Origin: an uncultured Spirochaetales bacterium | Lineage (GTDB): Bacteria > Spirochaetota > Spirochaetia > Sphaerochaetales > Sphaerochaetaceae | Assembly: GCA_949299185.1 (NCBI GenBank) | Contig: CASFZR010000001.1 | Location: 62,001 to 126,000 of the forward strand | Direction of reading: 5' to 3' | DNA: 64,000 nucleotides | Position numbers and translations under genes: made by a program | The notes under the pieces: generated by a model | Told to the model about the DNA's origin: nothing | Databases searched by the model: none | The model's input: only the letters and a program-made list of their open reading frames with translations | Shown here: piece by piece, positions 1 to 64,000 of the stretch | Layout: every line of letters begins with the position of its first letter | How positions within the stretch are numbered: position 1 is the stretch's first letter

Positions 1-1
1 C

Positions 2-616
2 GGCGTGCGCTGGGAGAGCAAGGAGCATCTTAGGTTCGTTGATGAGGTCTTTGAGACGATAGCCTATGCCGCGATCGAGGAATCATCGGAGCTTGCCATG
101 GAGAAGGGAAGCTATAGCTGTTTCGAAGGTTCCGAGTGGGATACCGGCCTTTTCTTCGAGCGCCGCGGCTACACATCCCCTCAGTGGCAGGAGCTGAAGA
201 GGAAGGTCCATGAGCGAGGCATGAGGAATGCATATCTCCTGGCAATCGCTCCGACCTCATCGACATCCATCCTTTCCGGGACGACAGCAGGAGTGGATCC
301 TGTGATGCAGCGTTTCTTCTATGAGGAGAAGAAGGGTAGCATGCTTCCTCGGGTCGCGCCGGAGCTTTCTCCTGCGACATGGTGGTACTACAAGTCAGCG
401 TATCAGATGGATCAGAGCTGGTCTGTTCGTGCTGAGGGCGTGAGGCAGCGCCATATCGATCAGGCGCAGTCGATGAATCTCTATATAACGAATGACTATA
501 CGATGAGACAGGTACTGGACCTGTACATCCTTGCGTGGAAGAGCCATGTCAAGACGATCTATTACGTCCGCTCCAAGAGCCTTGAGGTCGAGGAGTGCGA
601 GAGCTGCTCAAGCTGA
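2..616 (+). CDS. nrdA: Ribonucleoside-diphosphate reductase alpha subunit, C-terminal part (5' truncated by window)
   Basis: The reading frame is open from the left edge, so only the last 204 residues of the large subunit of class I ribonucleotide reductase are present. This enzyme reduces ribonucleoside diphosphates to deoxyribonucleotides. Visible family marks are the PTSSTSILSGTTAGVDP stretch (about residue 84 of this part), the paired tyrosines of the radical-transfer path in TIYYVRSKS near the end, and the redox-active C-terminal cysteine pair in EECESCSS. The nrdB start codon follows the stop after 10 nt, so the two subunits form one operon and are probably co-translated. The apparent GTG at position 5 is only an internal codon. 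Confidence 0.93.
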   Translation, partial: GVRWESKEHLRFVDEVFETIAYAAIEESSELAMEKGSYSCFEGSEWDTGLFFERRGYTSPQWQELKRKVHERGMRNAYLLAIAPTSSTSILSGTTAGVDPVMQRFFYEEKKGSMLPRVAPELSPATWWYYKSAYQMDQSWSVRAEGVRQRHIDQAQSMNLYITNDYTMRQVLDLYILAWKSHVKTIYYVRSKSLEVEECESCSS

Positions 617-626
617 GGAGGAGATG

Positions 627-1670
627 ATGGAAGAGCTGAAGAGAAATCCCCTCTTTAATCCTGATGGGGATACCGAGGTCGAGAAGAGGAGGATGGTCGG
701 AGGCAATACGACCAACCTTAATGACTTCAATAACATGAAGTATGGCTGGGTATCTGACTGGTACAGGCAGGCGATGAATAACTTTTGGGTACCTGAGGAG
801 ATAAACCTCGCTCAGGACCTGAAGGATTATCATCGTCTCCTGCCGGCAGAGCGCACGGCATATGACAAGATACTATCTTTCCTCGTCTTCCTCGATAGCC
901 TGCAGACGGCGAACCTGCCGAACGTGACTGAGTACATAACAGCGAATGAGGTGGGGCTCTGCCTGCATATCCAGACATTCCAGGAGTGCCTCCACAGCCA
1001 GGCGTATTCCTATATGCTTGATACCATCTGCTCTCCAGATGAGCGCAATGATATACTCTTCCAGTGGAAGACAGATGAGCATCTGCTGCGCCGCAACACA
1101 TTCATAGGCAATTGCTATAATGACTTCATCGAGAACCGGGATCTCTTCCACCTGATGAAGGTGCTGGTGGCGAACTTCATCCTTGAGGGTATCTACTTCT
1201 ATTCTGGCTTCATGTTCTTCTACAACCTCTCCCGTAACGGCAAGATGCCGGGATCAGCGCAGGAGATAAGGTATATAAACCGCGATGAGAATACCCATCT
1301 CTGGCTATTCAGGAACATCATCCTTGAGCTGAAGAAGGAGGAACCTGGACTTTTCACTCCCGATAAGGTCGCCGTGTATAAGGAGATGATGGAGGAGGGA
1401 GTTAGGCAGGAAGCGGCCTGGGGAGAGTATGTCATCGGTGATGATATCCCAGGACTGACGCGTAAGATGGTCTCCGATTATATCCATTACCTGGGCAACC
1501 TTAGATGGAGCAGCATCGGCTTCGGCAATCTTTATGACGGTTTCGAGGAAGAGCCTAAGGATATGGCATGGGTGTCGCAGTACTCTAATGCGAACATGGT
1601 AAAGACGGACTTCTTCGAGGCGCGCAGCACCGCATACGCCAAGTCCACGGCGCTGGTGGATGACCTTTGA
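627..1670 (+). CDS. nrdB: Ribonucleoside-diphosphate reductase beta subunit (radical-generating)
   Basis: This 347-residue protein is the small subunit of class I ribonucleotide reductase, which holds the di-metal centre and radical. Metal-ligand segments are recognisable: EINLAQDLKDY (about residue 60), EVGLCLHIQTFQECLHSQAY (about 110-130) and RDENTHL (about 235). By alignment with the E. coli protein, the Tyr in HSQAY sits at the radical position, so this looks like a Tyr-radical enzyme and not the Phe-bearing class Ic type. The ATG at 627 is preferred over the adjacent ATG at 624 because a GAGGAGGAG ribosome site ends 3 nt upstream. An open frame continues upstream to 531 but overlaps nrdA and is not used. 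Confidence 0.95.
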   Translation: MEELKRNPLFNPDGDTEVEKRRMVGGNTTNLNDFNNMKYGWVSDWYRQAMNNFWVPEEINLAQDLKDYHRLLPAERTAYDKILSFLVFLDSLQTANLPNVTEYITANEVGLCLHIQTFQECLHSQAYSYMLDTICSPDERNDILFQWKTDEHLLRRNTFIGNCYNDFIENRDLFHLMKVLVANFILEGIYFYSGFMFFYNLSRNGKMPGSAQEIRYINRDENTHLWLFRNIILELKKEEPGLFTPDKVAVYKEMMEEGVRQEAAWGEYVIGDDIPGLTRKMVSDYIHYLGNLRWSSIGFGNLYDGFEEEPKDMAWVSQYSNANMVKTDFFEARSTAYAKSTALVDDL

Positions 1671-1696
1671 TGGTGGGGCCTAGCTGGCCCCTCATC
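1669..1696 (+). terminator. Hairpin overlapping the nrdB stop codon
   Basis: GATG and CATC arms enclose a GGGGCC/GGCCCC stem with a 5-nt loop. No long T run follows, so it may act as a weak terminator or an mRNA 3' end stabiliser. It also separates nrdB from the convergent regulator gene. Confidence 0.5.
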
Positions 1697-1712
1697 TTAG
1701 AATCTGGTTCGA

Positions 1713-2411
1713 TTATGCGTACATTTCCCGTCTTAATTCTGCTATCTTCATATTCCAAGTCGGATCGGAGAGCATATTCAGGTAATTCTCATATGAATTC
1801 CTTATATGCAGATCAATGCATTTAGATGCTTCTGCTACGTCTCCTGAGGATATTGAATTGAGTATATTGTAGTGTTCTGTCAGGGTGGAATCGAACCTTG
1901 ATGGGACCATGATCGAGAGCCAGCGTAATCTATCACCTTGTATATTCAGCGTATGCATGAATTCAATAAGCCTGCTATTTCCGCTCAGCGATACGATCGT
2001 GGCATGAAAGAGCGTGTCTTCGGAAAAGGACTCGAAGAATCTTCCATCCTTAAGGTATTCCTGCTCTTTCAGGAGTATGGATTCGATATTGTCCTTATCT
2101 ATCGATGAAATCCCACCATTCTCTATTATATATTGCGCGGCGCATTTCTCCAGCGCCCCTCTTGATACCAGGATCTCATTTACATCTTTCTCAGTGATCG
2201 GCGCGACGATACAGCAGTTCTGAAGCTTGATGATCAGCCCAGATTTCTCAAGCTGCTGCATTGCTTCTCTTATAGGAGTCCTGCTCATATTGAGTTCCTT
2301 GGAAAGGGCAAGATCCGATACCTTATCTCCTGGGGCTAGCTCAAATCGATTTATCTTCGTTCTTATGGTATTGAATGCAATTTCAGAAGCCTCGCTTTTC
2401 GGTCTTGCCAT
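1713..2411 (-). CDS. GntR-family (FadR/FCD subfamily) transcriptional regulator of the TRAP operon
   Basis: This 232-residue regulator has an N-terminal winged helix (residues 1-70, with LNMSRTPIREAMQQLEKSGL as the recognition region) and a C-terminal all-helical FCD-type ligand domain with histidines that typically bind a metal and an organic acid. The start at 2411 is chosen because GGAGAAGG lies 4 nt upstream; the frame extends to 2480 but would run through the promoter and operator. It is divergent from the TRAP transporter operon. Identical palindromes (2447-2458 and 2567-2578) cover its own promoter and that of dctP, so it most likely represses both genes until a transported acid binds (inference). 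Confidence 0.9.
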   Translation of the reverse strand: MARPKSEASEIAFNTIRTKINRFELAPGDKVSDLALSKELNMSRTPIREAMQQLEKSGLIIKLQNCCIVAPITEKDVNEILVSRGALEKCAAQYIIENGGISSIDKDNIESILLKEQEYLKDGRFFESFSEDTLFHATIVSLSGNSRLIEFMHTLNIQGDRLRWLSIMVPSRFDSTLTEHYNILNSISSGDVAEASKCIDLHIRNSYENYLNMLSDPTWNMKIAELRREMYA

Positions 2412-2446
2412 TATCCTTCTCCTAGTTGAAATTATAACATGAAATA

Positions 2447-2458
2447 ATTGTATACAAT
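2447..2458. promoter_or_regulatory. GntR-type operator, copy 1 (regulator promoter)
   Basis: A perfect 12-bp palindrome, ATTGTATACAAT. It lies at and just downstream of the -10 box of the divergent regulator gene, a position fit for autorepression. The same 12-mer recurs 120 bp away at the dctP promoter. Confidence 0.8.
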
Positions 2459-2485
2459 AATATACCATATTTCGCCCCATTTCAA
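2457..2485 (-). promoter_or_regulatory. Promoter of the GntR regulator
   Basis: On the minus strand, -35 TTGAAA (2485-2480) and -10 TATTAT (2462-2457) are separated by 17 bp, each matching 5 of 6 consensus bases. The predicted start point falls inside the operator at 2447-2458. Confidence 0.7.
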
Positions 2486-2540
2486 ATTAAAATAAAATAA
2501 TTTCTTGAATTTGAAAGAATAATAAAATAGCAAAAAATAT

Positions 2541-2569
2541 TTGACAGCCTGATATGGGCATGGTAAATT
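2541..2569 (+). promoter_or_regulatory. Promoter of the TRAP transporter operon
   Basis: A perfect -35 TTGACA (2541-2546) and a -10 TAAATT (2564-2569, 4 of 6) are 17 bp apart. The -10 overlaps the operator at 2567-2578, so a bound repressor would block RNA polymerase. The leader to the dctP start is about 50 nt and carries a GAGGAGG ribosome site. Confidence 0.75.
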
Positions 2570-2578
2570 GTATACAAT
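2567..2578. promoter_or_regulatory. GntR-type operator, copy 2 (dctP promoter)
   Basis: The second exact copy of the palindrome ATTGTATACAAT. It overlaps the dctP -10 hexamer by 3 bp and extends to the transcription start. Confidence 0.8.
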
Positions 2579-2627
2579 AATTATGTACGGCATAGTCAGG
2601 ACAATGTCGTAAAGAGGAGGTTCCGTG

Positions 2628-3635
2628 ATGAAGCGTGTCATATCAGTATTGGTGATGATTGCACTTTCCGTTGGGTTCGTATTTGCAGGAGGAGCGTCCG
2701 AGGCTTCGGATGGTCCGATGAAGCTTGATGTAGCCTCTGTGTATACAGATGGTTCCTGTGGAGATGAAGCGAATAGGCTGTTTGTCGAGAAGCTTAATGA
2801 AAGCGGGCTCTTTGAGGCTACCTATTATAATAATGGACAGCTCGGAACCGAGGTCGATACATTCGAGGCAATCCAGAGCGGTATCAATATCATTTCCTTC
2901 AGCGGTGGTAGTAACTGGGGTGATAACTTCGGATCTCCTAACATGGGTTTGGTCATGACTCCGTTCCTCTTTGAGGAATTGGATGATATCTACGGAATTA
3001 CAGAGAGTGAGCTTTGGGCTGAGATCATCGCACAGGCAGAAGCTAATGGGCTCAAGCTTATCAACGCTCCTGTTGTTTCTGGCACGAGATATTTTATGGC
3101 TAATTCCAAGTTCACTACTCCTGAGGATCTGCACGGCCTGAAGATCCGCACTCCGAATAGCACCTTTGCAATCTATTCAGTAGAGGCTTTTGGGGGTATT
3201 CCTACAAGCGTAGCAGTTTCTGAGCTTTATTCATCATTGGCCCAGAAAGTAGTTGATGGATGTGAGTTCCCTTATGCAGATGCGTTTACCAGACAGCTTT
3301 ACGAGGTCGTGAAATATGCTGCGAATCAGCCTTATGTAACGACGTATGATTTCTGGGGAATGGATCTCGCTCTTTGGAATTCTCTCTCTGATGAGCAGCG
3401 CGCAGCTATTGAATCAGCCGCTACTGAGGCTAGCGAATACAGCTTCGGCCTTTTCCAGACACTTGAATCCGAGGGAAAGCAGAAGCTTGCTGATAATGGT
3501 ATGGAATTCATCGATATTGATGTCGATTCATTCCGCGCACGCATGGATAACTTCTATGATCTTATCGGCTGGGATGATGCCTTTGTCCAGAGGATAGAGG
3601 ATACGATGGCCGAGTATAGGGCATCGAAGCAGTGA
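2628..3635 (+). CDS. dctP: TRAP transporter substrate-binding protein (DctP family)
   Basis: This 335-residue extracytoplasmic receptor captures an organic acid for the TRAP permease. It has an N-terminal signal peptide (about residues 1-21) ending FAGGASE, without a lipobox cysteine. DctP-family marks include the GLKIRTPNS strand (about residue 170), which contains the conserved Arg that usually salt-bridges a substrate carboxylate, and LYSSLAQKVVDGCEFP (about 205-220). The ATG at 2628 lies 7 nt after GAGGAGG; the GTG at 2625 is less well placed. The gene leads the operon and is followed by a strong hairpin that may keep its transcript more abundant than those of the permease genes. Confidence 0.93.
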   Translation: MKRVISVLVMIALSVGFVFAGGASEASDGPMKLDVASVYTDGSCGDEANRLFVEKLNESGLFEATYYNNGQLGTEVDTFEAIQSGINIISFSGGSNWGDNFGSPNMGLVMTPFLFEELDDIYGITESELWAEIIAQAEANGLKLINAPVVSGTRYFMANSKFTTPEDLHGLKIRTPNSTFAIYSVEAFGGIPTSVAVSELYSSLAQKVVDGCEFPYADAFTRQLYEVVKYAANQPYVTTYDFWGMDLALWNSLSDEQRAAIESAATEASEYSFGLFQTLESEGKQKLADNGMEFIDIDVDSFRARMDNFYDLIGWDDAFVQRIEDTMAEYRASKQ

Positions 3636-3642
3636 TTAGCGT

Positions 3643-3667
3643 GAGGCTGGCGGTTCCTGCCAGCCTC
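3643..3667 (+). terminator. Intercistronic hairpin after dctP (partial terminator or stabiliser)
   Basis: A perfect 9-bp stem GAGGCTGGC/GCCAGCCTC with a 7-nt loop sits 8 nt after the dctP stop. Only TATTTG follows, so read-through to the downstream genes is expected. Such elements commonly raise binding-protein levels above permease levels. Confidence 0.65.
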
Positions 3668-3694
3668 TATTTGAAAAGTCGTGGAGTAATAAGG

Positions 3695-4891
3695 ATGGAG
3701 TGGCTTACTTCCTGGAGTTATGTTGATACTGATTTCTCTATGTTCCCGATTTATGCGGAGAACGAGACTCAGAGGATGTGGTATCGCAATAATATCGATT
3801 CCTCTGCATTGAGGATCAAGGTATCGAACAAGTACAACAGATATCCGATAACAGTTAACCGGATGACTATTGCTTGTTCTGATGAAGATGGGCGAGTGGC
3901 ATCTGATGGTTGTACGCTGCAGTTTGATGGATGTGATTCTGTTACATTGGGACCTGGGGAAGTCAGGTATTCCGATGTATGTAGCTTTAATGCTGAGGCT
4001 GGATCATGGATTGCGATATCGCTATATGTGAAGGAGCGGACTAAGATCACGGCTGCGACGAGCAGTCAGTCTAATATCATAACGAGGATCGCTGCTCAGG
4101 AAGGTGGGGATTTCTGTGATTCGGAATATGTATCTGGTGAGAGATTCATTGATGAGGCTAGGGAGTTTATAGCTCTTAAACCGCTATATAACGTGGTTTG
4201 CTGCATAGTGTCGTCAGTTGAGGTTTATACCGATCAGCCAGTAAGCTCCATTGCTCTCATAGGAGACTCCATAACCCAGCATGGTAACTGGGGTGAGGCA
4301 TTGACTGCCAGATTGTATGACGCGTATCCGGGGAAGGTAACGGTATTCAACCGCGGTATATGCGGGAATAAGATCCTGCATGATGCCTCTATCCGCACAG
4401 GATTCGGAATGTACTTCGGAATCAATGCGTTAGAGCGTTTTGAAGACGATGTCTTCGGGGATAATAGGGTTGACACCGTTATCCTGCAGGAAGGCGTGAA
4501 TGATATCATCAATCCCGCAGATGGAATGTGTCCTTCCTATGAGACAATAGAGTCTGATGATCTTATTGCTGGATACCGTAGGCTTATTGAAATTGCCAAG
4601 CGGCATGGGGCTAGGATATTCGGCTGTACTATCATGCCATTCAAAGGATTTCGTGAGGTGTGGAATCCAGATAATGAGAATAAGAGGAATGATGTCAATT
4701 CAGTTCTGAGGTCTGGAGCGCTAGGGTTCGATGGCCTGTTTGATTTTGACAGTGTCCTGGCAGATTCCTCTGATAAGACCAGGATGACTGAAAAGCTTAC
4801 CGCTGATCATCTCCATCCGAATAAGGAAGGCGGAAGGAAACTCGCTGAATCAATCTGTCTTGATAATCTGATTACTAAAAGGAGTTGCTGA
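3695..4891 (+). CDS. SGNH/GDSL-family esterase in the TRAP operon
   Basis: This 398-residue protein has a beta-rich N-terminal domain (about 1-175) and a C-terminal SGNH hydrolase domain (about 185-398). Catalytic blocks are visible: GDSITQHG (nucleophile Ser), the oxyanion Gly in NRGICGNK, EGVNDI (oxyanion Asn) and ADHLHPN (Asp and His). No signal peptide is visible, so it probably acts in the cytoplasm. Lying between the TRAP receptor and permease genes, it is a candidate to deacylate or deacetylate the imported compound (inference). The start at 3695 follows GGAG by 8 nt; an upstream in-frame extension to 3632 would run through the hairpin. The stop overlaps the dctQ start as TGATG. Confidence 0.85.
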   Translation: MEWLTSWSYVDTDFSMFPIYAENETQRMWYRNNIDSSALRIKVSNKYNRYPITVNRMTIACSDEDGRVASDGCTLQFDGCDSVTLGPGEVRYSDVCSFNAEAGSWIAISLYVKERTKITAATSSQSNIITRIAAQEGGDFCDSEYVSGERFIDEAREFIALKPLYNVVCCIVSSVEVYTDQPVSSIALIGDSITQHGNWGEALTARLYDAYPGKVTVFNRGICGNKILHDASIRTGFGMYFGINALERFEDDVFGDNRVDTVILQEGVNDIINPADGMCPSYETIESDDLIAGYRRLIEIAKRHGARIFGCTIMPFKGFREVWNPDNENKRNDVNSVLRSGALGFDGLFDFDSVLADSSDKTRMTEKLTADHLHPNKEGGRKLAESICLDNLITKRSC

Positions 4892-5388
4892 TGATTCCAA
4901 AGATCAAGAAAGTTCTTTCTTATATCGATGAGATCGGCTTTGGTGTCAGTGCTAGTGTTCTAACTATCCTGACCGTGATTGCCGTATTCATGCGATATGT
5001 CGTTTCCAACCCATTGATGTGGGTTGAAGAGGTACAGATGATACTTATCGTATGGTCTGTATTCTTCGGTGGAAGCATAGCTTTCCGGGAGAGAGGCCAC
5101 ATCGCGATTGACCTTCTATATGAGAGGTTCTCTCCTAAGCTTAAGCGTGTGATTGACGTGATCATATGGGTCATCGTTGCAGGGGCGATATGCTGGATCG
5201 GCAAGCTTCAGATAGACAGGGTCATCACCATGGCTGCCAGGAATCAGACAACGACCCTTCTTCATATTCCCAGGGCGCTTGTGTATGGTGTCGTTGCATT
5301 TGCCTGCCTGCTGATGCTTATCAATCACATAATCTGCGGTATCGAGGATATTCAGAATAGCAGGAAGGAGGTAGTGTCAAATGGGTGA
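4891..5388 (+). CDS. dctQ: TRAP transporter small membrane subunit (DctQ family)
   Basis: This 165-residue protein has four predicted membrane helices (about 17-37, 45-65, 88-110 and 128-150). It carries the family pattern NPLMWVEEVQMILIVWSVF followed by a GSIAFRERGHI loop, typical of the small permease subunit that pairs with DctM. ATG 4891 overlaps the preceding stop by one base and has GGAG 6 nt upstream. The open frame could start at 4885 with TTG, but the ATG is better placed. The 3' end overlaps dctM by 8 bp. Confidence 0.92.
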   Translation: MIPKIKKVLSYIDEIGFGVSASVLTILTVIAVFMRYVVSNPLMWVEEVQMILIVWSVFFGGSIAFRERGHIAIDLLYERFSPKLKRVIDVIIWVIVAGAICWIGKLQIDRVITMAARNQTTTLLHIPRALVYGVVAFACLLMLINHIICGIEDIQNSRKEVVSNG

Positions 5389-6649
5389 GATCGCGGTCCT
5401 CGTTGCAACCATCGTGATGCTTGTGCTTATCTTCGTAAAGGTGCCTATCTTTGTTTCGATGATTTGCGCATGCCTGTCTTATTTTGCCTTGAATCCTGAT
5501 GCAAACATAGTCATTGCCGCTCAGCGTATAACCTCTGGCATTGAGAGTACATCGCTTCTTGCATGTCCATTCTTCATAATGGCTGGTGTGTTCTTTAATT
5601 ACACAGGAGTCACATCAAGGCTTGTTGATTTCTGTACCCTTGCTACCGGTAGACTGAATGGGGGACTTGCACAGGCGAATATACTACTTTCAACCATCAT
5701 GGGTGGAATGAGCGGATCGTCCAATGCTGATGCCGCCATGGAGGCTAAGATCCTTGTGCCTGCTATGGAGGAATCAGGACTCTCTAAGCCGTTCTCGACG
5801 GTCATAACTGCATTCTCGTCGATCATCACCCCGCTTATTCCACCAGGAATCGGAATGATCCTCTATGGAACATTAGCTGGTGCGTCTATCGGAAAGATGT
5901 TCATGTGGGGACTTGTCATTGGCCTTATCACATGCGTAACGATGATGGCCTTCACCGAATATATCGCCAGAAGGCGTGGGTATAAGCCATATCGTACAGG
6001 CAGGGTGGCAAAAGGTGAGACGGCTAGGGTCCTGAAGAGGTCCTGGGCAGCCCTTGTACTTCCTTTCATCATCATTGGAAGCATAAGGATCGGTATCGTG
6101 TCTCCTTCCGAGGCTGGTGCCGTGGCCGTAATCTATTCACTTGTCCTTGGTCTCGTATGGAGAGAGATGGGGAAGAAGGAGCTTCTTGCGGCATTGCATG
6201 AGAGTGCTGTTACCGTTGGATCCCTTATGCTTATCGTTGCAGCTGCTTCGATATATTCATGGGTGCTTACGAAAGAGCAGATTCCTCAGCTCTTTGCCAA
6301 TTTCCTGCTGAAGTTCATATCGGATAAGTATCTCTTCGTGCTTTTCATCAATCTTTTCCTGCTCGTAGTAGGAATGCTGATGGAAGGAGCTTCAGCTACA
6401 ATCATCCTGTCACCGCTGCTTGCGCCGGTTGCGATGATGTATGGCATCGATCTTATCCATTTCGGTATGATCATCATATTCAACATGTCGATCGGCGGAA
6501 TCAGTCCTCCTATAGGCACGCTGATGTTCGTGACATGCGGAGTCACGGGCTGCAGTATCAAGGACTTCTTGAAGGAATCAGTACCTTACTTCATCTATCT
6601 GCTTGTACTGCTTGTATTGATATCGTATGTACCGTTCCTGTTTTATTGA
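5381..6649 (+). CDS. dctM: TRAP transporter large permease subunit (DctM family)
   Basis: This 422-residue, very hydrophobic protein is the transport channel of the TRAP system, which uses an ion gradient to import the acid delivered by DctP. Family marks are MGGMSGSSNADAAMEAKIL (about 107-125), the ITPLIPPGIGMILYG loop (about 148-162) and a second pseudo-symmetric GGISPPIGTLMF loop near residue 372. Length matches the family (about 425). AGGAGG precedes ATG 5381, and translation is coupled to dctQ by overlap. A hairpin at 6663-6684 ends the operon. Confidence 0.95.
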   Translation: MGEIAVLVATIVMLVLIFVKVPIFVSMICACLSYFALNPDANIVIAAQRITSGIESTSLLACPFFIMAGVFFNYTGVTSRLVDFCTLATGRLNGGLAQANILLSTIMGGMSGSSNADAAMEAKILVPAMEESGLSKPFSTVITAFSSIITPLIPPGIGMILYGTLAGASIGKMFMWGLVIGLITCVTMMAFTEYIARRRGYKPYRTGRVAKGETARVLKRSWAALVLPFIIIGSIRIGIVSPSEAGAVAVIYSLVLGLVWREMGKKELLAALHESAVTVGSLMLIVAAASIYSWVLTKEQIPQLFANFLLKFISDKYLFVLFINLFLLVVGMLMEGASATIILSPLLAPVAMMYGIDLIHFGMIIIFNMSIGGISPPIGTLMFVTCGVTGCSIKDFLKESVPYFIYLLVLLVLISYVPFLFY

Positions 6650-6662
6650 TTTATAAGGTTTC

Positions 6663-6684
6663 GGAGGGGGTTACGGCCCCCTCC
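6663..6684 (+). terminator. Terminator hairpin of the TRAP operon
   Basis: An 8-bp stem GGAGGGGG/CCCCCTCC with a TTACGG loop lies 13 nt after dctM. The following tract is only moderately T-rich (ATCTGTGTTTCT). Confidence 0.65.
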
Positions 6685-6728
6685 ATCTGTGTTTCTGCCT
6701 GCACCTTTTCTTTATAGGATTTTCACGT

Positions 6729-7199
6729 TTAACTACTGACCCCATCAATCGATTCCAGGAAACTTGGCAGCATGAATGCCGTGAAGTGGGGGAATGAGTA
6801 GAACCTGCCGTTGTATCCGATATTCCCGTCTATCATCTTTATCCCGAATCTGATGGCAGGGTAGTGATCGCTCGCTATCATGGTACTCAGTGATTTAGAA
6901 TTCGCATTTGATGCTTTTACCGCTATAGGGACAATACTGTCCCGGTCCTGAGGAAGAAGTCCATCTCGAGCGTTGAATTTGCCTTCCTGTAATAGAACAG
7001 CCTGTTTTCGGACTTTGCTAGTGCTTCTGCGATGATATTCTCATATAGGTCGCCCTTGTATATCCCGAAATCATGGTTGATCCTGAAATCCGCCTGCGAT
7101 TCCTTCTCCATCATGGATAGCAGCAGCCCGGTATCGAAGAAATAGAGCTTGAAGATGTCCTTGTCGTAGTTACCGGAGAGCGGTATCTCAGGGAGTTTC
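6729..7199 (-). pseudogene. Remnant of an AAA ATPase with DUF4143 domain
   Basis: On the minus strand one frame (from 7199 down to about 6926) encodes LPEIPLSGNYDKDIFKLYF, then FDTGLLLSMM, NIIAEALAK and LFYYRKANSTLEMDFFL. These are typical of the C-terminal half of the prokaryotic AAA/DUF4143 family. A frameshift near 6935-6950 moves the continuation (DSIVPIAVKAS and onward to a stop at 6729) into another frame. A stop codon cuts off the sequence just upstream of 7199, and the ATPase domain with its Walker motifs is absent. I therefore read this as a decayed fragment filling an otherwise gene-free 660-bp gap. Confidence 0.8.
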
Positions 7200-7308
7200 T
7201 AGTTGATACCGGATTTTAATGAGGGAGATTGGGCGTAAGAAAATTCAGCCTACCAATGTTGCCGATCGATGTTAGCCTGTCTTTAGAAAGATAAAGGAGG
7301 CCCATCTG

Positions 7309-8109
7309 ATGGGTGATAAGAGTCTAATGAAGAATGGAGGGAAGCAGGGCGGGAAGCTCATGAGCCGCATATGGCTCCTTATATCGCTTGCCGTGGCGCT
7401 TGGGCTCTGGACGCTTCTGTCTGTGCTGCCCCAGACTGCCCGTTCATTCCCTAATGTCATAGTTACCCTTAGCCAGATTCCGGTCGTGATAGAGCGCGGT
7501 ATCCTGTGGAAGGATCTCTCCTCTAGTCTGATAAGCGTCGGTGCAGGCTATGCTCTCGGCTTCGTGATAGCCCTTCCGGTTGCCATCCTCATGGCCTGGT
7601 ACAAGCCGGTGAGGAACATCATCGAGCCATGGATACAGTTCATCAGGAACATCCCGCCTCTAGCGTATGTTCCGCTGATCGTAATCGCGGCAGGAGTGGG
7701 AAGGCGCCCGCAGATCATCGTCATAACGATCGCTACCTTCCTGATCATGTGCATAACGATGTATCAGGGGATCATAAACATCGATGAGACGCTGATAAAG
7801 GCGGCGCGCGTGCTTGGTGCCAGGGATAAGGATATCTTCATCCGTGTCCTCGCTCCGGCATCGCTTCCGTTTGTGCTTACGGCGATCAGGCTCGGCGCAT
7901 CGGTCGCGCTCACGACGCTCATCGCCGCTGAGTCTACCGGCGCATTTGCAGGACTGGGTATGAGGATAAGGAGCTTCAACAACAACTTCGAGACGGCTCC
8001 GATGCTCTTGTACATCATAATAATCGGCGTGATAGGCATCACCGTCGAGAAGATCATCAAGCTCTTAGAGAGGAAGCTGACAGGATGGCAGGAGAAGAGA
8101 GAGATATAA
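7309..8109 (+). CDS. ABC transporter permease, NitT/TauT (SsuC-like) family
   Basis: This 266-residue inner-membrane protein has about six membrane helices and the permease-ATPase coupling loop EAARVLGA-like segment (AARVLGARDKDIFIRVLAPA, about 165-184). It resembles the permeases for nitrate, sulfonates, taurine or thiamine precursors. AAAGGAGG ends 8 nt before ATG 7309. Its 3' end overlaps the ATPase gene by 25 bp, so the two are coupled. The roughly 100-nt region upstream holds no motif I can assign. Confidence 0.92.
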   Translation: MGDKSLMKNGGKQGGKLMSRIWLLISLAVALGLWTLLSVLPQTARSFPNVIVTLSQIPVVIERGILWKDLSSSLISVGAGYALGFVIALPVAILMAWYKPVRNIIEPWIQFIRNIPPLAYVPLIVIAAGVGRRPQIIVITIATFLIMCITMYQGIINIDETLIKAARVLGARDKDIFIRVLAPASLPFVLTAIRLGASVALTTLIAAESTGAFAGLGMRIRSFNNNFETAPMLLYIIIIGVIGITVEKIIKLLERKLTGWQEKREI

Positions 8110-8876
8110 AGGTCCATATCGACAACGTCAAGAAGACCTACATGGGAAGGACAGGCGAGGTCGTGGCCCTCAACGGCGTCAATCTCGATATCGCTAATAA
8201 CGAGTTCGTTACGGTCGTCGGTCCTTCAGGATGCGGCAAGTCGACGCTGCTTAACATAATAGCTGGGCTTCTGGAGCCTACATCAGGTACTGTCACCTGC
8301 AATGGCAAGGTCGTGACAGGAACAGGCCCCGACAGGGGAGTGGTATTCCAGCAGTACGCGCTCTTCCCCTGGCTCACGGTGAAGAAGAACGTCATGTTCG
8401 GCCTCAACATGAAGGGGATAAAGGGGGAGGAAGCCGAGGAGATAGCGATGAAGTACATCAAGATGGTTGATCTTGAGAAGTTCGTCAATCACTATCCCAA
8501 GGAGCTTTCCGGAGGAATGAAGCAGAGGGTGGCTATAGCAAGGGCATATGCCGCCAACCCCGAGGTGCTGCTGATGGATGAGCCGTTCGGTGCCCTGGAT
8601 GCTCAGACCAGAACGCAGCTCCAGCAGGAGCTTCTCGATACCTGGGAGAAGGAGATGAAGACCTGCTTCTTCATCACCCATGACGTCGATGAGGCGCTTA
8701 TCCTCGGGCAGCGCGTCGTGATAATGAGCGCGAGGCCCGGGCGCATAAAGGATATCATCGACGTGGATATCCCATACCCGCGTGATCAGGAGACGAAGAT
8801 GAGCCCTCGTTTCCTGGAGCTGAAGAACCTTATCTGGTCACAGGTCTATCAGGAGTACCTGGAGGTCAGGAAGTAA
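8085..8876 (+). CDS. ABC transporter ATP-binding protein, NitT/TauT (SsuB-like) family
   Basis: This 263-residue ATPase energises the transporter. All nucleotide-binding motifs are intact: Walker A GPSGCGKST (about 45), Q-loop FQQYALFPW (about 87), signature LSGGMKQR (about 142), Walker B VLLMDEP (about 163) and the switch His in THDVDEAL (about 197). The start lies inside the permease gene, and the binding-protein gene begins 16 nt after its stop, giving a permease-ATPase-receptor order. Confidence 0.94.
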   Translation: MAGEERDIKVHIDNVKKTYMGRTGEVVALNGVNLDIANNEFVTVVGPSGCGKSTLLNIIAGLLEPTSGTVTCNGKVVTGTGPDRGVVFQQYALFPWLTVKKNVMFGLNMKGIKGEEAEEIAMKYIKMVDLEKFVNHYPKELSGGMKQRVAIARAYAANPEVLLMDEPFGALDAQTRTQLQQELLDTWEKEMKTCFFITHDVDEALILGQRVVIMSARPGRIKDIIDVDIPYPRDQETKMSPRFLELKNLIWSQVYQEYLEVRK

Positions 8877-8892
8877 TAAGAAGGAGTTTTGA

Positions 8893-9882
8893 ATGAAGAA
8901 GGCAATCGCAATCATGCTTATCGCGCTCGTGGTGCTTTCCGGTGTCTTCGCCGGTGGTTCAAAGGAGAGCAGCGATGGACTTAAGACCGTTCGTGTCGCA
9001 TATATGGCCAACTATGCTTCCCTCTGGAGCGTCGTTGCTGGAATGAGATCCGGGGCGTTCGCTGATCAGGGCATCGAGATCCAGCTCGTTGAGTTCGCTG
9101 ATGGACCGACGATCATCGCGGCTATGGAGTCTGGCTCCATTGACGTGGGATATATCGGGCATGGAGCGCACAGGCTCTGCATCAATGGCCAGGCTGATAT
9201 CTTCTGCTTCTCCCATGTCGGAAACGGCGATGCTGTCATCGGCCTCAAGAGCCATGGAGTGACCGAGGATCCGGCTTCTCTCAAGGGCAAGAACATCGGC
9301 TATGCTTCCGGTACATCATCAGAGACGATCCTCAGATGGACGCTTGAGGAGGCTGGGCTCTCATTTGATGACATCACCGCATATGAGATGGATGCCTCGG
9401 CTATCACGTCAGCAATGACCTCCGGCTCCCTTGATGCCTGCGCGACATGGTCCCCGTCATCCTTCACGATCCTTGAGAACACCGGTGATGATGCCTTCAT
9501 CCTCTCTGATAACCTCACGTTCTCAGACAGGACCGCATCAATCGCATCCTGGATCGTAATGCCGTCATTCGCTGAGGAGAACCATGATCTCCTGGTCTCC
9601 TTCGTGAAGGGACTCTATGCAGGAATGGATTACAGGGCAGAGCATGAGGATGAGGTGATCGGATGGGTCGCTGAGGTCCTTGGCACCGATTTCGATACCG
9701 TCTATGCACAGCGCGGTGATGCTGAATGGCTGACGAGCGCGGAGCTTGCCGCCCAGATAGCGGATGGTACGATCGAGAGCCTCTATGAGGTTCAGAAGGT
9801 CGGATTCGGCGAGAATGCCGATCAGAGCGCGACGATCGATTCGTACGTACTCTTCGATGTGATGACAGAAGCAGCTAGCTGA
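8893..9882 (+). CDS. ABC transporter substrate-binding protein, NMT1/THI5 or TauA-like
   Basis: This 329-residue receptor has a signal peptide (about 1-22) ending VFAGGSKESS, again without the lipobox cysteine, like DctP in this window. The mature part starts with VRVAYMANYASLWSVVAGM and contains the pattern GSIDVGYIGHGAH followed by a second lobe, typical of NMT1/TauA-type binding proteins. The ligand cannot be deduced; candidates are pyrimidine or thiamine precursors, sulfonates or similar small anions. GAAGGAG lies upstream, and a strong terminator (9904-9933) ends the operon. Confidence 0.88.
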   Translation: MKKAIAIMLIALVVLSGVFAGGSKESSDGLKTVRVAYMANYASLWSVVAGMRSGAFADQGIEIQLVEFADGPTIIAAMESGSIDVGYIGHGAHRLCINGQADIFCFSHVGNGDAVIGLKSHGVTEDPASLKGKNIGYASGTSSETILRWTLEEAGLSFDDITAYEMDASAITSAMTSGSLDACATWSPSSFTILENTGDDAFILSDNLTFSDRTASIASWIVMPSFAEENHDLLVSFVKGLYAGMDYRAEHEDEVIGWVAEVLGTDFDTVYAQRGDAEWLTSAELAAQIADGTIESLYEVQKVGFGENADQSATIDSYVLFDVMTEAAS

Positions 9883-9903
9883 AGTTTCATATAACATCTC
9901 CCT

Positions 9904-9933
9904 GGCCGCAGGCGATCATCCCTGCGGCCTTTT
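9904..9933 (+). terminator. Intrinsic terminator of the ABC transporter operon
   Basis: A perfect 9-bp GC-rich stem GGCCGCAGG/CCTGCGGCC with an 8-nt loop is followed by TTTTCC. It lies 21 nt after the binding-protein stop. Confidence 0.85.
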
Positions 9934-9935
9934 CC

Positions 9936-9964
9936 TTGTTTACTGGAATACGCGATGGTAGAAT
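9936..9964 (+). promoter_or_regulatory. Possible promoter of the two-component genes
   Basis: TTGTTT (9936-9941) and TAGAAT (9959-9964, 5 of 6) are 17 bp apart, directly behind the upstream terminator. The -35 is weak (3 of 6). Confidence 0.4.
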
Positions 9965-9981
9965 CCTATAAGGGAGATAGG

Positions 9982-11475
9982 ATGCTGCTTTCACTGATAA
10001 CCCTTCTTGTGCTGATCGAGGGCGTGTTCCTGCTGCTTCGCAGGGACAGGCGTTCTGTTCTCCTCTTCCTTTCATCGCTATCATTATTCACGTTTATCCT
10101 GGGAATACTGCTGTATATCGCGAAGAAGGGAGGCATAACCGAGGCCACATCGGTGCTGCTCTATGGCTTCGATGAGATAAGACGCTGGATGCAGTATCGC
10201 GTGATGACGCTTGGGCAGCTCGGATACATCGTCGCGCTTGGCCGCTATCTCTTTCCCCTGTTCATACTCTTCGCTGCGTTCTCATTTTCCTATTTCCCGC
10301 TTGCGCTGAGGATGAAGAGGCTCTGGTGGACGCTTGCGATCCTGCCTGCGTTTTCCCTCATCATCTACATTCCGCCGATATTCAAGGCCCTGATCGTTCC
10401 CTGGCCCTGGATGCTGAAGGCAGTCGTGTACTTCTCCCGTATCTGGATATATCTCTACATAGCGGCGTCGATCGCGGTGATGATTCATGAATATTTCTCC
10501 ATAACCTCGTCATTCTTCCGCAGAAGGTTCATCACCAAGATGATGATCCTTGCATCGCTTGCCCTGGTATATGCCCTGTACGCACCTCAGGATCCTGCTC
10601 AGATCTATCTCTTCTATAGCAATGACTACATGTGGAACCTCGGGCTTTGGTATCTCACGTCGGGGATATCAGATGGGATGTATGTGGCTGTCATGGCCCT
10701 CAGCTTCATAGCCTCCGTGTCCGGCTGCTATGGTACGCTCCGCTATCTCCGGGTGATTCTCGATGATGAGCATGAGGAGGTAGCCCTTCGGAGGAAGGCG
10801 AATGATGCCTCTGCCGGCGTCAGCATGTTCATACATGGTACGAAGAATGAGCTGCTTGCCTCCCGGATACTGATATCACGTATAGAGAAGAACGGGTATC
10901 AAGGGAAGGAGCTTGATGACCTGAAGCTGATGATGGATAAGCTTCTTACGCGCATGGAGAGGCTGCATGGTGCGATCAGCAGCAGCTCCGTCCATCTTGA
11001 TGCTGTACCGATACGGACGGTGATAGATGAGGCCGTGCGCAAGGCCGGAAGGGCCTGCCCTGATATCCTTATCGAGATTTCCAGTCCTGGCGATGGCATC
11101 AATGTCCTCGCTGATACGGATAATCTCTCTGAAGCCTTGTCCAACATCCTCGTGAATGGCTGGGAGGCGACGCTCTCAGCTTCCAGAACCGATCCAGTAC
11201 GGCTTTCCGTCTCCCTTGAGCGGCTCTGGGTATCCATCACGATAGAGGATGAGGGGACTGGGATTCCCAAGGAGGCGCAGCATCGCATCTGGGAGCCTTT
11301 CTATTCTAGCAAGAACAGCTCATCGAACTGGGGAATGGGAATGTATTTCGCCCGTAGTATAATAAGGATGCATCTAGGGTCGGTCAGATTCGAGACGAGG
11401 ATGGGGAAGGGAACGCGCTTCATCATCCTTCTGCCTCGATACGACAGGAGGGAGGAGAATGGATGTCAGGACTGA
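9982..11475 (+). CDS. Membrane sensor histidine kinase
   Basis: This 497-residue protein has an N-terminal membrane part with about seven hydrophobic helices (residues 1-260). A short linker and a helix with the likely phospho-acceptor His in FIHGTKNELLASR (about 280) follow. The C-terminal HATPase domain includes the N box NILVNGWEA, G1 EDEGTGIP, an F-box region and G2 NWGMGMYFARSII. The acceptor motif H-x-x-K-N resembles citrate-sensor or AgrC-type kinases more than the classical HisKA box. AGGGAG lies 5 nt before ATG 9982. Its end overlaps the response regulator by 13 bp. The neighbouring ABC transporter could be its target, but nothing in the sequence proves this. Confidence 0.88.
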   Translation: MLLSLITLLVLIEGVFLLLRRDRRSVLLFLSSLSLFTFILGILLYIAKKGGITEATSVLLYGFDEIRRWMQYRVMTLGQLGYIVALGRYLFPLFILFAAFSFSYFPLALRMKRLWWTLAILPAFSLIIYIPPIFKALIVPWPWMLKAVVYFSRIWIYLYIAASIAVMIHEYFSITSSFFRRRFITKMMILASLALVYALYAPQDPAQIYLFYSNDYMWNLGLWYLTSGISDGMYVAVMALSFIASVSGCYGTLRYLRVILDDEHEEVALRRKANDASAGVSMFIHGTKNELLASRILISRIEKNGYQGKELDDLKLMMDKLLTRMERLHGAISSSSVHLDAVPIRTVIDEAVRKAGRACPDILIEISSPGDGINVLADTDNLSEALSNILVNGWEATLSASRTDPVRLSVSLERLWVSITIEDEGTGIPKEAQHRIWEPFYSSKNSSSNWGMGMYFARSIIRMHLGSVRFETRMGKGTRFIILLPRYDRREENGCQD

Positions 11476-12122
11476 TGATAGCCGATGATTTCGAGATCAT
11501 ACGCGATGATCTGAGGGCGGGACTGGAGGAGGAAGGCTTCGAGGTCAAGGCCATTGCCGCAAGCGGGAATGAGGCCGTGCTGCGATATGAGAGAGGGATG
11601 ATCGTGCTGATGGATATAGAGATGGAGAGCGCCGATGCCGGTATCAAGGCAACAGAGAGGATCCTGGAAAAGGATCCGGAGGCTAGGATCATATTCCTTA
11701 CAAGCCATGATGATGACCAGATGATCATGACGGCAATGGCCACCGGGGCCAAGGATTTCGTCGTCAAGGGATCAGGGATAGCTGAGATCGCGAGGCACAT
11801 AAGGGATGTCGAGGCGGGGCTTCCCCGGCTCTCTGAGCGCGTGCATGGCGTGCTGATGGGGGAGTACAAGAGACTGCGTCAGAGTGAGCAGAACCTCCTG
11901 TATTTCATACAGCACCTCTCGTCCCTAACGACCGCAGAGCGCGAGCTTATCTCTTGCTTCATGCAGGGGATGAAGGTCAAGGAGATAGCGGCAAAGCGCT
12001 TCGTGGAGCCAGTAACGGTAAAGTCGCAGATAAGGACACTGCTCTCCAAGACCGGCTGCGCCCGAACAAAGGACATCGTGTCGATGATCCATGGACTAGG
12101 GCTGGAGAGGCTGTTCATGTGA
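11463..12122 (+). CDS. Response regulator, NarL/LuxR type
   Basis: This 219-residue regulator has a receiver domain (1-120) with acidic pocket ADD, phospho-acceptor Asp in IVLMDIEME (about 46), Thr/Ser in FLTSHDD (about 80) and Lys in DFVVKGS (about 101). The C-terminal LuxR-type helix-turn-helix (about 150-212) has LTTAERELISCFMQGMKVKE and then VTVKSQIRTLLSKTG. It overlaps the kinase gene, so the two form a pair. Its last 106 bp are copied 441 bp downstream in a degraded form. Confidence 0.92.
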   Translation: MSGLMIADDFEIIRDDLRAGLEEEGFEVKAIAASGNEAVLRYERGMIVLMDIEMESADAGIKATERILEKDPEARIIFLTSHDDDQMIMTAMATGAKDFVVKGSGIAEIARHIRDVEAGLPRLSERVHGVLMGEYKRLRQSEQNLLYFIQHLSSLTTAERELISCFMQGMKVKEIAAKRFVEPVTVKSQIRTLLSKTGCARTKDIVSMIHGLGLERLFM

Positions 12123-12457
12123 GATTGAAAAAAGAAAAGTTGCCAGCTTCATCAATCATGATTGATAATACGCTCATCGTCTTCTCCAAGAAAAATGCCG
12201 AAGGTTTACCTCCGGCCTCAGGTCAGGCGACTGCATTTAAAGTGCCCTGTTCGGCTCTACGTCCATAGTAGGACTGGACGCCTCCCCGACTTAATTCATA
12301 ATATTACTTGAGATTGAAGGAAAAGACAATCGATATCATTGAGGATAAATGACTGAGGAAGACTCACCTGACAGTTGATTGTAATACGACTGACCTGTAG
12401 AGATTTATCAATATGTATAGTCGGAAGAACCATGTACGATAAACTATTAAAGAGACG
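12123..12457. other. Gene-free spacer between regulator and its duplicated tail
   Basis: No credible reading frame is seen. It holds a perfect 16-bp palindrome at 12151-12166, a mispaired GCCG.AGG/CCT.CGGC hairpin near 12197-12216 and a CGTCCA/TGGACG hairpin at 12260-12280. One of these may terminate the two-component transcript, although none has a good T run. It looks like decayed DNA between the two copies of the regulator end. Confidence 0.5.
12151..12166. repeat. 16-bp perfect palindrome
   Basis: ATCAATCATGATTGAT is fully self-complementary and lies 29 bp after the response-regulator stop. It could be a protein-binding site or part of a weak terminator. No second copy was noticed. Confidence 0.5.
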
Positions 12458-12563
12458 GGTAAAGTCGCAGATAAGGACACTCCTCTTAAATACCGGCTGT
12501 GCCAGAACAAAGTACATCGTATCGATAATCCATGGACTAGGGTTGGAGCGGCTGTTCATGTGA
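12458..12563 (+). pseudogene. Degraded partial duplication of the response-regulator 3' end
   Basis: These 106 bp align without gaps to 12017-12122 with about 11 mismatches (about 90% identity) and end at the same stop codon. The copy encodes VKSQIRTLLLNTGCARTKYI and the final GLERLFM, the last helices of the LuxR DNA-binding domain. No receiver domain or promoter accompanies it, so it is not a functional gene. Confidence 0.85.
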
Positions 12564-12581
12564 GTGCATATTATGGTTCCT

Positions 12582-12613
12582 TTTCCAATTGATGATATTG
12601 TTTATATACAATA
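12582..12613 (+). promoter_or_regulatory. Promoter and inverted-repeat operator of the HigB/HigA remnant
   Basis: Arms TATTGT (12596-12601) and ACAATA (12608-12613) flank TTATAT. A -10 TATACA (12605-12610) lies inside the repeat, with -35 TTTCCA (12582-12587) 17 bp upstream. The arrangement suits autorepression by the downstream XRE-family antitoxin. Confidence 0.55.
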
Positions 12614-12637
12614 CCGTAATCATGGAAGAGGAATGAC

Positions 12638-12763
12638 TTGGGATACGTAGTAGATTTCTACAGGAAGGAGAACGGAGAATGTCCTGTGGAGCTTTTCATC
12701 GATTCGCTGGATATGAAGCTTCAGGCAAAAGCCCTTCGTGTTATAAACATGCTCGAGATATAA
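12638..12763 (+). pseudogene. Truncated HigB/RelE-like toxin (N-terminal 41 residues only)
   Basis: From TTG 12638 the frame reads GYVVDFYRKENGECPVELF and then DSLDMKLQAKALRVINMLEI before a stop. This matches the first 40 or so residues of the Gp49/HigB branch of RelE toxins, which cleave mRNA on the ribosome. The usual protein is about 110 residues, and the catalytic C-terminal strands are missing here. GGAAGAGGAA lies just upstream. The antitoxin gene follows after 26 nt, as in intact higBA loci, so the toxin seems to have been inactivated by an internal deletion. Confidence 0.75.
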
Positions 12764-12789
12764 GGCTGATTGGATTAGGAGGAAGAAGA

Positions 12790-13062
12790 ATGGATGATTT
12801 CACAAGATACCTGAACAAGAAGCTTGAAGACCCTGAATTCAAGAAGGAATGGGATGCTCTTGAAACTGAATACCAGATAATGCACGAAATGATGAAGGCA
12901 CGCATCGAGGCTGGTATGACGCAGAAGCAGCTCTCTGAGAGGACAGGGATAAACCAGTCTAATCTCAGCAGGATAGAAAGTGGTATGGGTAATCCCTCTA
13001 TAGCGACACTCGAAAGGATTGCTTCCGCTTTAGGGAAGAAGGTATCGATATCATTTGTCTGA
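12790..13062 (+). CDS. higA: HigA-like antitoxin, XRE-family helix-turn-helix protein
   Basis: This 90-residue protein has a helical N-terminus (MDDFTRYLNKKLEDPEFKKE, the usual HigA-type opening) and a Cro/C1 helix-turn-helix at about 38-85, with GMTQKQLSERTGINQSNLSR. AGGAGG ends 7 nt before ATG 12790; an in-frame extension upstream to 12679 overlaps the toxin remnant and is not used. With the toxin gene broken it is an orphan, and it may persist as an autorepressor or an anti-addiction function (inference). Confidence 0.88.
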   Translation: MDDFTRYLNKKLEDPEFKKEWDALETEYQIMHEMMKARIEAGMTQKQLSERTGINQSNLSRIESGMGNPSIATLERIASALGKKVSISFV

Positions 13063-13088
13063 TGGAAATAGCTTTTCCTGATAGTAAT

Positions 13089-13101
13089 CCTCATCATGAG
13101 G
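13089..13101. promoter_or_regulatory. Inverted repeat upstream of the dihydropyrimidinase promoter
   Basis: CCTCAT and ATGAGG arms meet at a single central C, 8 bp before the -35 box at 13109. It could be an activator or repressor site, or the end of the antitoxin transcript. Confidence 0.35.
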
Positions 13102-13108
13102 AAATCAT

Positions 13109-13137
13109 TTGAACGACCCATGCAAAGGGATTATCCT
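13109..13137 (+). promoter_or_regulatory. Leaderless-type promoter of the dihydropyrimidinase gene
   Basis: -35 TTGAAC (13109-13114), 17-bp spacer, -10 TATCCT (13132-13137), then exactly 6 nt to ATG 13144. No Shine-Dalgarno sequence sits at a usable distance, so the mRNA probably begins at the start codon. Confidence 0.6.
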
Positions 13138-13143
13138 TAATGT

Positions 13144-14511
13144 ATGTCAACCCTTTTGATAAAGAACGGACTGATCGTAGATACGGAATGGACGAGACAT
13201 TCCGATATCCTCGTCGATGGCTCGAAGATCGTAAGGATCGCACCTCATATAGATGAGTCAAGGCTTCCTCAGGGAACTGATATAATCCATGCGGATGGGC
13301 TCTGCGTGCTTCCCGGCATAATCGATGCCCATACGCATTACCATCTGGTATCAAGAGGAACCGTGACCGCGGATTCCTTCGAGGAGGGCTCCAAGCTTGC
13401 CGCGTTCGGCGGCGTCACTACCGTTGTCGACTTTGCCGATGATAACAAGGAGTCCCTGCTGGAGTCATTGTCTGAGCGCCGGCATGAGATGAGGCCAATG
13501 GCGATAGACTATGCCCTGCATCAGGGGGTCTATGGATATCGTGATGATATCCAGACGGAGCTTGAGGAGATCAAGGCCGCCGGCTGCGGAACGATCAAGA
13601 TCTTCACGACCTATCGTGACGTAGGATACCTCGTGGAGAAGCGTGAGGAGCTTAAGGAGATATTCCGGGCTGCCTCATCGCTTGGCATCATGGTCACGAT
13701 ACACTGCGAGGATGACAAGCTCATCGAGGAGATAAACAGCGGCTGGAAGGGCGGCCATCGTCCTATAGACCACGCGTCGCTCCGGCCGGCGGAAGTAGAG
13801 GCTGCCGCGATAAGGTATGTAGGAGAGATCGCCGAGGAGATCGGCATGAGCATATATGTCGTACATCTCTCGTCGAAGGCCGGACTTGAGGCTGTGAGGG
13901 AACTCAGGAGCCGCGGTGTCACGGTGAACGTCGAAACCACGCCGCATTACCTCTTCCTCGATAAATCCAAGCTTGAAGGCGATGATGGCCCCCTCTATGT
14001 GATGACCCCGCCCCTGCGTACCCCAGAGGACAACAAGGCCCTGCAGGAAGCGCTCCTTGATGGCGAGATACAGGTGGTTGCGACGGATCATTGCTCATTC
14101 ACTCGTGAGCAGAAGCTATCATCAGATGATTGCCGTACGATCTATCCAGGAATTCCTGGAACTGAGGAACTACTACCATTGATAAACACATTCGCCCATT
14201 CAAGCGGCAAGCTATCGTTATCTCAGGTAGTCAACCTGCTCTCTACCGGGCCTGCAAAGCTCTTCGGGCTCTACCCGGAGAAGGGCGCGCTCAGAGAGGG
14301 CTCCGATGCTGATATCATCCTCTTCAATCCGGAGTGGCCTTGGGTCCTGTCCGCAGAGTCCCTTCATTCCGCTTCCGGATACACTGCGTATGAAGGGTTC
14401 AATGTCACCGGAAAGGTAGTGATGACCTATCTTCGTGGCCGATTGGTGATGGGAGATGGCATCTATCTCGGCATAAGCGGAGATGGAAGGTTCATAAGGG
14501 CTCAGAGATGA
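13144..14511 (+). CDS. Dihydropyrimidinase / D-hydantoinase family amidohydrolase
   Basis: This 455-residue metal-dependent amidohydrolase opens cyclic amide rings such as dihydropyrimidines or hydantoins. Ligands are all visible: DAHTHYH (about 60), the carboxylated Lys in CGTIKIFTTY (about 155), HCED (about 188), VHLSSKAG (about 240) and the catalytic Asp in ATDHCSF (about 317). Length fits the family (450-480). There is no ribosome site, and the start is judged leaderless. The stop overlaps the next start as ATGA, tying it to the phosphatase-cytidine deaminase fusion and suggesting pyrimidine catabolism or salvage. Allantoinase is a less likely alternative. Confidence 0.85.
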   Translation: MSTLLIKNGLIVDTEWTRHSDILVDGSKIVRIAPHIDESRLPQGTDIIHADGLCVLPGIIDAHTHYHLVSRGTVTADSFEEGSKLAAFGGVTTVVDFADDNKESLLESLSERRHEMRPMAIDYALHQGVYGYRDDIQTELEEIKAAGCGTIKIFTTYRDVGYLVEKREELKEIFRAASSLGIMVTIHCEDDKLIEEINSGWKGGHRPIDHASLRPAEVEAAAIRYVGEIAEEIGMSIYVVHLSSKAGLEAVRELRSRGVTVNVETTPHYLFLDKSKLEGDDGPLYVMTPPLRTPEDNKALQEALLDGEIQVVATDHCSFTREQKLSSDDCRTIYPGIPGTEELLPLINTFAHSSGKLSLSQVVNLLSTGPAKLFGLYPEKGALREGSDADIILFNPEWPWVLSAESLHSASGYTAYEGFNVTGKVVMTYLRGRLVMGDGIYLGISGDGRFIRAQR

Positions 14512-15662
14512 TACGCGCGCTTCTCTTTGACATGGATGGGGTCCTCGCCGACAGCGAGCCCATCTCGATGACGGTCGGAGCCGAGTATTTCCGATCCCTT
14601 GGATTCGATACCGATAGCTCCGCCTTTGAAGGGAATCTCGGAGCAGGGGATCGTGTGTTCTTCTGCGATACTGCCGAGGCGCTCGGGATCCGGGATTTCT
14701 CCTATGATGATGCCGCGGCCTATTTCAGGAAGCGCTATCCCGAGGTGGTGCAGGGAAGGGATATCGCGCTGCCTGGCGCCGTTGATATCGTAAGGAGCGC
14801 GCAGAAGGCTGGCATCATGACCGCGGTGGCATCATCCGCCCTATCCTGGAAGGTAAGGGAGAACATCAGGGCGATAGGCCTCTCGGAGAGCGACTTCGAT
14901 GTCATTGCCACCGGAGATGATGTACGCCGCAGCAAGCCTTGGAAGGATATCTATGAGCTATGCCTGATCCGTCTGGGAGTCGATGGAAGCGATGCTATCG
15001 TATTCGAAGATACCATTGCCGGAATCGAGAGCGGTAGGAGTGCCGGATGCCGCGTTGTCTCATTGATGACGACGATCGATGGGGAGATGGCAGGAATGGC
15101 CGGGGCGGATGCGGTTATATCAGATCTCTCCGCTATTCCTTCCTTCTCATCCCCTGGTGAGCTGGAGCATATCATCTCCGATTTCTCCGGAAAGGGACAT
15201 GGGACGGTTTATGGGGCGAATGAGATCATCCCTATGGAAATGAAGATGCCTCATTCCTTCATCATCGAGCGTGCCAAGCGCGTGGCTAGGGAAGCATGGG
15301 AGAACGCATACGCGCCATATTCTGCCTTCAAGGTGGGGGCTGCGGTCCTATCTGCCGCCACAGGGAGGATATATCCCGGATGCAACGTTGAGAACTCATC
15401 CTATGGGGCTACGATCTGCGCAGAGCGCAATGCGATAACCACCGCTATAGCCGCAGAGGGAACGATAGGCATCGATCTTCTGGTCGTATGTTCCGACGAT
15501 GATCCTCCCGCTCCTCCTTGTGCGGTATGCCTCCAGGTCATAGCCGAGTTCGCGCGGCCTGACACTGAGATCGTACTTTGCTCGATAAAGGGCGTGGAGC
15601 GACATTTCACTCTTTCGGAGCTGTTGCCTAATCCATTCATATTCCCTACGATGAGACATTGA
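14508..15662 (+). CDS. Fusion protein: HAD-family phosphatase plus cytidine deaminase
   Basis: This 384-residue protein joins two complete enzymes. Residues 1-230 form a HAD phosphatase of the beta-phosphoglucomutase/pyrimidine-nucleotidase type (nucleophile in LLFDMDGVLADSEP, Lys in RRSKPWKDIYE, acidic motif VFEDTIAGIESG). Residues about 246-384 are a cytidine deaminase, with AYAPYSAFKVGAA, the zinc Cys and catalytic Glu in TICAERNA, and the zinc pair in PPCAVCLQV. Together they could dephosphorylate a nucleotide and deaminate the nucleoside (inference). No ribosome site precedes the internal Met codons near 15234-15246, so a true fusion is more likely than internal initiation. ATGA overlap couples it to the dihydropyrimidinase. 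Confidence 0.88.
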   Translation: MIRALLFDMDGVLADSEPISMTVGAEYFRSLGFDTDSSAFEGNLGAGDRVFFCDTAEALGIRDFSYDDAAAYFRKRYPEVVQGRDIALPGAVDIVRSAQKAGIMTAVASSALSWKVRENIRAIGLSESDFDVIATGDDVRRSKPWKDIYELCLIRLGVDGSDAIVFEDTIAGIESGRSAGCRVVSLMTTIDGEMAGMAGADAVISDLSAIPSFSSPGELEHIISDFSGKGHGTVYGANEIIPMEMKMPHSFIIERAKRVAREAWENAYAPYSAFKVGAAVLSAATGRIYPGCNVENSSYGATICAERNAITTAIAAEGTIGIDLLVVCSDDDPPAPPCAVCLQVIAEFARPDTEIVLCSIKGVERHFTLSELLPNPFIFPTMRH

Positions 15663-15663
15663 G

Positions 15664-16947
15664 ATGAGATTCCGCCTAGGCATCCTGCTTTCAGCTTTCA
15701 TGTTGTTCCTGTCATCATGCGCGACCACGACCGATGCGTATATCTCTGATATCGCATGGGATGATGATCTGACGCTTGAGGAGAAGCTTGTCGCATTCGG
15801 CGGCGAGAAGACGAAGGTTCCGATGCCTGATATGTTCTTCGATGGTACAGAGTGGCTTCATGCCCTCATCGATGTCATAGAGGATGCCGATGACTACATA
15901 TTGATATCCACGTTCCTTGGCTCGAGTTCCGAGAATCTCGAACCCCTTTACGATGTCATCAGGGAGAAGGCGGAAAGCGGGGTGGATGTCTATTTCATCA
16001 TGGACGGAACCTCCTCCTATGATATGACGGAGACGCAGTACTACATGACCCCGCTGTACTTCCTCCGTGAATCCGGCGTGCATCTCCTTGAGTATTCCCC
16101 GATCTCCGCTATGCGCCTTATCAATCCCATCTCGCTCGTGATAAGGGATCATCGCAAGCTCGTCGTCGTCGATGGCCGCCTTGCCGCTATCGGCGGGCTG
16201 AACCTCAACTACATATCGATGGGAGCCGGAGAAGGGAAGACCCAGAGGGACAGCATGTACCTCTTCGATTCCCCAGCCCTCGCAGAGACGCTGATGCATG
16301 CCTTCGTGGATAATTGGAACGCATCCAGCGTGGAGAAGCTCTCATACTCTGATTTCGCCGTCTATCCCGATGATTCGGGAATATATGACGCCTATCTCTT
16401 CAACAGGGGACCGGGAAGCGAGGCAAGCATATCAGGGATGTTCGCCTCTCTCTTCGGCAGTGCGGAGAGTCATATCCTCATGTTCCCATATCTTCCTATC
16501 CTTAATGAAGATATGGAGAATGGTGTCCGTCGTGCCGTTGATAGCGGCATAAGCGTTGAGATGATAATCCCCGTTGATCTCAGAGGGTATGCCGCTGGCG
16601 GCATGTACCATTACCTGCCAGAGCTGATCGAATCCACCGGAGCCGATGTGAGCCTTACGATCTGGGATGAGGATGGCGAGATCCTCCCACTCATGCATGA
16701 GAAGCTGATGATCGTGGACTCACGCTATGTCGTCATAGGCTCCACGAACTTCAACTTCCGTTCAATGGAGCTTTCCCATGAGCTATCGCTCGTGATAGAC
16801 AGCCCTGAGATCGCAAGGCTTCTCGAAGAGCATGTGGAGAGTGATGTGCGTCCGGTCTCCTTCCATCTTTCCCTGGAAGAGGCAGAGCGGCTTGAGAGAG
16901 AAGAGGGAAGCTTCCTTGCCTATCTCTTCATGTATTATGGAGGCTGA
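15664..16947 (+). CDS. Phospholipase D family lipoprotein (cardiolipin-synthase-like)
   Basis: This 427-residue protein has a lipoprotein signal (LFLSSC, Cys about 19) and two HKD-type active sites: IRDHRKLVVVDGRLAAIGG (about 160) and MHEKLMIVDSRYVVIGSTNF (about 345). PLD-fold proteins of this layout transfer phosphatidyl groups, as in cardiolipin synthesis, or hydrolyse phosphodiesters. The lipid anchor places the active sites outside the cytoplasm. It starts 1 nt after the stop of the upstream fusion gene. Two small exported-protein genes follow in the same direction. Confidence 0.88.
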   Translation: MRFRLGILLSAFMLFLSSCATTTDAYISDIAWDDDLTLEEKLVAFGGEKTKVPMPDMFFDGTEWLHALIDVIEDADDYILISTFLGSSSENLEPLYDVIREKAESGVDVYFIMDGTSSYDMTETQYYMTPLYFLRESGVHLLEYSPISAMRLINPISLVIRDHRKLVVVDGRLAAIGGLNLNYISMGAGEGKTQRDSMYLFDSPALAETLMHAFVDNWNASSVEKLSYSDFAVYPDDSGIYDAYLFNRGPGSEASISGMFASLFGSAESHILMFPYLPILNEDMENGVRRAVDSGISVEMIIPVDLRGYAAGGMYHYLPELIESTGADVSLTIWDEDGEILPLMHEKLMIVDSRYVVIGSTNFNFRSMELSHELSLVIDSPEIARLLEEHVESDVRPVSFHLSLEEAERLEREEGSFLAYLFMYYGG

Positions 16948-16948
16948 C

Positions 16949-17464
16949 GTGAGGCGTTTCCTGATTCTTCTGATCATCATGATCGCGGCATTTCCTGCAT
17001 TGTCAAGTCCGGCCATAGGCTATTCGCTTGCTCCTGTGGGCGAGCTTTCCCCGAATGAGCCATACGGAGCGCTGAATATCGCGCTGTTCTTCTCGCCTGA
17101 CAGGGAGATCCATGCGGGGGATGTGGAGATGAGCGTTGACCTCTCTCCATACGGGCATGTGTTCCAGGCGGCTAATCTCCGTATATCCACTCCTGTATTT
17201 GCTACCACGGATCATCCGTTCAACGTGCTGTTCCCGAATACGATGCTCTGGGCTCCGAAGGTGTCGCTGGGAGGGCAGTACAGGATGCCCGATGAATGGA
17301 ATATACTGCTTGGCATAGCCCCGTTCTCATTTCAGGATACCAATTTCGTCTTCGAGTTCTTCTCGCCTTACGCGCTCTATTCAATTACTGAAGACAGCTG
17401 GGGCTGGGGGATGTATGTGCTGCGTTTCTCGTATTTCTTCGGTCACGGGGAGGGTAGAAGATGA
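16949..17464 (+). CDS. Exported protein of unknown function, possible outer-membrane barrel (1)
   Basis: The GTG at 16949 is preferred because GGAGG ends 5 nt upstream. It gives a 171-residue protein with a clear signal peptide (RRFLILLIIMIAAFPALSS). The mature part alternates polar and aromatic/hydrophobic residues, with many Tyr, Phe and Trp and short turns, and it ends in FSYFFGHGEGRR. This suggests beta-strands such as those of a small outer-membrane or surface protein. I do not recognise a family. The next gene overlaps by 4 bp and has similar length and character, so the two may form a pair. Confidence 0.7.
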   Translation: MRRFLILLIIMIAAFPALSSPAIGYSLAPVGELSPNEPYGALNIALFFSPDREIHAGDVEMSVDLSPYGHVFQAANLRISTPVFATTDHPFNVLFPNTMLWAPKVSLGGQYRMPDEWNILLGIAPFSFQDTNFVFEFFSPYALYSITEDSWGWGMYVLRFSYFFGHGEGRR

Positions 17465-17979
17465 GGAAGATACTTATCATCCTGATGCTCGTTATCGCGT
17501 CTCTTTCGCTTTCCGCATCCGATCATCATGATATCTCCCTGTCATTCGGACACTCGATGTACCGCTGGCCGGAGCGAGGGATAAGCTTCTCATATGGCAT
17601 CAACATAGGGCTGTCAGAGCGTTGGGAGATGGGGCTGTGGGGGATATCCGAGGCCGTGCCTCATCCATTCCAGAGCAACCTCTTCGGCCTCGATTTCTCC
17701 TATGCCCTGATGGGAAGGAGATCCACCGCATCGAAGGTGGCTGGTTCCGGCATCAACACGCTCATCTCAGCAGGTGGATTCTATCGTACCGATAATAACG
17801 GCGCTGGGCCTATCATATCCATCACGCCTCTTACCGTAGGAAGCCCGGTTACCGGAAGGCGTGAGCGCCTCTTGAAGACCGGGGTGGGATACGATGCCGT
17901 CAATAACGAGATCGTCGTCATCTTCTCCCTGCTGAACCTAGATTACTACGTCAGGGGAACCTACAGGGATTATCTCTGA
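17461..17979 (+). CDS. Exported protein of unknown function, possible outer-membrane barrel (2)
   Basis: This 172-residue protein has a signal peptide (RKILIILMLVIASLSLSAS). The mature region is rich in Gly, Tyr and Trp and in alternating strand patterns such as GISFSYGINIGLSERWEMGL, as in small beta-barrel proteins. ATGA overlap with the preceding gene indicates translational coupling. No family is recognised. It is convergent with rpiB, with 1 bp between the stops and no clear terminator hairpin. Confidence 0.7.
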   Translation: MRKILIILMLVIASLSLSASDHHDISLSFGHSMYRWPERGISFSYGINIGLSERWEMGLWGISEAVPHPFQSNLFGLDFSYALMGRRSTASKVAGSGINTLISAGGFYRTDNNGAGPIISITPLTVGSPVTGRRERLLKTGVGYDAVNNEIVVIFSLLNLDYYVRGTYRDYL

Positions 17980-17980
17980 C

Positions 17981-18421
17981 CTATTTCCCTTCCAGCGCCA
18001 TCATCTTTGCGATGCGTCTCTCATGTCTCCCGCCTTCGAATGTGGCATCGATATAGGCATCGAGTATATCCAGAGGATCCTCGCTGTACTCTACACGGCC
18101 ACCGAAGGCGATGAAGTTCGCGTCATTATGCCTTTTAGTCATCTCCGCTGAATACTTCGTCTGGGGAAGCGCGCATCGGATACCCTTCATCTTGTTTGCG
18201 GATATCGAGATGCCGATTCCTGTGCCGCAGAGGAGGACGCCGAAGTCATAACCGCCCTTCCTGTACTCCTCCACGCATTCCTCAGCCTTGTCAGGATAAT
18301 CGACAGATTCTTCCTTATCCGTGCCGAGGTAAGTGACATCTATGCCTCTCTCCCTCAGGTGTCCTACGATCCTTGCGGCAAGATCCACAGCTCCATGATC
18401 GTTCGCTACTACGGCTCTCAT
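17981..18421 (-). CDS. rpiB: Ribose-5-phosphate isomerase B
   Basis: This 146-residue cytoplasmic enzyme interconverts ribose 5-phosphate and ribulose 5-phosphate in the pentose phosphate pathway. Family features are the N-terminal NDHGAVDLA phosphate-binding region, the catalytic Cys in GVLLCGTGIGISI (about 70) and RCAL further on. GGAAGGAG lies upstream of the start on the minus strand. It is divergent from ppaC, with a 44-bp shared intergenic region. LacAB-type isomerases are related, but the length and motifs fit RpiB. Confidence 0.92.
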   Translation of the reverse strand: MRAVVANDHGAVDLAARIVGHLRERGIDVTYLGTDKEESVDYPDKAEECVEEYRKGGYDFGVLLCGTGIGISISANKMKGIRCALPQTKYSAEMTKRHNDANFIAFGGRVEYSEDPLDILDAYIDATFEGGRHERRIAKMMALEGK

Positions 18422-18453
18422 CGTGACTCCTTCCCCTTTGACCGTTTTCAGTC

Positions 18454-18459
18454 TACCAT
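18454..18459 (+). promoter_or_regulatory. Candidate leaderless -10 box of ppaC
   Basis: TACCAT ends exactly 6 nt before ATG 18466, and no ribosome site is present. The region 17 bp further upstream (TTCCCC) is a poor -35, so confidence is limited. Confidence 0.35.
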
Positions 18460-18465
18460 TATTTC

Positions 18466-20094
18466 ATGAAAGTATATATCACCGGACACAGGAATCCTGA
18501 CATGGACTCGGTCTGCGCGGCATACTCATATGCGGTGCTGAAGAACCAGGTTGATCCAGCCAATGAGTATATCCCGGTCATGCTAGGGCCGGCAAACGGC
18601 CACACCAAGCGGGTCTTCGGCAGCCTAGGGATAGAGCTTCCGCGATTCCTCCATGATGTCAGGCCTCGGGTGGGAGAGGTCGAGAAACGGCCTGTGATGT
18701 CTGTCTCCTCTTCCGATCCCGTATATGCCCTCATGGATATATTCCTGCGACGGCGTCCCTCTGTGGTGCCCGTGATCGATGATGGATCATATAGATGCCT
18801 CCTTTCCGCTGATGATATAAACGCGTTCTTCCTCAGGGAGAACACCAGCTTCGGACGGCAGAGCTACCTGCTTTCCGAGGATAATATCGAACGGGTCATA
18901 GAAGGCGAGTATCTAAAGCGGGGCTCTTCCGTTACCGTGCGTGCCCCGTACATGGTCGGAGCGATGGAGTATCAGGTTTATCTTGAGCGGCTTGACAAGC
19001 TGAAGGAGAAGCCTGTGCTTGTCGTAGGATACAGGCGTAAGCATATCCTCGCCGCGATGGAGCGCTCCGTGCCTGGTATCGTCATAACCGGGGTAAGCGA
19101 TCCTACGCGCATGGATATAGATTTCTCTTCATATCCTGGCTTTGTCTATCTTTCCTTCTTGGATACTGCAGAGACCCTGAGGCTCCTGCGTCTCTCCACG
19201 CCTATTTCCGACATACTTCCTGAGGATGAGGCCGTAAGGCTCGATTGGGACATGCTCTTCGACGATGCCAAGCGTAAGCTTCAGGATAGCGGTTACAGGG
19301 GGCTTTCCGTATTCCGCGGCGATGAATGGACGGGATTCGTGACCCGTCGTTGCTTCCTAGACAAGCCGCGGCAGCGGATGATCCTCGTGGACCATAATGA
19401 GGCGGAGCAGAGCGTGCCGGGAATCGAGGATGCCGAGATCATCGAGATCCTCGATCATCACAGGCTTGCCCCGCCGCGTATGCGTAACCCGATCTACATC
19501 GTCTCTGAACCGCTTGGCTCCACATGCAGCATAGTATATGAGCAGTTCAGGAAGTGGGGTGCCGATATAGATAAGACCACCGCGCGTGTCATGCTCTCAG
19601 GCCTCGTCGCTGATACCGTGATGCTCAAGAGCCCTACGACGACCGAGTATGACAGGCATGTCGCGAGGCGCCTTACCGCGATAGGGGAGATCGAGGACTT
19701 CGATGGATTCTGCCGCGATATCTTCTCCGAGGAGAAGGGCTTGGCTGATCTTGATCCGCGCACCGTCATTGAGAGCGATATGAAGACATATTCCGAGAAG
19801 GGCGTGAGATTCGCTATCGGACAGATCGAGATCATGGCCCTTGAGGAGGTCCGTGAGATAAAGGATAGATATCTTGAGGCGCTGGAAGAGGTGAGGAACG
19901 CACGCGAGGTTGACTGGTGCATGCTCCTAATCACGGACGTGATACGGGAGAACTCCCTGCTGCTGATGACTCCGTTCCCCAAGGAGGGCGCCTTGATATA
20001 CGACAAGGTCGAGGATGGCGTCTATGATCTTCCCGGAGTGCTGTCGAGGAAGAAGCAGCTGCTGCCTGAGATTCTAAGGGTCCTCGACAACTAG
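18466..20094 (+). CDS. ppaC: Manganese-dependent inorganic pyrophosphatase with CBS and DRTGG domains (family II)
   Basis: This 542-residue enzyme hydrolyses pyrophosphate to drive biosynthesis. The catalytic DHH domain is split around regulatory inserts: ITGHRNPDMDSVCAAY (about 5-20), then two CBS repeats and a DRTGG-type region (about 65-290), then VDHNEAEQSVPG (about 308) and ILDHHRL (about 330). The C-terminal DHHA2 domain follows. CBS-containing family II enzymes are inhibited by AMP/ADP and activated by ATP or diadenosine polyphosphates (family knowledge). The end overlaps that of the convergent (p)ppGpp synthetase by 4 bp. Confidence 0.92.
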   Translation: MKVYITGHRNPDMDSVCAAYSYAVLKNQVDPANEYIPVMLGPANGHTKRVFGSLGIELPRFLHDVRPRVGEVEKRPVMSVSSSDPVYALMDIFLRRRPSVVPVIDDGSYRCLLSADDINAFFLRENTSFGRQSYLLSEDNIERVIEGEYLKRGSSVTVRAPYMVGAMEYQVYLERLDKLKEKPVLVVGYRRKHILAAMERSVPGIVITGVSDPTRMDIDFSSYPGFVYLSFLDTAETLRLLRLSTPISDILPEDEAVRLDWDMLFDDAKRKLQDSGYRGLSVFRGDEWTGFVTRRCFLDKPRQRMILVDHNEAEQSVPGIEDAEIIEILDHHRLAPPRMRNPIYIVSEPLGSTCSIVYEQFRKWGADIDKTTARVMLSGLVADTVMLKSPTTTEYDRHVARRLTAIGEIEDFDGFCRDIFSEEKGLADLDPRTVIESDMKTYSEKGVRFAIGQIEIMALEEVREIKDRYLEALEEVRNAREVDWCMLLITDVIRENSLLLMTPFPKEGALIYDKVEDGVYDLPGVLSRKKQLLPEILRVLDN

Positions 20095-22172
20095 ACTCCC
20101 TGTATCCTCTTTATCGAAGGTATCTGGCGGATGGCCTGGGTAGTCTTTCTCATAGCGTCCTCGTTGTCCGCGCTGACGGTGAACGTGCCTACCATGGCCT
20201 GGGTAGTCTTTCTCATAGCGTCCTCGTTGTCCGCGCTGACGGTGAACGTGCCTACCAGTCCTTCCGGGCCTGCGTCCAGCGAGCCCTGGATCAGATGGCC
20301 TCCATGCTTGCGCACGGCATTATCGATCTCTCCGAAGAGTTCAGTGTTCTCCTTGGCAACCACCGAGAAGCGCCTGACAAGCTCCTGACTGTCCCATTCC
20401 ACGGGGACGATCCTCTCCTCGGCCTCAGGCATGTTCCTCAGGTTCGGGCAGTCCCTCTTGTGTATGACGTAGCCTCTTCCTCTGGTCACGTATGCCACGA
20501 TATCATCGCCGTGGACAGGGTTGCAGCATTTAGCGAAGTCGAAGAGTATGTTGCTGTTGTCGCCTATTATGACGGTCCCCTTCTTGTCCCTTGAGATGAA
20601 CCTGAGCCCCTGCATCGGGGGAATCAGGGGCTTCGGAGCCTCCTGCGCAGGCTGTGCCTTCTTCCTGTCTTCGGCTTGCGGTGCCGCGATAGGGATATTC
20701 GATGTCTCGTTCTTGTTGAGCCAGGCCCTGATCTTCTTCCTTGCTGAGTTAGTCTGGGCATATTCAAGCCACTGCTGATTGGGGTGTGCGTTCGGGCTGG
20801 TGAGTATCTCGACGATCTGGGTGTTCGTGAGCGGCTTGTTCAAGGGGATTATTGAGCCATCAGCCCTCGCTCCGGAGCAGTGGTTGCCGATCTCCGAGTG
20901 GACCTTGTACGCGAAGTCCAGTGCCGTGGATCCTACAGGCAGCTCTATGACATGGCCCTGCGGCGTGAAGACCACGATGGAATCCTTCAGAAGCTCGTTC
21001 TTGATCTCATCCATGAAGTCCTCGCTCTGCTCGATCTCCTTCGACCATGTCTTTATCTTGCGGATGATCTTCTGGTAGTTGATGGAGTCAACGGTCTTCC
21101 ATGTGCCGGATTCGGATCCCGATGCGGCCTTGTATGCCCAGTGGGCGGCAACGCCTTCCTCGGCCGTCTTATGCATCTCCTGGGTCCTGATCTGTATCTC
21201 AAGATGCCTGTTCTGAGGCCCGAGGACGGTGGTGTGCAGGGACTGGTAGTTATTGGCCTTAGGCATCGCTATGTAGTCCTTGAACCGGCCCTCAATGGGA
21301 ATCCAGGTGGAATGGATGATGCCGAGTATGGTGTAGCACTCGACAGTCGTCTGGCAGATCACGCGGATACCTAGGATATCGTAGATCTCATCGATCTCCT
21401 TCTTCCTCTTCTTGATCTTCTGATAGATGGAGTAGGCATGCTTCACCCGTCCCGTGATCTCGATATCGGTTATGCCGGCCTTGCGGCAGGCCTCCGCGAT
21501 CGCCCTCGATACCTGCTTGATGTATGCGGTATACTCGCCCTTCTTTTCCAGAAGATATCCTGAGATGTAATCATATGATTCGGGCTTGAGCGCCTTCAGC
21601 GAGAGATCCTCCAGCTCGCTCTTTATCGTCTGCATGCCTAGGCTGTCAGCGATCGGGGCGAAGATATCGAGGCAATCCTGCGCAAACGCGCGCCTCCTTT
21701 CTGGCGATAGCCCTGATATGGTACGCATGTTATGTAGCTTGTCGGCAAGCTTGATGAGGATCACCCTCAGGTCCTTGGACATGGCGAAGAACATCTTTTT
21801 GATCGTCTCCGCTTCCTGTATGGACTTCTCATTGGTGATGCGGCTTATCTTCGTCACCGCCTGTACCATCTCGCCGACTTCCTTGCCGAATATGGTGGAG
21901 ATCTCCTCCTCGGTGGTGTCCGTATCCTCAAGGGTGTCATGAAGGAGGCCCGCGGATACCGTGTCGGCATCCATGCCGATCTGCATCAGTATCTCCGCTA
22001 CGGCTATGGGGTGGATGATATAAGGCTGTCCGGACTTCCGCTTCTGATCTCCGTGCTTCTTCGCGGCGAATACCGCAGCCGAGGCGATCTTATCCTTGTC
22101 CTCGTCCGAGTACCTTATGATCTTCTTTACGAACTTGTCGACCAGATCCTTGTTAGGAAAGTCTTGTCCCAT
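20091..22172 (-). CDS. rel: Bifunctional (p)ppGpp synthetase/hydrolase (RelA/SpoT homologue)
   Basis: This 693-residue stringent-response enzyme shows, in order: HD hydrolase (HPIAVAEILMQIGMD, LLHDTLEDTD, about 50-100), synthetase (RVKHAYSIYQKIKKR, IYDILGIRVI, GRFKDYIAMPKANNYQSLHT, about 240-320), TGS (VVFTPQGHVIELP, about 400), a Cys-containing zinc-finger region (FAKCCNPVHGDD, HKRDCPNL) and a C-terminal ACT domain. The RFKD motif is the form found in bifunctional Rel enzymes (RelA has an acidic variant). The ACT domain carries an exact 21-residue tandem duplication (VGTFTVSADNEDAMRKTTQA plus one residue). It starts inside the 3' end of prmC, giving a prfA-prmC-rel operon. Confidence 0.94.
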   Translation of the reverse strand: MGQDFPNKDLVDKFVKKIIRYSDEDKDKIASAAVFAAKKHGDQKRKSGQPYIIHPIAVAEILMQIGMDADTVSAGLLHDTLEDTDTTEEEISTIFGKEVGEMVQAVTKISRITNEKSIQEAETIKKMFFAMSKDLRVILIKLADKLHNMRTISGLSPERRRAFAQDCLDIFAPIADSLGMQTIKSELEDLSLKALKPESYDYISGYLLEKKGEYTAYIKQVSRAIAEACRKAGITDIEITGRVKHAYSIYQKIKKRKKEIDEIYDILGIRVICQTTVECYTILGIIHSTWIPIEGRFKDYIAMPKANNYQSLHTTVLGPQNRHLEIQIRTQEMHKTAEEGVAAHWAYKAASGSESGTWKTVDSINYQKIIRKIKTWSKEIEQSEDFMDEIKNELLKDSIVVFTPQGHVIELPVGSTALDFAYKVHSEIGNHCSGARADGSIIPLNKPLTNTQIVEILTSPNAHPNQQWLEYAQTNSARKKIRAWLNKNETSNIPIAAPQAEDRKKAQPAQEAPKPLIPPMQGLRFISRDKKGTVIIGDNSNILFDFAKCCNPVHGDDIVAYVTRGRGYVIHKRDCPNLRNMPEAEERIVPVEWDSQELVRRFSVVAKENTELFGEIDNAVRKHGGHLIQGSLDAGPEGLVGTFTVSADNEDAMRKTTQAMVGTFTVSADNEDAMRKTTQAIRQIPSIKRIQGV
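20131..20256. repeat. Perfect 63-bp tandem duplication inside rel
   Basis: Two identical 63-bp units (20131-20193 and 20194-20256) lie head to tail, with no mismatch and in frame. They encode a beta-strand and the following helix of the ACT domain twice. Confidence 0.95.
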
Positions 22173-22974
22173 GAACCACCCGTTCCTTTCCAGCAGCGTC
22201 CTTCGCTACGGCTATCTCAGAAAAACCTTCGTTTCTGAGTATTCTAGCACAGCTCTCTGTCTGCCGATAGTCGCACTCTATGGCAAGGACACCACCTTCA
22301 TTAAGATAATCAGGGGAAAGCGAGATGATTGACCGTATGATTCCTAGTCCGTCCTCATCACCTCCCAAAAGCGCGAGAGAAGGCTCTGCCTTAACGTCCT
22401 TGTCGGTCTCCTCGTACCAGGACTGGGTGAGATATGGCGGATTCGTCGCTATGATATCGAAGCGCTCTCCACGCCATGGCTCGAAGAGGGAGCCGAGGCG
22501 CGCGTCAGGCGCTGCCCCTATGTTCCTCTCATAGTTGCAGGAGGCTATCGCAAGGGCCTTCTCGGAGATATCTGACATGGCGACGGGGATGCCGAGCGAG
22601 TGGGCGAGGGCGGTCGCTATCGCGCCGCTTCCGGTACAGAGGTCCAGGATACGCGGATTCTCATATCCTCTGGCGTATCCAAGCACGATATCCACAAGCG
22701 TTTCCGTGTCAGGGCGAGGAATCAGCACATCCTTCGTGACGCGGAATGGTAGCCCATAGAACTCCTTTTCTCCTGTTATATAGGCCATCGGAGTACCTGA
22801 AAGACGCCGTTCCACGAGTTCTCTGGCCATTGCCACCTCGCTGTCGCTGAGAGATGTGTCGGCCTCGGTCAGCTGATGGATATCATCAAGCCCGGTTGCG
22901 ATACGCATGATGATCCGTACGTCTAGGCTATCGATCCTCGCAAGCAGCTCTCTCTTGAGTTCCCGGACCCTCAC
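22153..22974 (-). CDS. prmC: Peptide chain release factor N5-glutamine methyltransferase
   Basis: This 273-residue SAM-dependent enzyme methylates the Gln of the GGQ motif of release factors. Motifs are the SAM site [14 protein letters not shown] (about 115) and the catalytic NPPY in [11 protein letters not shown] (about 182). The N-terminal helical domain (1-75) recognises the factor. It lies directly downstream of its substrate gene prfA with a 4-bp overlap, and upstream of rel with a 20-bp overlap. Confidence 0.95.
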
Positions 22975-24035
22975 GCTTCCTTGAGCGCCTCTTCGCCGGC
23001 TGCAAGCTTCAGGGCATCGATGATCTCATCAAGCTCTCCTTCCATCACGAGATCGAGCTTGTAGAGCGTAAGGTTTATGCGATGATCCGTGACCCTGTTC
23101 TGCGGGAAGTTGTATGTGCGTATGCGCTCGGACCTGTCTCCGCTTCCCACCTGGCTCTTGCGCGCGTCTGCCCTTTCCTTCTGCTTCTTCGCCTCTTCTG
23201 CCTCATAGAGCCTTGCCCGGAGTACCCTCATCGCCTTGGCCCTGTTCTTTATCTGTGACTTCTCATCCTGGCAGATGACGACTATGCCCGTGGGGATATG
23301 CGTTATGCGCACGGCGCTGTCGGTGGTGTTGACGCACTGTCCGCCAGGGCCGCCCGCCCTCATGACATCTATCCTGAGGTCTTCCTGCCTTATCTCGATA
23401 TCTGTCTCCTCCGCCTCAGGCAGCACTGCTACCGTGATCGCGGATGTATGTATGCGTCCCCCTGATTCCGTTTCCGGGACGCGCTGGACGCGATGCACGC
23501 CTGATTCGAAGCGGAGGGAGCCATAGACATCCTTGCCTGATATGGAAAGCACGATCTCCTTAAGTCCACCGATGCCTGACTCGCTCTGGCTCATGATCTC
23601 TATCTTCCAGTGCTTCTTCTCCGCATAGCGTGAGTACATCCTGAAGATATCCTGGGCAAAGAGGGATGCCTCATCTCCTCCCGTTCCGGCCCTGATCTCC
23701 ATGATGATGTTCTTGCCCTCAAGAGGATCTGGGGGTATGAGGAGCATCCGGCACTCCTTCTCGGCGCTCTCATAGCGCTTCTCAAGCTCCGCGATCTCTT
23801 CCTTTGCCATCTCTATCAGCTCTGCGTCGCTCTCTTCCTTGAGCATCTCCCTGGAGCCTTCGATCTCGTCACGGATCGCGCTCATCTCCTCCATCTTCTC
23901 TATGACGGGAGCGAGGTGGGATCTTTCCTGCATCAGCTCCTTGTATCTCTTCATATCAGAGAGTACCTCTGGCGAAGAGAGGCGATTATCTATCTCCTCA
24001 AGCTGCGTTCTGTATTCTGGAAGTCTCTCAAGCAT
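22971..24035 (-). CDS. prfA: Peptide chain release factor 1
   Basis: This 354-residue factor terminates translation at UAA and UAG. It has the N-terminal helical domain, the stop-codon recognition region and the peptidyl-tRNA hydrolysis loop GGPGGQCVN (about 230). The C-terminal segment ends in [15 protein letters not shown], typical of RF1. GAGGTAGAGA lies just before the start on the minus strand. It forms an operon with prmC and rel. Confidence 0.95.
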
Positions 24036-24087
24036 TCTCTACCTCAGAAGGGGAGTATATCAACGTAGGCTCTCTCTTTCAAAGCCT

Positions 24088-25482
24088 TCATCTGAGTATC
24101 CTGTCATATAGCTCCTCGCCATACTCCTTAAGGCGGAGGAGGATCATCTTCTCCTTGGCGTTCGTGTCTAGGGAGTTCAGCTTCTCCTCGATCGTGCGCA
24201 TATACAGCTCATAGGTCAGGGCCTTCTCAGCCGGCGGATTGAGCAGTCGGAGCGCGCAGAAGTTCCTCCAGCTCTCCCTGTCCTTCTCGCTCAGTGTCTC
24301 CGGCCAGTTCCTCGCGACCTGCCTCCAGAGGATCTTGTGGTACTTCGGATTGTCGAAGAGATGCTCTCCCTTCTTAAGCCTGTCCTCAGGCCTGAGTGCC
24401 CTGATAGAGGCCATCACGCCCTTGTCATGGTCTGAGGGAAAACCCTGGTATATCGAGAGGTCGGGATCGATCTCTCCCTCATTGATCTCCTCCCTCGCGC
24501 CCAGTATCGCCTTCTTCGAGAGAGCAGGGGCGGCTATCGCCATGCCGGCCTTGCGGATGATCTCCCTCTTGGTGAATCCCAGACGCTTCTCGCTCTCCTC
24601 ATCCAGCACCGAGATCGGGGCGATGAAGGGCGAGCGGTTGATCATCAGCCGCACGATTCCTGTCTCCTGATACGTCCCCTTCGGATCGGCGGGGATATCC
24701 CTCGTGAGGTCGAAGCAGTAGAGGGCCGCGCTCTTCTCGGTCTCGTAGAAGAGGGGAAGGAGTGGCCTCGTGTTTCCCTTCTCTGAGACGAACATCGGCT
24801 GCGTGTTCAGGAAGGGCTTATGGGCAAGGACGTCTATCGCCGTGGATATCTCCCTTCTCGTCCTATGCTCAAGGGCCCATTTGAATAGGTTGGGCTGCTT
24901 TTCCTTTATCAGGCGGGCCACCGCGATCGTCGCATAGACATCAACGAGCGCGTCATGCGCCCCTTCCTGCTCTATATGGTTCTCGGCGGTAAGGTCGGTA
25001 AGACGGAAGGAGGGAGCCCCTGTCTCCTCGTTGAGCGTAGTGAACGTGATGCCATCCGGCCTGAGGTCATGGGTTGCCCTCACCAGGTTTATGATGTCCC
25101 AGCGCGAGCAGCCATTGAGGTACTCCCTGTCAAATGGGTCATAGAGATTCCTATAGAGCGTGGAGCGTATCACCTCATCATCGAATCCGATGCTGTTATA
25201 GCCTGTGGTGATGGTGTTCGGAACCATGAACTCCTCTCTCAGACGCTTGATGAATTCGGCCTCTATCATTCCCTCCTCATTCACCTTCTGCGGCGTGATG
25301 CCCGTTATGAGGCAGGATTCGGGTGAGGGAAGGTAGTCAGGGGAGAGCCTGCAGTAGAGCAGGAGCGGCTCCCCGATGATATTCAGGTCCATATCGGTGC
25401 GGATGCAAGCGGCCTGCGCTATCCTGTCATACCGCGGATTCAGGCCGAATGTCTCAAGGTCATACCAGAGAAAAGTCTTCAT
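24088..25482 (-). CDS. sbcB: Exodeoxyribonuclease I
   Basis: This 464-residue 3'-5' single-strand DNA exonuclease has the DEDD nuclease domain at the N-terminus (FLWYDLETFGLNPRYDRIAQ; GYNSIGFDDEVIR about 100; HDALVDVYATIAVARL about 180), followed by SH3-like and helical extensions as in E. coli ExoI. It acts in mismatch repair and recombination. The length is close to the E. coli enzyme (about 475). No ribosome site is seen. A -10 TATTAT lies exactly 6 nt before the start codon, so it may be translated from a leaderless mRNA. Confidence 0.93.
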   Translation of the reverse strand: MKTFLWYDLETFGLNPRYDRIAQAACIRTDMDLNIIGEPLLLYCRLSPDYLPSPESCLITGITPQKVNEEGMIEAEFIKRLREEFMVPNTITTGYNSIGFDDEVIRSTLYRNLYDPFDREYLNGCSRWDIINLVRATHDLRPDGITFTTLNEETGAPSFRLTDLTAENHIEQEGAHDALVDVYATIAVARLIKEKQPNLFKWALEHRTRREISTAIDVLAHKPFLNTQPMFVSEKGNTRPLLPLFYETEKSAALYCFDLTRDIPADPKGTYQETGIVRLMINRSPFIAPISVLDEESEKRLGFTKREIIRKAGMAIAAPALSKKAILGAREEINEGEIDPDLSIYQGFPSDHDKGVMASIRALRPEDRLKKGEHLFDNPKYHKILWRQVARNWPETLSEKDRESWRNFCALRLLNPPAEKALTYELYMRTIEEKLNSLDTNAKEKMILLRLKEYGEELYDRILR

Positions 25483-25488
25483 ATATGG

Positions 25489-25494
25489 ATAATA
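25489..25494 (-). promoter_or_regulatory. Candidate leaderless -10 box of exonuclease I gene
   Basis: TATTAT (5 of 6) on the minus strand ends 6 nt before ATG 25482. The -35 position (TTCAAT, 25517-25512) is weak. Confidence 0.4.
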
Positions 25495-25528
25495 GCTCTT
25501 TTATCAAAATGATTGAATGAGTATGAGA

Positions 25529-25560
25529 AAGGCCCCATCAGCATATGCCGGTGGAGCCTT
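25529..25560 (-). terminator. Terminator hairpin after the NifX-like gene
   Basis: On the minus strand AAGGCTCCA and TGGGGCCTT arms enclose a GCATATGC core and are followed by TTTCTCATA. It separates the NifX-like gene from the exonuclease I promoter region. Confidence 0.7.
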
Positions 25561-25570
25561 CCTTCTTCTA

Positions 25571-25999
25571 TCAATGGCAGCAGTGATGGCCTTCAGCACC
25601 GCCGTGCCCACATTCATGGCCTTCCTCATGATCATGATGGCACTGATGCTCTTCATCATGATGGTGGCAAGATGCGTTCTCGTCATATGCAAGGGTACCG
25701 GCTGCGAATTCCTCCGCGGCCTTGTCCGCACTGCCTGAGACTCCTGGATAGACCTTGATGCCGATGCTCTGCAGCGCGGCCCTGGCGCCTCCTCCGAGTC
25801 CTCCGCAGATCAGCGCCTCGACGCCGTTCTCCATCAGGAACGGAGCAAGGGCCGAGTGCCCGCCTGTCTCAGCTGCCGATATAGTCTCGCTTCCCGTCAC
25901 CTTCCCGTCATCTATCGTGTAGATCCTGAACCATTCCGTCCTTCCGAAATGCTGGAATACGCTTCCGTCTTCCTTTGAGTATGTAGCTGCTATCTTCAT
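25571..25999 (-). CDS. NifX/NifB-type dinitrogenase cofactor domain protein with Cys/His-rich tail
   Basis: This 142-residue protein has an N-terminal domain (1-105) of the NifX/NafY/MTH1175 family, with KIAATYSKEDGSVFQHFGRT, a second half GGHSALAPFLMENGVEALIC and GGLGGGARAAL. Such domains bind iron-sulfur or metal clusters; no nitrogenase genes are nearby. The last ~32 residues are almost entirely Cys, His, Glu, Asp and Gly (for example CHHHDEEHQCHHDHEEGHEC), a likely metal-binding tail. It may handle metals or clusters (inference). It has no ribosome site, and a -10 TATATT lies 6 nt before the start. Confidence 0.85.
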   Translation of the reverse strand: MKIAATYSKEDGSVFQHFGRTEWFRIYTIDDGKVTGSETISAAETGGHSALAPFLMENGVEALICGGLGGGARAALQSIGIKVYPGVSGSADKAAEEFAAGTLAYDENASCHHHDEEHQCHHDHEEGHECGHGGAEGHHCCH

Positions 26000-26005
26000 A
26001 CCATG

Positions 26006-26011
26006 AATATA
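26006..26011 (-). promoter_or_regulatory. Candidate leaderless -10 box of the NifX-like gene
   Basis: TATATT (5 of 6) on the minus strand ends exactly 6 nt before ATG 25999. The expected -35 (TTTCCC) is weak. Confidence 0.4.
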
Positions 26012-26074
26012 ACGCCGGAAAAGCGGAGGGGAAACGGTATTGTCCTGCTTTTCTCCGATTTAACGCGGAAATGA

Positions 26075-26102
26075 CTGACAAGGCCTCCTGATTTGTTATA
26101 GA
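26075..26102 (+). promoter_or_regulatory. Promoter of the UMF1 permease gene
   Basis: CTGACA (26075-26080, 5 of 6) and TATAGA (26097-26102) are 16 bp apart. The predicted start point is about 5 nt before ATG 26115, so the leader is too short for a ribosome site. Confidence 0.45.
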
Positions 26103-26114
26103 TTGCGTTATGCA

Positions 26115-27395
26115 ATGCAGGATTCTAAGAAGGAAATAATAGCCTGGGCTTTCTATGACTGGGCGAACAGCGCGTTTGCCACCACTGTCATGGCGGCATT
26201 CTTCCCGATCTTCTTCTCACAGTACTGGTCCGCGGGATCAAGCACGGAGACGACGTTCTTCCTCGGTCTGGGTAACTCCATCGAGAGCCTCGTGGTCGCG
26301 GCCCTTGCACCTGTGCTGGGAGCCATAGCGGACAGGGGAAGCTATCGCAAGAGGCTTCTTATATTCTTCGCCTTCCTCGGCGCGCTGATGACCGCGACGC
26401 TTTCATTCATAGCGGTAGGGATGTGGCCTGTGGCGATGATGGTCTATATCATCGCGAACGTCGGATTCGCAGGGGCCAACACGCTCTATGATTCCCTCCT
26501 GCCCTCCGTGGCCTCGGAGAAGCGCGTGGATTTCGTTTCATCCCTCGGCTATAGCCTCGGATATATCGGGGGCGGGCTTCTCTTCCTCCTTAACGTGCTG
26601 ATGTACATAAGCCCGTCCACGTTCGGCCTCGCTGACGGAGTGGCTGCCGTCAAGGTCTCTTATCTGATGGTAGGCATCTGGTGGGCCGTCTTCTCCCTTC
26701 CTCTGATCATCTTCGTCAAGGAACCGAAGGGAGAGAGGCTTTCGCTCTCCACGGCCGTGCATGATGGCTTCTCGCAGATCAGGCGCACGCTCGGCGCGCT
26801 GGGCAGGCTCCGCAACACCGGGCTCTTCCTCGTTGCCTACTGGTGCTATATCGATGGCGTGGACACCATCATAAGGATGGCGACCGATTACGGCACGGCG
26901 ATAGGATTCTCCTCAGAGAGCATGATCGTGGCCCTGCTGATAACCCAGTTCGTCGCCTTCCCCTCGGCCATACTCTACAATATCTTCGGCCATAAGGTGG
27001 GTATCAGGAAGGCCCTTCTGGTCGCGGTCGGGGGCTATTCCGTGATCGCCGTCCTAGGCTTCTTCATGACGGAGGAGATACACTTCTATCTCCTGGCCTG
27101 CTGCATCGGCCTCTTTCAGGGAGGCATACAGGCGCTTTCTCGCTCGTACTATTCCAGGCTTATCCCTACCGAGCATTCTTCGGAGTTCTATGGCTTCTTC
27201 AACATGCTTGGTAAGTTCGCCGCTATCATCGGCCCGCTTCTCATCGGAGTGGTTTCGCTGATTACCGGCGAGCAGAGGTATGGCATACTCTCGCTCATCA
27301 TCCTCTTCATCGTCGGAGGCGTCCTCCTGGCGAAGGTCGATGAGAAGGATGCCTGCGCGGAGATAGAGGCCTATCGCAAGAACGAAATAGGTTGA
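26115..27395 (+). CDS. Major facilitator permease, UMF1 (Atg22-like) family
   Basis: This 426-residue membrane protein has about 12 helices. The N-terminal signature EIIAWAFYDWANSAFATTVM is characteristic of the UMF1/Atg22-like transporters, whose bacterial substrates are mostly unknown; the yeast relative exports amino acids from the vacuole. The MFS loop between helices 2 and 3 reads LGAIADRGSYRKRLL. ATG 26115 is chosen, because the frame extends upstream only to a TTG at 26103 that overlaps the -10 box. The next gene has its own promoter. Confidence 0.88.
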   Translation: MQDSKKEIIAWAFYDWANSAFATTVMAAFFPIFFSQYWSAGSSTETTFFLGLGNSIESLVVAALAPVLGAIADRGSYRKRLLIFFAFLGALMTATLSFIAVGMWPVAMMVYIIANVGFAGANTLYDSLLPSVASEKRVDFVSSLGYSLGYIGGGLLFLLNVLMYISPSTFGLADGVAAVKVSYLMVGIWWAVFSLPLIIFVKEPKGERLSLSTAVHDGFSQIRRTLGALGRLRNTGLFLVAYWCYIDGVDTIIRMATDYGTAIGFSSESMIVALLITQFVAFPSAILYNIFGHKVGIRKALLVAVGGYSVIAVLGFFMTEEIHFYLLACCIGLFQGGIQALSRSYYSRLIPTEHSSEFYGFFNMLGKFAAIIGPLLIGVVSLITGEQRYGILSLIILFIVGGVLLAKVDEKDACAEIEAYRKNEIG

Positions 27396-27420
27396 AGCTG
27401 GCATTAAGGACTGCTAGAAT
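27392..27420 (+). promoter_or_regulatory. Promoter of the exported-protein/hexokinase operon
   Basis: TTGAAG (27392-27397) and TAGAAT (27415-27420, 5 of 6) are 17 bp apart at the end of the permease gene. This gives a leader of about 17 nt with a GGAGG ribosome site. Confidence 0.6.
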
Positions 27421-27443
27421 CTCCATTATGTTGGAGGATCCAG

Positions 27444-28028
27444 ATGATCAGGAAGGCGTGGGCGCTTGTAATGTCCGCAATCATCTGTTGTTCTTTGTAT
27501 GCAGTAGATCCTGGAGTGTCTTATGCTGTCGAGGGGGTGTGCAGCGGGGTGGCATCTGCGCTCCTTTCCGCCAGCAGCGATCCGAGGGTGTCGCTTCAAG
27601 GGGTTATGGTAGCCGATGGCGCATGGGGAGGACCTGATAGCATATCATTCGTGCGTTCAGATGTTGCCTCATACTGGCCGTCGCTTCGTTTCTTCTCCAG
27701 CGGCGATCGCTCGGATTACCTTGATTCGATACTCTCCATGCTCACATCGGCTCTAGGATGGGAAGCCGATGCCATTCCTTCGGATATCAAGGAGGGGGAT
27801 ATCATCCTGGATGGAGTAGTGCGACTGGTCCCGGGTGAGCGGATAGCCGTGTCGGTGTCGATGCTGATAACCGGCACGCTCTTTCCGGATAGCATGGTTA
27901 TCGAAGGTGATTTCAGCGTGGCCCTCAATGAGGGTGGCATTACTATAAGGACGGAGGATGTGATGATAAACGGGGTGCGGTATGTTGCTCCTGATATCTC
28001 CCTTCCGATTCCCGTCGTTGGAGGTTGA
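27444..28028 (+). CDS. Exported protein of unknown function upstream of hexokinase
   Basis: This 194-residue protein has a signal peptide (IRKAWALVMSAIICCSLYA, cleavage near residue 20). The mature part begins VDPGVSYAVEGVCSGVASAL, a possible amphipathic or helical start, and continues as alternating strands ending in DISLPIPVVGG. No known domain is recognised. GGAGG lies 6 nt before ATG 27444. It is the first gene of a tight run with hexokinase, the pyridoxal-kinase-like gene and the nucleosidase gene, but its role in that group is unclear. Confidence 0.75.
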   Translation: MIRKAWALVMSAIICCSLYAVDPGVSYAVEGVCSGVASALLSASSDPRVSLQGVMVADGAWGGPDSISFVRSDVASYWPSLRFFSSGDRSDYLDSILSMLTSALGWEADAIPSDIKEGDIILDGVVRLVPGERIAVSVSMLITGTLFPDSMVIEGDFSVALNEGGITIRTEDVMINGVRYVAPDISLPIPVVGG

Positions 28029-28030
28029 TC

Positions 28031-29323
28031 GTGGATAAGGTCGGTGATTTTCTTGAGCGGCATTCTCTTCTCGCGTCATGCGTGGATGATGATAAGGTGC
28101 TTTCGTTCTTCCTCTCTGAAATGGAGAAAGGGCTTGATGGTGAGGACAGTTCCTTGGCCATGATCGCCACATATGTCTCTTCTGATATCTCGGTGCGTCC
28201 TGGCGAGAGCGTCATAGTCCTCGATGCCGGCGGCACGAACTTCCGCACCTGCCTTGTCTCCTTCGATGAGGAGCGCCGTCCGCAGATCTCCGATTTCCGC
28301 AAGGTCGGTATGCCGGGCGTGAAGGAGGAGGTATCGAAGGATGAGTTCTTCTCCATCCTCGCGGACAATGTCGAGCGTCTGATAGACAAGAGCGACCGTA
28401 TCGGCTTCTGCTTCTCATATGCCGCTGAGATAACCCCCGATCACGATGGTATCCCACTTGTCTTCTCAAAGGAGATCAAGGCTCCTGAGGTGATCGGGGA
28501 GAAGCTCGGAGAGAACCTTCTCCGTGTCCTTGGCGAGAGGGGCCATGATGTCTCGAATAAGCGCGTCGCCGTCGTCAACGATACAGTCGCGACACTGCTT
28601 GCGGCTATCGCCGAGTGCCCCGATAACGCCTCCTCGTATGTCGGCTTCATCCTCGGTACGGGAACGAACACGGCATATGCGGAGAAGCTGGAGAATATCA
28701 GGAAGGCGGGACGCAAGGGAGAAGGCAAGGAGATAATAAACGTTGAGTCCGGGTGTCTCAAGCTACCCCTCGGCGATCTGGACGAGGCCTTCATAAAGAC
28801 GACCAAGGATCCAGATAAGTACTGGCTTGAGAAGAAGATCTCTGGCGCGTATCTGGGGCCGTTCTCCGCTTTCGTCATCGATAAGGCTATAGAGGAGGGT
28901 GTCCTTTCCGAGGCCTTTGCCGAGAGGTTCAGGCAGATAGAGCCGCTGAATACCACGCGTATGAGCCATTATCTGGAGATGTGCCATAACCCCGAGTATG
29001 ATCTTGTCAGGTGTGTCGCTGATGACGAGGATGACGCCACCGCGCTCTACCGCATCCTCAAGTCGATCATCGAGAGGGCGGGAAAGCTCACGGCGCTTAA
29101 TCTCTCTGCCGCGATAATCAAGTCCGGCGCTGGCCTTGAGCCGAGGAATCCTGTCGTCATCAACGCTGATGGAACTACCTTCTATAAGACGGAGTTCCTT
29201 GAGTTCTATACACGCCTCTATCTTGACCGGATCCTTGAGAAGGAGCATGGACGCTACTTCAGGATAGTCAACATAGATAACTCCCCGACGCTGGGGGCTG
29301 CGATTGCCGGACTTGCGATCTGA
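28031..29323 (+). CDS. Hexokinase (eukaryote-like family)
   Basis: This 430-residue enzyme phosphorylates glucose or other hexoses with ATP. It belongs to the large hexokinase family also found in treponemes rather than to the short bacterial ROK glucokinases. Motifs are the phosphate loop VLDAGGTNFRTCL (about 60), the sugar-binding GFCFSYAAEI (about 120), VNDTVATLLAA (about 182), LGTGTNTAYAE (about 210) and the adenosine-binding KSGAGLEPR (about 365). GTG 28031 is taken as the start because GGAGG lies 6 nt upstream. Its stop overlaps the next start as TGATG. Confidence 0.92.
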   Translation: MDKVGDFLERHSLLASCVDDDKVLSFFLSEMEKGLDGEDSSLAMIATYVSSDISVRPGESVIVLDAGGTNFRTCLVSFDEERRPQISDFRKVGMPGVKEEVSKDEFFSILADNVERLIDKSDRIGFCFSYAAEITPDHDGIPLVFSKEIKAPEVIGEKLGENLLRVLGERGHDVSNKRVAVVNDTVATLLAAIAECPDNASSYVGFILGTGTNTAYAEKLENIRKAGRKGEGKEIINVESGCLKLPLGDLDEAFIKTTKDPDKYWLEKKISGAYLGPFSAFVIDKAIEEGVLSEAFAERFRQIEPLNTTRMSHYLEMCHNPEYDLVRCVADDEDDATALYRILKSIIERAGKLTALNLSAAIIKSGAGLEPRNPVVINADGTTFYKTEFLEFYTRLYLDRILEKEHGRYFRIVNIDNSPTLGAAIAGLAI

Positions 29324-30141
29324 TGACCGCTCTTGCCCTGCATGACCTCTCGTGCTATTCAAAGTCATCCATCACCGTCGTTCTGCCGGTGATGGAAGCA
29401 CTTGGTGTCGAGACTGCCGTCATCCCCACCGCGATACTCTCCACCCAGACGGATGGCTTTGATGACATCTACATCGAGGACCGGGAGCGTGAGATGGCTG
29501 AGATCGCGTCAAGGCTCGAAGGCCTCCATGTCTCCTTCGATGGCGTGTATACGGGATTTCTCTCCTCGGAGAGCGAGGTCGATGCCGTTATAAGGATAAT
29601 CGAGAGGCAGGAGGGCCTGAAGCTCGTGGACCCTGTGATGGGTGATGGAGGAGAGCTGTATCAGACCGTGACGCGCTCACATGCAGAGCGCATGGCCCGT
29701 CTTGTACGCAAGGCTGATATCATAACGCCGAACCTTACCGAGGCTATGATCCTTACAGGTCTTGAGGATGGTATCAGGAAGCTGGGGCAGGGCGATATAA
29801 AGGACCTTATCGATGTCCTCCGCTCCTTAGGACCTAAGCGTGGCGTGATAACCTCCATTCCGCTCATGGCAGGGGGATTAGGAAATGTTGCCTGGGACGG
29901 GGATGAGAAGAGGATATTCCAGTATGAGGACCTCGGTGTCTCCTATCCGGGCTCAGGTGATCTCTTCGCTTCGGTGCTGTTCGCGCTCGTGCTTCGCGGC
30001 GAGAGCTTCTTCGGCTCTGTCTCCCACGCTACCGCGATCGCGACCTATGCTATAGCCGAGTCAATGCGGCATGGACGTGAGCGCCGCCTTGGAATAGAGC
30101 TTTATCCTGTGATGAAGGAGATAAGGAGGCGGCTGCTTTGA
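29323..30141 (+). CDS. Pyridoxal/pyridoxine kinase-like protein (ribokinase superfamily)
   Basis: This 272-residue cytoplasmic kinase phosphorylates vitamin B6 compounds. It has the PdxK/PdxY opening ALALHDLSCYSKSSITVVLP, the magnesium and ATP region LVDPVMGDGGELYQ (about 105-118), ITPNLTEAMILTG (about 138) and the catalytic base region GVSYPGSGDLFAS (about 203-215), where an Asp lies in the GxGD motif. A phosphomethylpyrimidine kinase is an alternative, but the N-terminus fits pyridoxal kinases. It overlaps both neighbours. Confidence 0.85.
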   Translation: MTALALHDLSCYSKSSITVVLPVMEALGVETAVIPTAILSTQTDGFDDIYIEDREREMAEIASRLEGLHVSFDGVYTGFLSSESEVDAVIRIIERQEGLKLVDPVMGDGGELYQTVTRSHAERMARLVRKADIITPNLTEAMILTGLEDGIRKLGQGDIKDLIDVLRSLGPKRGVITSIPLMAGGLGNVAWDGDEKRIFQYEDLGVSYPGSGDLFASVLFALVLRGESFFGSVSHATAIATYAIAESMRHGRERRLGIELYPVMKEIRRRLL

Positions 30142-30698
30142 GGATCCTGATCGCGGCCTCTGACAGGGTCGAGCTTTCCGCCTTTCCTGATAGCTATGAC
30201 AAGGTCGTTACCGGCATAGGCCCTGTTCTTGCCGCAGCGAATACCGCCATGGCTATCGCCTCCTGTCATCCCGATGTCGTAGTGAGCGTTGGAACCGCGG
30301 GATCCGCCGGGAGCCTTGCTATCGGGGACATCGTGTCGTTCGGCTCTGTGATATCTCCGGATGCTGATCTCTCTGCGTATGGCCTGAAGCGAGGGATTAC
30401 GCTCCTTCCTGACCACAGGAAGCTCTCGTCGATCTCCCTGGATCGCTCCTCCCGTTATGTGCTTTCATCATCATCCGCGCTTGCCTCGGAGGCCGTGGAT
30501 GGCGTCGATGCCTTCGATATGGAAGGCTATGGCGTTGCCGTGGCGGCTTTCTGTGCTTCGGTCCCCTGCCTGGCCGTGAAGGCCATTACGGATATCGTGG
30601 GCATACGGACGGAGATGAATGATTACCTAAGCCTTCGCCGTGGCCTTGTGCAGATGCTTCCCTCTAAGGTGTCAGAGACTATCAAGGCCCTTTCCTGA
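30138..30698 (+). CDS. Short nucleoside phosphorylase/MTA-SAH nucleosidase-like protein
   Basis: This 186-residue protein of the PNP/UDP fold has the phosphate or ribose-binding VSVGTAGSAGSLAIGDIV (about 54-71) and the catalytic DMEGYGVAVAAF (about 132-143), whose Glu binds the ribose hydroxyls, followed by KAITDIVG. It is shorter than MTA/SAH nucleosidase (about 230), lacking part of the centre, so the substrate is uncertain. Futalosine hydrolase-like activity is another possibility. It starts with TTG 30138, with AAGGAGG 9 nt upstream, overlapping the kinase stop. Its end overlaps that of the convergent patatin gene by 27 bp. Confidence 0.75.
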   Translation: MRILIAASDRVELSAFPDSYDKVVTGIGPVLAAANTAMAIASCHPDVVVSVGTAGSAGSLAIGDIVSFGSVISPDADLSAYGLKRGITLLPDHRKLSSISLDRSSRYVLSSSSALASEAVDGVDAFDMEGYGVAVAAFCASVPCLAVKAITDIVGIRTEMNDYLSLRRGLVQMLPSKVSETIKALS

Positions 30699-31787
30699 GC
30701 TATCTTCAATCATTGCAGGTACATCATCATAGAGCCGTACAGAGTCATGGACCTTCTCTTCTGCAAGGTCATAGGCAAATGAGCGGAGAGTACGCTCCGT
30801 GGCATCGTATGTCCGTTCTGCAGCGTCAAGGAGTGTCTGCACCGATTCATCCGTGGTGGCATCGAGCTTGATCCTCTTTTCCAGCACAGGTGCCCATATC
30901 CTGGCGTACTCCACCCCCTTGATGGAGGGCATGATCTCGTCGACGAGGCTCATCTGCGCCCCTGAATATACCTTGATTATCGGATTCGCCCATCCTGTGA
31001 TGCCCCCAGGACCATCGGAGGGATCGAAGACATAGCGTGGTGCGCAGGTGGAGAGGCTGAGGATACGGAACTCGGATGCGTCAGGATAGAGCTTCCGTGC
31101 CTCCTCATACGCTATGAGGGCGGGGTTATTCGCCACGACTCCTCCGTCTATCAATATGTGCTTGGTGCCGCTGTCGCGTTCCGTGATCTCCGCTGGAGGA
31201 AAGTACATCGGGGCTGCAGAGCTTGCCCGGGCAGCCTCCCTCATAAGCATGCCGTGGCTGTCCCAGCTCCGCATGGTATATGCAGTACCTTCCGCGGTCG
31301 AATATGCAATCGCCGCCGTTGGTACCCTTGCTTCGCACAGACGCATGTCAGAGAAGCAGGATCGTAGGAAGCGCTCATACGGCTTGACGTCATACTTGTC
31401 CGTGAGTATGGGGTAGAGTATGCTCTTCATTCCCGGATTCCTGGGGAATATCTCGGGACCATGGCTGCGGTAGATCTCCACGAAGCCTCTGGGGTCGGGG
31501 CCAGGGAGGATGTATCCCTTCTTCGTCTCATATGGTGCAAGCCCTTCGGTACTGAGGCTACCTCCTCCGCCAGGCATTGATAACCCCAAGGCAAGGAGCG
31601 CTCCTGTACTCGTTCCTGCGATGAGGTCGAAATGAGAGTAAAGCGGCCTTCTGTCTCCAAGGCTGAGGAGGATGTCAGAGAGGGTGCTGAGGATGTAGCT
31701 GGGGATGATGCCTCGCATACCTCCGCCATCGATCGCGAGTATGTACCTGATTCTCTGCTTCCGTCTGAGGATATCGAATAAGCCCAT
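30672..31787 (-). CDS. Patatin-like phospholipase (cytoplasmic type)
   Basis: This 371-residue serine lipid acyl hydrolase has the oxyanion loop DGGGMRGI (about 19), the nucleophile elbow GTSTG (about 62) and the catalytic Asp in the DGG motif ILIDGGVVANNPAL (about 205). No signal peptide is seen. The Met at 31787 (MGLFDILRRK) is preferred, because an extension to 31865 would run into the divergent gene. It has no ribosome site. A -10 TATCAT lies exactly 6 nt before the start, with GTAACA 17 bp further up, so the mRNA may be leaderless. Confidence 0.87.
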   Translation of the reverse strand: MGLFDILRRKQRIRYILAIDGGGMRGIIPSYILSTLSDILLSLGDRRPLYSHFDLIAGTSTGALLALGLSMPGGGGSLSTEGLAPYETKKGYILPGPDPRGFVEIYRSHGPEIFPRNPGMKSILYPILTDKYDVKPYERFLRSCFSDMRLCEARVPTAAIAYSTAEGTAYTMRSWDSHGMLMREAARASSAAPMYFPPAEITERDSGTKHILIDGGVVANNPALIAYEEARKLYPDASEFRILSLSTCAPRYVFDPSDGPGGITGWANPIIKVYSGAQMSLVDEIMPSIKGVEYARIWAPVLEKRIKLDATTDESVQTLLDAAERTYDATERTLRSFAYDLAEEKVHDSVRLYDDVPAMIEDSSGKGLDSL

Positions 31788-31793
31788 ATCAGG

Positions 31794-31822
31794 ATGATAG
31801 CGTATTCTGCTATGATTGTTAC
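31794..31822 (-). promoter_or_regulatory. Leaderless-type promoter of the patatin gene
   Basis: On the minus strand, -35 GTAACA (31822-31817, 4 of 6), 17 bp, -10 TATCAT (31799-31794, 5 of 6), then 6 nt to ATG 31787. It overlaps the promoter of the divergent radical SAM gene. Confidence 0.5.
31811..31816 (+). promoter_or_regulatory. -10 box of the radical SAM gene
   Basis: TATGAT (5 of 6) ends 7 nt before ATG 31824. No good -35 or ribosome site is visible, so a leaderless start is plausible. Confidence 0.35.
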
Positions 31823-31823
31823 C

Positions 31824-32753
31824 ATGGAATACGAGGATTGCATCCTTTGTCCCAATGAATGCCATGTGGACAGGAGGATTACGGAAGGTGTGTGCCGACA
31901 GGGGGACAGGACTAGGATCGCCTGGGCGGGACTACACAGGGGGGAGGAGCCTCCTATAACGGGTGAGAAGGGCTCTGGCATGATATTCTTCACGGGCTGT
32001 CCTCTGCACTGCCAGTATTGCCAGAACCGGCAGATATCAGGATCGGACGGTGAGAACTATGGCATCGATGTAAGCGATGAGGAGCTTGTCTCTATCATGC
32101 TATCCCTTCAGGATATCGGGGCAGCGACACTCAATCTCGTGACAGGCACGCACTTCATCCCGGCGATAATAAATGCTCTTGACGAGGCGAAGGCAAGGGG
32201 CTTCTCGCTTCCTGTCGTCTGGAACAGCTCAGGATACGAGAGCATCCATGGACTGTCTTTGATCGACCCGTATGTGGATATATACCTCGTGGACTGCAAG
32301 ACCCTCGACAAGGGGACTGCCGGCAGGTTCTGCAGGACGCCTCGCTATGCAAGCGTGATCATCCCTGTCCTTGATTTCATCAAGGCGCGACACCCATATA
32401 CCGATCTTGATGCGATGAAGGGAACGCTGCTGCGCCATCTTGTCTTCCCTGGTGAGATCGAGGCCACGAAGGAGGTCTTACGGGTTTATTCAGAGCGCTA
32501 TAAGGATGCGTTCTTCCTCTCCCTGATGACGCAGTTCGTGCCACCGCTGGGGGACAAGGATCTTCCGGTGCTGACCGATGCGGAGTACGACAGTCTCGTG
32601 GATCTGCTGGAGGAACTTGGGATAGACGATGGCTTCATGCAGGATCCTGGCGATGATGACGTGCTTTGGATTCCTGACTTCACCAGGGATATCCCATTCC
32701 CGCGCTCATTCGCGGATCCTGATCCGGTGTTCCTGTCGCTCAAGCGCCGATGA
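31824..32753 (+). CDS. Radical SAM protein, PflA/PflX-like activating-enzyme family
   Basis: This 309-residue protein opens with CILCPNECHVDRRITEGVC, a cysteine-rich segment typical of the COG1313 (PflX-like) branch. The radical SAM cluster motif CPLHCQYC (about 65) follows, in FTGCPLHCQYCQNRQIS. These proteins are annotated as glycyl-radical-enzyme activases, although for this branch the partner is generally unknown, and no glycyl radical enzyme lies in the window. Start codons at 31794 and 31812 are possible, but ATG 31824 immediately precedes the conserved EYEDCILCP start. Its end overlaps the convergent UMP kinase by 14 bp. Confidence 0.85.
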   Translation: MEYEDCILCPNECHVDRRITEGVCRQGDRTRIAWAGLHRGEEPPITGEKGSGMIFFTGCPLHCQYCQNRQISGSDGENYGIDVSDEELVSIMLSLQDIGAATLNLVTGTHFIPAIINALDEAKARGFSLPVVWNSSGYESIHGLSLIDPYVDIYLVDCKTLDKGTAGRFCRTPRYASVIIPVLDFIKARHPYTDLDAMKGTLLRHLVFPGEIEATKEVLRVYSERYKDAFFLSLMTQFVPPLGDKDLPVLTDAEYDSLVDLLEELGIDDGFMQDPGDDDVLWIPDFTRDIPFPRSFADPDPVFLSLKRR

Positions 32754-33432
32754 TCGTGCCTTCGGCTTCCTCTCCCCTGAGGATCGCGATGGTGTTCCCG
32801 ATGTTCCGTCCATCTGCGCAGATGACGGTGAGCCCGCTTTCATCTGCTAGCCTTGAGGCTATAGGATCGAACGGTGCGTTCTTACCGGGAGTCCATTCAT
32901 CACCGACCATCGCGCGGAAGTCTCGCCATGATATCCTGTCGATCGGCCTTGCGTCTTTGTCGATGCGTGGATCGGCGGTATATACCTTCTTGATATTCGA
33001 AAGGTTGATGATCCTGTCAGCTCCGAATCGGCGGGCGAGGTAGACGGCATCTGTATCGGTGCTGAATCCAGGCTTCCATCCGCCAGCGGCGAGTATGCGG
33101 CCCGTGAACGGCAGGTCCTCGGCCGTGGGATCGGTCACCACGTCATCAAGTACGTATTCGGAGAAGACTCCCTTGATGAGCATCGCGTTGAGGTGCGTGG
33201 CCTTTATTCCGAGCCAGTCCTGTACCGCGGTGTCCGCATCAGCCTTTATCTCACGGAGCGCCTTCTGATAGACACGGGCTGGCGCGCCGCCTCCTGCGAC
33301 GAATACGAGCCTTGCCTCCGGCTCTTCATCAAGGTATGTGATGATTGCCTTCCTGAAGTCTGAAAGGAATGTGGAATCCACTCCGTCCGGAGCGATTATA
33401 GAGCCGCCTAGCGATATGATCGTGAGAGCCAT
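32740..33432 (-). CDS. pyrH: UMP kinase, archaeal type
   Basis: This 230-residue kinase of the amino acid kinase fold converts UMP to UDP. It has the opening IISLGGSIIAPDGVD, the VFVAGGGAPARVYQ loop (about 43) and AAGGWKPGFSTDTDAV (about 116-131). This resembles the archaeal-type UMP kinase rather than the hexameric bacterial PyrH, as is known for spirochaetes. AAAGGAGG lies upstream of the start on the minus strand. It is divergent from ssb. Confidence 0.87.
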   Translation of the reverse strand: MALTIISLGGSIIAPDGVDSTFLSDFRKAIITYLDEEPEARLVFVAGGGAPARVYQKALREIKADADTAVQDWLGIKATHLNAMLIKGVFSEYVLDDVVTDPTAEDLPFTGRILAAGGWKPGFSTDTDAVYLARRFGADRIINLSNIKKVYTADPRIDKDARPIDRISWRDFRAMVGDEWTPGKNAPFDPIASRLADESGLTVICADGRNIGNTIAILRGEEAEGTIIGA

Positions 33433-33515
33433 TGCTCCTCCTTTTTTTAGGAAAATGATAGCAGGGATTGGTCAAAATGTGGACCCAGGGCGTATATATA
33501 TCAGGAGGATGAATG

Positions 33516-33950
33516 ATGAATCATCTCAACAGCGTTCTTCTGGAGGGCGTCCTGACCGATGACCCGAGGAAGGTGGAGCTTGTAGAGGCTCCGACGGAAA
33601 CAAGGCTCGTGAAGTTCGATCTCGCATCTGATCGCTACTATATGGGCCGCAATGGCGAGAAGAAGGTGGAGACCGTGTTCGTTCCCGTGCAATGCTGGGG
33701 AACGCTCGGAGACAAGGCCCTCGATCGCATGAGGAAGGGAATGACCAGCCGCGTGGTAGGACGTCTGCGCCTTTGCCGCTGGATGGGTTCCGATGGCACT
33801 GCAAGGCGCGGCATGGAGATCGTGGCCGAGCATGTGGAGTTCAGGACGCCTAGGGCCTCAGGCAGGCTGAATCCAGCCCTTGAGGTGATCGAAGGCGAGA
33901 ACGGTGAGAGTGACAGCGCCGGTGAGCCGGAGGTGCTGTACAGGATCTAG
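33516..33950 (+). CDS. ssb: Single-stranded DNA-binding protein
   Basis: This 144-residue OB-fold protein opens with MNHLNSVLLEGVLTDDP, as in treponemal SSBs. It has FDLASDRYYMG and VFVPVQCWGTLGD strands, and the acidic C-terminal tail is short and ends EPEVLYRI, unlike the usual DDDIPF tip. It protects single-stranded DNA in replication and repair. ATG 33516 lies 7 nt after AGGAGG; ATG 33513 is an alternative only 4 nt away. A hairpin at 33983-34004 follows. Confidence 0.85.
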   Translation: MNHLNSVLLEGVLTDDPRKVELVEAPTETRLVKFDLASDRYYMGRNGEKKVETVFVPVQCWGTLGDKALDRMRKGMTSRVVGRLRLCRWMGSDGTARRGMEIVAEHVEFRTPRASGRLNPALEVIEGENGESDSAGEPEVLYRI

Positions 33951-33982
33951 AACACATAGCATCGGCGATTACAACCCCCAGC

Positions 33983-34004
33983 GATCCCTCCGGAAGGAGG
34001 GGTC
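33983..34004. terminator. Hairpin between ssb and the convergent gene
   Basis: A 9-bp stem GATCCCTCC/GGAGGGGTC (one G-T pair) closes a GGAA tetraloop. Neither strand has a strong T run, so it is a modest bidirectional terminator at best. Confidence 0.5.
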
Positions 34005-34006
34005 GT

Positions 34007-34675
34007 CTATTGAGTAGCAATCGATTTGACGAGGTCTGACTTGTATAGTATCCTCTTTACAGAGGTAACTCCTGATGGCAATCGGAGCCTAACAGCAAGT
34101 GCCTCTTCCTTAGAGGCGGTAACTACTGATGGCGATTGGAGCCTAACATTAAGTGCCGCCTCAGAATTTTCCAGATCATTCTCATAAAGAAGCAATCCTT
34201 GATTAATCCAGTTCTGCAAGGAATTCTTTTTCTTTCCATAGAGGCTTGTCATCAGATTCACGTCTATGTGGTTCGCTGATTGTCTTGCCCTGAGGCTTAT
34301 CATCACATTATCGCCTTTCTTATCAGTTATACGATAAACAGGGATGAGGTCTTTCCCATTCCTTGATAGGAAGACATAGTATGGATCCGCCAGATTCAAT
34401 GCAATTCCTATGATGATCTTCTTTGTAAGTCCATCGCTATGGCCATGATGTTCCGAGGCATTGAGGAAAAGCCCCCTTGCAAGCTTATCCCTGTATGCTT
34501 CCACAGGAAGATCAGGCAGGCCCAGCCTCTGGAATATGGCGGGTGTCGAATCCGTGAAACGTATCGTGGCATTGGGCCGTCCTATGTCCCTTTCGCAGAG
34601 GCTTTCGATATCCTCCCTTACGCCGTCTGCCGGTACCGTGATGAAGTCCTCATGGCTCATAGGGATAGTACTCAT
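34007..34675 (-). CDS. Putative phage-type toxin domain protein (BECR/MuF C-terminal-like)
   Basis: This 222-residue protein has a central segment with AYRDKLARGLFLNASEHHGH, LADPYYVFLSRNGKDLIPVY, ITDKKGDNVMISLRARQSA and LYGKKKNSLQNWINQGLLLY. From memory this resembles the nuclease-like domains (Barnase-EndoU-ColicinE5/D-RelE, BECR group) at the ends of phage MuF and polyvalent proteins; I could not search it. The C-terminus carries an imperfect 18-codon repeat (LNVRLQSPSVVT and LAVRLRLPSGVT). It overlaps the lipoprotein gene by 26 bp, so it is probably translated by coupling; no ribosome site is present. No immunity gene is recognised. Confidence 0.55.
   Translation of the reverse strand: MSTIPMSHEDFITVPADGVREDIESLCERDIGRPNATIRFTDSTPAIFQRLGLPDLPVEAYRDKLARGLFLNASEHHGHSDGLTKKIIIGIALNLADPYYVFLSRNGKDLIPVYRITDKKGDNVMISLRARQSANHIDVNLMTSLYGKKKNSLQNWINQGLLLYENDLENSEAALNVRLQSPSVVTASKEEALAVRLRLPSGVTSVKRILYKSDLVKSIATQ
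34065..34157. repeat. Imperfect 54-bp-period repeat in the toxin-like gene
   Basis: A 39-bp core (34065-34103) recurs at 34119-34157 with five mismatches and a period of 54 bp (18 codons), so the reading frame is kept. Confidence 0.75.
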
Positions 34676-35597
34676 TAGGATAGCCGAACGTGGATTTCCT
34701 TGGCTCTGTTATGAAGAAGTCATCACGGGTGTTGGTATCCCAGCCTCCGGGAAGCCTTGCAAGCACGCGGCTTGAGGTGACGAGGTTGGAGTCTATCGGT
34801 TCTCCTGCCCATTGGCCTTCTTCTCTCAGTAGCCTTGCCGCATCCCTAGTTATATCATTACCATATCCATCTGAGTTAGGATTATCACCAGTGGTATATA
34901 CTATTCCATCCATGATATCCCCATTCTCCTCCGCATAAAGGAGGATGGCGCCGTTCGTGCCGGAGAGCGTCGTGTCACTGCCTGCATCCATTATGTATGT
35001 CGTGTAGCCGCTTCCTGCCATCACGTCATCGCCTGTATGCTCGCTGTTCCAGTAGATGAGGAGCATGTCTCCGGGATACACATCTATCGCGGGAAGATAG
35101 TAGCTGTGGTTCGTGCCTTCGGCGGTGCCGTCACGGAGAACCATGCCTGCGGTGTTCCCTTCTTCGAGAAAGAGAAGCTCGACGCGGTCAGGCGCGTCGC
35201 CGGAGCCTTGGATCGAGGCTTCGTTTATCACGGCGCGCGGAATGCTGTCATTCCTGCCGATGACGATGAATGAGGAGCGGAGCGTGTTGCCTATCTCGGT
35301 CTCTGCCGTTATCGATAGGATTGCCCGCTCTCCTCGGCCTAGCGTGCGGTTGAGGCCTATCTGGAAGATCGAGCCTTCCATATTGCTTCTAAGCTTCTTC
35401 CCGTCAAGCTCGACGTCCGCGAGATACACCACGCGGTCGTAGGCGATCTGGAAGGTCTGGTTATCCTTCAGCCCATATGAGAGGACCTTAGGAAGCGTCA
35501 TATCCTGTCCCCGGAATGAATCATAGATCCTGCCCGGTCCGTACGGGCAGCCGGAAAGCATGAGCGAGATCAGCGCGAGTATCGTTATTATCCTCAT
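34650..35597 (-). CDS. Lipoprotein with lamin-tail-like domain
   Basis: This 315-residue protein has a lipoprotein signal peptide (LISLMLSGC, Cys about 17). The central region begins INEASIQGSGDAPDRVELLF and continues with SYYLPAIDVYPGDMLLIYW and GAILLYAEENGDIMDGIVY, the pattern of lamin-tail (LTD) immunoglobulin-like domains found in secreted and surface proteins. The role is unknown; surface attachment or nuclease partnership is possible. It is divergent from argH. The only start is the ATG 35597, just after a TATATATA tract. Confidence 0.78.
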   Translation of the reverse strand: MRIITILALISLMLSGCPYGPGRIYDSFRGQDMTLPKVLSYGLKDNQTFQIAYDRVVYLADVELDGKKLRSNMEGSIFQIGLNRTLGRGERAILSITAETEIGNTLRSSFIVIGRNDSIPRAVINEASIQGSGDAPDRVELLFLEEGNTAGMVLRDGTAEGTNHSYYLPAIDVYPGDMLLIYWNSEHTGDDVMAGSGYTTYIMDAGSDTTLSGTNGAILLYAEENGDIMDGIVYTTGDNPNSDGYGNDITRDAARLLREEGQWAGEPIDSNLVTSSRVLARLPGGWDTNTRDDFFITEPRKSTFGYPNEYYPYEP

Positions 35598-35639
35598 GCT
35601 ATATATACGCCCTGAGTCTATGATTCTGCCATCTTTTCT

Positions 35640-35645
35640 GATAAT
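35640..35645 (+). promoter_or_regulatory. -10 box of argH
   Basis: GATAAT (5 of 6) ends 8 nt before ATG 35654, with no ribosome site between, implying a very short or absent leader. No convincing -35 is seen. Confidence 0.35.
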
Positions 35646-35653
35646 CTTCTTCC

Positions 35654-37021
35654 ATGGCTAAACTCTGGCAGAAGAACTACACGCTCGATTCCATGATGGA
35701 GCATTTCACCGTACGCAATGACTATATATATGATCAGGAGCTGGTACTCTCAGACCTTGTAGGTTCCGCGGCACATGCCAAGGGCCTGGGGCGGATAGGG
35801 ATACTCTCTGACTCTGAGCTTTCCTGCTTGCTATCGGGTCTTGAGGAGATTGCCGCTTTGCGCAAGGCCGGTGATTTCCCGATCAGATTAAGCGATGAGG
35901 ATTGCCATACCGCCATAGAGGGCTATCTTACCGAAAGGCTAGGGGAGGCCGGGAAGAAGATCCATACTGGACGAAGCCGCAATGATCAGGTTCAGACTGC
36001 CCTGAGGATATATATGAGGGAAGCCGCCCTCAAGCTCTCCTCTGCAGCCCTTGGCTTTGCCAGGTCGCTCATCGAGCTTGCTTCCGCCAATGTTGATGTC
36101 CCGATGCCGGGTCGTACCCATATGCAGATAGCGATGCCTTCATCTGTTGCCCTCTGGGCCCTCTCGTTTGCCGAGGAGACGGAGGAGGAGGCCTCGATGC
36201 TCCTGGACCTGTACAAGGTGCTTGATCAATCCCCCCTTGGCTCTGCCGCATCATATGGCGTGACGCTTCCTCTTGACCGGGAGTATACCGCATCGCTGAT
36301 GGGATTCGCGCGCGTGCAGAACAACGTGCTGTATGCCAACAACTCCCGAGGCAAGTTCGAGGCGTTCTTCCTCGATCACGCAGAGTACCTTGCGCTTACC
36401 GTCTCCAAGCTCGCCCAGGACCTGATGCTATTCACGCTCCCCGAGTTCGGCTACTTCTCACTTCCCCGGGAGCTTTGCACTGGCTCCTCGATAATGCCGC
36501 AGAAGAAGAATCCCGATGGCTTGGAGCTGGCCCGTTCCCGTACGGCGTTGATCTCCTCCTGCTCCATGCGGGTGAAGTCGATAATCAAGGCGCTGCCTTC
36601 TGGCTATAACAGGGATTTCCAGGATACCAAGGAGCCTCTTATCGAGGGATTCAGGAGTACCGAGGAGCTTCTCCTGATAATGCAGGAGATGGTCTCGAAG
36701 CTGGAGGTGCATCCGGATCGCCTGGCTACGGCCTGCACGAGTGAGCTGTACGCTACTGACAGGGTCATGGAGAAAGTCCTTAAGGGCGGTAACTTCCGTG
36801 ATAGCTATAAGGATGTAGGGCTCAACCTCGATAAGGTGCAGGGAGAGGATCCCGTGGCATCGCTTCGGAAGAGGACATCGATAGGAACGGCAGGTAATCT
36901 CCGCATCGAGAAGGACGTGGAATGGCTGGAGGGGCTTGAGGCTGAGGTCGAGGGAAGGATGACCCGGCTTTCCGCAGTCTACTCATTCCTCGTCCCAGGA
37001 GTGGAAGAGGTGATACTGTAG
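35654..37021 (+). CDS. argH: Argininosuccinate lyase
   Basis: This 455-residue enzyme splits argininosuccinate to arginine and fumarate, the last step of arginine synthesis. The fumarase/aspartase superfamily signature with the catalytic Ser is GSSIMPQKKNPDGLEL (about 278-293). Other motifs are IHTGRSRNDQVQT (about 102) and GRTHMQIAMPSSV (about 152). Length matches the family. No argG or other arginine gene lies in the window. Confidence 0.95.
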   Translation: MAKLWQKNYTLDSMMEHFTVRNDYIYDQELVLSDLVGSAAHAKGLGRIGILSDSELSCLLSGLEEIAALRKAGDFPIRLSDEDCHTAIEGYLTERLGEAGKKIHTGRSRNDQVQTALRIYMREAALKLSSAALGFARSLIELASANVDVPMPGRTHMQIAMPSSVALWALSFAEETEEEASMLLDLYKVLDQSPLGSAASYGVTLPLDREYTASLMGFARVQNNVLYANNSRGKFEAFFLDHAEYLALTVSKLAQDLMLFTLPEFGYFSLPRELCTGSSIMPQKKNPDGLELARSRTALISSCSMRVKSIIKALPSGYNRDFQDTKEPLIEGFRSTEELLLIMQEMVSKLEVHPDRLATACTSELYATDRVMEKVLKGGNFRDSYKDVGLNLDKVQGEDPVASLRKRTSIGTAGNLRIEKDVEWLEGLEAEVEGRMTRLSAVYSFLVPGVEEVIL

Positions 37022-37249
37022 GAAATTACCGATAATCATCGGATGGATTACCACTATGACGCATCGAGGCTATCGGAAGGATGAGGACTGAAAGAAGAGA
37101 TAGCTGGTCCGATAGTGGCGCTAAACCGGATCATGTTATATCAATTCCTTGTATATTAACGAAATGATACAGCAACATCCTGTACGATATCGTATTTTTG
37201 CCTTCAAACCATCCTTGTCAAAGGCACCCCATTACATTACAGTGACCAT
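37022..37249. other. Intergenic region with inverted repeats upstream of prs
   Basis: This 228-bp stretch holds a CCGAT/ATCGG hairpin (37029-37042) and a perfect 8-bp inverted repeat CTATCGGA/TCCGATAG (37070-37077 and 37108-37115) enclosing 30 purine-rich bases. If the prs promoter below is right, these elements lie outside the prs mRNA. They could be the argH 3' end or a small RNA. Confidence 0.45.
37215..37243 (+). promoter_or_regulatory. Leaderless-type promoter of prs
   Basis: -35 TTGTCA (37215-37220, 5 of 6), 17 bp, -10 TACAGT (37238-37243), then exactly 6 nt to ATG 37250. No ribosome site is present. Confidence 0.65.
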
Positions 37250-38536
37250 ATGAGCATCATCAAACCCCACAAGCTCGGAGTCATCGCTGGTCCGGGCAGC
37301 GAGTATTTCACCGGAAAGGTCGTCAAGCATCTCAGGCGCCTTTACATCGACCGATACGAGAAGCTATCGGAGGCTCTTACCAAGAGGCACGATATCAGCG
37401 CTGAGCAGCTTCTGAAGTTCGTGACCCTTGAGGACGATCTCGATAGCCGGAAGATCCCTGCAGGGAAGCTTCCCACATCCTTCCATTGCCCCGACATGAC
37501 GATCAACGTGAAGTACACGAGGTTCGCCAACGGAGAGGAGAAGGCAGAGATCATCGATCCTGTCAGGGGACTGCATGTATATATCGTCCATGACGTATCG
37601 AACAGCGCGCCGATCAAGGTTGCCGGACTGGATGAGCCGCAGCCGATCTCCGTAAACGACCATCTGATGTTCCTCTTCACGACGATCAATGCCGTCAAGC
37701 TCGCCGGAGCCGAGTCGATCACGCTCGTACTGCCGACCTACCCATATGCAAGGCAGCATAAGAAGGCCGGGCGCGAGGCCCTTACCGCATCGATGTTCGC
37801 TCACTTCTGCGAGAACCTCGGCGTTTCCAGGATCATCACACTCGACATCCATTCCCGTGAGATCGAGAACGCATTTACCACATGCCATCTCGAGAACCTA
37901 CATGGCTCGTATCAGACGCTTATCGCGCTCCGCAAGCTCATAGACTTCTCTGATCCGGATCTCGTTGTCGTATCTCCTGATACAGGTGCCGTATCGAGAA
38001 ACAAGTTCTACGCGCAGGGGCTTCATCGCCCGCTTGCCATGCTCTACAAGGAGCGTGACTACTCCGTTGTCTCGAAGGATGCGAAGAACTCCAACATCAA
38101 GAGCATCAACCTCCTTGGAGACGTCAAGGGCAAGACCGTCCTGATGGCTGATGATATGATCGCTACCGGCGGTACGATGATCATAGCGATGCGCGAGCTG
38201 ATGAACAGGGGAGCCAAGAGGATCATCTGCATGGTCTCCCTCCCGTTCTTCAACGGCAATGCCATCGAGAACTTCGATGCCGCCTACAAGGAAGGGGTGT
38301 TCTGGAGGATCATCGGAACCAACGCCGTATATCAGGGGAAGGGACTCTTGGAGAAGGAATGGTTCGTTCAGGCCGATGTCACGGAGCTTTTCGCCCGCGT
38401 AATATCGCGTCTGCACCATGGCCGCTCGATCTCCCCGCTTCTCGATAACCGCAAGTTCATTCAGAAGCTTATCGATACGTCACAGGCAAATCCTGCCGCT
38501 CCTCTTATCCAGGACAGCTCGCTGATGGCTGACTGA
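37250..38536 (+). CDS. prs: Ribose-phosphate pyrophosphokinase, extended form
   Basis: This 428-residue enzyme makes PRPP for nucleotide, histidine and tryptophan synthesis. It is about 110 residues longer than the usual bacterial enzyme, with inserts in the N-terminal half (about 20-90). Conserved parts are TRFANGEE (about 85), LPTYPYARQHKKAGRE (about 165), the PRPP-binding loop VLMADDMIATGGTM (about 300) and GAVSRNKFYAQGL (about 245). Long versions of this kind occur in spirochaetes. The histidine operon in this window depends on its product. Confidence 0.92.
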   Translation: MSIIKPHKLGVIAGPGSEYFTGKVVKHLRRLYIDRYEKLSEALTKRHDISAEQLLKFVTLEDDLDSRKIPAGKLPTSFHCPDMTINVKYTRFANGEEKAEIIDPVRGLHVYIVHDVSNSAPIKVAGLDEPQPISVNDHLMFLFTTINAVKLAGAESITLVLPTYPYARQHKKAGREALTASMFAHFCENLGVSRIITLDIHSREIENAFTTCHLENLHGSYQTLIALRKLIDFSDPDLVVVSPDTGAVSRNKFYAQGLHRPLAMLYKERDYSVVSKDAKNSNIKSINLLGDVKGKTVLMADDMIATGGTMIIAMRELMNRGAKRIICMVSLPFFNGNAIENFDAAYKEGVFWRIIGTNAVYQGKGLLEKEWFVQADVTELFARVISRLHHGRSISPLLDNRKFIQKLIDTSQANPAAPLIQDSSLMAD

Positions 38537-38547
38537 GGAGGTGCGCT

Positions 38548-39756
38548 ATGCAGATGTCGAATAGGATCTCAGGGTTCCAGTGTTCTCCGATCAGGCGTCT
38601 CGTGCCATATGCGCGGGATGCCAAGTCCAAGGGCATACATGTGATACATCTTAATATCGGACAGCCCGATATCAAGACGCCGGTAGAGGCGATCAAGGCC
38701 ATACAGGACTATGATGATGAGATCATAGAGTATGGCATCTCGGAAGGCGAGCCGTATCTCCGCAAGGCCCTGCTCTCATATTACAGGAAGTACGGGCTCT
38801 CCCTTTCCGAGGATGATATCCTCATCACCACCGGCGGATCGGAAGCGATCCAGTTCATGTTCACCACGCTCTGCGATCCATTCGATGAGTTCATCATCCC
38901 AGAGCCCTTCTATACCAATGTCGCGACCTTCGCGAACATGGCGATGGTGACGCTGCGTCCTGTCACGTCATCCTCCGATGACAACTTCGTGCTGCCATCG
39001 ATCGCTGATTTCGAGAAGAGGATCAACAAGAAGACGATGGGAATCCTTCTCTGCTCGCCGAACAATCCTACCGGGCATGTCTATTCCACGGAGGAGCTGA
39101 GAGGACTTCTGGAGCTTTGCCGTAAGCATGATATCTTCCTCGTCGTCGATGAGGTGTACAGGGAGTTCTGCTATGATGGCAAGACCTTCACGTCAGTACT
39201 CAGCTTCCCTGAGTATCAGGATAGGGTCATCTGCATAGACTCCTTCTCAAAGCGCTTCTCGATGTGCGGCTCACGTATCGGTGCTATCGTGACCCGCAAC
39301 AGGGAAGTCCTCGATTCGGCGCTGAAGCTTGCTCAGGCCAGGCTCTGTCCTCCCGTTGTCGAGCAGAGGGCCGCGGCAGCCGCGCTCACCGCTCCGGATG
39401 AGTACGTGGAGAACGTCAGGGCGGAGTACGAGAGAAGACGTAATGTCCTCATATCCCATATGCAGAGGATCCCTGGCGTAAGATGCAGCCTGCCTAAGGG
39501 TGCCTTCTACTTCGTCGCCGATCTTCCCGTGGATGATGCCGAACGCTTCGCGCTCTTCATGCTCCGTGATTTCTCCTACGAGGGGAATACCGTCATGTTC
39601 GCGCCAGCCGAGGATTTCTACGTAACGAAGGGACTGGGACGCAATCAGGCGAGGTTCGCATATGTCCTTAACGAGAATGAGCTGGTGATGGCGGCAAAGT
39701 GCCTTGAGGCTGGATTGAAGGCCTACAGGCGTACCGTCATGGGTCTCAAGGACTGA
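38548..39756 (+). CDS. Class I/II pyridoxal-phosphate aminotransferase
   Basis: This 402-residue aspartate-aminotransferase-like enzyme has the PLP Lys in IDSFSKRFSMCGSRIG (about 232), with CSPNNPTGHVYS (about 170) and VDEVYREFCYDG (about 200). The exact amino acid substrate cannot be told from sequence alone. GAGGAGG ends about 6 nt before ATG 38548. It begins 11 nt after prs and may be co-transcribed with it. Confidence 0.88.
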   Translation: MQMSNRISGFQCSPIRRLVPYARDAKSKGIHVIHLNIGQPDIKTPVEAIKAIQDYDDEIIEYGISEGEPYLRKALLSYYRKYGLSLSEDDILITTGGSEAIQFMFTTLCDPFDEFIIPEPFYTNVATFANMAMVTLRPVTSSSDDNFVLPSIADFEKRINKKTMGILLCSPNNPTGHVYSTEELRGLLELCRKHDIFLVVDEVYREFCYDGKTFTSVLSFPEYQDRVICIDSFSKRFSMCGSRIGAIVTRNREVLDSALKLAQARLCPPVVEQRAAAAALTAPDEYVENVRAEYERRRNVLISHMQRIPGVRCSLPKGAFYFVADLPVDDAERFALFMLRDFSYEGNTVMFAPAEDFYVTKGLGRNQARFAYVLNENELVMAAKCLEAGLKAYRRTVMGLKD

Positions 39757-39791
39757 TGCATCTGATATATACTTTTAGCGAGGAGTGAGCC

Positions 39792-42700
39792 GTGGACTCG
39801 TTGTTTGCCGATCTTTCAGCCCTTTCCGCCATGACAGGAGAGAAGGCTGAGAAGAATATGCAGGAAGCCCTGAACTATCTTGGGCTTGATCTGATGAACA
39901 TCGCCAGGACTATGAGGCCATACCATCCTCTTGAGATCCTGAAGATGGCAGCCTGGGAGGAACGCAGGGTCGCGCGGCTGAAGGGCGGTGACAGGGTGCA
40001 GGGGCTGTACGCCCATCTCCTGCCTGTGCTGATGCAGTCCGTGCTGCTTTCGACCTACTACGATACCTCCTACCCGATAGCCTCCAACCGTGATATCCGC
40101 AAGAAGGACTGGAACAGGCTCCTGTCGTTTTCAGAGGACGCCGTAAGACGCCTCCTGAAGTACATCGAGAGCTATACCGTCTATGTGGTGAGAAGAGGCC
40201 TTGTCTCCGAGGAGAACGCGGAGAGCTACAGGTCCACCATACTCAGGCAGTTCTTTCCCCCAGAGGAGAGCGTCGAGACGATAGAGCGTGAGGGCCTCCT
40301 CTGGTATGGCTATGCCCTGGATGACGAGAAGGTGGTGACGGAGCGCTTCGGTACCGATGTCAGGTCCCTGATAGACGGGATGTACAAGGTTGCCGTGAAT
40401 GCCGTCGAGGGCATCGACAAGCTCACCGATGACTTCTCGCTCTATAAGGCCGAGATGCTTCTCACGATGGCCCAGAAGAGGACGGATGACCGCTATAAGG
40501 AGATGTCCGATGATGATCTGAGGGATATGATCGTCAAGGAGAACGGCTGGGAGTCGCGGGTGAAGGATCTGCAGGGACGACGCGACGACTTCGATCTCTT
40601 CCGTCCTGAGTTCGTCTGTGACCTGCCATCACAGTCCTATAAGACCCTTTCCCGTGAGATCGGAAGCCTCGATATAAACGCTTATATCAAGAAGGGCATA
40701 TGGCCGGCGACGGTATTCCCGTTCCTTGAGTACCGAGGCATGTTCTTCTCCTTCGTCTCCTCTCATATCTTCACATATGGCCAGAGGATACTCGCTGAGA
40801 ACGCCTCGCTTTACCTTCGTGATACAGCCGCCGCAGCGGCAGCTTGCCGCCTCCTCTTCAATGAGACTGACAACGTTGATGTCTATTCCTTCGATGGCAA
40901 CAAGGTCGATGTATCCATCCTTTCCTCGATCACCGAGGTAAATGCCGTGGAGAATCCCGGCTTCTACGAGGCAAGGCTCCGCCAGCATGATGAGGACAGG
41001 CACGTCAGGCCCCAGCCGGGACACAGGCTCCTGCTTCTCGATCCTGATACATACGGACCTTTGGAGAGGCTTGATGACGGAACGTTCTCCTCTTCTGTCT
41101 ACTATCTTATCCGTTCGGCCAACAGCACGGAAGGACGTGAGGAGTTCCATCGCACCATATTCGGCTCGCTTGACCTGCCGGAGAAGACGGAAATCCTCTC
41201 ATACCTCGATGAGGATGAGGTCGACGACAGGGATGCCGTGATCGATACCGTCGATGATGATATCTCCGATGAGTATGAGTATGACAGCGAGGATGATGAC
41301 GAGAAGGCCAGGGCCCTGGAGGAGAAGGAGAGGAAGCTTGATGAGGAGCTTCTTCCCTCCGAGGACCATGTTCCTGCCGTTCCTGATATCGAGAAGCTGA
41401 AGGAGAAGTATGAGCTTACCAGCGATATCATCAGGCGTGATGAGGAGAACGATGCCGAGGCTGATGTCTATGAGAAGGAACTCGACGATGACGACTACAG
41501 CTACGAGGATGGGGACGTCCTTCCGCCTGAAGCGGATGATGACGAGGAAATAGAGGATGAGGCGCTCTACGATGAGGCGGAGGGAGATGATCTTTATCAG
41601 CAGGAGAGTCCTTATGACAGCGATCAGGGCGATCTTTTCGATGGACTCTTCGATGATCCTGACGAGGAGATAGACTCCGAGCTGGAGACCGAGGAGGAGG
41701 CCACGGAGGAGGAAGCGGAGTACGAGAAGGCCGAGGAGGAAGCGACCGACTTCGCCACCGAGTACTCCAAGGAGCTGGAGGAGCGGACTCAGCCGGAAGC
41801 CGCGCAGCCTGATGATTATTCCCCGATTCCTGTCTATGAATCGGAGGAGAGCGCTGATTCCGTGGAAGAGGCCTCCTGCCAATACGTGGAGGATGATGAG
41901 AAGACAGCCCCCGATACCTCCGTTGCTGCAGAAGATAACGCTGAAGGGCATGATGATGCCTCTACTGATGTAAGCCTTGAGGCGCATGAAGCTGCATGTG
42001 AAAGCCATGAGGAACCTATGCCCGCAGAAGAATGCATGCCTTCCGAGGATATCCCTATGACGGTTCCAGAGGCTGAAGGCTCTCATATGGAAGATGCAGA
42101 GCCCTCTGAGGCAGACGCTTCTGAAGATAGGGAAGACGTGGATGTTATTCCTCAGGAAGAGACAGAAGATCCAGAGATAAGCCAGGCTCTGCCTGACGCC
42201 GAGCCGGCCATCCTCGATGAACCCATGGCATCGGATACGGATGATATCCCTACAGGACCAGAGACTACGGAGGAGAGTATTACGGCCAGCCCTGATATAA
42301 CGGAGGAAGATGGTGCTGATACGGCTGAGCCTGTCTCTACCGTGATTGAAGAGGAGCCTGCTACTGAGGCCGGATCCGTATCAGAAGAGGCTGCTGCTGA
42401 CGTTACTGAGGAAGAAGAGCCTGCTGAGGATGAGGTTCCGGAAGACGATGTAAGCGAGGAGAGCCAGCCTGAGAGCGTGTCAGACATGGTCGACAGGGGA
42501 GTCCTCAGGCGTGTCAGCGATGAGGAAAGCGTCTTCGAGATGGTCGGCAATGGCAACAGCATGGTCGAGGATGATTTCTCCGATCTTGATGGAGTCGTAA
42601 GGGAGATAGCGGAGAAGGTGGGACGCTCAAGCGAGTTCGTCAGCTTCGTCCGTGCCTCCGATAGTGACATGACGCATTATCTTGAGGATGTGATCCGCCG

Positions 42701-43007
42701 TAGCTGGGAGAAGCAGAGGCAGGATGGCAAGGACAAGATGTTCTCCATCTATGATTACTCTCTGTCCATATTGATTGCCACGCAGAAGGTGATGGATGAG
42801 ATAAGGGTCGAGGAGCTGCTGAACAATGCCGGAGCTGTCATGTATTCGCGGCAGAAGGGCTCCTGGAACGCCCTCATACTCTCCTTCGATGATGAGTACA
42901 GGCTTCTCTCCGCAGAGGAGAGGAAGATAACGCCTTCATCGTTCACCCCCTCGAACTGGAAGATCTGCCGCATCGTCGGTGAGCAGCTTATGGCAAGGAG
43001 CAGGTGA
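39792..43007 (+). CDS. Very large acidic protein of unknown function
   Basis: This 1071-residue cytoplasmic protein starts at GTG 39792 with GAGGAG upstream. Residues 1-470 look globular (for example SYKTLSREIGSLDINAYIKK). Residues about 470-905 are an extremely acidic, probably disordered Glu/Asp-rich stretch with Pro, Ala and Ser and few hydrophobics. Residues about 905-1071 are again globular (VVREIAEKVGRSSEFVSFV, MFSIYDYSLSILIATQKVMD). No known domain is recognised. It overlaps the next gene by one base. A long open frame on the opposite strand (41199-42086) is a shadow of the acidic codons. Confidence 0.8.
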   Translation: MDSLFADLSALSAMTGEKAEKNMQEALNYLGLDLMNIARTMRPYHPLEILKMAAWEERRVARLKGGDRVQGLYAHLLPVLMQSVLLSTYYDTSYPIASNRDIRKKDWNRLLSFSEDAVRRLLKYIESYTVYVVRRGLVSEENAESYRSTILRQFFPPEESVETIEREGLLWYGYALDDEKVVTERFGTDVRSLIDGMYKVAVNAVEGIDKLTDDFSLYKAEMLLTMAQKRTDDRYKEMSDDDLRDMIVKENGWESRVKDLQGRRDDFDLFRPEFVCDLPSQSYKTLSREIGSLDINAYIKKGIWPATVFPFLEYRGMFFSFVSSHIFTYGQRILAENASLYLRDTAAAAAACRLLFNETDNVDVYSFDGNKVDVSILSSITEVNAVENPGFYEARLRQHDEDRHVRPQPGHRLLLLDPDTYGPLERLDDGTFSSSVYYLIRSANSTEGREEFHRTIFGSLDLPEKTEILSYLDEDEVDDRDAVIDTVDDDISDEYEYDSEDDDEKARALEEKERKLDEELLPSEDHVPAVPDIEKLKEKYELTSDIIRRDEENDAEADVYEKELDDDDYSYEDGDVLPPEADDDEEIEDEALYDEAEGDDLYQQESPYDSDQGDLFDGLFDDPDEEIDSELETEEEATEEEAEYEKAEEEATDFATEYSKELEERTQPEAAQPDDYSPIPVYESEESADSVEEASCQYVEDDEKTAPDTSVAAEDNAEGHDDASTDVSLEAHEAACESHEEPMPAEECMPSEDIPMTVPEAEGSHMEDAEPSEADASEDREDVDVIPQEETEDPEISQALPDAEPAILDEPMASDTDDIPTGPETTEESITASPDITEEDGADTAEPVSTVIEEEPATEAGSVSEEAAADVTEEEEPAEDEVPEDDVSEESQPESVSDMVDRGVLRRVSDEESVFEMVGNGNSMVEDDFSDLDGVVREIAEKVGRSSEFVSFVRASDSDMTHYLEDVIRRSWEKQRQDGKDKMFSIYDYSLSILIATQKVMDEIRVEELLNNAGAVMYSRQKGSWNALILSFDDEYRLLSAEERKITPSSFTPSNWKICRIVGEQLMARSR

Positions 43008-43780
43008 TGGCGCCAGATGGACTCCATGGCCGCTTCCAGCTTGCCAAGGATATTGCCCAGGAGGCCTCAGCGTTCCTCCTCTCCCACGAGTCCATGCGCC
43101 TCAGCACGAGGACTAAGGCCGAGAATGACTATGTGACTGAGGCAGATGGGACGGTTGAGAGGATGATAAGGGAGGCTATCTCCAAGGCTTTCCCCTCTGA
43201 TTCAGTCTATGGTGAGGAGTTCGGAGGGGAGACAGGGAGCCGCAGACGCTGGATCATCGATCCGATCGATGGCACGGTCAACTTCATGGCCTCGTTTCCG
43301 GATTATACCGTATCGATCGCATATGAGGATGAGGAGGGGCTTGCGTTTGGCGTAGTGGCGGTTCCCCGTCAGCACGAGGTCTTCTGCGCCTTCAGGGGAG
43401 AGGGGGCCTTCCTCAATGACTCTCCCATCCATACCGATGAGAGTGAGGATACTTCCCGTACCCTTGCCCTGCTTGTACCGCCGCACAGGCACCATGAGAT
43501 GCTTGATGGGTATATCGTGAGGATGAGGCGCTTCTATGAGATCATCTCCGATGTGCGTTCCATCGGCTCCGCGGCCCTGTCGCTCTGCTATGTGGCTTGC
43601 GGACGTGCGTCCATGTACTATGAGACGGCGCTCCATATCTACGACTGCGCAGCCGGTATCGTGATAGTCCGTGAAGCAGGTGGTATGGTGACGCTCCTCT
43701 CCGATGATGAGGATTGGATGGATATCGCGGCATCCTCTGCCGCCGCGCATCGGAAGATGCTGGAGACCATAGATGGTTAA
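43007..43780 (+). CDS. Inositol monophosphatase family protein
   Basis: This 257-residue magnesium-dependent phosphatase (IMPase/SuhB/HisN family) has metal sites in YGEEFGGE (Glu, about 67) and IIDPIDGTVNFMASFP (about 82-97), and a late motif IYDCAAGIVIVREAGG (about 206). The usual Trp before the Asp of the last motif is Tyr here. Substrates may be inositol phosphate, histidinol phosphate or another sugar phosphate. ATG 43007 follows AAGGAG by 6 nt and overlaps the previous stop. Confidence 0.88.
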   Translation: MAPDGLHGRFQLAKDIAQEASAFLLSHESMRLSTRTKAENDYVTEADGTVERMIREAISKAFPSDSVYGEEFGGETGSRRRWIIDPIDGTVNFMASFPDYTVSIAYEDEEGLAFGVVAVPRQHEVFCAFRGEGAFLNDSPIHTDESEDTSRTLALLVPPHRHHEMLDGYIVRMRRFYEIISDVRSIGSAALSLCYVACGRASMYYETALHIYDCAAGIVIVREAGGMVTLLSDDEDWMDIAASSAAAHRKMLETIDG

Positions 43781-44429
43781 GGGCGTCCTCTTCGATTTCG
43801 ACGGAACCCTTGCCGATTCATCTGCAGGGATATTCCATACCGCGCTCTATTCGATACGCCAGCTTGGCATAACGAAGGAATATGGTGAGGAGCAGCTGAG
43901 GCGCTTCGTCGGGCCTCCCCTCCGAGACTGCTTCCGTGTCACGTTCGATCTCGATCCATCGCTCATAGATGATGCGGTGAGGATATATAGGGAGGAGTAC
44001 CTGCGGACAGGATACAGGATGATGAGCCTGTATCCTGGCATGAAGGAGCTTCTGATAAGGCTCCGTTCCCTCTCGATAATGACAGGTGTCGCGACATTCA
44101 AGGGAGAGGAGCTGGTGAAGTCCTGTCTTGACAATCTCGGAGTGCTTTCCCTCTTTGACTCCGTGCATGGCTCAGATGAGCGTGAGAGCCGCACGAAGGG
44201 CGATATCATCCGTCTGGTGCTATCTGATATGGCGATAGATAGGTCTGAGGCCCTTATGGTAGGAGACACGGTCAATGACCGCAGGGGAGCGGAGGATGCC
44301 GGCGTTCCGTTCCTGGCTGTGACGTATGGCTTCGGATTCCGCACCGCGGATGAGAGGAAGGAGTGCATGTGTGCCGGTGACACGGAGGAGATATTCCGTA
44401 TGATAGAGGATATCAATGGAGGAAGATAA
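43773..44429 (+). CDS. HAD-family hydrolase, phosphoglycolate phosphatase-like
   Basis: This 218-residue phosphatase has motif [13 protein letters not shown], a helical cap (about 15-85), motif II Thr in [10 protein letters not shown], the Lys in SRTKGDIIR and motif [18 protein letters not shown] (about 163). Substrate specificity in this group is broad; phosphoglycolate or pyrophosphate are typical. It overlaps the preceding phosphatase by 8 bp and precedes ridA by 1 bp. Confidence 0.87.
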
Positions 44430-44430
44430 G

Positions 44431-44814
44431 ATGATAGAGAAGATCGAGACAAAGGCCGCTCCCGCGGCAATCGGACCGTATAGCCAGGCAGTGAAGGCTA
44501 ATGGGATGCTCTTCGCGTCGGGACAGATCCCTATAGACCCTGCTACAGGGGCTATCGTGGAAGGCAGTGCCGCCGATCAGGCTAAGCAGGTATTCAAGAA
44601 TATCAACGCGGTGCTTTCCGCTGCCGGTACGGATATCACGAAGGTCGTGAAGGCCACGGTGTTCCTGAAGGACATGGCGGATTTCGCCTCCGTCAACGAG
44701 GTCTACGCGGAGGCCTTCGCTTCCGCTCCGGTGCTTCCCGCACGCTCTGCTGTAGCGGTGAAGACGCTTCCTAAGGATGTGCAGGTGGAGATTGAGGTCA
44801 TCGCGCTCTTATAG
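44431..44814 (+). CDS. ridA: RidA family reactive imine deaminase
   Basis: This 127-residue protein hydrolyses the enamine/imine intermediates released by PLP enzymes. It has [19 protein letters not shown] (about 9-27), the catalytic Arg in LPARSAVAV (about 104) and EIEVIALL at the end. ATG 44431 is used because GGAGG lies 8 nt upstream. The frame could start at 44416, inside the preceding gene. The length matches the family exactly. Confidence 0.93.
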
Positions 44815-44834
44815 GCATCAGAGGCCGCGCTTCC

Positions 44835-46202
44835 TTATTCAGGATCCGCGGCTTCTTCCTTCCTGAAGAGCCTCCTGGTATAGATGAGCATCGTCATGTA
44901 GCAGGCTGTCCCGCCGATGAAGTTTGATATAGGCTCGGCTATGAACACCCCGTTTATGCCTGCTCCGAGGCGAGGCAGGAGGAGAGTCAGTGGGACGACG
45001 ATGACTATCTTGCGGAAGATCGAGAAGAATATCGCCTGATGGGACTTCCCGAGTCCCACGAATACCGTCTGGCCGCAGAACTGCAGCGCCATCATGAAGA
45101 AGCCGAAGAAGTATATATGCATCGCGCCTACGCCCTTCTCCAGGAGTTCTTGGTCTGAGCTGAAGAGATGGATGAACGGCTCAGGGAAGAGGAAGAGGAT
45201 CAGCCAGGAGATCAGCATATAGCTTACTCCGATCACGGTAAGGAACCTTATGGCCTTCCTTATGCGGCCGAACTCCCTTGCTCCGTAGTTGTATCCGATC
45301 ACAGGACGGCCTGCGTCCGTGAGTCCCTGCGCCGGTAGCGATACCATGTCGCGTATGGAGTTCAATACCGTCATTATCCCCACGTAGATATCGCTACCGA
45401 AGAGACGCAGCGTTGAAGTGCAGGCGATCTGCACGGCGCCGTTGGAGGCCTGCATGATGAAGCCCGCAAGTCCTAGGCTCGTTATCTTCCGCACCGTGGG
45501 AAGGGAAAGCCTCATTATCGAGGGGCGGAGGCGCATTATCGTATGCCGTCCCCTGAGGAATGAGATGACGAACACCGCAGACAGCAGCTGTGAGATCACG
45601 GAGGCTATCGCGGCGCCGGCGATTCCCATATCGAAGATGAAGATGAAGACTGGATCGAGGATGATATTAGCGATTGCTCCCAGCAGCACCGTCACCATGC
45701 CTGTCTTTCCGAAGCCCTGCGCGTTGATAAACGAGTTCATCCCTGTCCCCATCAGCACGAATGGAGTGCCCGCAAGGTATATCATCAGATAGTCCCTGGC
45801 ATATGGATATGTCACCTCAGAGGCCCCGAAGAGGAAGAGGAGCGGACGCATCAGCGAGTAGAAGACAAGCATCAGCAGCAGTGACGTGAGGAGAAGCATG
45901 GAGAAGGTGTTTCCCATGATCCTCTCCGCCTCATCATCCTTTCCCGCTCCGCGTGCTATCGAGGCAAGCGGGGCTCCTCCGGTGGCGAAGAGGTTTGTGA
46001 ACGCCGCCGTGAGCGAGACTATCGGGAAGGTCAGGCCGAGTCCCGTCAGCGCCATTGCGGATGTTCCGGGCAGGTGTCCTATGTATATCCTGTCAACGAC
46101 GCTGTAGAGCATCTGGACCAGCTGCGCGATCGTCATCGGGATGGCAAGCTGGAGTATATGGGAATATATAGAACCTTTGCTGAAGTCGCTCTTGTTGTCC
46201 AC
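44835..46202 (-). CDS. MATE family multidrug/sodium antiporter
   Basis: This 455-residue protein has about 12 membrane helices. It opens with DFSKGSIYSHILQLAIPMTI and contains two pseudo-repeats, with MALTGLGLTFPIVSL in the first half and SLPAQGLTDAGRPVIGYNYG in the second, as in NorM/DinF-like exporters. It starts with GTG 46202 and has no ribosome site. A perfect -35 TTGACA and a -10 6 nt before the GTG suggest a leaderless mRNA. Confidence 0.9.
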   Translation of the reverse strand: MDNKSDFSKGSIYSHILQLAIPMTIAQLVQMLYSVVDRIYIGHLPGTSAMALTGLGLTFPIVSLTAAFTNLFATGGAPLASIARGAGKDDEAERIMGNTFSMLLLTSLLLMLVFYSLMRPLLFLFGASEVTYPYARDYLMIYLAGTPFVLMGTGMNSFINAQGFGKTGMVTVLLGAIANIILDPVFIFIFDMGIAGAAIASVISQLLSAVFVISFLRGRHTIMRLRPSIMRLSLPTVRKITSLGLAGFIMQASNGAVQIACTSTLRLFGSDIYVGIMTVLNSIRDMVSLPAQGLTDAGRPVIGYNYGAREFGRIRKAIRFLTVIGVSYMLISWLILFLFPEPFIHLFSSDQELLEKGVGAMHIYFFGFFMMALQFCGQTVFVGLGKSHQAIFFSIFRKIVIVVPLTLLLPRLGAGINGVFIAEPISNFIGGTACYMTMLIYTRRLFRKEEAADPE

Positions 46203-46208
46203 AAGTCT

Positions 46209-46237
46209 GTTTTATGGACAGAGGGCCGTGCTGTCAA
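46209..46237 (-). promoter_or_regulatory. Leaderless-type promoter of the MATE gene
   Basis: On the minus strand, -35 TTGACA (46237-46232, perfect), 17 bp, -10 TAAAAC (46214-46209, 4 of 6), then exactly 6 nt to GTG 46202. Confidence 0.7.
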
Positions 46238-46250
46238 TCCTTAGCGCGAA

Positions 46251-46284
46251 AGGGAAAGGCGGCCATGCGCGAACATGACCGCCC
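46251..46284 (-). terminator. Terminator of the fucO-like gene
   Basis: On the minus strand GGCGGTCATG and CATGGCCGCC arms (one mismatch) close a TTCGCG loop and are followed by TTTCCC. It lies just after the dehydrogenase stop and before the MATE promoter. Confidence 0.75.
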
Positions 46285-46305
46285 GTATCTGGCTTGATCT
46301 CCGGA

Positions 46306-47451
46306 TTACATTATCTTCCTGAAGAGTGCCTTGAAGTCATCGATGGTCGCATCCTTCGGGTTGCCAGGCGCACATGCGTCCGCGGCTGCCGAAGAGGCGA
46401 GGAAGTCCAGGTCCTCCTCCTTGATCGCTTCAAGCCTAGATGGTATGCCGACATCCTCTGAGAGCTTCCTGACTGCGTCGATAGCGGCCTTCCTGTACTC
46501 GTCCTGGCTCATGGAATCGACGTTCTTCACACCCATTGCCCTCGCGATCTCCCTGTACTTCTCTCCGGTCGCCTCGGCGTTGAATTCCATGACGATCGGA
46601 AGCATCATGGCACAGGCGACTCCATGCGGGGTGTCATAGACCGCGCCTAGCGTATGGGCCATCGAATGGGCGATTCCGAGTCCGACGTTGGAGAATCCCA
46701 TTCCGGCGATGTACTGCCCGAGAGCCATGTCCTTCTTGCCTTCGGCCTTTCCGGCGACGGAATCACGGAGGCTGCGTGCTATGATCTCAATAGCCTTGAG
46801 ATGGAACATATCCGTCATCTCCCAGGCGGCCTTCGTCGTGTAGCCCTCGATGGCGTGGGTGAGGGCATCCATGCCAGTCGCTGCCGTAAGTCCCTTCGGC
46901 ATCGTGGCCATCATGTCCGGATCGACTACCGCCACGACAGGCATGTCATGCGGATCGACGCAGACGAACTTCCTCTTACGCTCCGTGTCGGTGATGACGT
47001 AGTTGATGGTAACCTCCGCGGCCGTTCCTGCCGTGGTCGGTACCGCGATGATCGGTGCACAGGGGTTCTTGGTCGGTGCCGTGCCTTCAAGGCTCCTCAC
47101 GTCCGCGAACTCCGGGTTAGTGGCGATGATGCCGATGGCCTTCGCCGTGTCCATCGAGCTACCGCCTCCGATCGCGACTATGCAGTCAGCCTTCGCATCG
47201 GTATATGCCTTGACGCCATGCTGTACGTTCTCGATCGTAGGATTGGCCTTGATATCCGTATAGAGTGAGTAGGGAATCGAAGCCTTGTCGAGTATGTCGG
47301 TGACCTTCTTCGTCACACCGAACTTCACAAGGTCGGGGTCCGAGCATACGAACGCCTTTGCGAATCCTCTTGCCTTTATCTCATTAGCGATCTCCTCGAT
47401 CGCTCCGCTGCCATGATAGCTCGTCTGGTTGAGCATTATCCTGTTTGCCAT
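46306..47451 (-). CDS. fucO: Iron-containing alcohol dehydrogenase, lactaldehyde reductase-like
   Basis: This 381-residue NAD-dependent enzyme of the group III alcohol dehydrogenases has the nucleotide site AIGGGSSMDTAKAIG (about 95), TTAGTAAEVTINYVI (about 140) and the iron ligands in TGMDALTHAIEGY (about 190-205) and GIAHSMAHTLGAVYDTPHG (about 262-280). It is closest to lactaldehyde reductase (FucO), which makes 1,2-propanediol from L-lactaldehyde, but no fucose or rhamnose genes are nearby. Alternatives are other short-chain diol or alcohol dehydrogenases. GGAGG precedes the start on the minus strand. Confidence 0.87.
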   Translation of the reverse strand: MANRIMLNQTSYHGSGAIEEIANEIKARGFAKAFVCSDPDLVKFGVTKKVTDILDKASIPYSLYTDIKANPTIENVQHGVKAYTDAKADCIVAIGGGSSMDTAKAIGIIATNPEFADVRSLEGTAPTKNPCAPIIAVPTTAGTAAEVTINYVITDTERKRKFVCVDPHDMPVVAVVDPDMMATMPKGLTAATGMDALTHAIEGYTTKAAWEMTDMFHLKAIEIIARSLRDSVAGKAEGKKDMALGQYIAGMGFSNVGLGIAHSMAHTLGAVYDTPHGVACAMMLPIVMEFNAEATGEKYREIARAMGVKNVDSMSQDEYRKAAIDAVRKLSEDVGIPSRLEAIKEEDLDFLASSAAADACAPGNPKDATIDDFKALFRKIM

Positions 47452-47511
47452 GATATTCCTCCATTCCTGAAGATAATGGAAAATCGGGAAGAAGGTAAGA
47501 TGCTATCTCGG

Positions 47512-47540
47512 TTGACGATTATCCTTGCTTCCATTACCGT
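47512..47540 (+). promoter_or_regulatory. Leaderless-type promoter of def
   Basis: -35 TTGACG (47512-47517, 5 of 6), 17 bp, -10 TACCGT (47535-47540), then exactly 6 nt to ATG 47547. No ribosome site is present. Confidence 0.65.
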
Positions 47541-47546
47541 AACCAT

Positions 47547-48059
47547 ATGCTTGATATCTATACGCTCGGAGACGAGGTTCTCCGCGAGGAATGTAAGGAT
47601 ATAACGGAATTCGACTCGGCACTGAGGATGCTGGCCGATGCCATGCTCGACACGCTTGATGAGGCGGATGGGGTAGGGCTTGCCGGCCCGCAGGTCGGCG
47701 TGCCGCAGAAGATCTTTGTCGTGCATATAAGCGGCAATGCGCCTATGTACTTCATCAATCCCTCGATCATCGAGACGAGCATAGAGGAGTGCCCCTATGA
47801 GGAGGGCTGCCTCTCCGTGCCCGGTGTCTATCATGATGTGATAAGACCGGCCTCCGTTACTGTCCAGGCCCAGGACCTTGATGGTAAGCCATTCACGCTC
47901 AAGGCAGACGGGCTCCTTGCCCGCGTCATCCAGCATGAGAACGATCATCTACATGGGGTACTTTACATCGATCATCTCTCAGAGAACGACAAGAAGGCAG
48001 TCATAAGGTCCTATGAGAGGAAGAACAAGGCCAGGCTCAAGGCCAGGAAGAGGGTCTGA
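47547..48059 (+). CDS. def: Peptide deformylase
   Basis: This 170-residue metalloenzyme removes the formyl group from new proteins. All three motifs are present: GVGLAGPQVG (about 46, with Gly replacing the common Ala), EEGCLSVPG (about 92) with the metal Cys, and QHENDHLHGV (about 134) with both metal His and the catalytic Glu. The fmt start immediately follows the stop. The start at 47547 has no ribosome site and fits a leaderless mRNA. Confidence 0.95.
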   Translation: MLDIYTLGDEVLREECKDITEFDSALRMLADAMLDTLDEADGVGLAGPQVGVPQKIFVVHISGNAPMYFINPSIIETSIEECPYEEGCLSVPGVYHDVIRPASVTVQAQDLDGKPFTLKADGLLARVIQHENDHLHGVLYIDHLSENDKKAVIRSYERKNKARLKARKRV

Positions 48060-48986
48060 GTGAGGATACTTTACGCGGCTACGGGAGATATAGCGCTGGA
48101 CCTGCTCTCCGCCTTGCATGAGGAAGGGCTGGTCGGAGCGGTGCTGACCGCCCCTGATGCTCCGGGAAAGCGTGGCAAGGGGCTGATTCCCCCTCCCGTG
48201 AAGGTCAGGGCCGAGGAGCTGGGGCTTCCGGTCTATCAACCGGAGACGCTCCGTACTGAGGCAAGGGAGAGGGTAAGGGAGCTTGGTGTCGATACCCTTC
48301 TCTCATTCTGCTATGGAAAGATATTCGGGCCTCGCTTCCTCTCGCTCTTCGACCATACGTTCAATGTCCATCCTTCGCTCCTTCCGCTTCATCGGGGCTG
48401 CTCGCCGATCTATGCCGCGATCAGGTCGCTTGATCGTGAGACGGGAATATCGCTGCAGGAGATCGCTCTCGGCGTTGTTGAGGGGGTTATCTTCGCCCGC
48501 ACCGTCATTCCCCTTGATGGGACCGAGACGACGGGAAGCCTTGAGGCAATGGTAAGGGAGATCGCTCCCTCTCTCGTGATTCCGGCCCTGCGTGATTTCT
48601 CTCCATCGCGGAGGGAAAGGCAGGAAGGCGAGCCTAGCTATACCGGATTCATCGGCAAGGAGGACGGTCGCCTTGATTTCTCCAGATCCGCGTCTGAGCT
48701 TCATGCGATCATCAGGGCATGCTGCCCGTGGCCTAAGGCCTACGCGATGCTTGATGGCTCTCCTCTTTACCTTACGGGTGTCTGGGGTTCTGCCTTCGAT
48801 TCCCCAGAGCCTTGCGCTGAGGCTCCTGGCACGGTGGTGGACGCCGTGAAGGGAAGGGGGCTGAGGATCGCTACCGGATGCGGCTACCTGTATGTATCGA
48901 AGGTGCTTCCTCCTGCCCGCAAGGAGATGGATGCGCTCTCGTACCTTAATGGCAATCGTGGTATCCTAGGATCTGTCCTGGAGTGA
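48060..48986 (+). CDS. fmt: Methionyl-tRNA formyltransferase with altered active site
   Basis: This 308-residue enzyme should formylate the initiator Met-tRNA, using 10-formyltetrahydrofolate. It starts with GTG 48060 directly after the def stop. It has the N-terminal Rossmann domain, the formyl-donor site FNVHPSLLPLHRGCSPI (about 101-117, Asn and His present) and a C-terminal OB domain. The segment normally carrying the third catalytic residue, Asp in a GLDTGD-type motif, reads LGVVEGVIF here, so that Asp seems to be Val. Either the enzyme is impaired, another residue substitutes, or the sequence has an error. Confidence 0.88.
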   Translation: MRILYAATGDIALDLLSALHEEGLVGAVLTAPDAPGKRGKGLIPPPVKVRAEELGLPVYQPETLRTEARERVRELGVDTLLSFCYGKIFGPRFLSLFDHTFNVHPSLLPLHRGCSPIYAAIRSLDRETGISLQEIALGVVEGVIFARTVIPLDGTETTGSLEAMVREIAPSLVIPALRDFSPSRRERQEGEPSYTGFIGKEDGRLDFSRSASELHAIIRACCPWPKAYAMLDGSPLYLTGVWGSAFDSPEPCAEAPGTVVDAVKGRGLRIATGCGYLYVSKVLPPARKEMDALSYLNGNRGILGSVLE

Positions 48987-48988
48987 TT

Positions 48989-51178
48989 ATGAGAAAGCGC
49001 GTACTCTTCTTCCTTTTCGTCATGCTTGTGTCCGTTGAGCTTCTTTCGGCATCCTTCTTCAAGCCGAAGTTCGCCCTCGTGCTTGGCGGCGGCGGGGCGA
49101 AGGGACTTGCGCATATCCCGATAATCCAGGAGCTGGACAGGCGGGGAATCGTTCCTGACATGGTCCTCGGAACGAGTGCCGGCGCCCTGATCGGCGGGCT
49201 CTATGCGGCAGGCCACGATGGGGATGAGCTGGAGGAGATCGTCACCGAGAACGATATAATGAACTATATCTTCCACCTCTATGCGGTACGCCCGCGAGAG
49301 CTTATACCTTCTCCTTTCACCGATTTTGAGACGAACCTGCTTACTGTCGAGTTCGGAACCACCGGATTCGGAGCCGCGAACGCGATACTCGATGATCAGT
49401 ATATCAACGCGTTCCTCAGGCGCTATATCGCGAAGGTGATGGAAGTGGAGGATTTCGATGATCTTCCGATCGCCTTCCGCGCCATAGGCACCGATATAAC
49501 GAATAACAGGAAGGTGGTCTTTGATTCCGGCTCCCTCTTCGAGGCCCTTCGCGCGTCGATGGCGATCCCTCTTGTCTTCGCTCCCGTGCAGCTTGAGGAT
49601 GGAAGCTGGATCATGGATGGCGGCACCGAGGATAATCTCCCGATAGATGTCGCAAGGGACCTTGGTGCGGATATCGTGCTGGCTGTCGATGTGGCCGATG
49701 CCGGGCGTGTCCATCCTGATTCGGTCCCTGATATGCACACGCTCTCCGGAGCCTTCACCGGCTTTACCGATTATCTCTCGCGCCCGGCAGTGCTTGCGCA
49801 GTATGAGAACGCAGACTGGGTCATCGTGCCGGATGTAGGTACATTCTCCGCCCTCGATTTCGGATCGAAGTCCACGGAAGAGCTTCTGGAGGCTGGCCGT
49901 GAGGCCGTGGCTGAGAACGCGGATGTGTTCGATGAGCTAGAGCGCCGTCTCGCGCCTTATAAGGATGACATGGAGTACACGCATTACTCCGAGCTTCCGA
50001 CCCCTGTGATCGAGAAGGTCCTCCCGAATGGCGTTCCTGCAAGTTACAGAGAGACGCTTGTCTCGTTCGAGGGGCGGCCGATGGACTATGAGACTATCAG
50101 CGAGTTCGAGGCCTTCCTTGATGATATAAGGACGCATGAGGGACTGAAGAGCGTCACTTACGATGTGGTCGATGGCATCATCACGGTATATACCACCCCG
50201 TTCCCCACGATGTCGGGAAACATATCGCTGGGACTCTCCGGAGGCATAGGCGTCAGGTATGATGGGACGGCTATCTTCTTCGTCTATGATCCTGAGTTCA
50301 CGCTCTCCGGAAGCATATCGCTGCTGCCGAACCTCGGGCTGGAGTATGGAATCGTCGTGGATGAGGGCATAATGATCGAAGGCGGGCTTGTCCTTCCGTT
50401 CATGCAGTCCCTCTTCCTCTATGGCGATCTGAGCCTGAAATACGGGCAGCAGTCCTATCTCTCTATCCCTGGGACGAGGGCCTACAACTTCGGCAATGAT
50501 GCGGGTGTGACCCTCCGCTTCGGCCTGGCTTATATCTATCGCGATAAGATCCGTCTGGATCTGATCGGCGGCGTGGATTACACATATATCTCCGGTAAGA
50601 ACAGCTCGTCGCTATCGCTGGGCACATCCCATGATGTGTATCCATACGGAGGCCTTGGATTCGTCTATGATGATTATCTAGGCACCGATGCTGCCGATAA
50701 CGGCCTTGAGATGAGCCTCGCGCTCTCTGTCGGAGGTGATTTCCCTGACACGAGCCTTGCCTATTCGATGGTCTTCGATATCTACGGTGCGTTCGGACCT
50801 ACGGATTTCCTGAAGTTCATCGTCGATGCCGAGGTCTCCACGATAAGGCGTCCCTGGGATCTGGCGGCGGCCTACAGGGCGACGAAGACAGGCCTCATCT
50901 CTCCCGACCATATCTATGTCATGGGTGGCGTGAGGCTGCCTCTTCCTGCCTCGACCTATGTCGATGCCGGCATCTACTTCGAATCCTTCGATAAGGATGG
51001 CGCGAGGGAGAAGGATTCCTCATGGAGTACCGGACAGCTCATCCCGTTCACCCTCCTTGATACGATCGAGCTTGGCGGCTATCTGTCGGGTGGCATCATC
51101 ACGTCGTTCGGCCGTATCGGCGGTGAGCTTTTCCTTTCGATGCACCCACGCGTATCCTTCATGATTACGATAGAGTGA
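48989..51178 (+). CDS. Patatin-type autotransporter (PlpD-like, type Vd secretion)
   Basis: This 729-residue protein has a signal peptide (residues 1-20), a patatin lipase domain (about 25-300: LGGGGAKGLAHI oxyanion loop, GTSAGALIGGL nucleophile, MDGGTEDNLP catalytic Asp) and a POTRA-like segment (about 320-390). A C-terminal 16-strand-type outer-membrane barrel follows (about 400-729), full of alternating strands such as SLKYGQQSYLSIPG. This is the domain order of the phospholipase PlpD, which carries its lipase to the cell surface. ATG 48989 follows GGAG by 5 nt. The downstream gene overlaps by 1 bp. Confidence 0.87.
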   Translation: MRKRVLFFLFVMLVSVELLSASFFKPKFALVLGGGGAKGLAHIPIIQELDRRGIVPDMVLGTSAGALIGGLYAAGHDGDELEEIVTENDIMNYIFHLYAVRPRELIPSPFTDFETNLLTVEFGTTGFGAANAILDDQYINAFLRRYIAKVMEVEDFDDLPIAFRAIGTDITNNRKVVFDSGSLFEALRASMAIPLVFAPVQLEDGSWIMDGGTEDNLPIDVARDLGADIVLAVDVADAGRVHPDSVPDMHTLSGAFTGFTDYLSRPAVLAQYENADWVIVPDVGTFSALDFGSKSTEELLEAGREAVAENADVFDELERRLAPYKDDMEYTHYSELPTPVIEKVLPNGVPASYRETLVSFEGRPMDYETISEFEAFLDDIRTHEGLKSVTYDVVDGIITVYTTPFPTMSGNISLGLSGGIGVRYDGTAIFFVYDPEFTLSGSISLLPNLGLEYGIVVDEGIMIEGGLVLPFMQSLFLYGDLSLKYGQQSYLSIPGTRAYNFGNDAGVTLRFGLAYIYRDKIRLDLIGGVDYTYISGKNSSSLSLGTSHDVYPYGGLGFVYDDYLGTDAADNGLEMSLALSVGGDFPDTSLAYSMVFDIYGAFGPTDFLKFIVDAEVSTIRRPWDLAAAYRATKTGLISPDHIYVMGGVRLPLPASTYVDAGIYFESFDKDGAREKDSSWSTGQLIPFTLLDTIELGGYLSGGIITSFGRIGGELFLSMHPRVSFMITIE

Positions 51179-52170
51179 TGGGTCGCTGGAATAGCTATAG
51201 GGGATATCTTGAGAGTCGCTTCGGCTGCGCTGTCTACCGCATCGGTATCGATGGGGGCTTCTCCTGCCCCAACCGTGATAAGGATGGGCGAGGAGGCTGC
51301 TCGTTCTGTGATGGTACCGGTGCCGTGGCCGTGTATCATAGGAAGAAGGAGTCCTCATTCCATCACGACAGCCTCTATGACGATGGCGTCGCCAACAGCC
51401 TTCTTCCCCGTCTTGATTCCATCGAGAGCCAGATAGAGCGCGGCAGGGAGTTCCTGAAGCGGCGCTATGGCGCAGATGGCTTCTCCCTCTATTTCCAGTC
51501 ATTCACGAACACCTATGACTCCGTGGATAACCTCCGCGCGATATATGACAGGGCGCTTTCGACCGGGACATATAAGGAGTTCATCGTCTCCACGCGTCCC
51601 GACACGCTTCCTCCGGATGTGGTGGATCTCCTCTCCTCCTATGCCTCCGCCTCGATGGACGTATGGGTGGAACTAGGACTGCAGAGCGCCTCTGACAGTA
51701 CGCTGAAGGCTATCGGACGGGGACATGACAGCGCCTGTTACGCTGACGCGGTATCGAGGCTGCATGAGAAGGGCATCAAGGTATCAACGCATATCATCAT
51801 AGGGCTTCCAGGGGAAGGGAAGGATGACTTCATCCGTACCGTGGATATGGTGAACGGCGTTCGCAGTGAGGGAGTGAAGATCCATAATCTCCATGTTCCA
51901 GGCGGAACCAGGATGGCTGATGAGTACCTTGATGGTGATTTTACTACCTCATCCGAGGAGCGCTATCTTGAGGATGCGGAGCTTGTGCTTCGCCGCCTTT
52001 CGCCCGATACTATCATCCAGCGCCTGGTGTGCGAGACGCCGATGCACAGGCTTATCGCGCCAAGGGTGTTCCCCGATAAATCGCTCTTCCTCTCTCGCCT
52101 TGAGAGGCAGATGGAGGAGCATGGAACGAGGCAAGGAGATCTCTATGGATGCGGAGAAGAGGATAGCTGA
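51178..52170 (+). CDS. Radical SAM protein, YhcC/TIGR01212 family
   Basis: This 330-residue protein opens with WNSYRGYLESRFGCAVYRIG, and its cluster cysteines lie in SCPNRDKDGRGGCSFC (about 29-44), the atypical spacing of the YhcC family. SAM-binding and barrel segments follow, such as YFQSFTNTYDSV and STHIIIGLPGEGKDD. The reaction is unknown; relatives are tied to tRNA or redox modification. ATG 51178 shares its A with the stop of the upstream gene. Its end overlaps the fumarase alpha gene by 26 bp. Confidence 0.88.
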   Translation: MGRWNSYRGYLESRFGCAVYRIGIDGGFSCPNRDKDGRGGCSFCDGTGAVAVYHRKKESSFHHDSLYDDGVANSLLPRLDSIESQIERGREFLKRRYGADGFSLYFQSFTNTYDSVDNLRAIYDRALSTGTYKEFIVSTRPDTLPPDVVDLLSSYASASMDVWVELGLQSASDSTLKAIGRGHDSACYADAVSRLHEKGIKVSTHIIIGLPGEGKDDFIRTVDMVNGVRSEGVKIHNLHVPGGTRMADEYLDGDFTTSSEERYLEDAELVLRRLSPDTIIQRLVCETPMHRLIAPRVFPDKSLFLSRLERQMEEHGTRQGDLYGCGEEDS

Positions 52171-52966
52171 TGCTCTTGTGAGGGCGATAAGGAAGCTCCC
52201 TGATGAGACGGAGAAGCTGCTGCTTGCGGCTAAGGCCAATGAGCGTGGAAGGGGAGGCCGCGCGGCTCTTGACGCCATTGCCGATAACCTCAAGGCGGCT
52301 GAACGCACAGGACTTCCTCTCTGCCAGGATACTGGCATGTTCTGGTGCCTTGCCTCGATAGGCCGTGATAGCAGTGTCAGCATCGGCCATCTCGATAGCC
52401 TTATCCGCAGATCCTGCCAGAGGGCCGCGGAGGAGGGGTACTACCGCAGGAGCGTCGTATCCGATCCCATCTATTCGCGCATCAACACGGGGACGAACCT
52501 CCCGCCTGTCATAAGCTATGAGGTGGTAGATGGTTCTGACGTGACGCTCCGCTTCCTGCTCAAGGGCTTTGGCTCGGAGAACTGCTCTTCGGTACGGATG
52601 ATCAATCCGACAGCCGGTGAGGATGGGGTTGTCTCTGCCGTTCTTGATATGATGGAGAAGGCAGGAGGGAAGCCATGTCCTCCGGTGATTCTCGGAATCG
52701 GTGTTGGTGGTACGATGGACAGGGCCGCCTTCCTCTCGAAAAAGGCGTTCTTCGTCTCTGACGGTAATACAGGTCTTGAGGAGAAGATCCTTTCAGAGGT
52801 CAATAAGCTCGGCATAGGCCCTGGAGGCCTCGGAGGAGACAATACCGCTCTTGCGGTCTCCGTGCTGTCTGAGCCTACGCATATCGCGGGACTTCCTGTC
52901 GCGATGACGGTCAACTGCTGGGCCGAGCGCAAGTGCTGCCTGGTGTTCAAGGAGGGAGAGCTATGA
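52145..52966 (+). CDS. Class I fumarate hydratase (or tartrate dehydratase) alpha subunit
   Basis: This 273-residue iron-sulfur subunit has the three cluster cysteines in LCQDTGMFW (about 58), GSENCSSVRM (about 142) and AERKCCLVF (about 265), plus GGTMDRAAFLSKKA. With the next gene it forms the two-subunit class I hydratase that interconverts fumarate and malate (tartrate dehydratase is the alternative). ATG 52145 is chosen because AAGGAG lies 6 nt upstream; the longer frame upstream overlaps the radical SAM gene. The end overlaps the beta subunit as ATGA. Confidence 0.9.
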   Translation: MDAEKRIADALVRAIRKLPDETEKLLLAAKANERGRGGRAALDAIADNLKAAERTGLPLCQDTGMFWCLASIGRDSSVSIGHLDSLIRRSCQRAAEEGYYRRSVVSDPIYSRINTGTNLPPVISYEVVDGSDVTLRFLLKGFGSENCSSVRMINPTAGEDGVVSAVLDMMEKAGGKPCPPVILGIGVGGTMDRAAFLSKKAFFVSDGNTGLEEKILSEVNKLGIGPGGLGGDNTALAVSVLSEPTHIAGLPVAMTVNCWAERKCCLVFKEGEL

Positions 52967-53484
52967 AGAGACTTCTGCTGCCGTATTCCGATGATGCGAT
53001 AGGATCGATAGAGTTCGGTGATGAGGTTCTTCTCTCCGGTGTCATCTACACGGGACGTGATCAGGTGCATAAGCGTCTTGCCGCGCTCATAGGGGAAGGA
53101 AAGGAACTTCCTTTCGATTTCGCTGGTAGCGTGATCTACTATATGGGGCCTTCTCCCGCCCCTGAGGGCTTCGCCCTTGGCGCCGCAGGCCCTACAACGA
53201 GCGCGAGGATGGATCCGTTCTCTCCTCTTCTTGCTGACCATGGCCTTAAGGTAATGATCGGCAAGGGGCCGAGAGCAGAGGAGGTAAGGGCCTCAATAGA
53301 GCGCAATCATGGACTTTATCTGCAGGCGTATGGCGGCTGTGGCGCATTGTACTCCTCATGTATCAGAAAGTCTGAGATAGTCGCCTATCCTGAGCTGGGA
53401 CCGGAGGCGCTTCTCCGCCTGGAGGTCGAGGACTTCCCTGTGTTCTGCGTCATAGACAGCCTCGGCCGGGTATATCGTGGGTAG
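52963..53484 (+). CDS. Class I fumarate hydratase (or tartrate dehydratase) beta subunit
   Basis: This 173-residue subunit supplies the swivelling domain with LLSGVIYTGRDQVHKRL (about 21), the active-site loop GPTTSARMDPF (about 75) and YGGCGALYSS (about 121). GGAGG lies before ATG 52963. Length fits the separate beta subunits (about 180). Confidence 0.92.
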   Translation: MKRLLLPYSDDAIGSIEFGDEVLLSGVIYTGRDQVHKRLAALIGEGKELPFDFAGSVIYYMGPSPAPEGFALGAAGPTTSARMDPFSPLLADHGLKVMIGKGPRAEEVRASIERNHGLYLQAYGGCGALYSSCIRKSEIVAYPELGPEALLRLEVEDFPVFCVIDSLGRVYRG

Positions 53485-54613
53485 ATTCCTCCGCTTCCTG
53501 ATTCCTCAGTCTGTCTCGCTACTGGGTTCATCGATACTGCAGTTCGCCATCATCTGGACGGTGGTGTTCTCATATGGCTCCGGAAGCATGATGCTCCTTA
53601 CGACGCTTCTGGGTTTCCTGCCGCAGATCATAGTCTCTCTTCTTATAGGGCCGCTTCTCGACAGATATTCGAAGAAGCTTGTGATAATGCTCTCCGATGG
53701 CCTCTCTGGGGCTGCGGCCCTCTTGATGCTTCCTGCTGTCCTTTCTGGGAACATAACCGTGGTGTTCCCGATGATTCTTGTACGTTCTGCCGCGCAGGGG
53801 ATACAGGCTCCTGCCTATGATGCGGTCCTTCCTCTTTTCGTGCCGGAGGAAAGGCTTGTCAGGGCAAATGGCATCAAGGGGCTCATGTCTTCGGTCATGA
53901 TGCTGCTATCTCCGGCTTTGGCGGCTCTTCTATACTCATCATCCTATGGCTTGATCTATGCAATAATATTCGATGCATCGACTGCTCTCATCGCCATCGC
54001 ATCCCTGCTGTTTCAGAGGCTTCCTGGAATAAAGGCAGGGGAGCGTATAGACCTCCTGAGCGGCCTGAGGTACTGCCGTGAAGACAGCAGCCTGCTGAAG
54101 CTGATCATCTTCAACGCGGTTGCTGTCTTTTCCATAAGCCCCGGCGCGTTCCTGACGCCTCTTCTCCTCTCAAGGGAGTATGATGCCTCCTCAGCGCTTC
54201 TCTCTATCTCGGAGATATCATACAGCGCGGGAATGATAACTGGAGGCCTTCTGATAGCATCCATTGGTGATAAGCTGAAGGGAAGGAGAGGGTATGGGAT
54301 AGCGCTTATGCTCTATGGCCTCTGCCTCATTCTGGTGGGAACGATAAGAGGTATTGTCCCATACATCATCCTCAACGCGATCATAGGAATCTCCACGCCG
54401 TCATACACCGCTCTTCTGAACGCTGAGGTGCAGTCAAGGACCGAGGAGAGTATGATGGGACGTGTAATGGCGCTTCTCTCTGCCTCTTCCTCTGTAGCCC
54501 TTCCCCTGGGCATGATTCTCTTCGGCCCTCTTGCCGACATTATTCCCATCCGTATGGTATTCATGCTCTCTGGCGTGACAGCATCAGTAATCGCAATATG
54601 CAGTAGGAGGTGA
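53477..54613 (+). CDS. Major facilitator superfamily exporter (MefA/EntS-like)
   Basis: This 378-residue protein has about 11-12 membrane helices. It starts with GTG 53477, overlapping the fumarase beta gene by 8 bp. It shows the MFS loop IGPLLDRYSKKLVIMLSDG (about 58-76) and RSAAQGIQAPAYDAVLP, as in macrolide/enterobactin-type exporters, though it is slightly short. The substrate is unknown. It ends 0 bp from the convergent AbrB-like gene. Confidence 0.85.
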   Translation: MGRFLRFLIPQSVSLLGSSILQFAIIWTVVFSYGSGSMMLLTTLLGFLPQIIVSLLIGPLLDRYSKKLVIMLSDGLSGAAALLMLPAVLSGNITVVFPMILVRSAAQGIQAPAYDAVLPLFVPEERLVRANGIKGLMSSVMMLLSPALAALLYSSSYGLIYAIIFDASTALIAIASLLFQRLPGIKAGERIDLLSGLRYCREDSSLLKLIIFNAVAVFSISPGAFLTPLLLSREYDASSALLSISEISYSAGMITGGLLIASIGDKLKGRRGYGIALMLYGLCLILVGTIRGIVPYIILNAIIGISTPSYTALLNAEVQSRTEESMMGRVMALLSASSSVALPLGMILFGPLADIIPIRMVFMLSGVTASVIAICSRR

Positions 54614-54874
54614 TTATTTCCTATCTAGCTCAGAGAATAGATCATCGATGTTATCGAATACAGGCTGTGTTCCAGAGGCGATCTTCTCCTTGATTTCTCT
54701 GATCTCATTCTTAAGTTCGTTAACGTATTTCCGTGAATAGATAGCAACCGGAGTCAACCTGATTGCCCCATCTTCAATGGTAATGTCAAAGGAATCTCCT
54801 TCCTTGAGTCCAAGCTTCCTGATGATCTCCTTAGGAATGGTTATCTGTGATTTCTGGCGTAGCTCTATGATCAT
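54614..54874 (-). CDS. AbrB/SpoVT-type DNA-binding protein
   Basis: This 86-residue protein has an N-terminal swapped-hairpin AbrB domain (IIELRQKSQITIPKEIIRKL, then GLKEGDSFDITIEDGAIRL) and a helical, charged C-terminal tail (about 50-86). Many such proteins are antitoxins, but no toxin gene adjoins it, so it may be a stand-alone regulator. AGGAGCAACC lies before the start on the minus strand. It is divergent from the FKBP gene, with a 97-bp AT-rich gap. Confidence 0.85.
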   Translation of the reverse strand: MIIELRQKSQITIPKEIIRKLGLKEGDSFDITIEDGAIRLTPVAIYSRKYVNELKNEIREIKEKIASGTQPVFDNIDDLFSELDRK

Positions 54875-54936
54875 GGTTGCTCCTAATATCTTATTTTCCT
54901 ACTTTCTGAATATATATCATATTCTTCGACGTGTGA

Positions 54937-54965
54937 TAGACAGCATATCATCAATAGGGTATCTT
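54937..54965 (+). promoter_or_regulatory. Leaderless-type promoter of the FKBP lipoprotein gene
   Basis: -35 TAGACA (54937-54942, 5 of 6), 17 bp, -10 TATCTT (54960-54965), then exactly 6 nt to ATG 54972. There is no ribosome site. Confidence 0.6.
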
Positions 54966-54971
54966 TCTCTT

Positions 54972-55688
54972 ATGCGCCGTTTTCTTCTGATAATCACTGC
55001 ACTGATGCTTATCATATCCTGCGAGAAGGATGCAGAGGTGATCTCTGCAGATGCTTCTGACTTTGATCTTCCTGCACCTAGATCGCTTGAGGAGAGGTTC
55101 AGCTACGCATTTGGCTATCTTCTTTCAGCGTCAGCAGAAAGGGACTATGGGGATATAAGCTTCGAGTATGTCGCAAGAGGCGCTATGGACTATGCTGAGG
55201 GCAACCAGGCAATGAGTACCACGGAGATGAATCAGGCGGTGGTTGAGTTCCAGCAGCAGCTATTGGAGGCCCGTGCGGCGGCTATGGCTGAGGTTGCTAG
55301 CGCGAACCTTACCGCAGCTAATGATTTCCTTGCCGCCAATGGTATGAGAAGCGGAGTATTCACCACGCCGTCAGGGTTGCAGTATGAGATTCTTGAGAGA
55401 GGAACCGGTGAAAGCGCAGAGGACGCGGATGATGTGGAGGTGGACTATCAGCTAACGCTTCTTGATGGAAGCATTGCTGACTCTTCATACGAGAGAGGCC
55501 GTAGCTCTCGCTTCTCTCTCTCTGGGGTCATCCCAGGATTCGCTGAGGGAATAAGGCTCATGAGGGAAGGGGACACGTACCGTTTCTGGGTTCCTCCAGA
55601 GCTTGGCTATGGGGATATGACTGCAGGGGCTGTGGGGCCCAACTCCCTCCTCATCTTCGATGTCCATCTCATCGATGTGATCGACTGA
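54972..55688 (+). CDS. FKBP-type peptidyl-prolyl isomerase lipoprotein (FkpA/Mip-like)
   Basis: This 238-residue protein has a lipoprotein signal (LMLIISC, Cys about 16), a helical dimerisation part (about 45-130) and a C-terminal FKBP domain (about 135-238) with the family patterns VDYQLTLLDGSIADSSYERG, VIPGFAEGIRLMREGD and WVPPELGYGD. It helps fold exported proteins outside the inner membrane. ATG 54972 is chosen by the signal peptide; the frame extends upstream to 54777 across the divergent AbrB gene. Confidence 0.92.
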   Translation: MRRFLLIITALMLIISCEKDAEVISADASDFDLPAPRSLEERFSYAFGYLLSASAERDYGDISFEYVARGAMDYAEGNQAMSTTEMNQAVVEFQQQLLEARAAAMAEVASANLTAANDFLAANGMRSGVFTTPSGLQYEILERGTGESAEDADDVEVDYQLTLLDGSIADSSYERGRSSRFSLSGVIPGFAEGIRLMREGDTYRFWVPPELGYGDMTAGAVGPNSLLIFDVHLIDVID

Positions 55689-55787
55689 CTGTCGATTTAA
55701 CCGCATAACACCATTTCAGGATATTTGTTACAAAATTTCCTGAAAATCATGCTAATTGCATTTATTTAAAAGAAATAACCAAAATCC

Positions 55788-55801
55788 TCGATATTAATCG
55801 A
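55788..55801. repeat. Small inverted repeat upstream of the poly-G promoter
   Basis: TCGAT and ATCGA arms flank ATTA within an AT-rich stretch, 17 bp before the -35 box of the downstream lipoprotein gene. It is a possible regulator site. Confidence 0.4.
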
Positions 55802-55817
55802 CAAATCAAAAAACTAC

Positions 55818-55847
55818 TTGACAAAAGCCTTAGGGGGGGGATAGCCT
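55818..55847 (+). promoter_or_regulatory. Promoter with an 8-G tract in its spacer (likely phase-variable)
   Basis: A perfect -35 TTGACA (55818-55823) is followed by a run of eight G (55833-55840) and a -10-like TAGCCT (55842-55847), with an 18-bp spacer. Heptamers AGCCTTA flank the tract (55826-55832 and 55843-55849). Gain or loss of one G would change the spacer to 19 or 17 bp. Confidence 0.65.
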
Positions 55848-55880
55848 TAAGTCATAAACTTTCGGAGGATTTTGGAAATT

Positions 55881-57089
55881 ATGAAAAAAATCATGATTCT
55901 TGTTCTTTCACTGGCCGTATTGTTTGGTTTTGCGGCTTGTGATAACAGCACACCGGACGAGCCTTCTGTTGGTCAGGTAACCACAATCTATGCAACTACG
56001 ATTCCTCAGTACCTTACTGGCGAGACTGTAGATCTTGCTGATTTCGGTCTTGTTGGAGAAGATAATCAGGGTAATGTAGTTGATATTCCTGTCGAGGATA
56101 TCGTTGTTGTTAACTCTGCCGAGCTTGTGGCTGACAGTACTGCGGGAAGAAAAGTTCTTGATCTTACCAATGTAACGTACAAGGGAATGAAGATTACCGA
56201 TCTTGTATATGATGCTTTTGAACTGGATGCCAAGAGTCTGAAGGTGTCAGGCCCATCTACAAGTGAGGATTACTATGTAGGTTCTGATGATAAGGATTTT
56301 GATTTTAAGTCAGATAACTATACCGTAACCGTTACTTATAATAATGGTACATCAAAGACCCTTTCTTATGGTGAATACACGGTAGACTTTGCAACTGTTG
56401 TTGATTCCGTAGGAAATAATAAGGCTCTGACATTCACTACAGCTGTTGGTGGTACTGCTCAGACTGATAATTCTACTGTCAAGATCAATGTCGTTGCTGA
56501 TCCGGTTGTCGGCATTGAGGCTAAGCTTATTGATGAAGATGCAGTGATTTATTCACGTGCAGCGGCTAATGATAAGGCTGTTACGGGCGATTATACAGAA
56601 CTTGTTAATGTCTATAAGAAGCTTCAGAGTGGTTATGTAGAAACGACTCCTCTTACGAAGAGTGCAGCGCTTGTGTTTACGACTCCTGAGGGGCTGTTTG
56701 TAAAGAATGCTGCTGAGGACGATGATATTTACGGCTCAGCAGGTACTTATGCGGTAACTGTTGCATACACAGAGGGACAGACAACATACCCGACAGTCTC
56801 TGTTGATATCAAGATTACGGCTGATGAAATCAAGTCAATTGCTGCAGAGGTTAGGAGTGGTTCTACTACCGCTACTGGTGTCGCTGCTGGGGCAACAATA
56901 AATAAGGCTGATATTAAGGTGACTGCTACATATGAGTCTGGTGTAACAGAGGAGCTTGCTTCAACAGCATTTGAGCTTGATCCTCCTGTGATTCCTGAAG
57001 GTGCAAGCGGCACATATAATGTGAAGGCAGTTCTTGTTGATGATTCAACTATGGTCAGCCCTGCTGTCGCAATCACAATCGCAAAATAA
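55881..57089 (+). CDS. Surface lipoprotein with bacterial Ig-like repeats
   Basis: This 402-residue protein has a lipoprotein signal (LAVLFGFAAC, Cys about 21) and several Ig-like beta domains, with strand pairs such as NYTVTVTYNNGTSKTLSYGE (about 150) and ADIKVTATYESGVTEEL (about 345). These resemble the Big_3-like modules of treponemal surface proteins. Codon use is AT-richer (many GTT, ACT, GCT) than in neighbouring genes, pointing to high expression or a different history. GGAGG is 12 nt before ATG 55881. The 8-G promoter suggests on/off or graded expression. Confidence 0.82.
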   Translation: MKKIMILVLSLAVLFGFAACDNSTPDEPSVGQVTTIYATTIPQYLTGETVDLADFGLVGEDNQGNVVDIPVEDIVVVNSAELVADSTAGRKVLDLTNVTYKGMKITDLVYDAFELDAKSLKVSGPSTSEDYYVGSDDKDFDFKSDNYTVTVTYNNGTSKTLSYGEYTVDFATVVDSVGNNKALTFTTAVGGTAQTDNSTVKINVVADPVVGIEAKLIDEDAVIYSRAAANDKAVTGDYTELVNVYKKLQSGYVETTPLTKSAALVFTTPEGLFVKNAAEDDDIYGSAGTYAVTVAYTEGQTTYPTVSVDIKITADEIKSIAAEVRSGSTTATGVAAGATINKADIKVTATYESGVTEELASTAFELDPPVIPEGASGTYNVKAVLVDDSTMVSPAVAITIAK

Positions 57090-57115
57090 TCTCCCTTCCT
57101 TATAGGGGATTGAGG

Positions 57116-57133
57116 GCCCTGCGAGAGCGGGGC
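57116..57133 (+). terminator. Hairpin after the Ig-like lipoprotein gene
   Basis: GCCCTGC and GCGGGGC arms (one G-T pair, 57116-57122 and 57127-57133) close a GAGA loop and are followed by TCTTCTC. It is probably a terminator. Confidence 0.55.
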
Positions 57134-57155
57134 TCTTCTCGATAGGGAGGAGAAG

Positions 57156-57479
57156 ATGGGAAAACGTAAGGACAATTGCCGTCAACGTATTCCCGAAGAA
57201 AAGAGAAAGGAATGCCTGGAACTCTTCGAACAGGGAAACGGGTATAAGAGGACGGCAACTATAACAGGGCTCAATGCCTATACTGTCAGGGACTATCGGA
57301 GACGATATGCCGTGGTGGAGGCATGGCTTAGGCTGTGCCTCTTCTGTTTTCATAGTGGAATTTTTCGCATTTGCGAAGTTTTCATCTATGGAATGCTATC
57401 CTTCTTATCTCTTCATCTGTCAGTACGCTTAGATCGAGATCTGGACTCTTCTCCTTCATCTGCTGCAGGGCAGTGGTGA
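57156..57479 (+). CDS. Small helix-turn-helix protein, possibly a transposase remnant
   Basis: ATG 57156 has GGAGGAGAAG just upstream. The first ~52 residues (RIPEEKRKECLELFEQGNGY, then KRTATITGLNAYTVRDYRRR) look like the DNA-binding start of a transposase or resolvase-type protein. The rest, to residue 107, has no protein-like pattern and lies largely antisense to the small gene at 57382-57570. The real protein may be truncated, so this could be the 5' remnant of an insertion sequence. Confidence 0.45.
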   Translation: MGKRKDNCRQRIPEEKRKECLELFEQGNGYKRTATITGLNAYTVRDYRRRYAVVEAWLRLCLFCFHSGIFRICEVFIYGMLSFLSLHLSVRLDRDLDSSPSSAAGQW

Positions 57480-57570
57480 GGATAAAGCGGTGATGCTTTG
57501 TGATGATATTATTACGGATAGCTCTTTCGGCTATCTCATTGATCTCTCGCTGTGTCTCTCTTGTCAGCAT
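57382..57570 (-). CDS. Small helical protein coupled to the HAD phosphatase gene
   Basis: This 62-residue, charged and probably helical protein (LTRETQREINEIAERAIRNN) has its ATG overlapping the stop of the upstream HAD gene (7 bp), indicating translational coupling. No family is recognised. It competes with the rightward frame at 57156-57479 for the same DNA, and I favour this one in the overlap. Confidence 0.55.
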   Translation of the reverse strand: MLTRETQREINEIAERAIRNNIITKHHRFILTTALQQMKEKSPDLDLSVLTDEEIRRIAFHR

Positions 57571-58241
57571 AGCTCTCGGATAAGTCTCTCAAGCTCCTCA
57601 TATGATGTGACGCTGTGGTCTGCCTCTGGGCAGGTCTTGCCGTAGAAGCTGATGAAGATGCTTTCTATTCCGGCGTTCCTTGCGCCTTCTATATCGCTCT
57701 TCTGGCCATCCCCAATAACAATGCAGTCGCTGGGGGAGAGGTTGAGGTGGCTGAGAACTATGTCGAAGAAGCGCTTGTCGGGCTTCTGGTATCCAAGCTC
57801 CTCGCTGATGAAGACGTGCTTGAAGTACTTTTCGGTGTCTGTCATCTGGAAGCGCTTGTGCTGTGTGTAGGCTATGCCGTTCGTGATGATCGAGGCATCG
57901 TAGTCCTTTGTTATTGTTTTTATGAATTCTGTTGCACCTGGGAGCATGAAGCCAGCTTCTCCGAGGAATACCGTGTAATCTTCTCCTGCCTTGATGGCAT
58001 CGTACGGGAGGTTCATGCGTTCGAAGAACATTCTGAAGCGTGCGCTTTTAAGCTCATCGATCGTCATCTCCCCGCGCTCGAACATGTGCCAGCAGATATC
58101 ATTCTCATGATGGTAGATATCTATGTATTCAGGAGTGTAGGGGATGTCCAGTGAGGCGAAGAGCCTTGAGAGGGCATACTCCTCGCTGGCCTTGAAGTCA
58201 TATAGCGTTCCGTCTGCGTCGAAGAGAAGGTGTCTTGGCAT
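57564..58241 (-). CDS. HAD-family hydrolase, YjjG-like nucleotidase type
   Basis: This 225-residue phosphatase has motif I LLFDADGTLYDF (Asp nucleophile), a helical cap (about 15-95), motif II ASIITNGIAYTQHKRF (about 115), Lys in YQKPDKRFFD (about 150) and motif III VIGDGQKSDIEGARNAG. It resembles the noncanonical nucleotidase YjjG. There is no ribosome site. A -10 TACCAT lies 6 nt before the start, suggesting a leaderless mRNA. It is divergent from the HdeD-like gene. Confidence 0.87.
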   Translation of the reverse strand: MPRHLLFDADGTLYDFKASEEYALSRLFASLDIPYTPEYIDIYHHENDICWHMFERGEMTIDELKSARFRMFFERMNLPYDAIKAGEDYTVFLGEAGFMLPGATEFIKTITKDYDASIITNGIAYTQHKRFQMTDTEKYFKHVFISEELGYQKPDKRFFDIVLSHLNLSPSDCIVIGDGQKSDIEGARNAGIESIFISFYGKTCPEADHSVTSYEELERLIRELC

Positions 58242-58247
58242 GTGATG

Positions 58248-58253
58248 ATGGTA
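58248..58253 (-). promoter_or_regulatory. Candidate leaderless -10 box of the HAD gene
   Basis: TACCAT on the minus strand ends 6 nt before ATG 58241. The -35 position is weak. Confidence 0.35.
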
Positions 58254-58274
58254 GCAGAAATCGTGGCTTTGGTG

Positions 58275-58280
58275 GATAAT
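58275..58280 (+). promoter_or_regulatory. Candidate leaderless -10 box of the HdeD-like gene
   Basis: GATAAT (5 of 6) ends exactly 6 nt before ATG 58287. No good -35 is seen; the divergent HAD promoter overlaps this region. Confidence 0.4.
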
Positions 58281-58286
58281 CTGAGT

Positions 58287-58859
58287 ATGAGAAAGGTATT
58301 TCCACTTGCATTTTCCGGCGCTCTGATGCTCTTTGTCGGTATCTATATGATAGTACGTCCTGATGATTTCCAGGCCGTGGTGATGGTTATACTGGGAATA
58401 TATATCGTGTTCGATGGAGTGAGGTCGCTTGTCTCCCTGATGCGCTATCGTTCTATATTCTCACCGGCTGTACGGACGATCGATGGGATAAAGACGGTTG
58501 TCAACATCATCCTGGGTCTCGTGGTCATACTGATAGCCTTCATGCGTCCGACCCTTCTCCTGACGGTGGTCATCTATATCATCGCATCTGATTTCCTCCT
58601 TACCGGCATCTTCAACTTCATCAACTGCATGGCGCTTTCGAGGCTTGGGATGATGTTCGGGTCCCTGGGCCTTGAGGCCGTCCTCTCATTCCTCTTCGCG
58701 ATCATCCTCTTCATGTTCCCAGGCTTCGTGGGCTCGGTGGTGATGACGCTATTTGCCGCGATTTTGTTAGCTTCAGGAGCTGTGATGATATTCGCCGCAG
58801 TCAGCAGCCTTATCTTCCAGCATAGGCTCAGCAAGATGGATAAGGGAGATATCATCTGA
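58287..58859 (+). CDS. HdeD/DUF308 family membrane protein
   Basis: This 190-residue protein has six predicted membrane helices in three hairpin-like pairs, the layout of the HdeD (acid-resistance membrane protein) family. Examples are SGALMLFVGIYMIVRPDDFQ at the start and FLFAIILFMFPGFVGSVVMT near residue 148. The function is not settled. The start at 58287 gives the usual length; an extension to 58230 would overlap the divergent gene. A strong terminator follows at 58863-58886. Confidence 0.82.
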   Translation: MRKVFPLAFSGALMLFVGIYMIVRPDDFQAVVMVILGIYIVFDGVRSLVSLMRYRSIFSPAVRTIDGIKTVVNIILGLVVILIAFMRPTLLLTVVIYIIASDFLLTGIFNFINCMALSRLGMMFGSLGLEAVLSFLFAIILFMFPGFVGSVVMTLFAAILLASGAVMIFAAVSSLIFQHRLSKMDKGDII

Positions 58860-58862
58860 ACT

Positions 58863-58886
58863 AAAAGCGTAGAATTCTACGTTTTT
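58863..58886. terminator. Bidirectional-type intrinsic terminator
   Basis: AAAAGCGTAG and CTACGTTTTT arms close an AATT loop, giving a 10-bp stem with A and T tracts on both sides. It ends the HdeD-like gene and isolates the histidine operon. Confidence 0.85.
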
Positions 58887-58990
58887 CGTTTGCATAAGAG
58901 AATCTTGTTTAATTAATATGAGATCCGCAGATTCAGTATCTTGGTTCTGAATGGATTTGCATTGATTCTCATTTCTGCCTTCCTCTTCTA

Positions 58991-59019
58991 TTGACCATGC
59001 CTCGCGGCTGGGTTATCGT
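58991..59019 (+). promoter_or_regulatory. Promoter of the histidine operon
   Basis: -35 TTGACC (58991-58996, 5 of 6), 17 bp, -10 TATCGT (59014-59019), then exactly 6 nt to the ATG of the leader peptide at 59026, the same geometry as other leaderless genes in the window. Confidence 0.65.
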
Positions 59020-59025
59020 CTGAGC

Positions 59026-59061
59026 ATGAACAGAAACGTACACCATCATCATGCTTGCTAG
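59026..59061 (+). CDS. hisL: Histidine operon leader peptide (MNRNVHHHHAC)
   Basis: An 11-codon frame encodes four consecutive His (codons 6-9) and stops 80 nt before hisG. Runs of His codons are the sensing element of classical his attenuation: ribosome stalling when His-tRNA is scarce prevents the terminator from forming. It has no ribosome site, and its ATG falls at the predicted transcription start, so the leader peptide itself seems to be translated from a leaderless mRNA. It was not found by length-based gene calling. Confidence 0.75.
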   Translation: MNRNVHHHHAC

Positions 59062-59126
59062 TCATGCAATCATGCCATGATGGGTTTCTTGTATATCGAG
59101 GTCTCCCTTTGGCGGAGGCCTTTTTT
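59047..59126 (+). promoter_or_regulatory. Histidine operon attenuator
   Basis: The His-codon segment CATCATG (59047-59053) is complementary to CATGATG (59076-59082). Further on, AGGTCTCC (59099-59106) and GGAGGCCT (59114-59121), with a 7-nt loop and TTTTTT (59121-59126), form an intrinsic terminator that ends 16 nt before hisG. I see no strong antiterminator pairing; GGG at 59082-59084 with CCC at 59105-59107 is the best candidate. Confidence 0.72.
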
Positions 59127-59141
59127 CGTTAAGGAGGGCGT

Positions 59142-60002
59142 ATGAGCGAGATGCTTAGCATAGCGATCCAGAAGAGCGGAAGGCTCTCTGAGAAGAGCCT
59201 TGATATCATCAGGCAGTGCGGGATCGACTTCGGGACAGACTCCAGGGTGCTTAGGGAGGTCGCCGATAACTTCCCCCTTGAGTTCCTGTTCGTGCGTGAT
59301 GATGATATCCCGCGCTATGTCTCCGATGGCGTTGCCGATATCGGTATCGTCGGACGCAATGAGTACGATGAGACCGGGCTTGAGCTTGAGGTCGTGAGGG
59401 ATCTGAGGTTCGCTTCCTGCCGCCTGTCGATCGCCGTGCCTTCGTCCTTTGACTATAAGGGACTCAAGTCCCTTGAGGGCAAGCGCATAGCCACCTCCTA
59501 TCCTCGTATCCTCCGTAGCGTCCTTGATAAGGCTGGGGTCAATGCGGAGCTGGTTGTCGTTTCCGGCTCCGTGGAGATAACGGTGCAGATCGGCGTGGCG
59601 GATGCTATTGCGGATCTCGTCTCTACAGGAACGACCTTGCGGATGAACGGACTCGTGGAGGCCGAGTGCATCTACCGCTCCTCTGCCGTGATGATAGCCC
59701 GCCCTGATATGACAGAGGAGAAGAAGCGGACGCTCTATCGTCTGATGGAGAGGGTAGACGCGGTGATGATGGCGAGGAAGAAGAAGTATATCCTCTTCAA
59801 CCTTCCCAAGGACAGGCTCGATGAGGCTGCCCTGATCATCGGCGGCATGAAGAGCCCTACGGTAACGCCACTCATGGACCGGGATTGGATATCGGTGCAG
59901 TCTGCGGTGGACGAGGAGCGGTTCTGGTCTGTATTCGAGAGTCTCCGGGAGATCGGAGCGGAGGGAATACTCGTGATGAACATAGAGAAGATGACGGAGT
60001 GA
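59142..60002 (+). CDS. hisG: ATP phosphoribosyltransferase, long form
   Basis: This 286-residue enzyme catalyses the first step of histidine synthesis, joining PRPP to ATP. Its length and the C-terminal ACT-like domain (about 205-286, starting near MKSPTVTPL) mark the long, self-sufficient HisG_L type that is feedback-inhibited by histidine, not the short form needing HisZ. The PRPP-binding region is VSGSVEITVQIGVADAIADL (about 140-160). AAGGAGGG lies 3 nt before the ATG, directly behind the attenuator. Confidence 0.94.
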   Translation: MSEMLSIAIQKSGRLSEKSLDIIRQCGIDFGTDSRVLREVADNFPLEFLFVRDDDIPRYVSDGVADIGIVGRNEYDETGLELEVVRDLRFASCRLSIAVPSSFDYKGLKSLEGKRIATSYPRILRSVLDKAGVNAELVVVSGSVEITVQIGVADAIADLVSTGTTLRMNGLVEAECIYRSSAVMIARPDMTEEKKRTLYRLMERVDAVMMARKKKYILFNLPKDRLDEAALIIGGMKSPTVTPLMDRDWISVQSAVDEERFWSVFESLREIGAEGILVMNIEKMTE

Positions 60003-60005
60003 GAC

Positions 60006-61289
60006 ATGCTGCTGCGATACTGTGGATTCTCAGATGAGATACTGAAGAGGCCGGAAGAGGGCCGTGATGATATCATCGCATCAGTGCAGGAGATAATCGA
60101 TGAGGTAAGGCGTGGCGGCGATGAGGCGCTCCTCAGCCTGTCAGAGCGCTTCGATGGCAGTCGCCCTGATTCCCTTTTCGTGAGCGACGCGGAGCTTGAT
60201 GAGGCGGAGAGAGCCCTTCCTGCGTCGCTGAAGGAGGCAATGGAGGCGGCAAGGAGGAATATCCTTGCGTTCCATTCTGCTCAGATGCCTAAGGGCGAGA
60301 GCGTAGAGACCGCTCCCGGAGTCGTATGCTCCAGGAAGATCGTCCCGATAGACCGCGTGGGCCTTTATATCCCCGGTGGGACGGCTCCTCTGTTCTCTAC
60401 GGTGCTGATGCTTGCTGTTCCGGCCTCTGTCGCGGGGTGCAGGGATATCATGCTGGCTACTCCTGCTAAGGATGGCGTGGTGAATCCAGCCATACTCTAT
60501 GCCGCGAGGATCTCCGGCGTCGGCAGGATACTTAAGATCGGCGGCGCGCAGGCCATCGCGGCGTTTGCCTATGGCACGGAGAGCGTAGAGCGGCGCGATA
60601 AGATCTTCGGACCAGGCAACAGGTATGTCACTACAGCCAAGATGCTCGTCTCATCGACGGTAGCCATAGATATGATCGCTGGACCTTCGGAGGTCATGGT
60701 CGCCGTTGATAGAAGCTCCGATCCGCTCTTCGCCGCCACCGATCTCCTGTCTCAGGCAGAGCATGGCAAGGACAGTCAGGTGATGCTTGCCATCCGCGCG
60801 GAGAGCGAGGAGGAGGCAAGAGGGATATATGAGGCTATAGAGCGTGAGCTGGAGGCGGAATGCGAGAAGCTCGGACGGAGGGAGTATGTATTGCCATCTC
60901 TTTCCCATTCCGCGGCATTCCCCGTATATAGCGATGAGGCGCTCATAGATGCTATAAACGAGTATGCGCCGGAGCATCTTATTATCAATACATCAGATCC
61001 CGATAGGATCATGGATGGGGTGAGGAACGCTGGTTCGGTGTTCCTCGGCCCGTACTCTCCTGAGTCCGCAGGGGACTATGCCTCGGGGACGAATCACACG
61101 CTGCCGACCTCAGGATGGGCCCGCTCCTCTTCAGGGGTATCCTTGGATTCATTCCTGAAGAAGATAACGGTACAGCGACTGACGCAGGAAGGCATAGCGG
61201 GGCTTGCCCCGATAGTCGAGGAGATGGCAGGGGCCGAGGGACTGGCCGCGCATAAGGAAGCAGCCGCAGTAAGGAGGATGAGTATATGA
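60006..61289 (+). CDS. hisD: Histidinol dehydrogenase
   Basis: This 427-residue zinc enzyme oxidises histidinol to histidine in two NAD-dependent steps. Conserved parts are PGGTAPLFSTVLM (about 124), DLLSQAEHGKDSQVM (zinc ligands Gln and His, about 250), EYAPEHL (catalytic Glu-His, about 320) and ASGTNHTLPTSGWAR (about 360-375). GGAG lies 6 nt before the ATG. It overlaps hisC by 4 bp. Confidence 0.95.
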   Translation: MLLRYCGFSDEILKRPEEGRDDIIASVQEIIDEVRRGGDEALLSLSERFDGSRPDSLFVSDAELDEAERALPASLKEAMEAARRNILAFHSAQMPKGESVETAPGVVCSRKIVPIDRVGLYIPGGTAPLFSTVLMLAVPASVAGCRDIMLATPAKDGVVNPAILYAARISGVGRILKIGGAQAIAAFAYGTESVERRDKIFGPGNRYVTTAKMLVSSTVAIDMIAGPSEVMVAVDRSSDPLFAATDLLSQAEHGKDSQVMLAIRAESEEEARGIYEAIERELEAECEKLGRREYVLPSLSHSAAFPVYSDEALIDAINEYAPEHLIINTSDPDRIMDGVRNAGSVFLGPYSPESAGDYASGTNHTLPTSGWARSSSGVSLDSFLKKITVQRLTQEGIAGLAPIVEEMAGAEGLAAHKEAAAVRRMSI

Positions 61290-62332
61290 GTGAGATAGCA
61301 GACCTGATGAATGAGCAGATACGGACGCTCGTGCCGTATCTTACCGTACGCGATGGATACGAGGGGCCGCTTGATATCCTCCTCGATGCCAACGAGTCAT
61401 GGCTCGGAGGCAATGATGGCGTGAACAGGTACCCGGATCCTCAGTGCGTGGAGCTTCGCAAGGAGATAGAGCGCGTCATCGGACTGCCTTGGAAGATGAC
61501 GGCCATAACCAATGGCTCCGATGAGGCCATAGACCTGATCATCAGGATATTCTGCCGTCCCGGCAGGGATTCGGTGATGGTCTCTGATCCTACCTTCGGC
61601 GAGTATGGGATATTCGCCTCGCTCAACAGCGTCAGGACGATCAATGTGCCGCAGAGGGCTGATTACATGCTCGATGTCGAGAGGATGCTTGCGGAGATCG
61701 ATGAGAAGAGTCCAAAGCTGGTCTTCATATGCTCTCCTAACAATCCGACCGGCATCCTCTATCCTGAGGACGATATCCTCCGCATCGCCGAGCATAACAA
61801 GGGCATTACGGTAATCGATGAGGCTTATATCGACTTCACTGGCACAGATGGACTATGGAAGCGGATAATGGAGAATCCTAGGATCATCGTATTCCGTACC
61901 ATGTCCAAGGCTTGGGCGCTTGCGGGGGCGCGTGTCGGTATCATAGTAGGATGCGAGGAGGTCATAGAGGCTGTCATGAAGGCCAAGGCACCATACAATG
62001 TCTCCAGGCTTTCACAGGATGCCGCGATGGAGATGCTCAGGCGTCAGGACGAGGTCCGGGAGCTAGTCAGTGAGGCGGTCTCGGAGCGTGAGCGCATGGC
62101 GGCGTTCCTCAAGACGCTTCCTTATGTGACCGAGGTCTTCCCGTCAGTCACGAACTTCCTTCTATTCCGCACGCCGGAAGCCGGGAAGCTCTATGAGCAT
62201 CTCCTTGCCAACCGCATCATCGTCCGTAGCTATGCCGATGATCCTATCCTCACGGGCTGCCTGAGGTTCTCCGTCAGTAGCCTCTCTGATAATGATAAGG
62301 TCATGGAGGTCCTCAGTGGATTCAGGATATAG
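61286..62332 (+). CDS. hisC: Histidinol-phosphate aminotransferase
   Basis: This 348-residue PLP enzyme makes histidinol phosphate from imidazole-acetol phosphate. It has the sequence ANESWLGGNDGVNRYPDPQC (about 33-52), ICSPNNPTGILYP (about 150) and the PLP Lys in FRTMSKAWALAGARVG (about 209). ATGA overlap joins it to hisD, and its last 17 bp overlap hisB. Confidence 0.95.
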   Translation: MSEIADLMNEQIRTLVPYLTVRDGYEGPLDILLDANESWLGGNDGVNRYPDPQCVELRKEIERVIGLPWKMTAITNGSDEAIDLIIRIFCRPGRDSVMVSDPTFGEYGIFASLNSVRTINVPQRADYMLDVERMLAEIDEKSPKLVFICSPNNPTGILYPEDDILRIAEHNKGITVIDEAYIDFTGTDGLWKRIMENPRIIVFRTMSKAWALAGARVGIIVGCEEVIEAVMKAKAPYNVSRLSQDAAMEMLRRQDEVRELVSEAVSERERMAAFLKTLPYVTEVFPSVTNFLLFRTPEAGKLYEHLLANRIIVRSYADDPILTGCLRFSVSSLSDNDKVMEVLSGFRI

Positions 62333-63452
62333 GAAGAAGGCCCTCTTCATCGACCGCGATGGCGTGATCGTGATAGAGGATCAGATCGACAGCTTCGAGA
62401 AGATAATATACATGCCCCATGTCTTCGAGGCTCTCCGTGAGATAGGAAGGCGGACTGACTATGAGCTGGTGATGGTCTCTAATCAGGATGGAGTCGGGAC
62501 TCATTCCTATCCGTTCGAGTCATTTGCGGGGCCGGCTGAGAGGATATTCTCCACGCTCCGAGGCGAGGGTATCGTGTTCGATGATGTGAATATAGACTTC
62601 TCGCTTCCTGAGGATAACTGCCCCGGAAGGAAGCCCGGTACGGCGATGCTTGAGGATTATATGGACGGCTCCTATGACCTTGCCTCGTCCTTCATGATCG
62701 GTGACAGGCTCACCGATATGATCCTCGCACAGAGGCTTGGAGCTAGGGGGATATGGTACACGGACAGCGAGGAGGGGATCCCCTCGGATCTTGAGGACAC
62801 GGTTGCCCTGAAGACCGATAGCTGGATCGCGATCGCGTCGTTCCTTACCTGCTCAGAGGTGAAGGAGCATAGAAAAGCCTCTGTCAGACGTACTACCAAG
62901 GAGACCGATATCTCCATAAGCGTCGATCTGGATGGAACAGGGGAAGGGCATATCCACACAGGGATAGGATTCTTCGATCATATGCTCGATCAGGTGGTGA
63001 GGCACTCACGCTGTGATATCTCAGGGGAGGTGGAGGGGGACCTTTACGTCGATGAGCATCATACGGTGGAGGATACGGCGCTTGCCCTTGGCTCTGCGGT
63101 GCTTGAGGCGCTGGGAGAGAAGCGTGGCATAGAGCGCTATGGCTTCGAGATCGTCCCTATGGATGATACGGCGGCGACGGTGGCCATCGATTTCTCCGGC
63201 CGTGATGAGCTGATGTGGGATGTCGTGTTCACGATGGATTACGTCGGCTCGTTCCCCACTGAGCTTTTCCGCCATTTCTTCCGTTCCTTCTCCTCTGCCG
63301 CGAGATGCAATATATATGTATCCGCTACAAGGGGAGGAGACAGCCATCATACGGCGGAGGCTGTGTTCAAGGCGTTTGCTAGGGCGTTGCGGAAGGCCGT
63401 TAAGCGCATTCCCGGTGATGATTCCGTCTCCTCGACCAAGGGGGTGCTATGA
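62316..63452 (+). CDS. hisB: Bifunctional histidinol phosphatase / imidazoleglycerol-phosphate dehydratase
   Basis: This 378-residue fusion has an N-terminal HAD phosphatase (about 1-165: FIDRDGVIV nucleophile, FMIGDRLTDM) and a C-terminal IGP dehydratase (about 190-378: HTGIGFFDHML, DEHHTVEDTALALG, GGDSHHTAEAVFKAF). GTG 62316 is preferred because GGAGG lies 6 nt upstream. The phosphatase zinc loop, which in E. coli has three Cys and a His before RKP, reads DFSLPEDNCPGRKP with only one Cys, so zinc binding is probably lost. The HisN-HisB fusion is mainly known from gammaproteobacteria and a few groups thought to have acquired it. Confidence 0.92.
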   Translation: MDSGYRKKALFIDRDGVIVIEDQIDSFEKIIYMPHVFEALREIGRRTDYELVMVSNQDGVGTHSYPFESFAGPAERIFSTLRGEGIVFDDVNIDFSLPEDNCPGRKPGTAMLEDYMDGSYDLASSFMIGDRLTDMILAQRLGARGIWYTDSEEGIPSDLEDTVALKTDSWIAIASFLTCSEVKEHRKASVRRTTKETDISISVDLDGTGEGHIHTGIGFFDHMLDQVVRHSRCDISGEVEGDLYVDEHHTVEDTALALGSAVLEALGEKRGIERYGFEIVPMDDTAATVAIDFSGRDELMWDVVFTMDYVGSFPTELFRHFFRSFSSAARCNIYVSATRGGDSHHTAEAVFKAFARALRKAVKRIPGDDSVSSTKGVL

Positions 63453-64000
63453 TCGCTGTGATACGGTATGGGGCGGGGAACGTTCGTTCCGTTCTTTCTG
63501 CTCTTGGCAGGTTGGGGGCTGAAGGGACGCTTACCTCTGACCCTGTTGTGATAAAGGCCGCTGACCATGTGATATTTCCCGGTGTCGGAGAGGCATCTAG
63601 CGCCATGGCCTCGCTCTCGGCTTCAGGGCTTATCGACACGATAGGCTCGCTCCGTCAGCCGTTCCTCGGCATCTGCCTTGGGATGCAGCTGATGTGTACT
63701 CATTCAGAGGAGGGGGATACCGATGGCCTTGGCGTGATACCCACCCCTGTCCTGCGCTTCCCGGAAGGCCGGGGATTCAAGATCCCTCATATGGGCTGGA
63801 ATATCATCTCTTCATTGAAGGGGCCATTGTTCCGGGACGTGGCGGAAGGAGAGTATATGTACTTCGTGCATTCATACTATGTCCCTGTCTCTGAATATAC
63901 CAGCGCGGTATGCGAATATGACGGGCTTGAGTTCTCCGCGGCGCTGGAGAAGGATAATTTCTTCCTGACGCAGTTCCATCCGGAGAAGAGCGGCGATGCC
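63449..64000 (+). CDS. hisH: Imidazole glycerol phosphate synthase glutaminase subunit (3' truncated by window)
   Basis: From ATG 63449 (ATGA overlap with hisB) the frame stays open to the window edge, giving 184 residues. It is a triad-type glutaminase that feeds ammonia to HisF, with the oxyanion region PGVGEASSAM (about 49), the nucleophile Cys in FLGICLGMQLM (about 77) and the catalytic His in TQFHPEKS near the end. The remaining his genes (hisA, hisF, hisI) are expected to the right. Confidence 0.92.
   Translation, partial: MIAVIRYGAGNVRSVLSALGRLGAEGTLTSDPVVIKAADHVIFPGVGEASSAMASLSASGLIDTIGSLRQPFLGICLGMQLMCTHSEEGDTDGLGVIPTPVLRFPEGRGFKIPHMGWNIISSLKGPLFRDVAEGEYMYFVHSYYVPVSEYTSAVCEYDGLEFSAALEKDNFFLTQFHPEKSGDA

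Follow-up and report, generated by a model that had tools for sequence, protein, structure and literature searches.

In the window, by which we mean the whole stretch of 64,000 nucleotides analyzed here, a short open reading frame with a run of His codons lies immediately before hisG. This locus raises the question of whether the frame encodes the leader peptide of a histidine attenuator and, if so, whether the peptide would be translated from an RNA that begins at its own start codon. A 5' UTR with a ribosome-binding site is present in the enterobacterial his leader, including E. coli hisL. As noted in the initial annotation of this DNA, neither is visible in the window, where the leader ATG is located 6 nt past the only promoter-like site, at the predicted +1. 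The annotation interpreted the locus as a his attenuator with a leaderless leader peptide, an interpretation that is supported by the sequence comparisons described below.

Organization of the his leader region

We distinguish the following elements at the 3' end of the window.

58991..59019, plus strand: predicted sigma-70 promoter TTGACC-17-TATCGT, the sole promoter-like site in 58700-59200 (TTGACC at 58991-58996, 17 nt, TATCGT at 59014-59019, then 6 nt to the ATG)
59026..59026, plus strand: predicted transcription start, the A of the leader ATG (end of the -10 box plus 6 nt)
59026..59061, plus strand: leader peptide frame MNRNVHHHHAC*, 11 codons, predicted to be leaderless
59041..59052, plus strand: four His control codons CAC CAT CAT CAT, from sequence reading
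59043..59053, plus strand: segment 1 (His codons), from inverted arms
59074..59084, plus strand: segment 2, GCCATGATGGG, which can pair with segment 1 or segment 3 (duplex and swap tests)
59099..59126, plus strand: predicted intrinsic terminator, stem 59099-59106/59114-59121, T6 at 59121-59126
59105..59113, plus strand: segment 3, CCCTTTGGC, the tip of the terminator 5' arm plus the loop
59132..59137, plus strand: hisG Shine-Dalgarno (SD) sequence AGGAGG, from sequence reading
59142..60002, plus strand: hisG, long form with C-terminal domain (TIGR00070 and TIGR03455 over cut-off)
60006..64000, plus strand: remainder of the operon, hisD, hisC, hisB (bifunctional; 436 bits versus the cut-off of 443 of the bifunctional model, with TIGR01261 and one IGP dehydratase model over cut-off) and hisH, which runs past the window end

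The 11-codon frame with four consecutive His codons begins, as first annotated, at the predicted transcription start. The terminator, for which an 8-bp stem and six T had been described, has 8 stem pairs including one G-T pair, or 9 by the count of the terminator scan. Its T run is separated from the hisG ATG (59142) by 15 nt, which corrects the 16 nt given previously. The proposed pairing of the His codons with a segment ahead of the terminator is borne out by perfect 7-nt inverted arms (59043-59049/59077-59083 and 59047-59053/59076-59082). No second promoter-like site was detected when both strands of 58700-59200 were scanned. Since shuffled versions of this region contain on average 0.6 promoter-like and 0.6 terminator-like sites, the window locus alone proves little, and it is conservation that carries the proof. 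Rfam searches gave no family at gathering score anywhere in the 64-kb window, and no T-box riboswitch model matched at that score. In the interval from the upstream gene to the his promoter, an inverted repeat, CGTAGAATTCTACG, followed by five T, was observed at 58868-58886. This repeat has an A run on one side and a T run on the other and is possibly a two-way terminator that can also be read on the minus strand.

Conservation of the His leader among spirochaetes

HisG searches and the stretches fetched with them resulted in 99 loci, each with a HisG match, that represent 71 distinct upstream regions, of which 64 are spirochaetal and 7 belong to Bacteroidota. The initial annotation had named conservation of the His run and terminator upstream of hisG in related genomes as a check of its reading, and such conservation is extensive: an ATG-started His leader ORF was found directly ahead of hisG in 62 of the 64 distinct spirochaete regions first examined. 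At least three His codons are present in 61 of these 62 leaders and two in the remaining one, and all 62 have a terminator-like hairpin with a T run before hisG. The terminator finder is permissive, with 631 of 1240 shuffled segments also yielding some match, and only 1 of the 1240 equals the score of its own locus. The leader RNAs, counted through the end of the T run, are 93 to 119 nt long. The two regions without a His leader (L007 and L008) belong to congeners in which hisG lies directly 3' of an apparent other gene.

At the level of genomes there were 84 HisG matches. Of these, 50 belonged to the first set, and the remaining 34 were retrieved later and scanned for up to 420 nt upstream. 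Among these 34, the His leader was present in 3 (L213, L214 and L215) and absent from 31, one of which (L233) is cut off by a contig end. The gap between promoter and ATG, as judged by eye, is 7 nt in L213 and about 8 nt in L214, and no clear promoter was seen by eye in L215; L214 and L215 thus conform less well to the spacing described below. For HisG matches with at least 44% identity, the leader was present in 51 of 54 genomes (the exceptions being L007, L008 and L216), as opposed to none of the 30 genomes with matches of at most 34% identity. The leader therefore travels with close HisG relatives. According to the HisG search, the nearest relatives of the window genome, itself a spirochaete, are uncultured Spirochaetaceae/Spirochaetales MAGs, Candidatus Ornithospirochaeta and Sphaerochaeta, and the device is also carried by a named strain, Sphaerochaeta halotolerans 4-11 (L079).

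A fixed distance between promoter and leader start codon

The 200 nt before the leader stop codon were searched for a strict promoter, defined as TTGACn, 16-19 nt, TAnnnT. One such site per locus was found in 57 of the 62 leaders, compared to 14 of 1240 shuffles, and a second strict promoter within 200 nt was found at none of the 57 loci. The distance from the end of the -10 box to the ATG is 6 nt in 52 of these loci, 7 nt in 4 and 28 nt in one (L086), while the five leaders that lack a strict site have a weaker -10 sequence (TTTAAT or TAAAAA) at 6 nt. Where the His frame has more than one ATG, the promoter was taken into account in choosing the start. The 25 loci with a single ATG avoid this bias and show 6 nt in 20 cases, 7 nt in two, 28 nt in one and no strict -10 in two. 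Other lengths drift among the 62 leaders (9-30 nt from ATG to first His codon, 21-45 nt from His to stop, 18-41 nt from stop to terminator), and the 6-nt spacer between the -10 box and the ATG occurs in 46 different sequences. The spacing is thus held while the sequence and the other lengths change.

The base at position -1 points in the same direction. It is a pyrimidine in 61 of the 62 leaders versus 32 of the 45 hisG genes that start with ATG (Fisher p = 4e-5), and in 22 of 23 leaders versus 7 of 12 hisG genes when only representatives are counted (p = 0.012); the two bases ahead of it have almost no information content. A pyrimidine followed by a purine is the usual signature of a sigma-70 transcription start, and in these leaders this initiator-like signature falls on the ATG. 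An anti-SD energy below -4 kcal/mol within the 20 nt upstream was calculated for all 62 hisG genes versus 16 of the 62 leader ATGs. The window belongs to the 16 leaders with some upstream anti-SD affinity, the bases in question being ones that would largely be promoter and untranscribed. From the promoter spacing and the -1 base we strongly predict a transcription start that coincides with the leader ATG or is no more than 1 nt away from it.

The alternative that deserves most attention is a his attenuator with a conventional 5' UTR, in which the true promoter would lie farther upstream and the leader ATG would be reached by an SD-led or SD-less leadered route. That a leadered state is possible in this family is indicated by L086, the only one of the 62 with a displaced promoter, where AGGAGG is present ahead of the leader ATG at a distance of 12 nt; this locus represents a natural leadered counterpart of the leaderless leaders. 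An SD-preceded leader frame also occurs before the ilv-leu operon of the window genome (see below), and the anti-SD affinity upstream of the window's leader fits a leadered start as well. Transcription from well upstream had been listed in the initial annotation as an argument against its reading, and we found no indication of it: apart from the one site locked to the ATG, 58700-59200 is devoid of promoter-like sites, the single strict promoter ends 6-7 nt from the ATG in 56 of the 57 loci that have one, the -1 pyrimidine is nearly invariant, and the inverted repeat with five T at 58868-58886 separates the upstream gene from the his promoter. A normal 5' UTR is therefore improbable.

Predicted alternative pairings of the leader RNA

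In the window, segments 2 and 3 can pair through 59074-59077 with 59110-59113 and through 59082-59084 with 59105-59107, the predicted duplex having an energy of -8.6 kcal/mol for the core and -13.6 kcal/mol with flanks (z = -2.1). Compared with shuffled versions of segment 2, z-values below -1 were obtained for the 1:2 duplex in 40 and for the 2:3 duplex in 47 of the 62 leaders. We also swapped segments among 23 representative leaders that are less than 80% alike by a simple string ratio. Energies were -14.5 kcal/mol for own versus -10.7 kcal/mol for swapped 2:3 pairings and -15.1 versus -12.3 kcal/mol for 1:2 pairings, and none of 20000 permutations matched the own pairings.

The leaders were then considered in the co-transcriptional state in which the 5' arm and loop of the terminator have emerged and the 3' arm is absent, with an assumed ribosome footprint of 13 nt from the first base of the A-site codon. 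In the window, the number of arm and loop nucleotides paired upstream is 1.0 in free RNA and 11.2 with a ribosome on the His codons. The same fold gave 1.0 and 12.0 for the E. coli his attenuator, 8.3 and 11.0 for thr, and 2.9 and 5.1 for trp, so that the folding of the leader, another check named at the outset, yields the same pattern for the window as for E. coli his. An increase of more than 2 nt relative to both free RNA and a ribosome at the stop codon was observed in 46 of the 62 leaders. The 16 that miss this double criterion include the window, and E. coli his misses it too; in both, segment 2 stays unmasked when the ribosome is at the stop codon (11.2 nt in the window, 11.7 nt in E. 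coli his). Termination in the window would therefore rely on ribosome release and 1:2 pairing. When the stop-to-terminator segments of the 23 representatives were shuffled, the mean switch score was 5.9 nt for the natural leaders versus 0.0 nt for the shuffles (Wilcoxon p = 2e-5). The score was in the top 5% for 16 representatives and not for 7, and that of the window was reached by 0 of 40 shuffles. The stalled-state score alone was in the top 5% in 13 of the 23, and the window's value was equalled by 10% of the shuffles. By computation, mutually exclusive and ribosome-dependent pairings are thus present, the window switching between free RNA and the His-codon ribosome and not between ribosomes at the His codons and at the stop codon.

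At equilibrium, the window terminator prevails in every state, with a probability of 0.99 even when a stalled ribosome is present, and values below 0.5 with a stalled ribosome were obtained in only 16 of the 62 leaders. This fold cannot decide the matter because the E. coli his, thr and trp attenuators fail it too, their terminators staying at 0.98-1.00. In the full-length fold, the first 12 nt of the window leader are largely paired (mean unpaired 0.29 versus a mean of 0.69 for the 23 representatives), and no structure (0.0) emerged when all 62 leaders were folded to an unguided consensus on a very gapped alignment.

The terminator might instead be constitutive or governed by a protein or another RNA, with the His ORF being incidental or giving rise to a trans-acting small RNA or peptide. 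The dominance of the window terminator in all equilibrium states would fit such a scheme, as would the fact that attenuator RNAs can work in trans, for example rnTrpL of S. meliloti (PMC7298713). It is nonetheless very unlikely in view of the retention of His codons through both synonyms (CAT 164 times and CAC 62 times in the 62 leaders), the matching of segment 2 to its own partners in the swap test, the position of the leader directly before hisG in 62 of 64 regions, and the lack of any Rfam family in the window. Translational control, in which leader ribosomes would affect hisG initiation by coupling or SD exposure, can claim that the T run ends 15 nt from hisG, bringing read-through and initiation close together, but it is scarcely credible with T-run terminators in 62 of 62 leaders and the hisG SD sequence outside the terminator stem.

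Predicted leaderless genes and other leader frames in the window genome

To see how the his leader compares with other genes, about 0.2 Mb of the window genome (contig C1, which contains the window, and two pieces of C27) was subjected to a census of 179 non-overlapping ORFs of at least 120 aa, using as criteria TTG with at least 4/6 matches, TAnnnT and ATG. A promoter-like site 6-7 nt from the ATG was found in 8 of the 179 ORFs where about 0.9 are expected, the remaining 58 spacings from 0 to 59 holding 27 ORFs in total. Leaderless starts hence appear to be nothing out of the ordinary in this genome, though a minority. This can be placed beside the report of Zheng et al. (PMC3160421), in which 6 of 18 spirochaete genomes were predicted to have leaderless genes, at 1.8-6.9%. 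One of the eight census ORFs is the peptide deformylase gene at 47547-48059 of the window (plus strand), which is predicted to be leaderless with the arrangement TTGACG-17-TACCGT-6-ATG. A corresponding pattern (TTGnnn-16..18-TAnnnT-5..7-ATG) precedes the deformylase gene in 17 of the 30 congeneric loci examined, out of 49 genomes with a match. Two further plus-strand ORFs of the window start 6 nt past a -10-like box, namely a dihydropyrimidinase-like gene at 13144 (TIGR02033, barely over cut-off) and an ORF at 37250.

A different type of leader frame was observed on contig C27 of the same genome. Between positions 704 and 944 of locus L138, a GTG frame rich in Ile, Leu and Val, identified by eye in the sequence, is led by GGAGGAG and accompanied by a possible terminator. 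The operon that follows it comprises ilvC, leu genes, ilvD and ilvB (names partly assigned by eye), and the whole has the appearance of a leadered branched-chain attenuator. Because this leader is SD-preceded and the his leader is predicted to be leaderless, both kinds of leader frame seem to exist side by side in one genome. No strict leaderless start was found in the ilvB flanks of 30 loci (of 43 genomes with a match), many of which stop short of the first gene of the operon. The gene trpE was considered as marking a second attenuated operon and rejected, as its model gave partial matches in 4 of 49 congeners, none of them over cut-off. Most congeneric genomes may lack tryptophan synthesis by the trpE route.

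His leaders in Bacteroidota

A sample of 36 Bacteroidota loci was assembled from the 7 loci of the HisG search and 29 of the 47 matching genomes drawn from the Limnovirga soli family; the sample includes some MAGs (L071-L077 and L181-L209). A His leader ORF precedes hisG in 32 of the 36, and a downstream stem with a T run is visible by eye in many of them. The gap between the promoter motif TAnnTTTG and the ATG varies between 4 and 18 nt in all but one of the 32 leaders (4 nt in 11 of the 32), the exception being without the motif, and the -1 base is a pyrimidine in only 22 of 32. The idea of a leaderless device common to both phyla, prompted by the presence of the His leader in Bacteroidota, was therefore rejected, as the gap is not fixed there. 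The His leader is common to both groups, whereas the fixed leaderless start is a feature of the spirochaetes.

Discussion

The his locus of the window is probably a classical ribosome-mediated histidine attenuator whose leader peptide would be translated from leaderless RNA. The analysis establishes the sequence elements, their conservation, the fixed spacing between promoter and ATG, and the matching of segments within species, and from them we infer a course of events for this leader that extends from transcription start through 70S loading, translation and stalling to histidine-dependent read-through. A 70S ribosome would board the bare 5' AUG once this codon exits RNA polymerase. With ample His-tRNA, the ribosome would complete the 11 codons and depart, upon which segment 1 would pair with segment 2, the terminator (3:4) would form, and transcription would halt before hisG. 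When His-tRNA is scarce, the ribosome would stall on the His codons and cover segment 1. With segment 1 hidden, segment 2 would form the 2:3 pairing with the tip of the 5' terminator arm ahead of synthesis of the 3' arm, and RNA polymerase would continue into hisGDCBH.

Apart from its 5' end, the proposed attenuator resembles that of E. coli hisL: both have a His-run leader directly before hisG, competing 1:2, 2:3 and 3:4 pairings and an intrinsic terminator, and they behave alike in the co-transcriptional fold, where a ribosome at the stop codon does not mask segment 2 in either. They differ in size, with 142 nt from ATG to T run in E. coli versus 95 nt in the window leader. The initial annotation considered stalling-based attenuation on a leaderless mRNA an unusual combination for this phylum. 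This holds insofar as no leaderless leader-peptide attenuator in Spirochaetota or for a his operon was found among the literature matches listed, most subscription journals being outside their scope. It needs qualification in that leaderless genes have been predicted for spirochaetes (PMC3160421) and leaderless attenuators are on record for other bacteria, as follows. For ilvBNC of Corynebacterium glutamicum, a leader start codon one nucleotide from the transcription start and transcription attenuation are described, and among the start-codon and control-codon mutants tested the ATG mutation lowers expression by 80% (PMC11857589). That system differs in responding to branched-chain amino acids, in belonging to Actinobacteria and in its three-hairpin leader of 292 bp. 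Similarly, the trpL RNA of Sinorhizobium meliloti is reported to begin at the ATG of a 14-aa leader peptide and to act by transcription attenuation (PMC7298713); it concerns tryptophan, is found in Alphaproteobacteria and has an additional trans action. Mycobacterial leaderless polycysteine uORFs are likewise leaderless amino-acid-run ORFs that control operons (Canestrari 2020, via PMC13236596), with the differences that the amino acid is cysteine and that the mode is described there as translation attenuation.

The hisDCB leader of C. glutamicum AS019 is described as lacking such a peptide, other his operons of that species being transcribed leaderless (PMC3896937), and a 2005 survey of Actinobacteria states that it found no conserved RNA structure before histidine operons (PMC1262725). 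In a 2010 survey of terminators, His leader peptides were reported before hisS-type genes in bacilli, and the authors stated that they knew of demonstrated leader-peptide systems from Proteobacteria and Actinobacteria only (PMC2965389). A transcriptome map of Flavobacterium is reported to contain strong indications of leader-peptide attenuation upstream of amino-acid operons (PMC9723704). What appears to be new in the present case is predicted leaderless attenuation for the his operon and in Spirochaetota, the surprising part being the spacing that is locked across the family.

One may ask whether leaderlessness is a selected working part of the attenuator and not an accident. An AUG at +1 would make the nascent 5' end a loading clock, exactly one ribosome would load per transcript, and entry of a second would be blocked by the first, which on stalling at the first His codon (codon 4 to 11 of the frame) would cover the 5' end. 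We put this forward tentatively and regard it as rather doubtful. If leaderlessness is indeed selected, attenuation would report leaderless 70S initiation as well as the supply of His-tRNA.

A named strain, S. halotolerans 4-11, has the device, which makes what leaderless initiation contributes to attenuation open to direct test. The family moreover offers a natural comparison set consisting of the near-universal fixed spacing, L086 with its SD-like site, L007 and L008 without the device, and the SD-preceded ilv leader. The his leader would represent a compact natural device of roughly 100 nt, used family-wide, in which leaderless ribosome loading must match the pace of RNA polymerase. If our reading is true, it would extend leader-peptide attenuation to the Spirochaetota.
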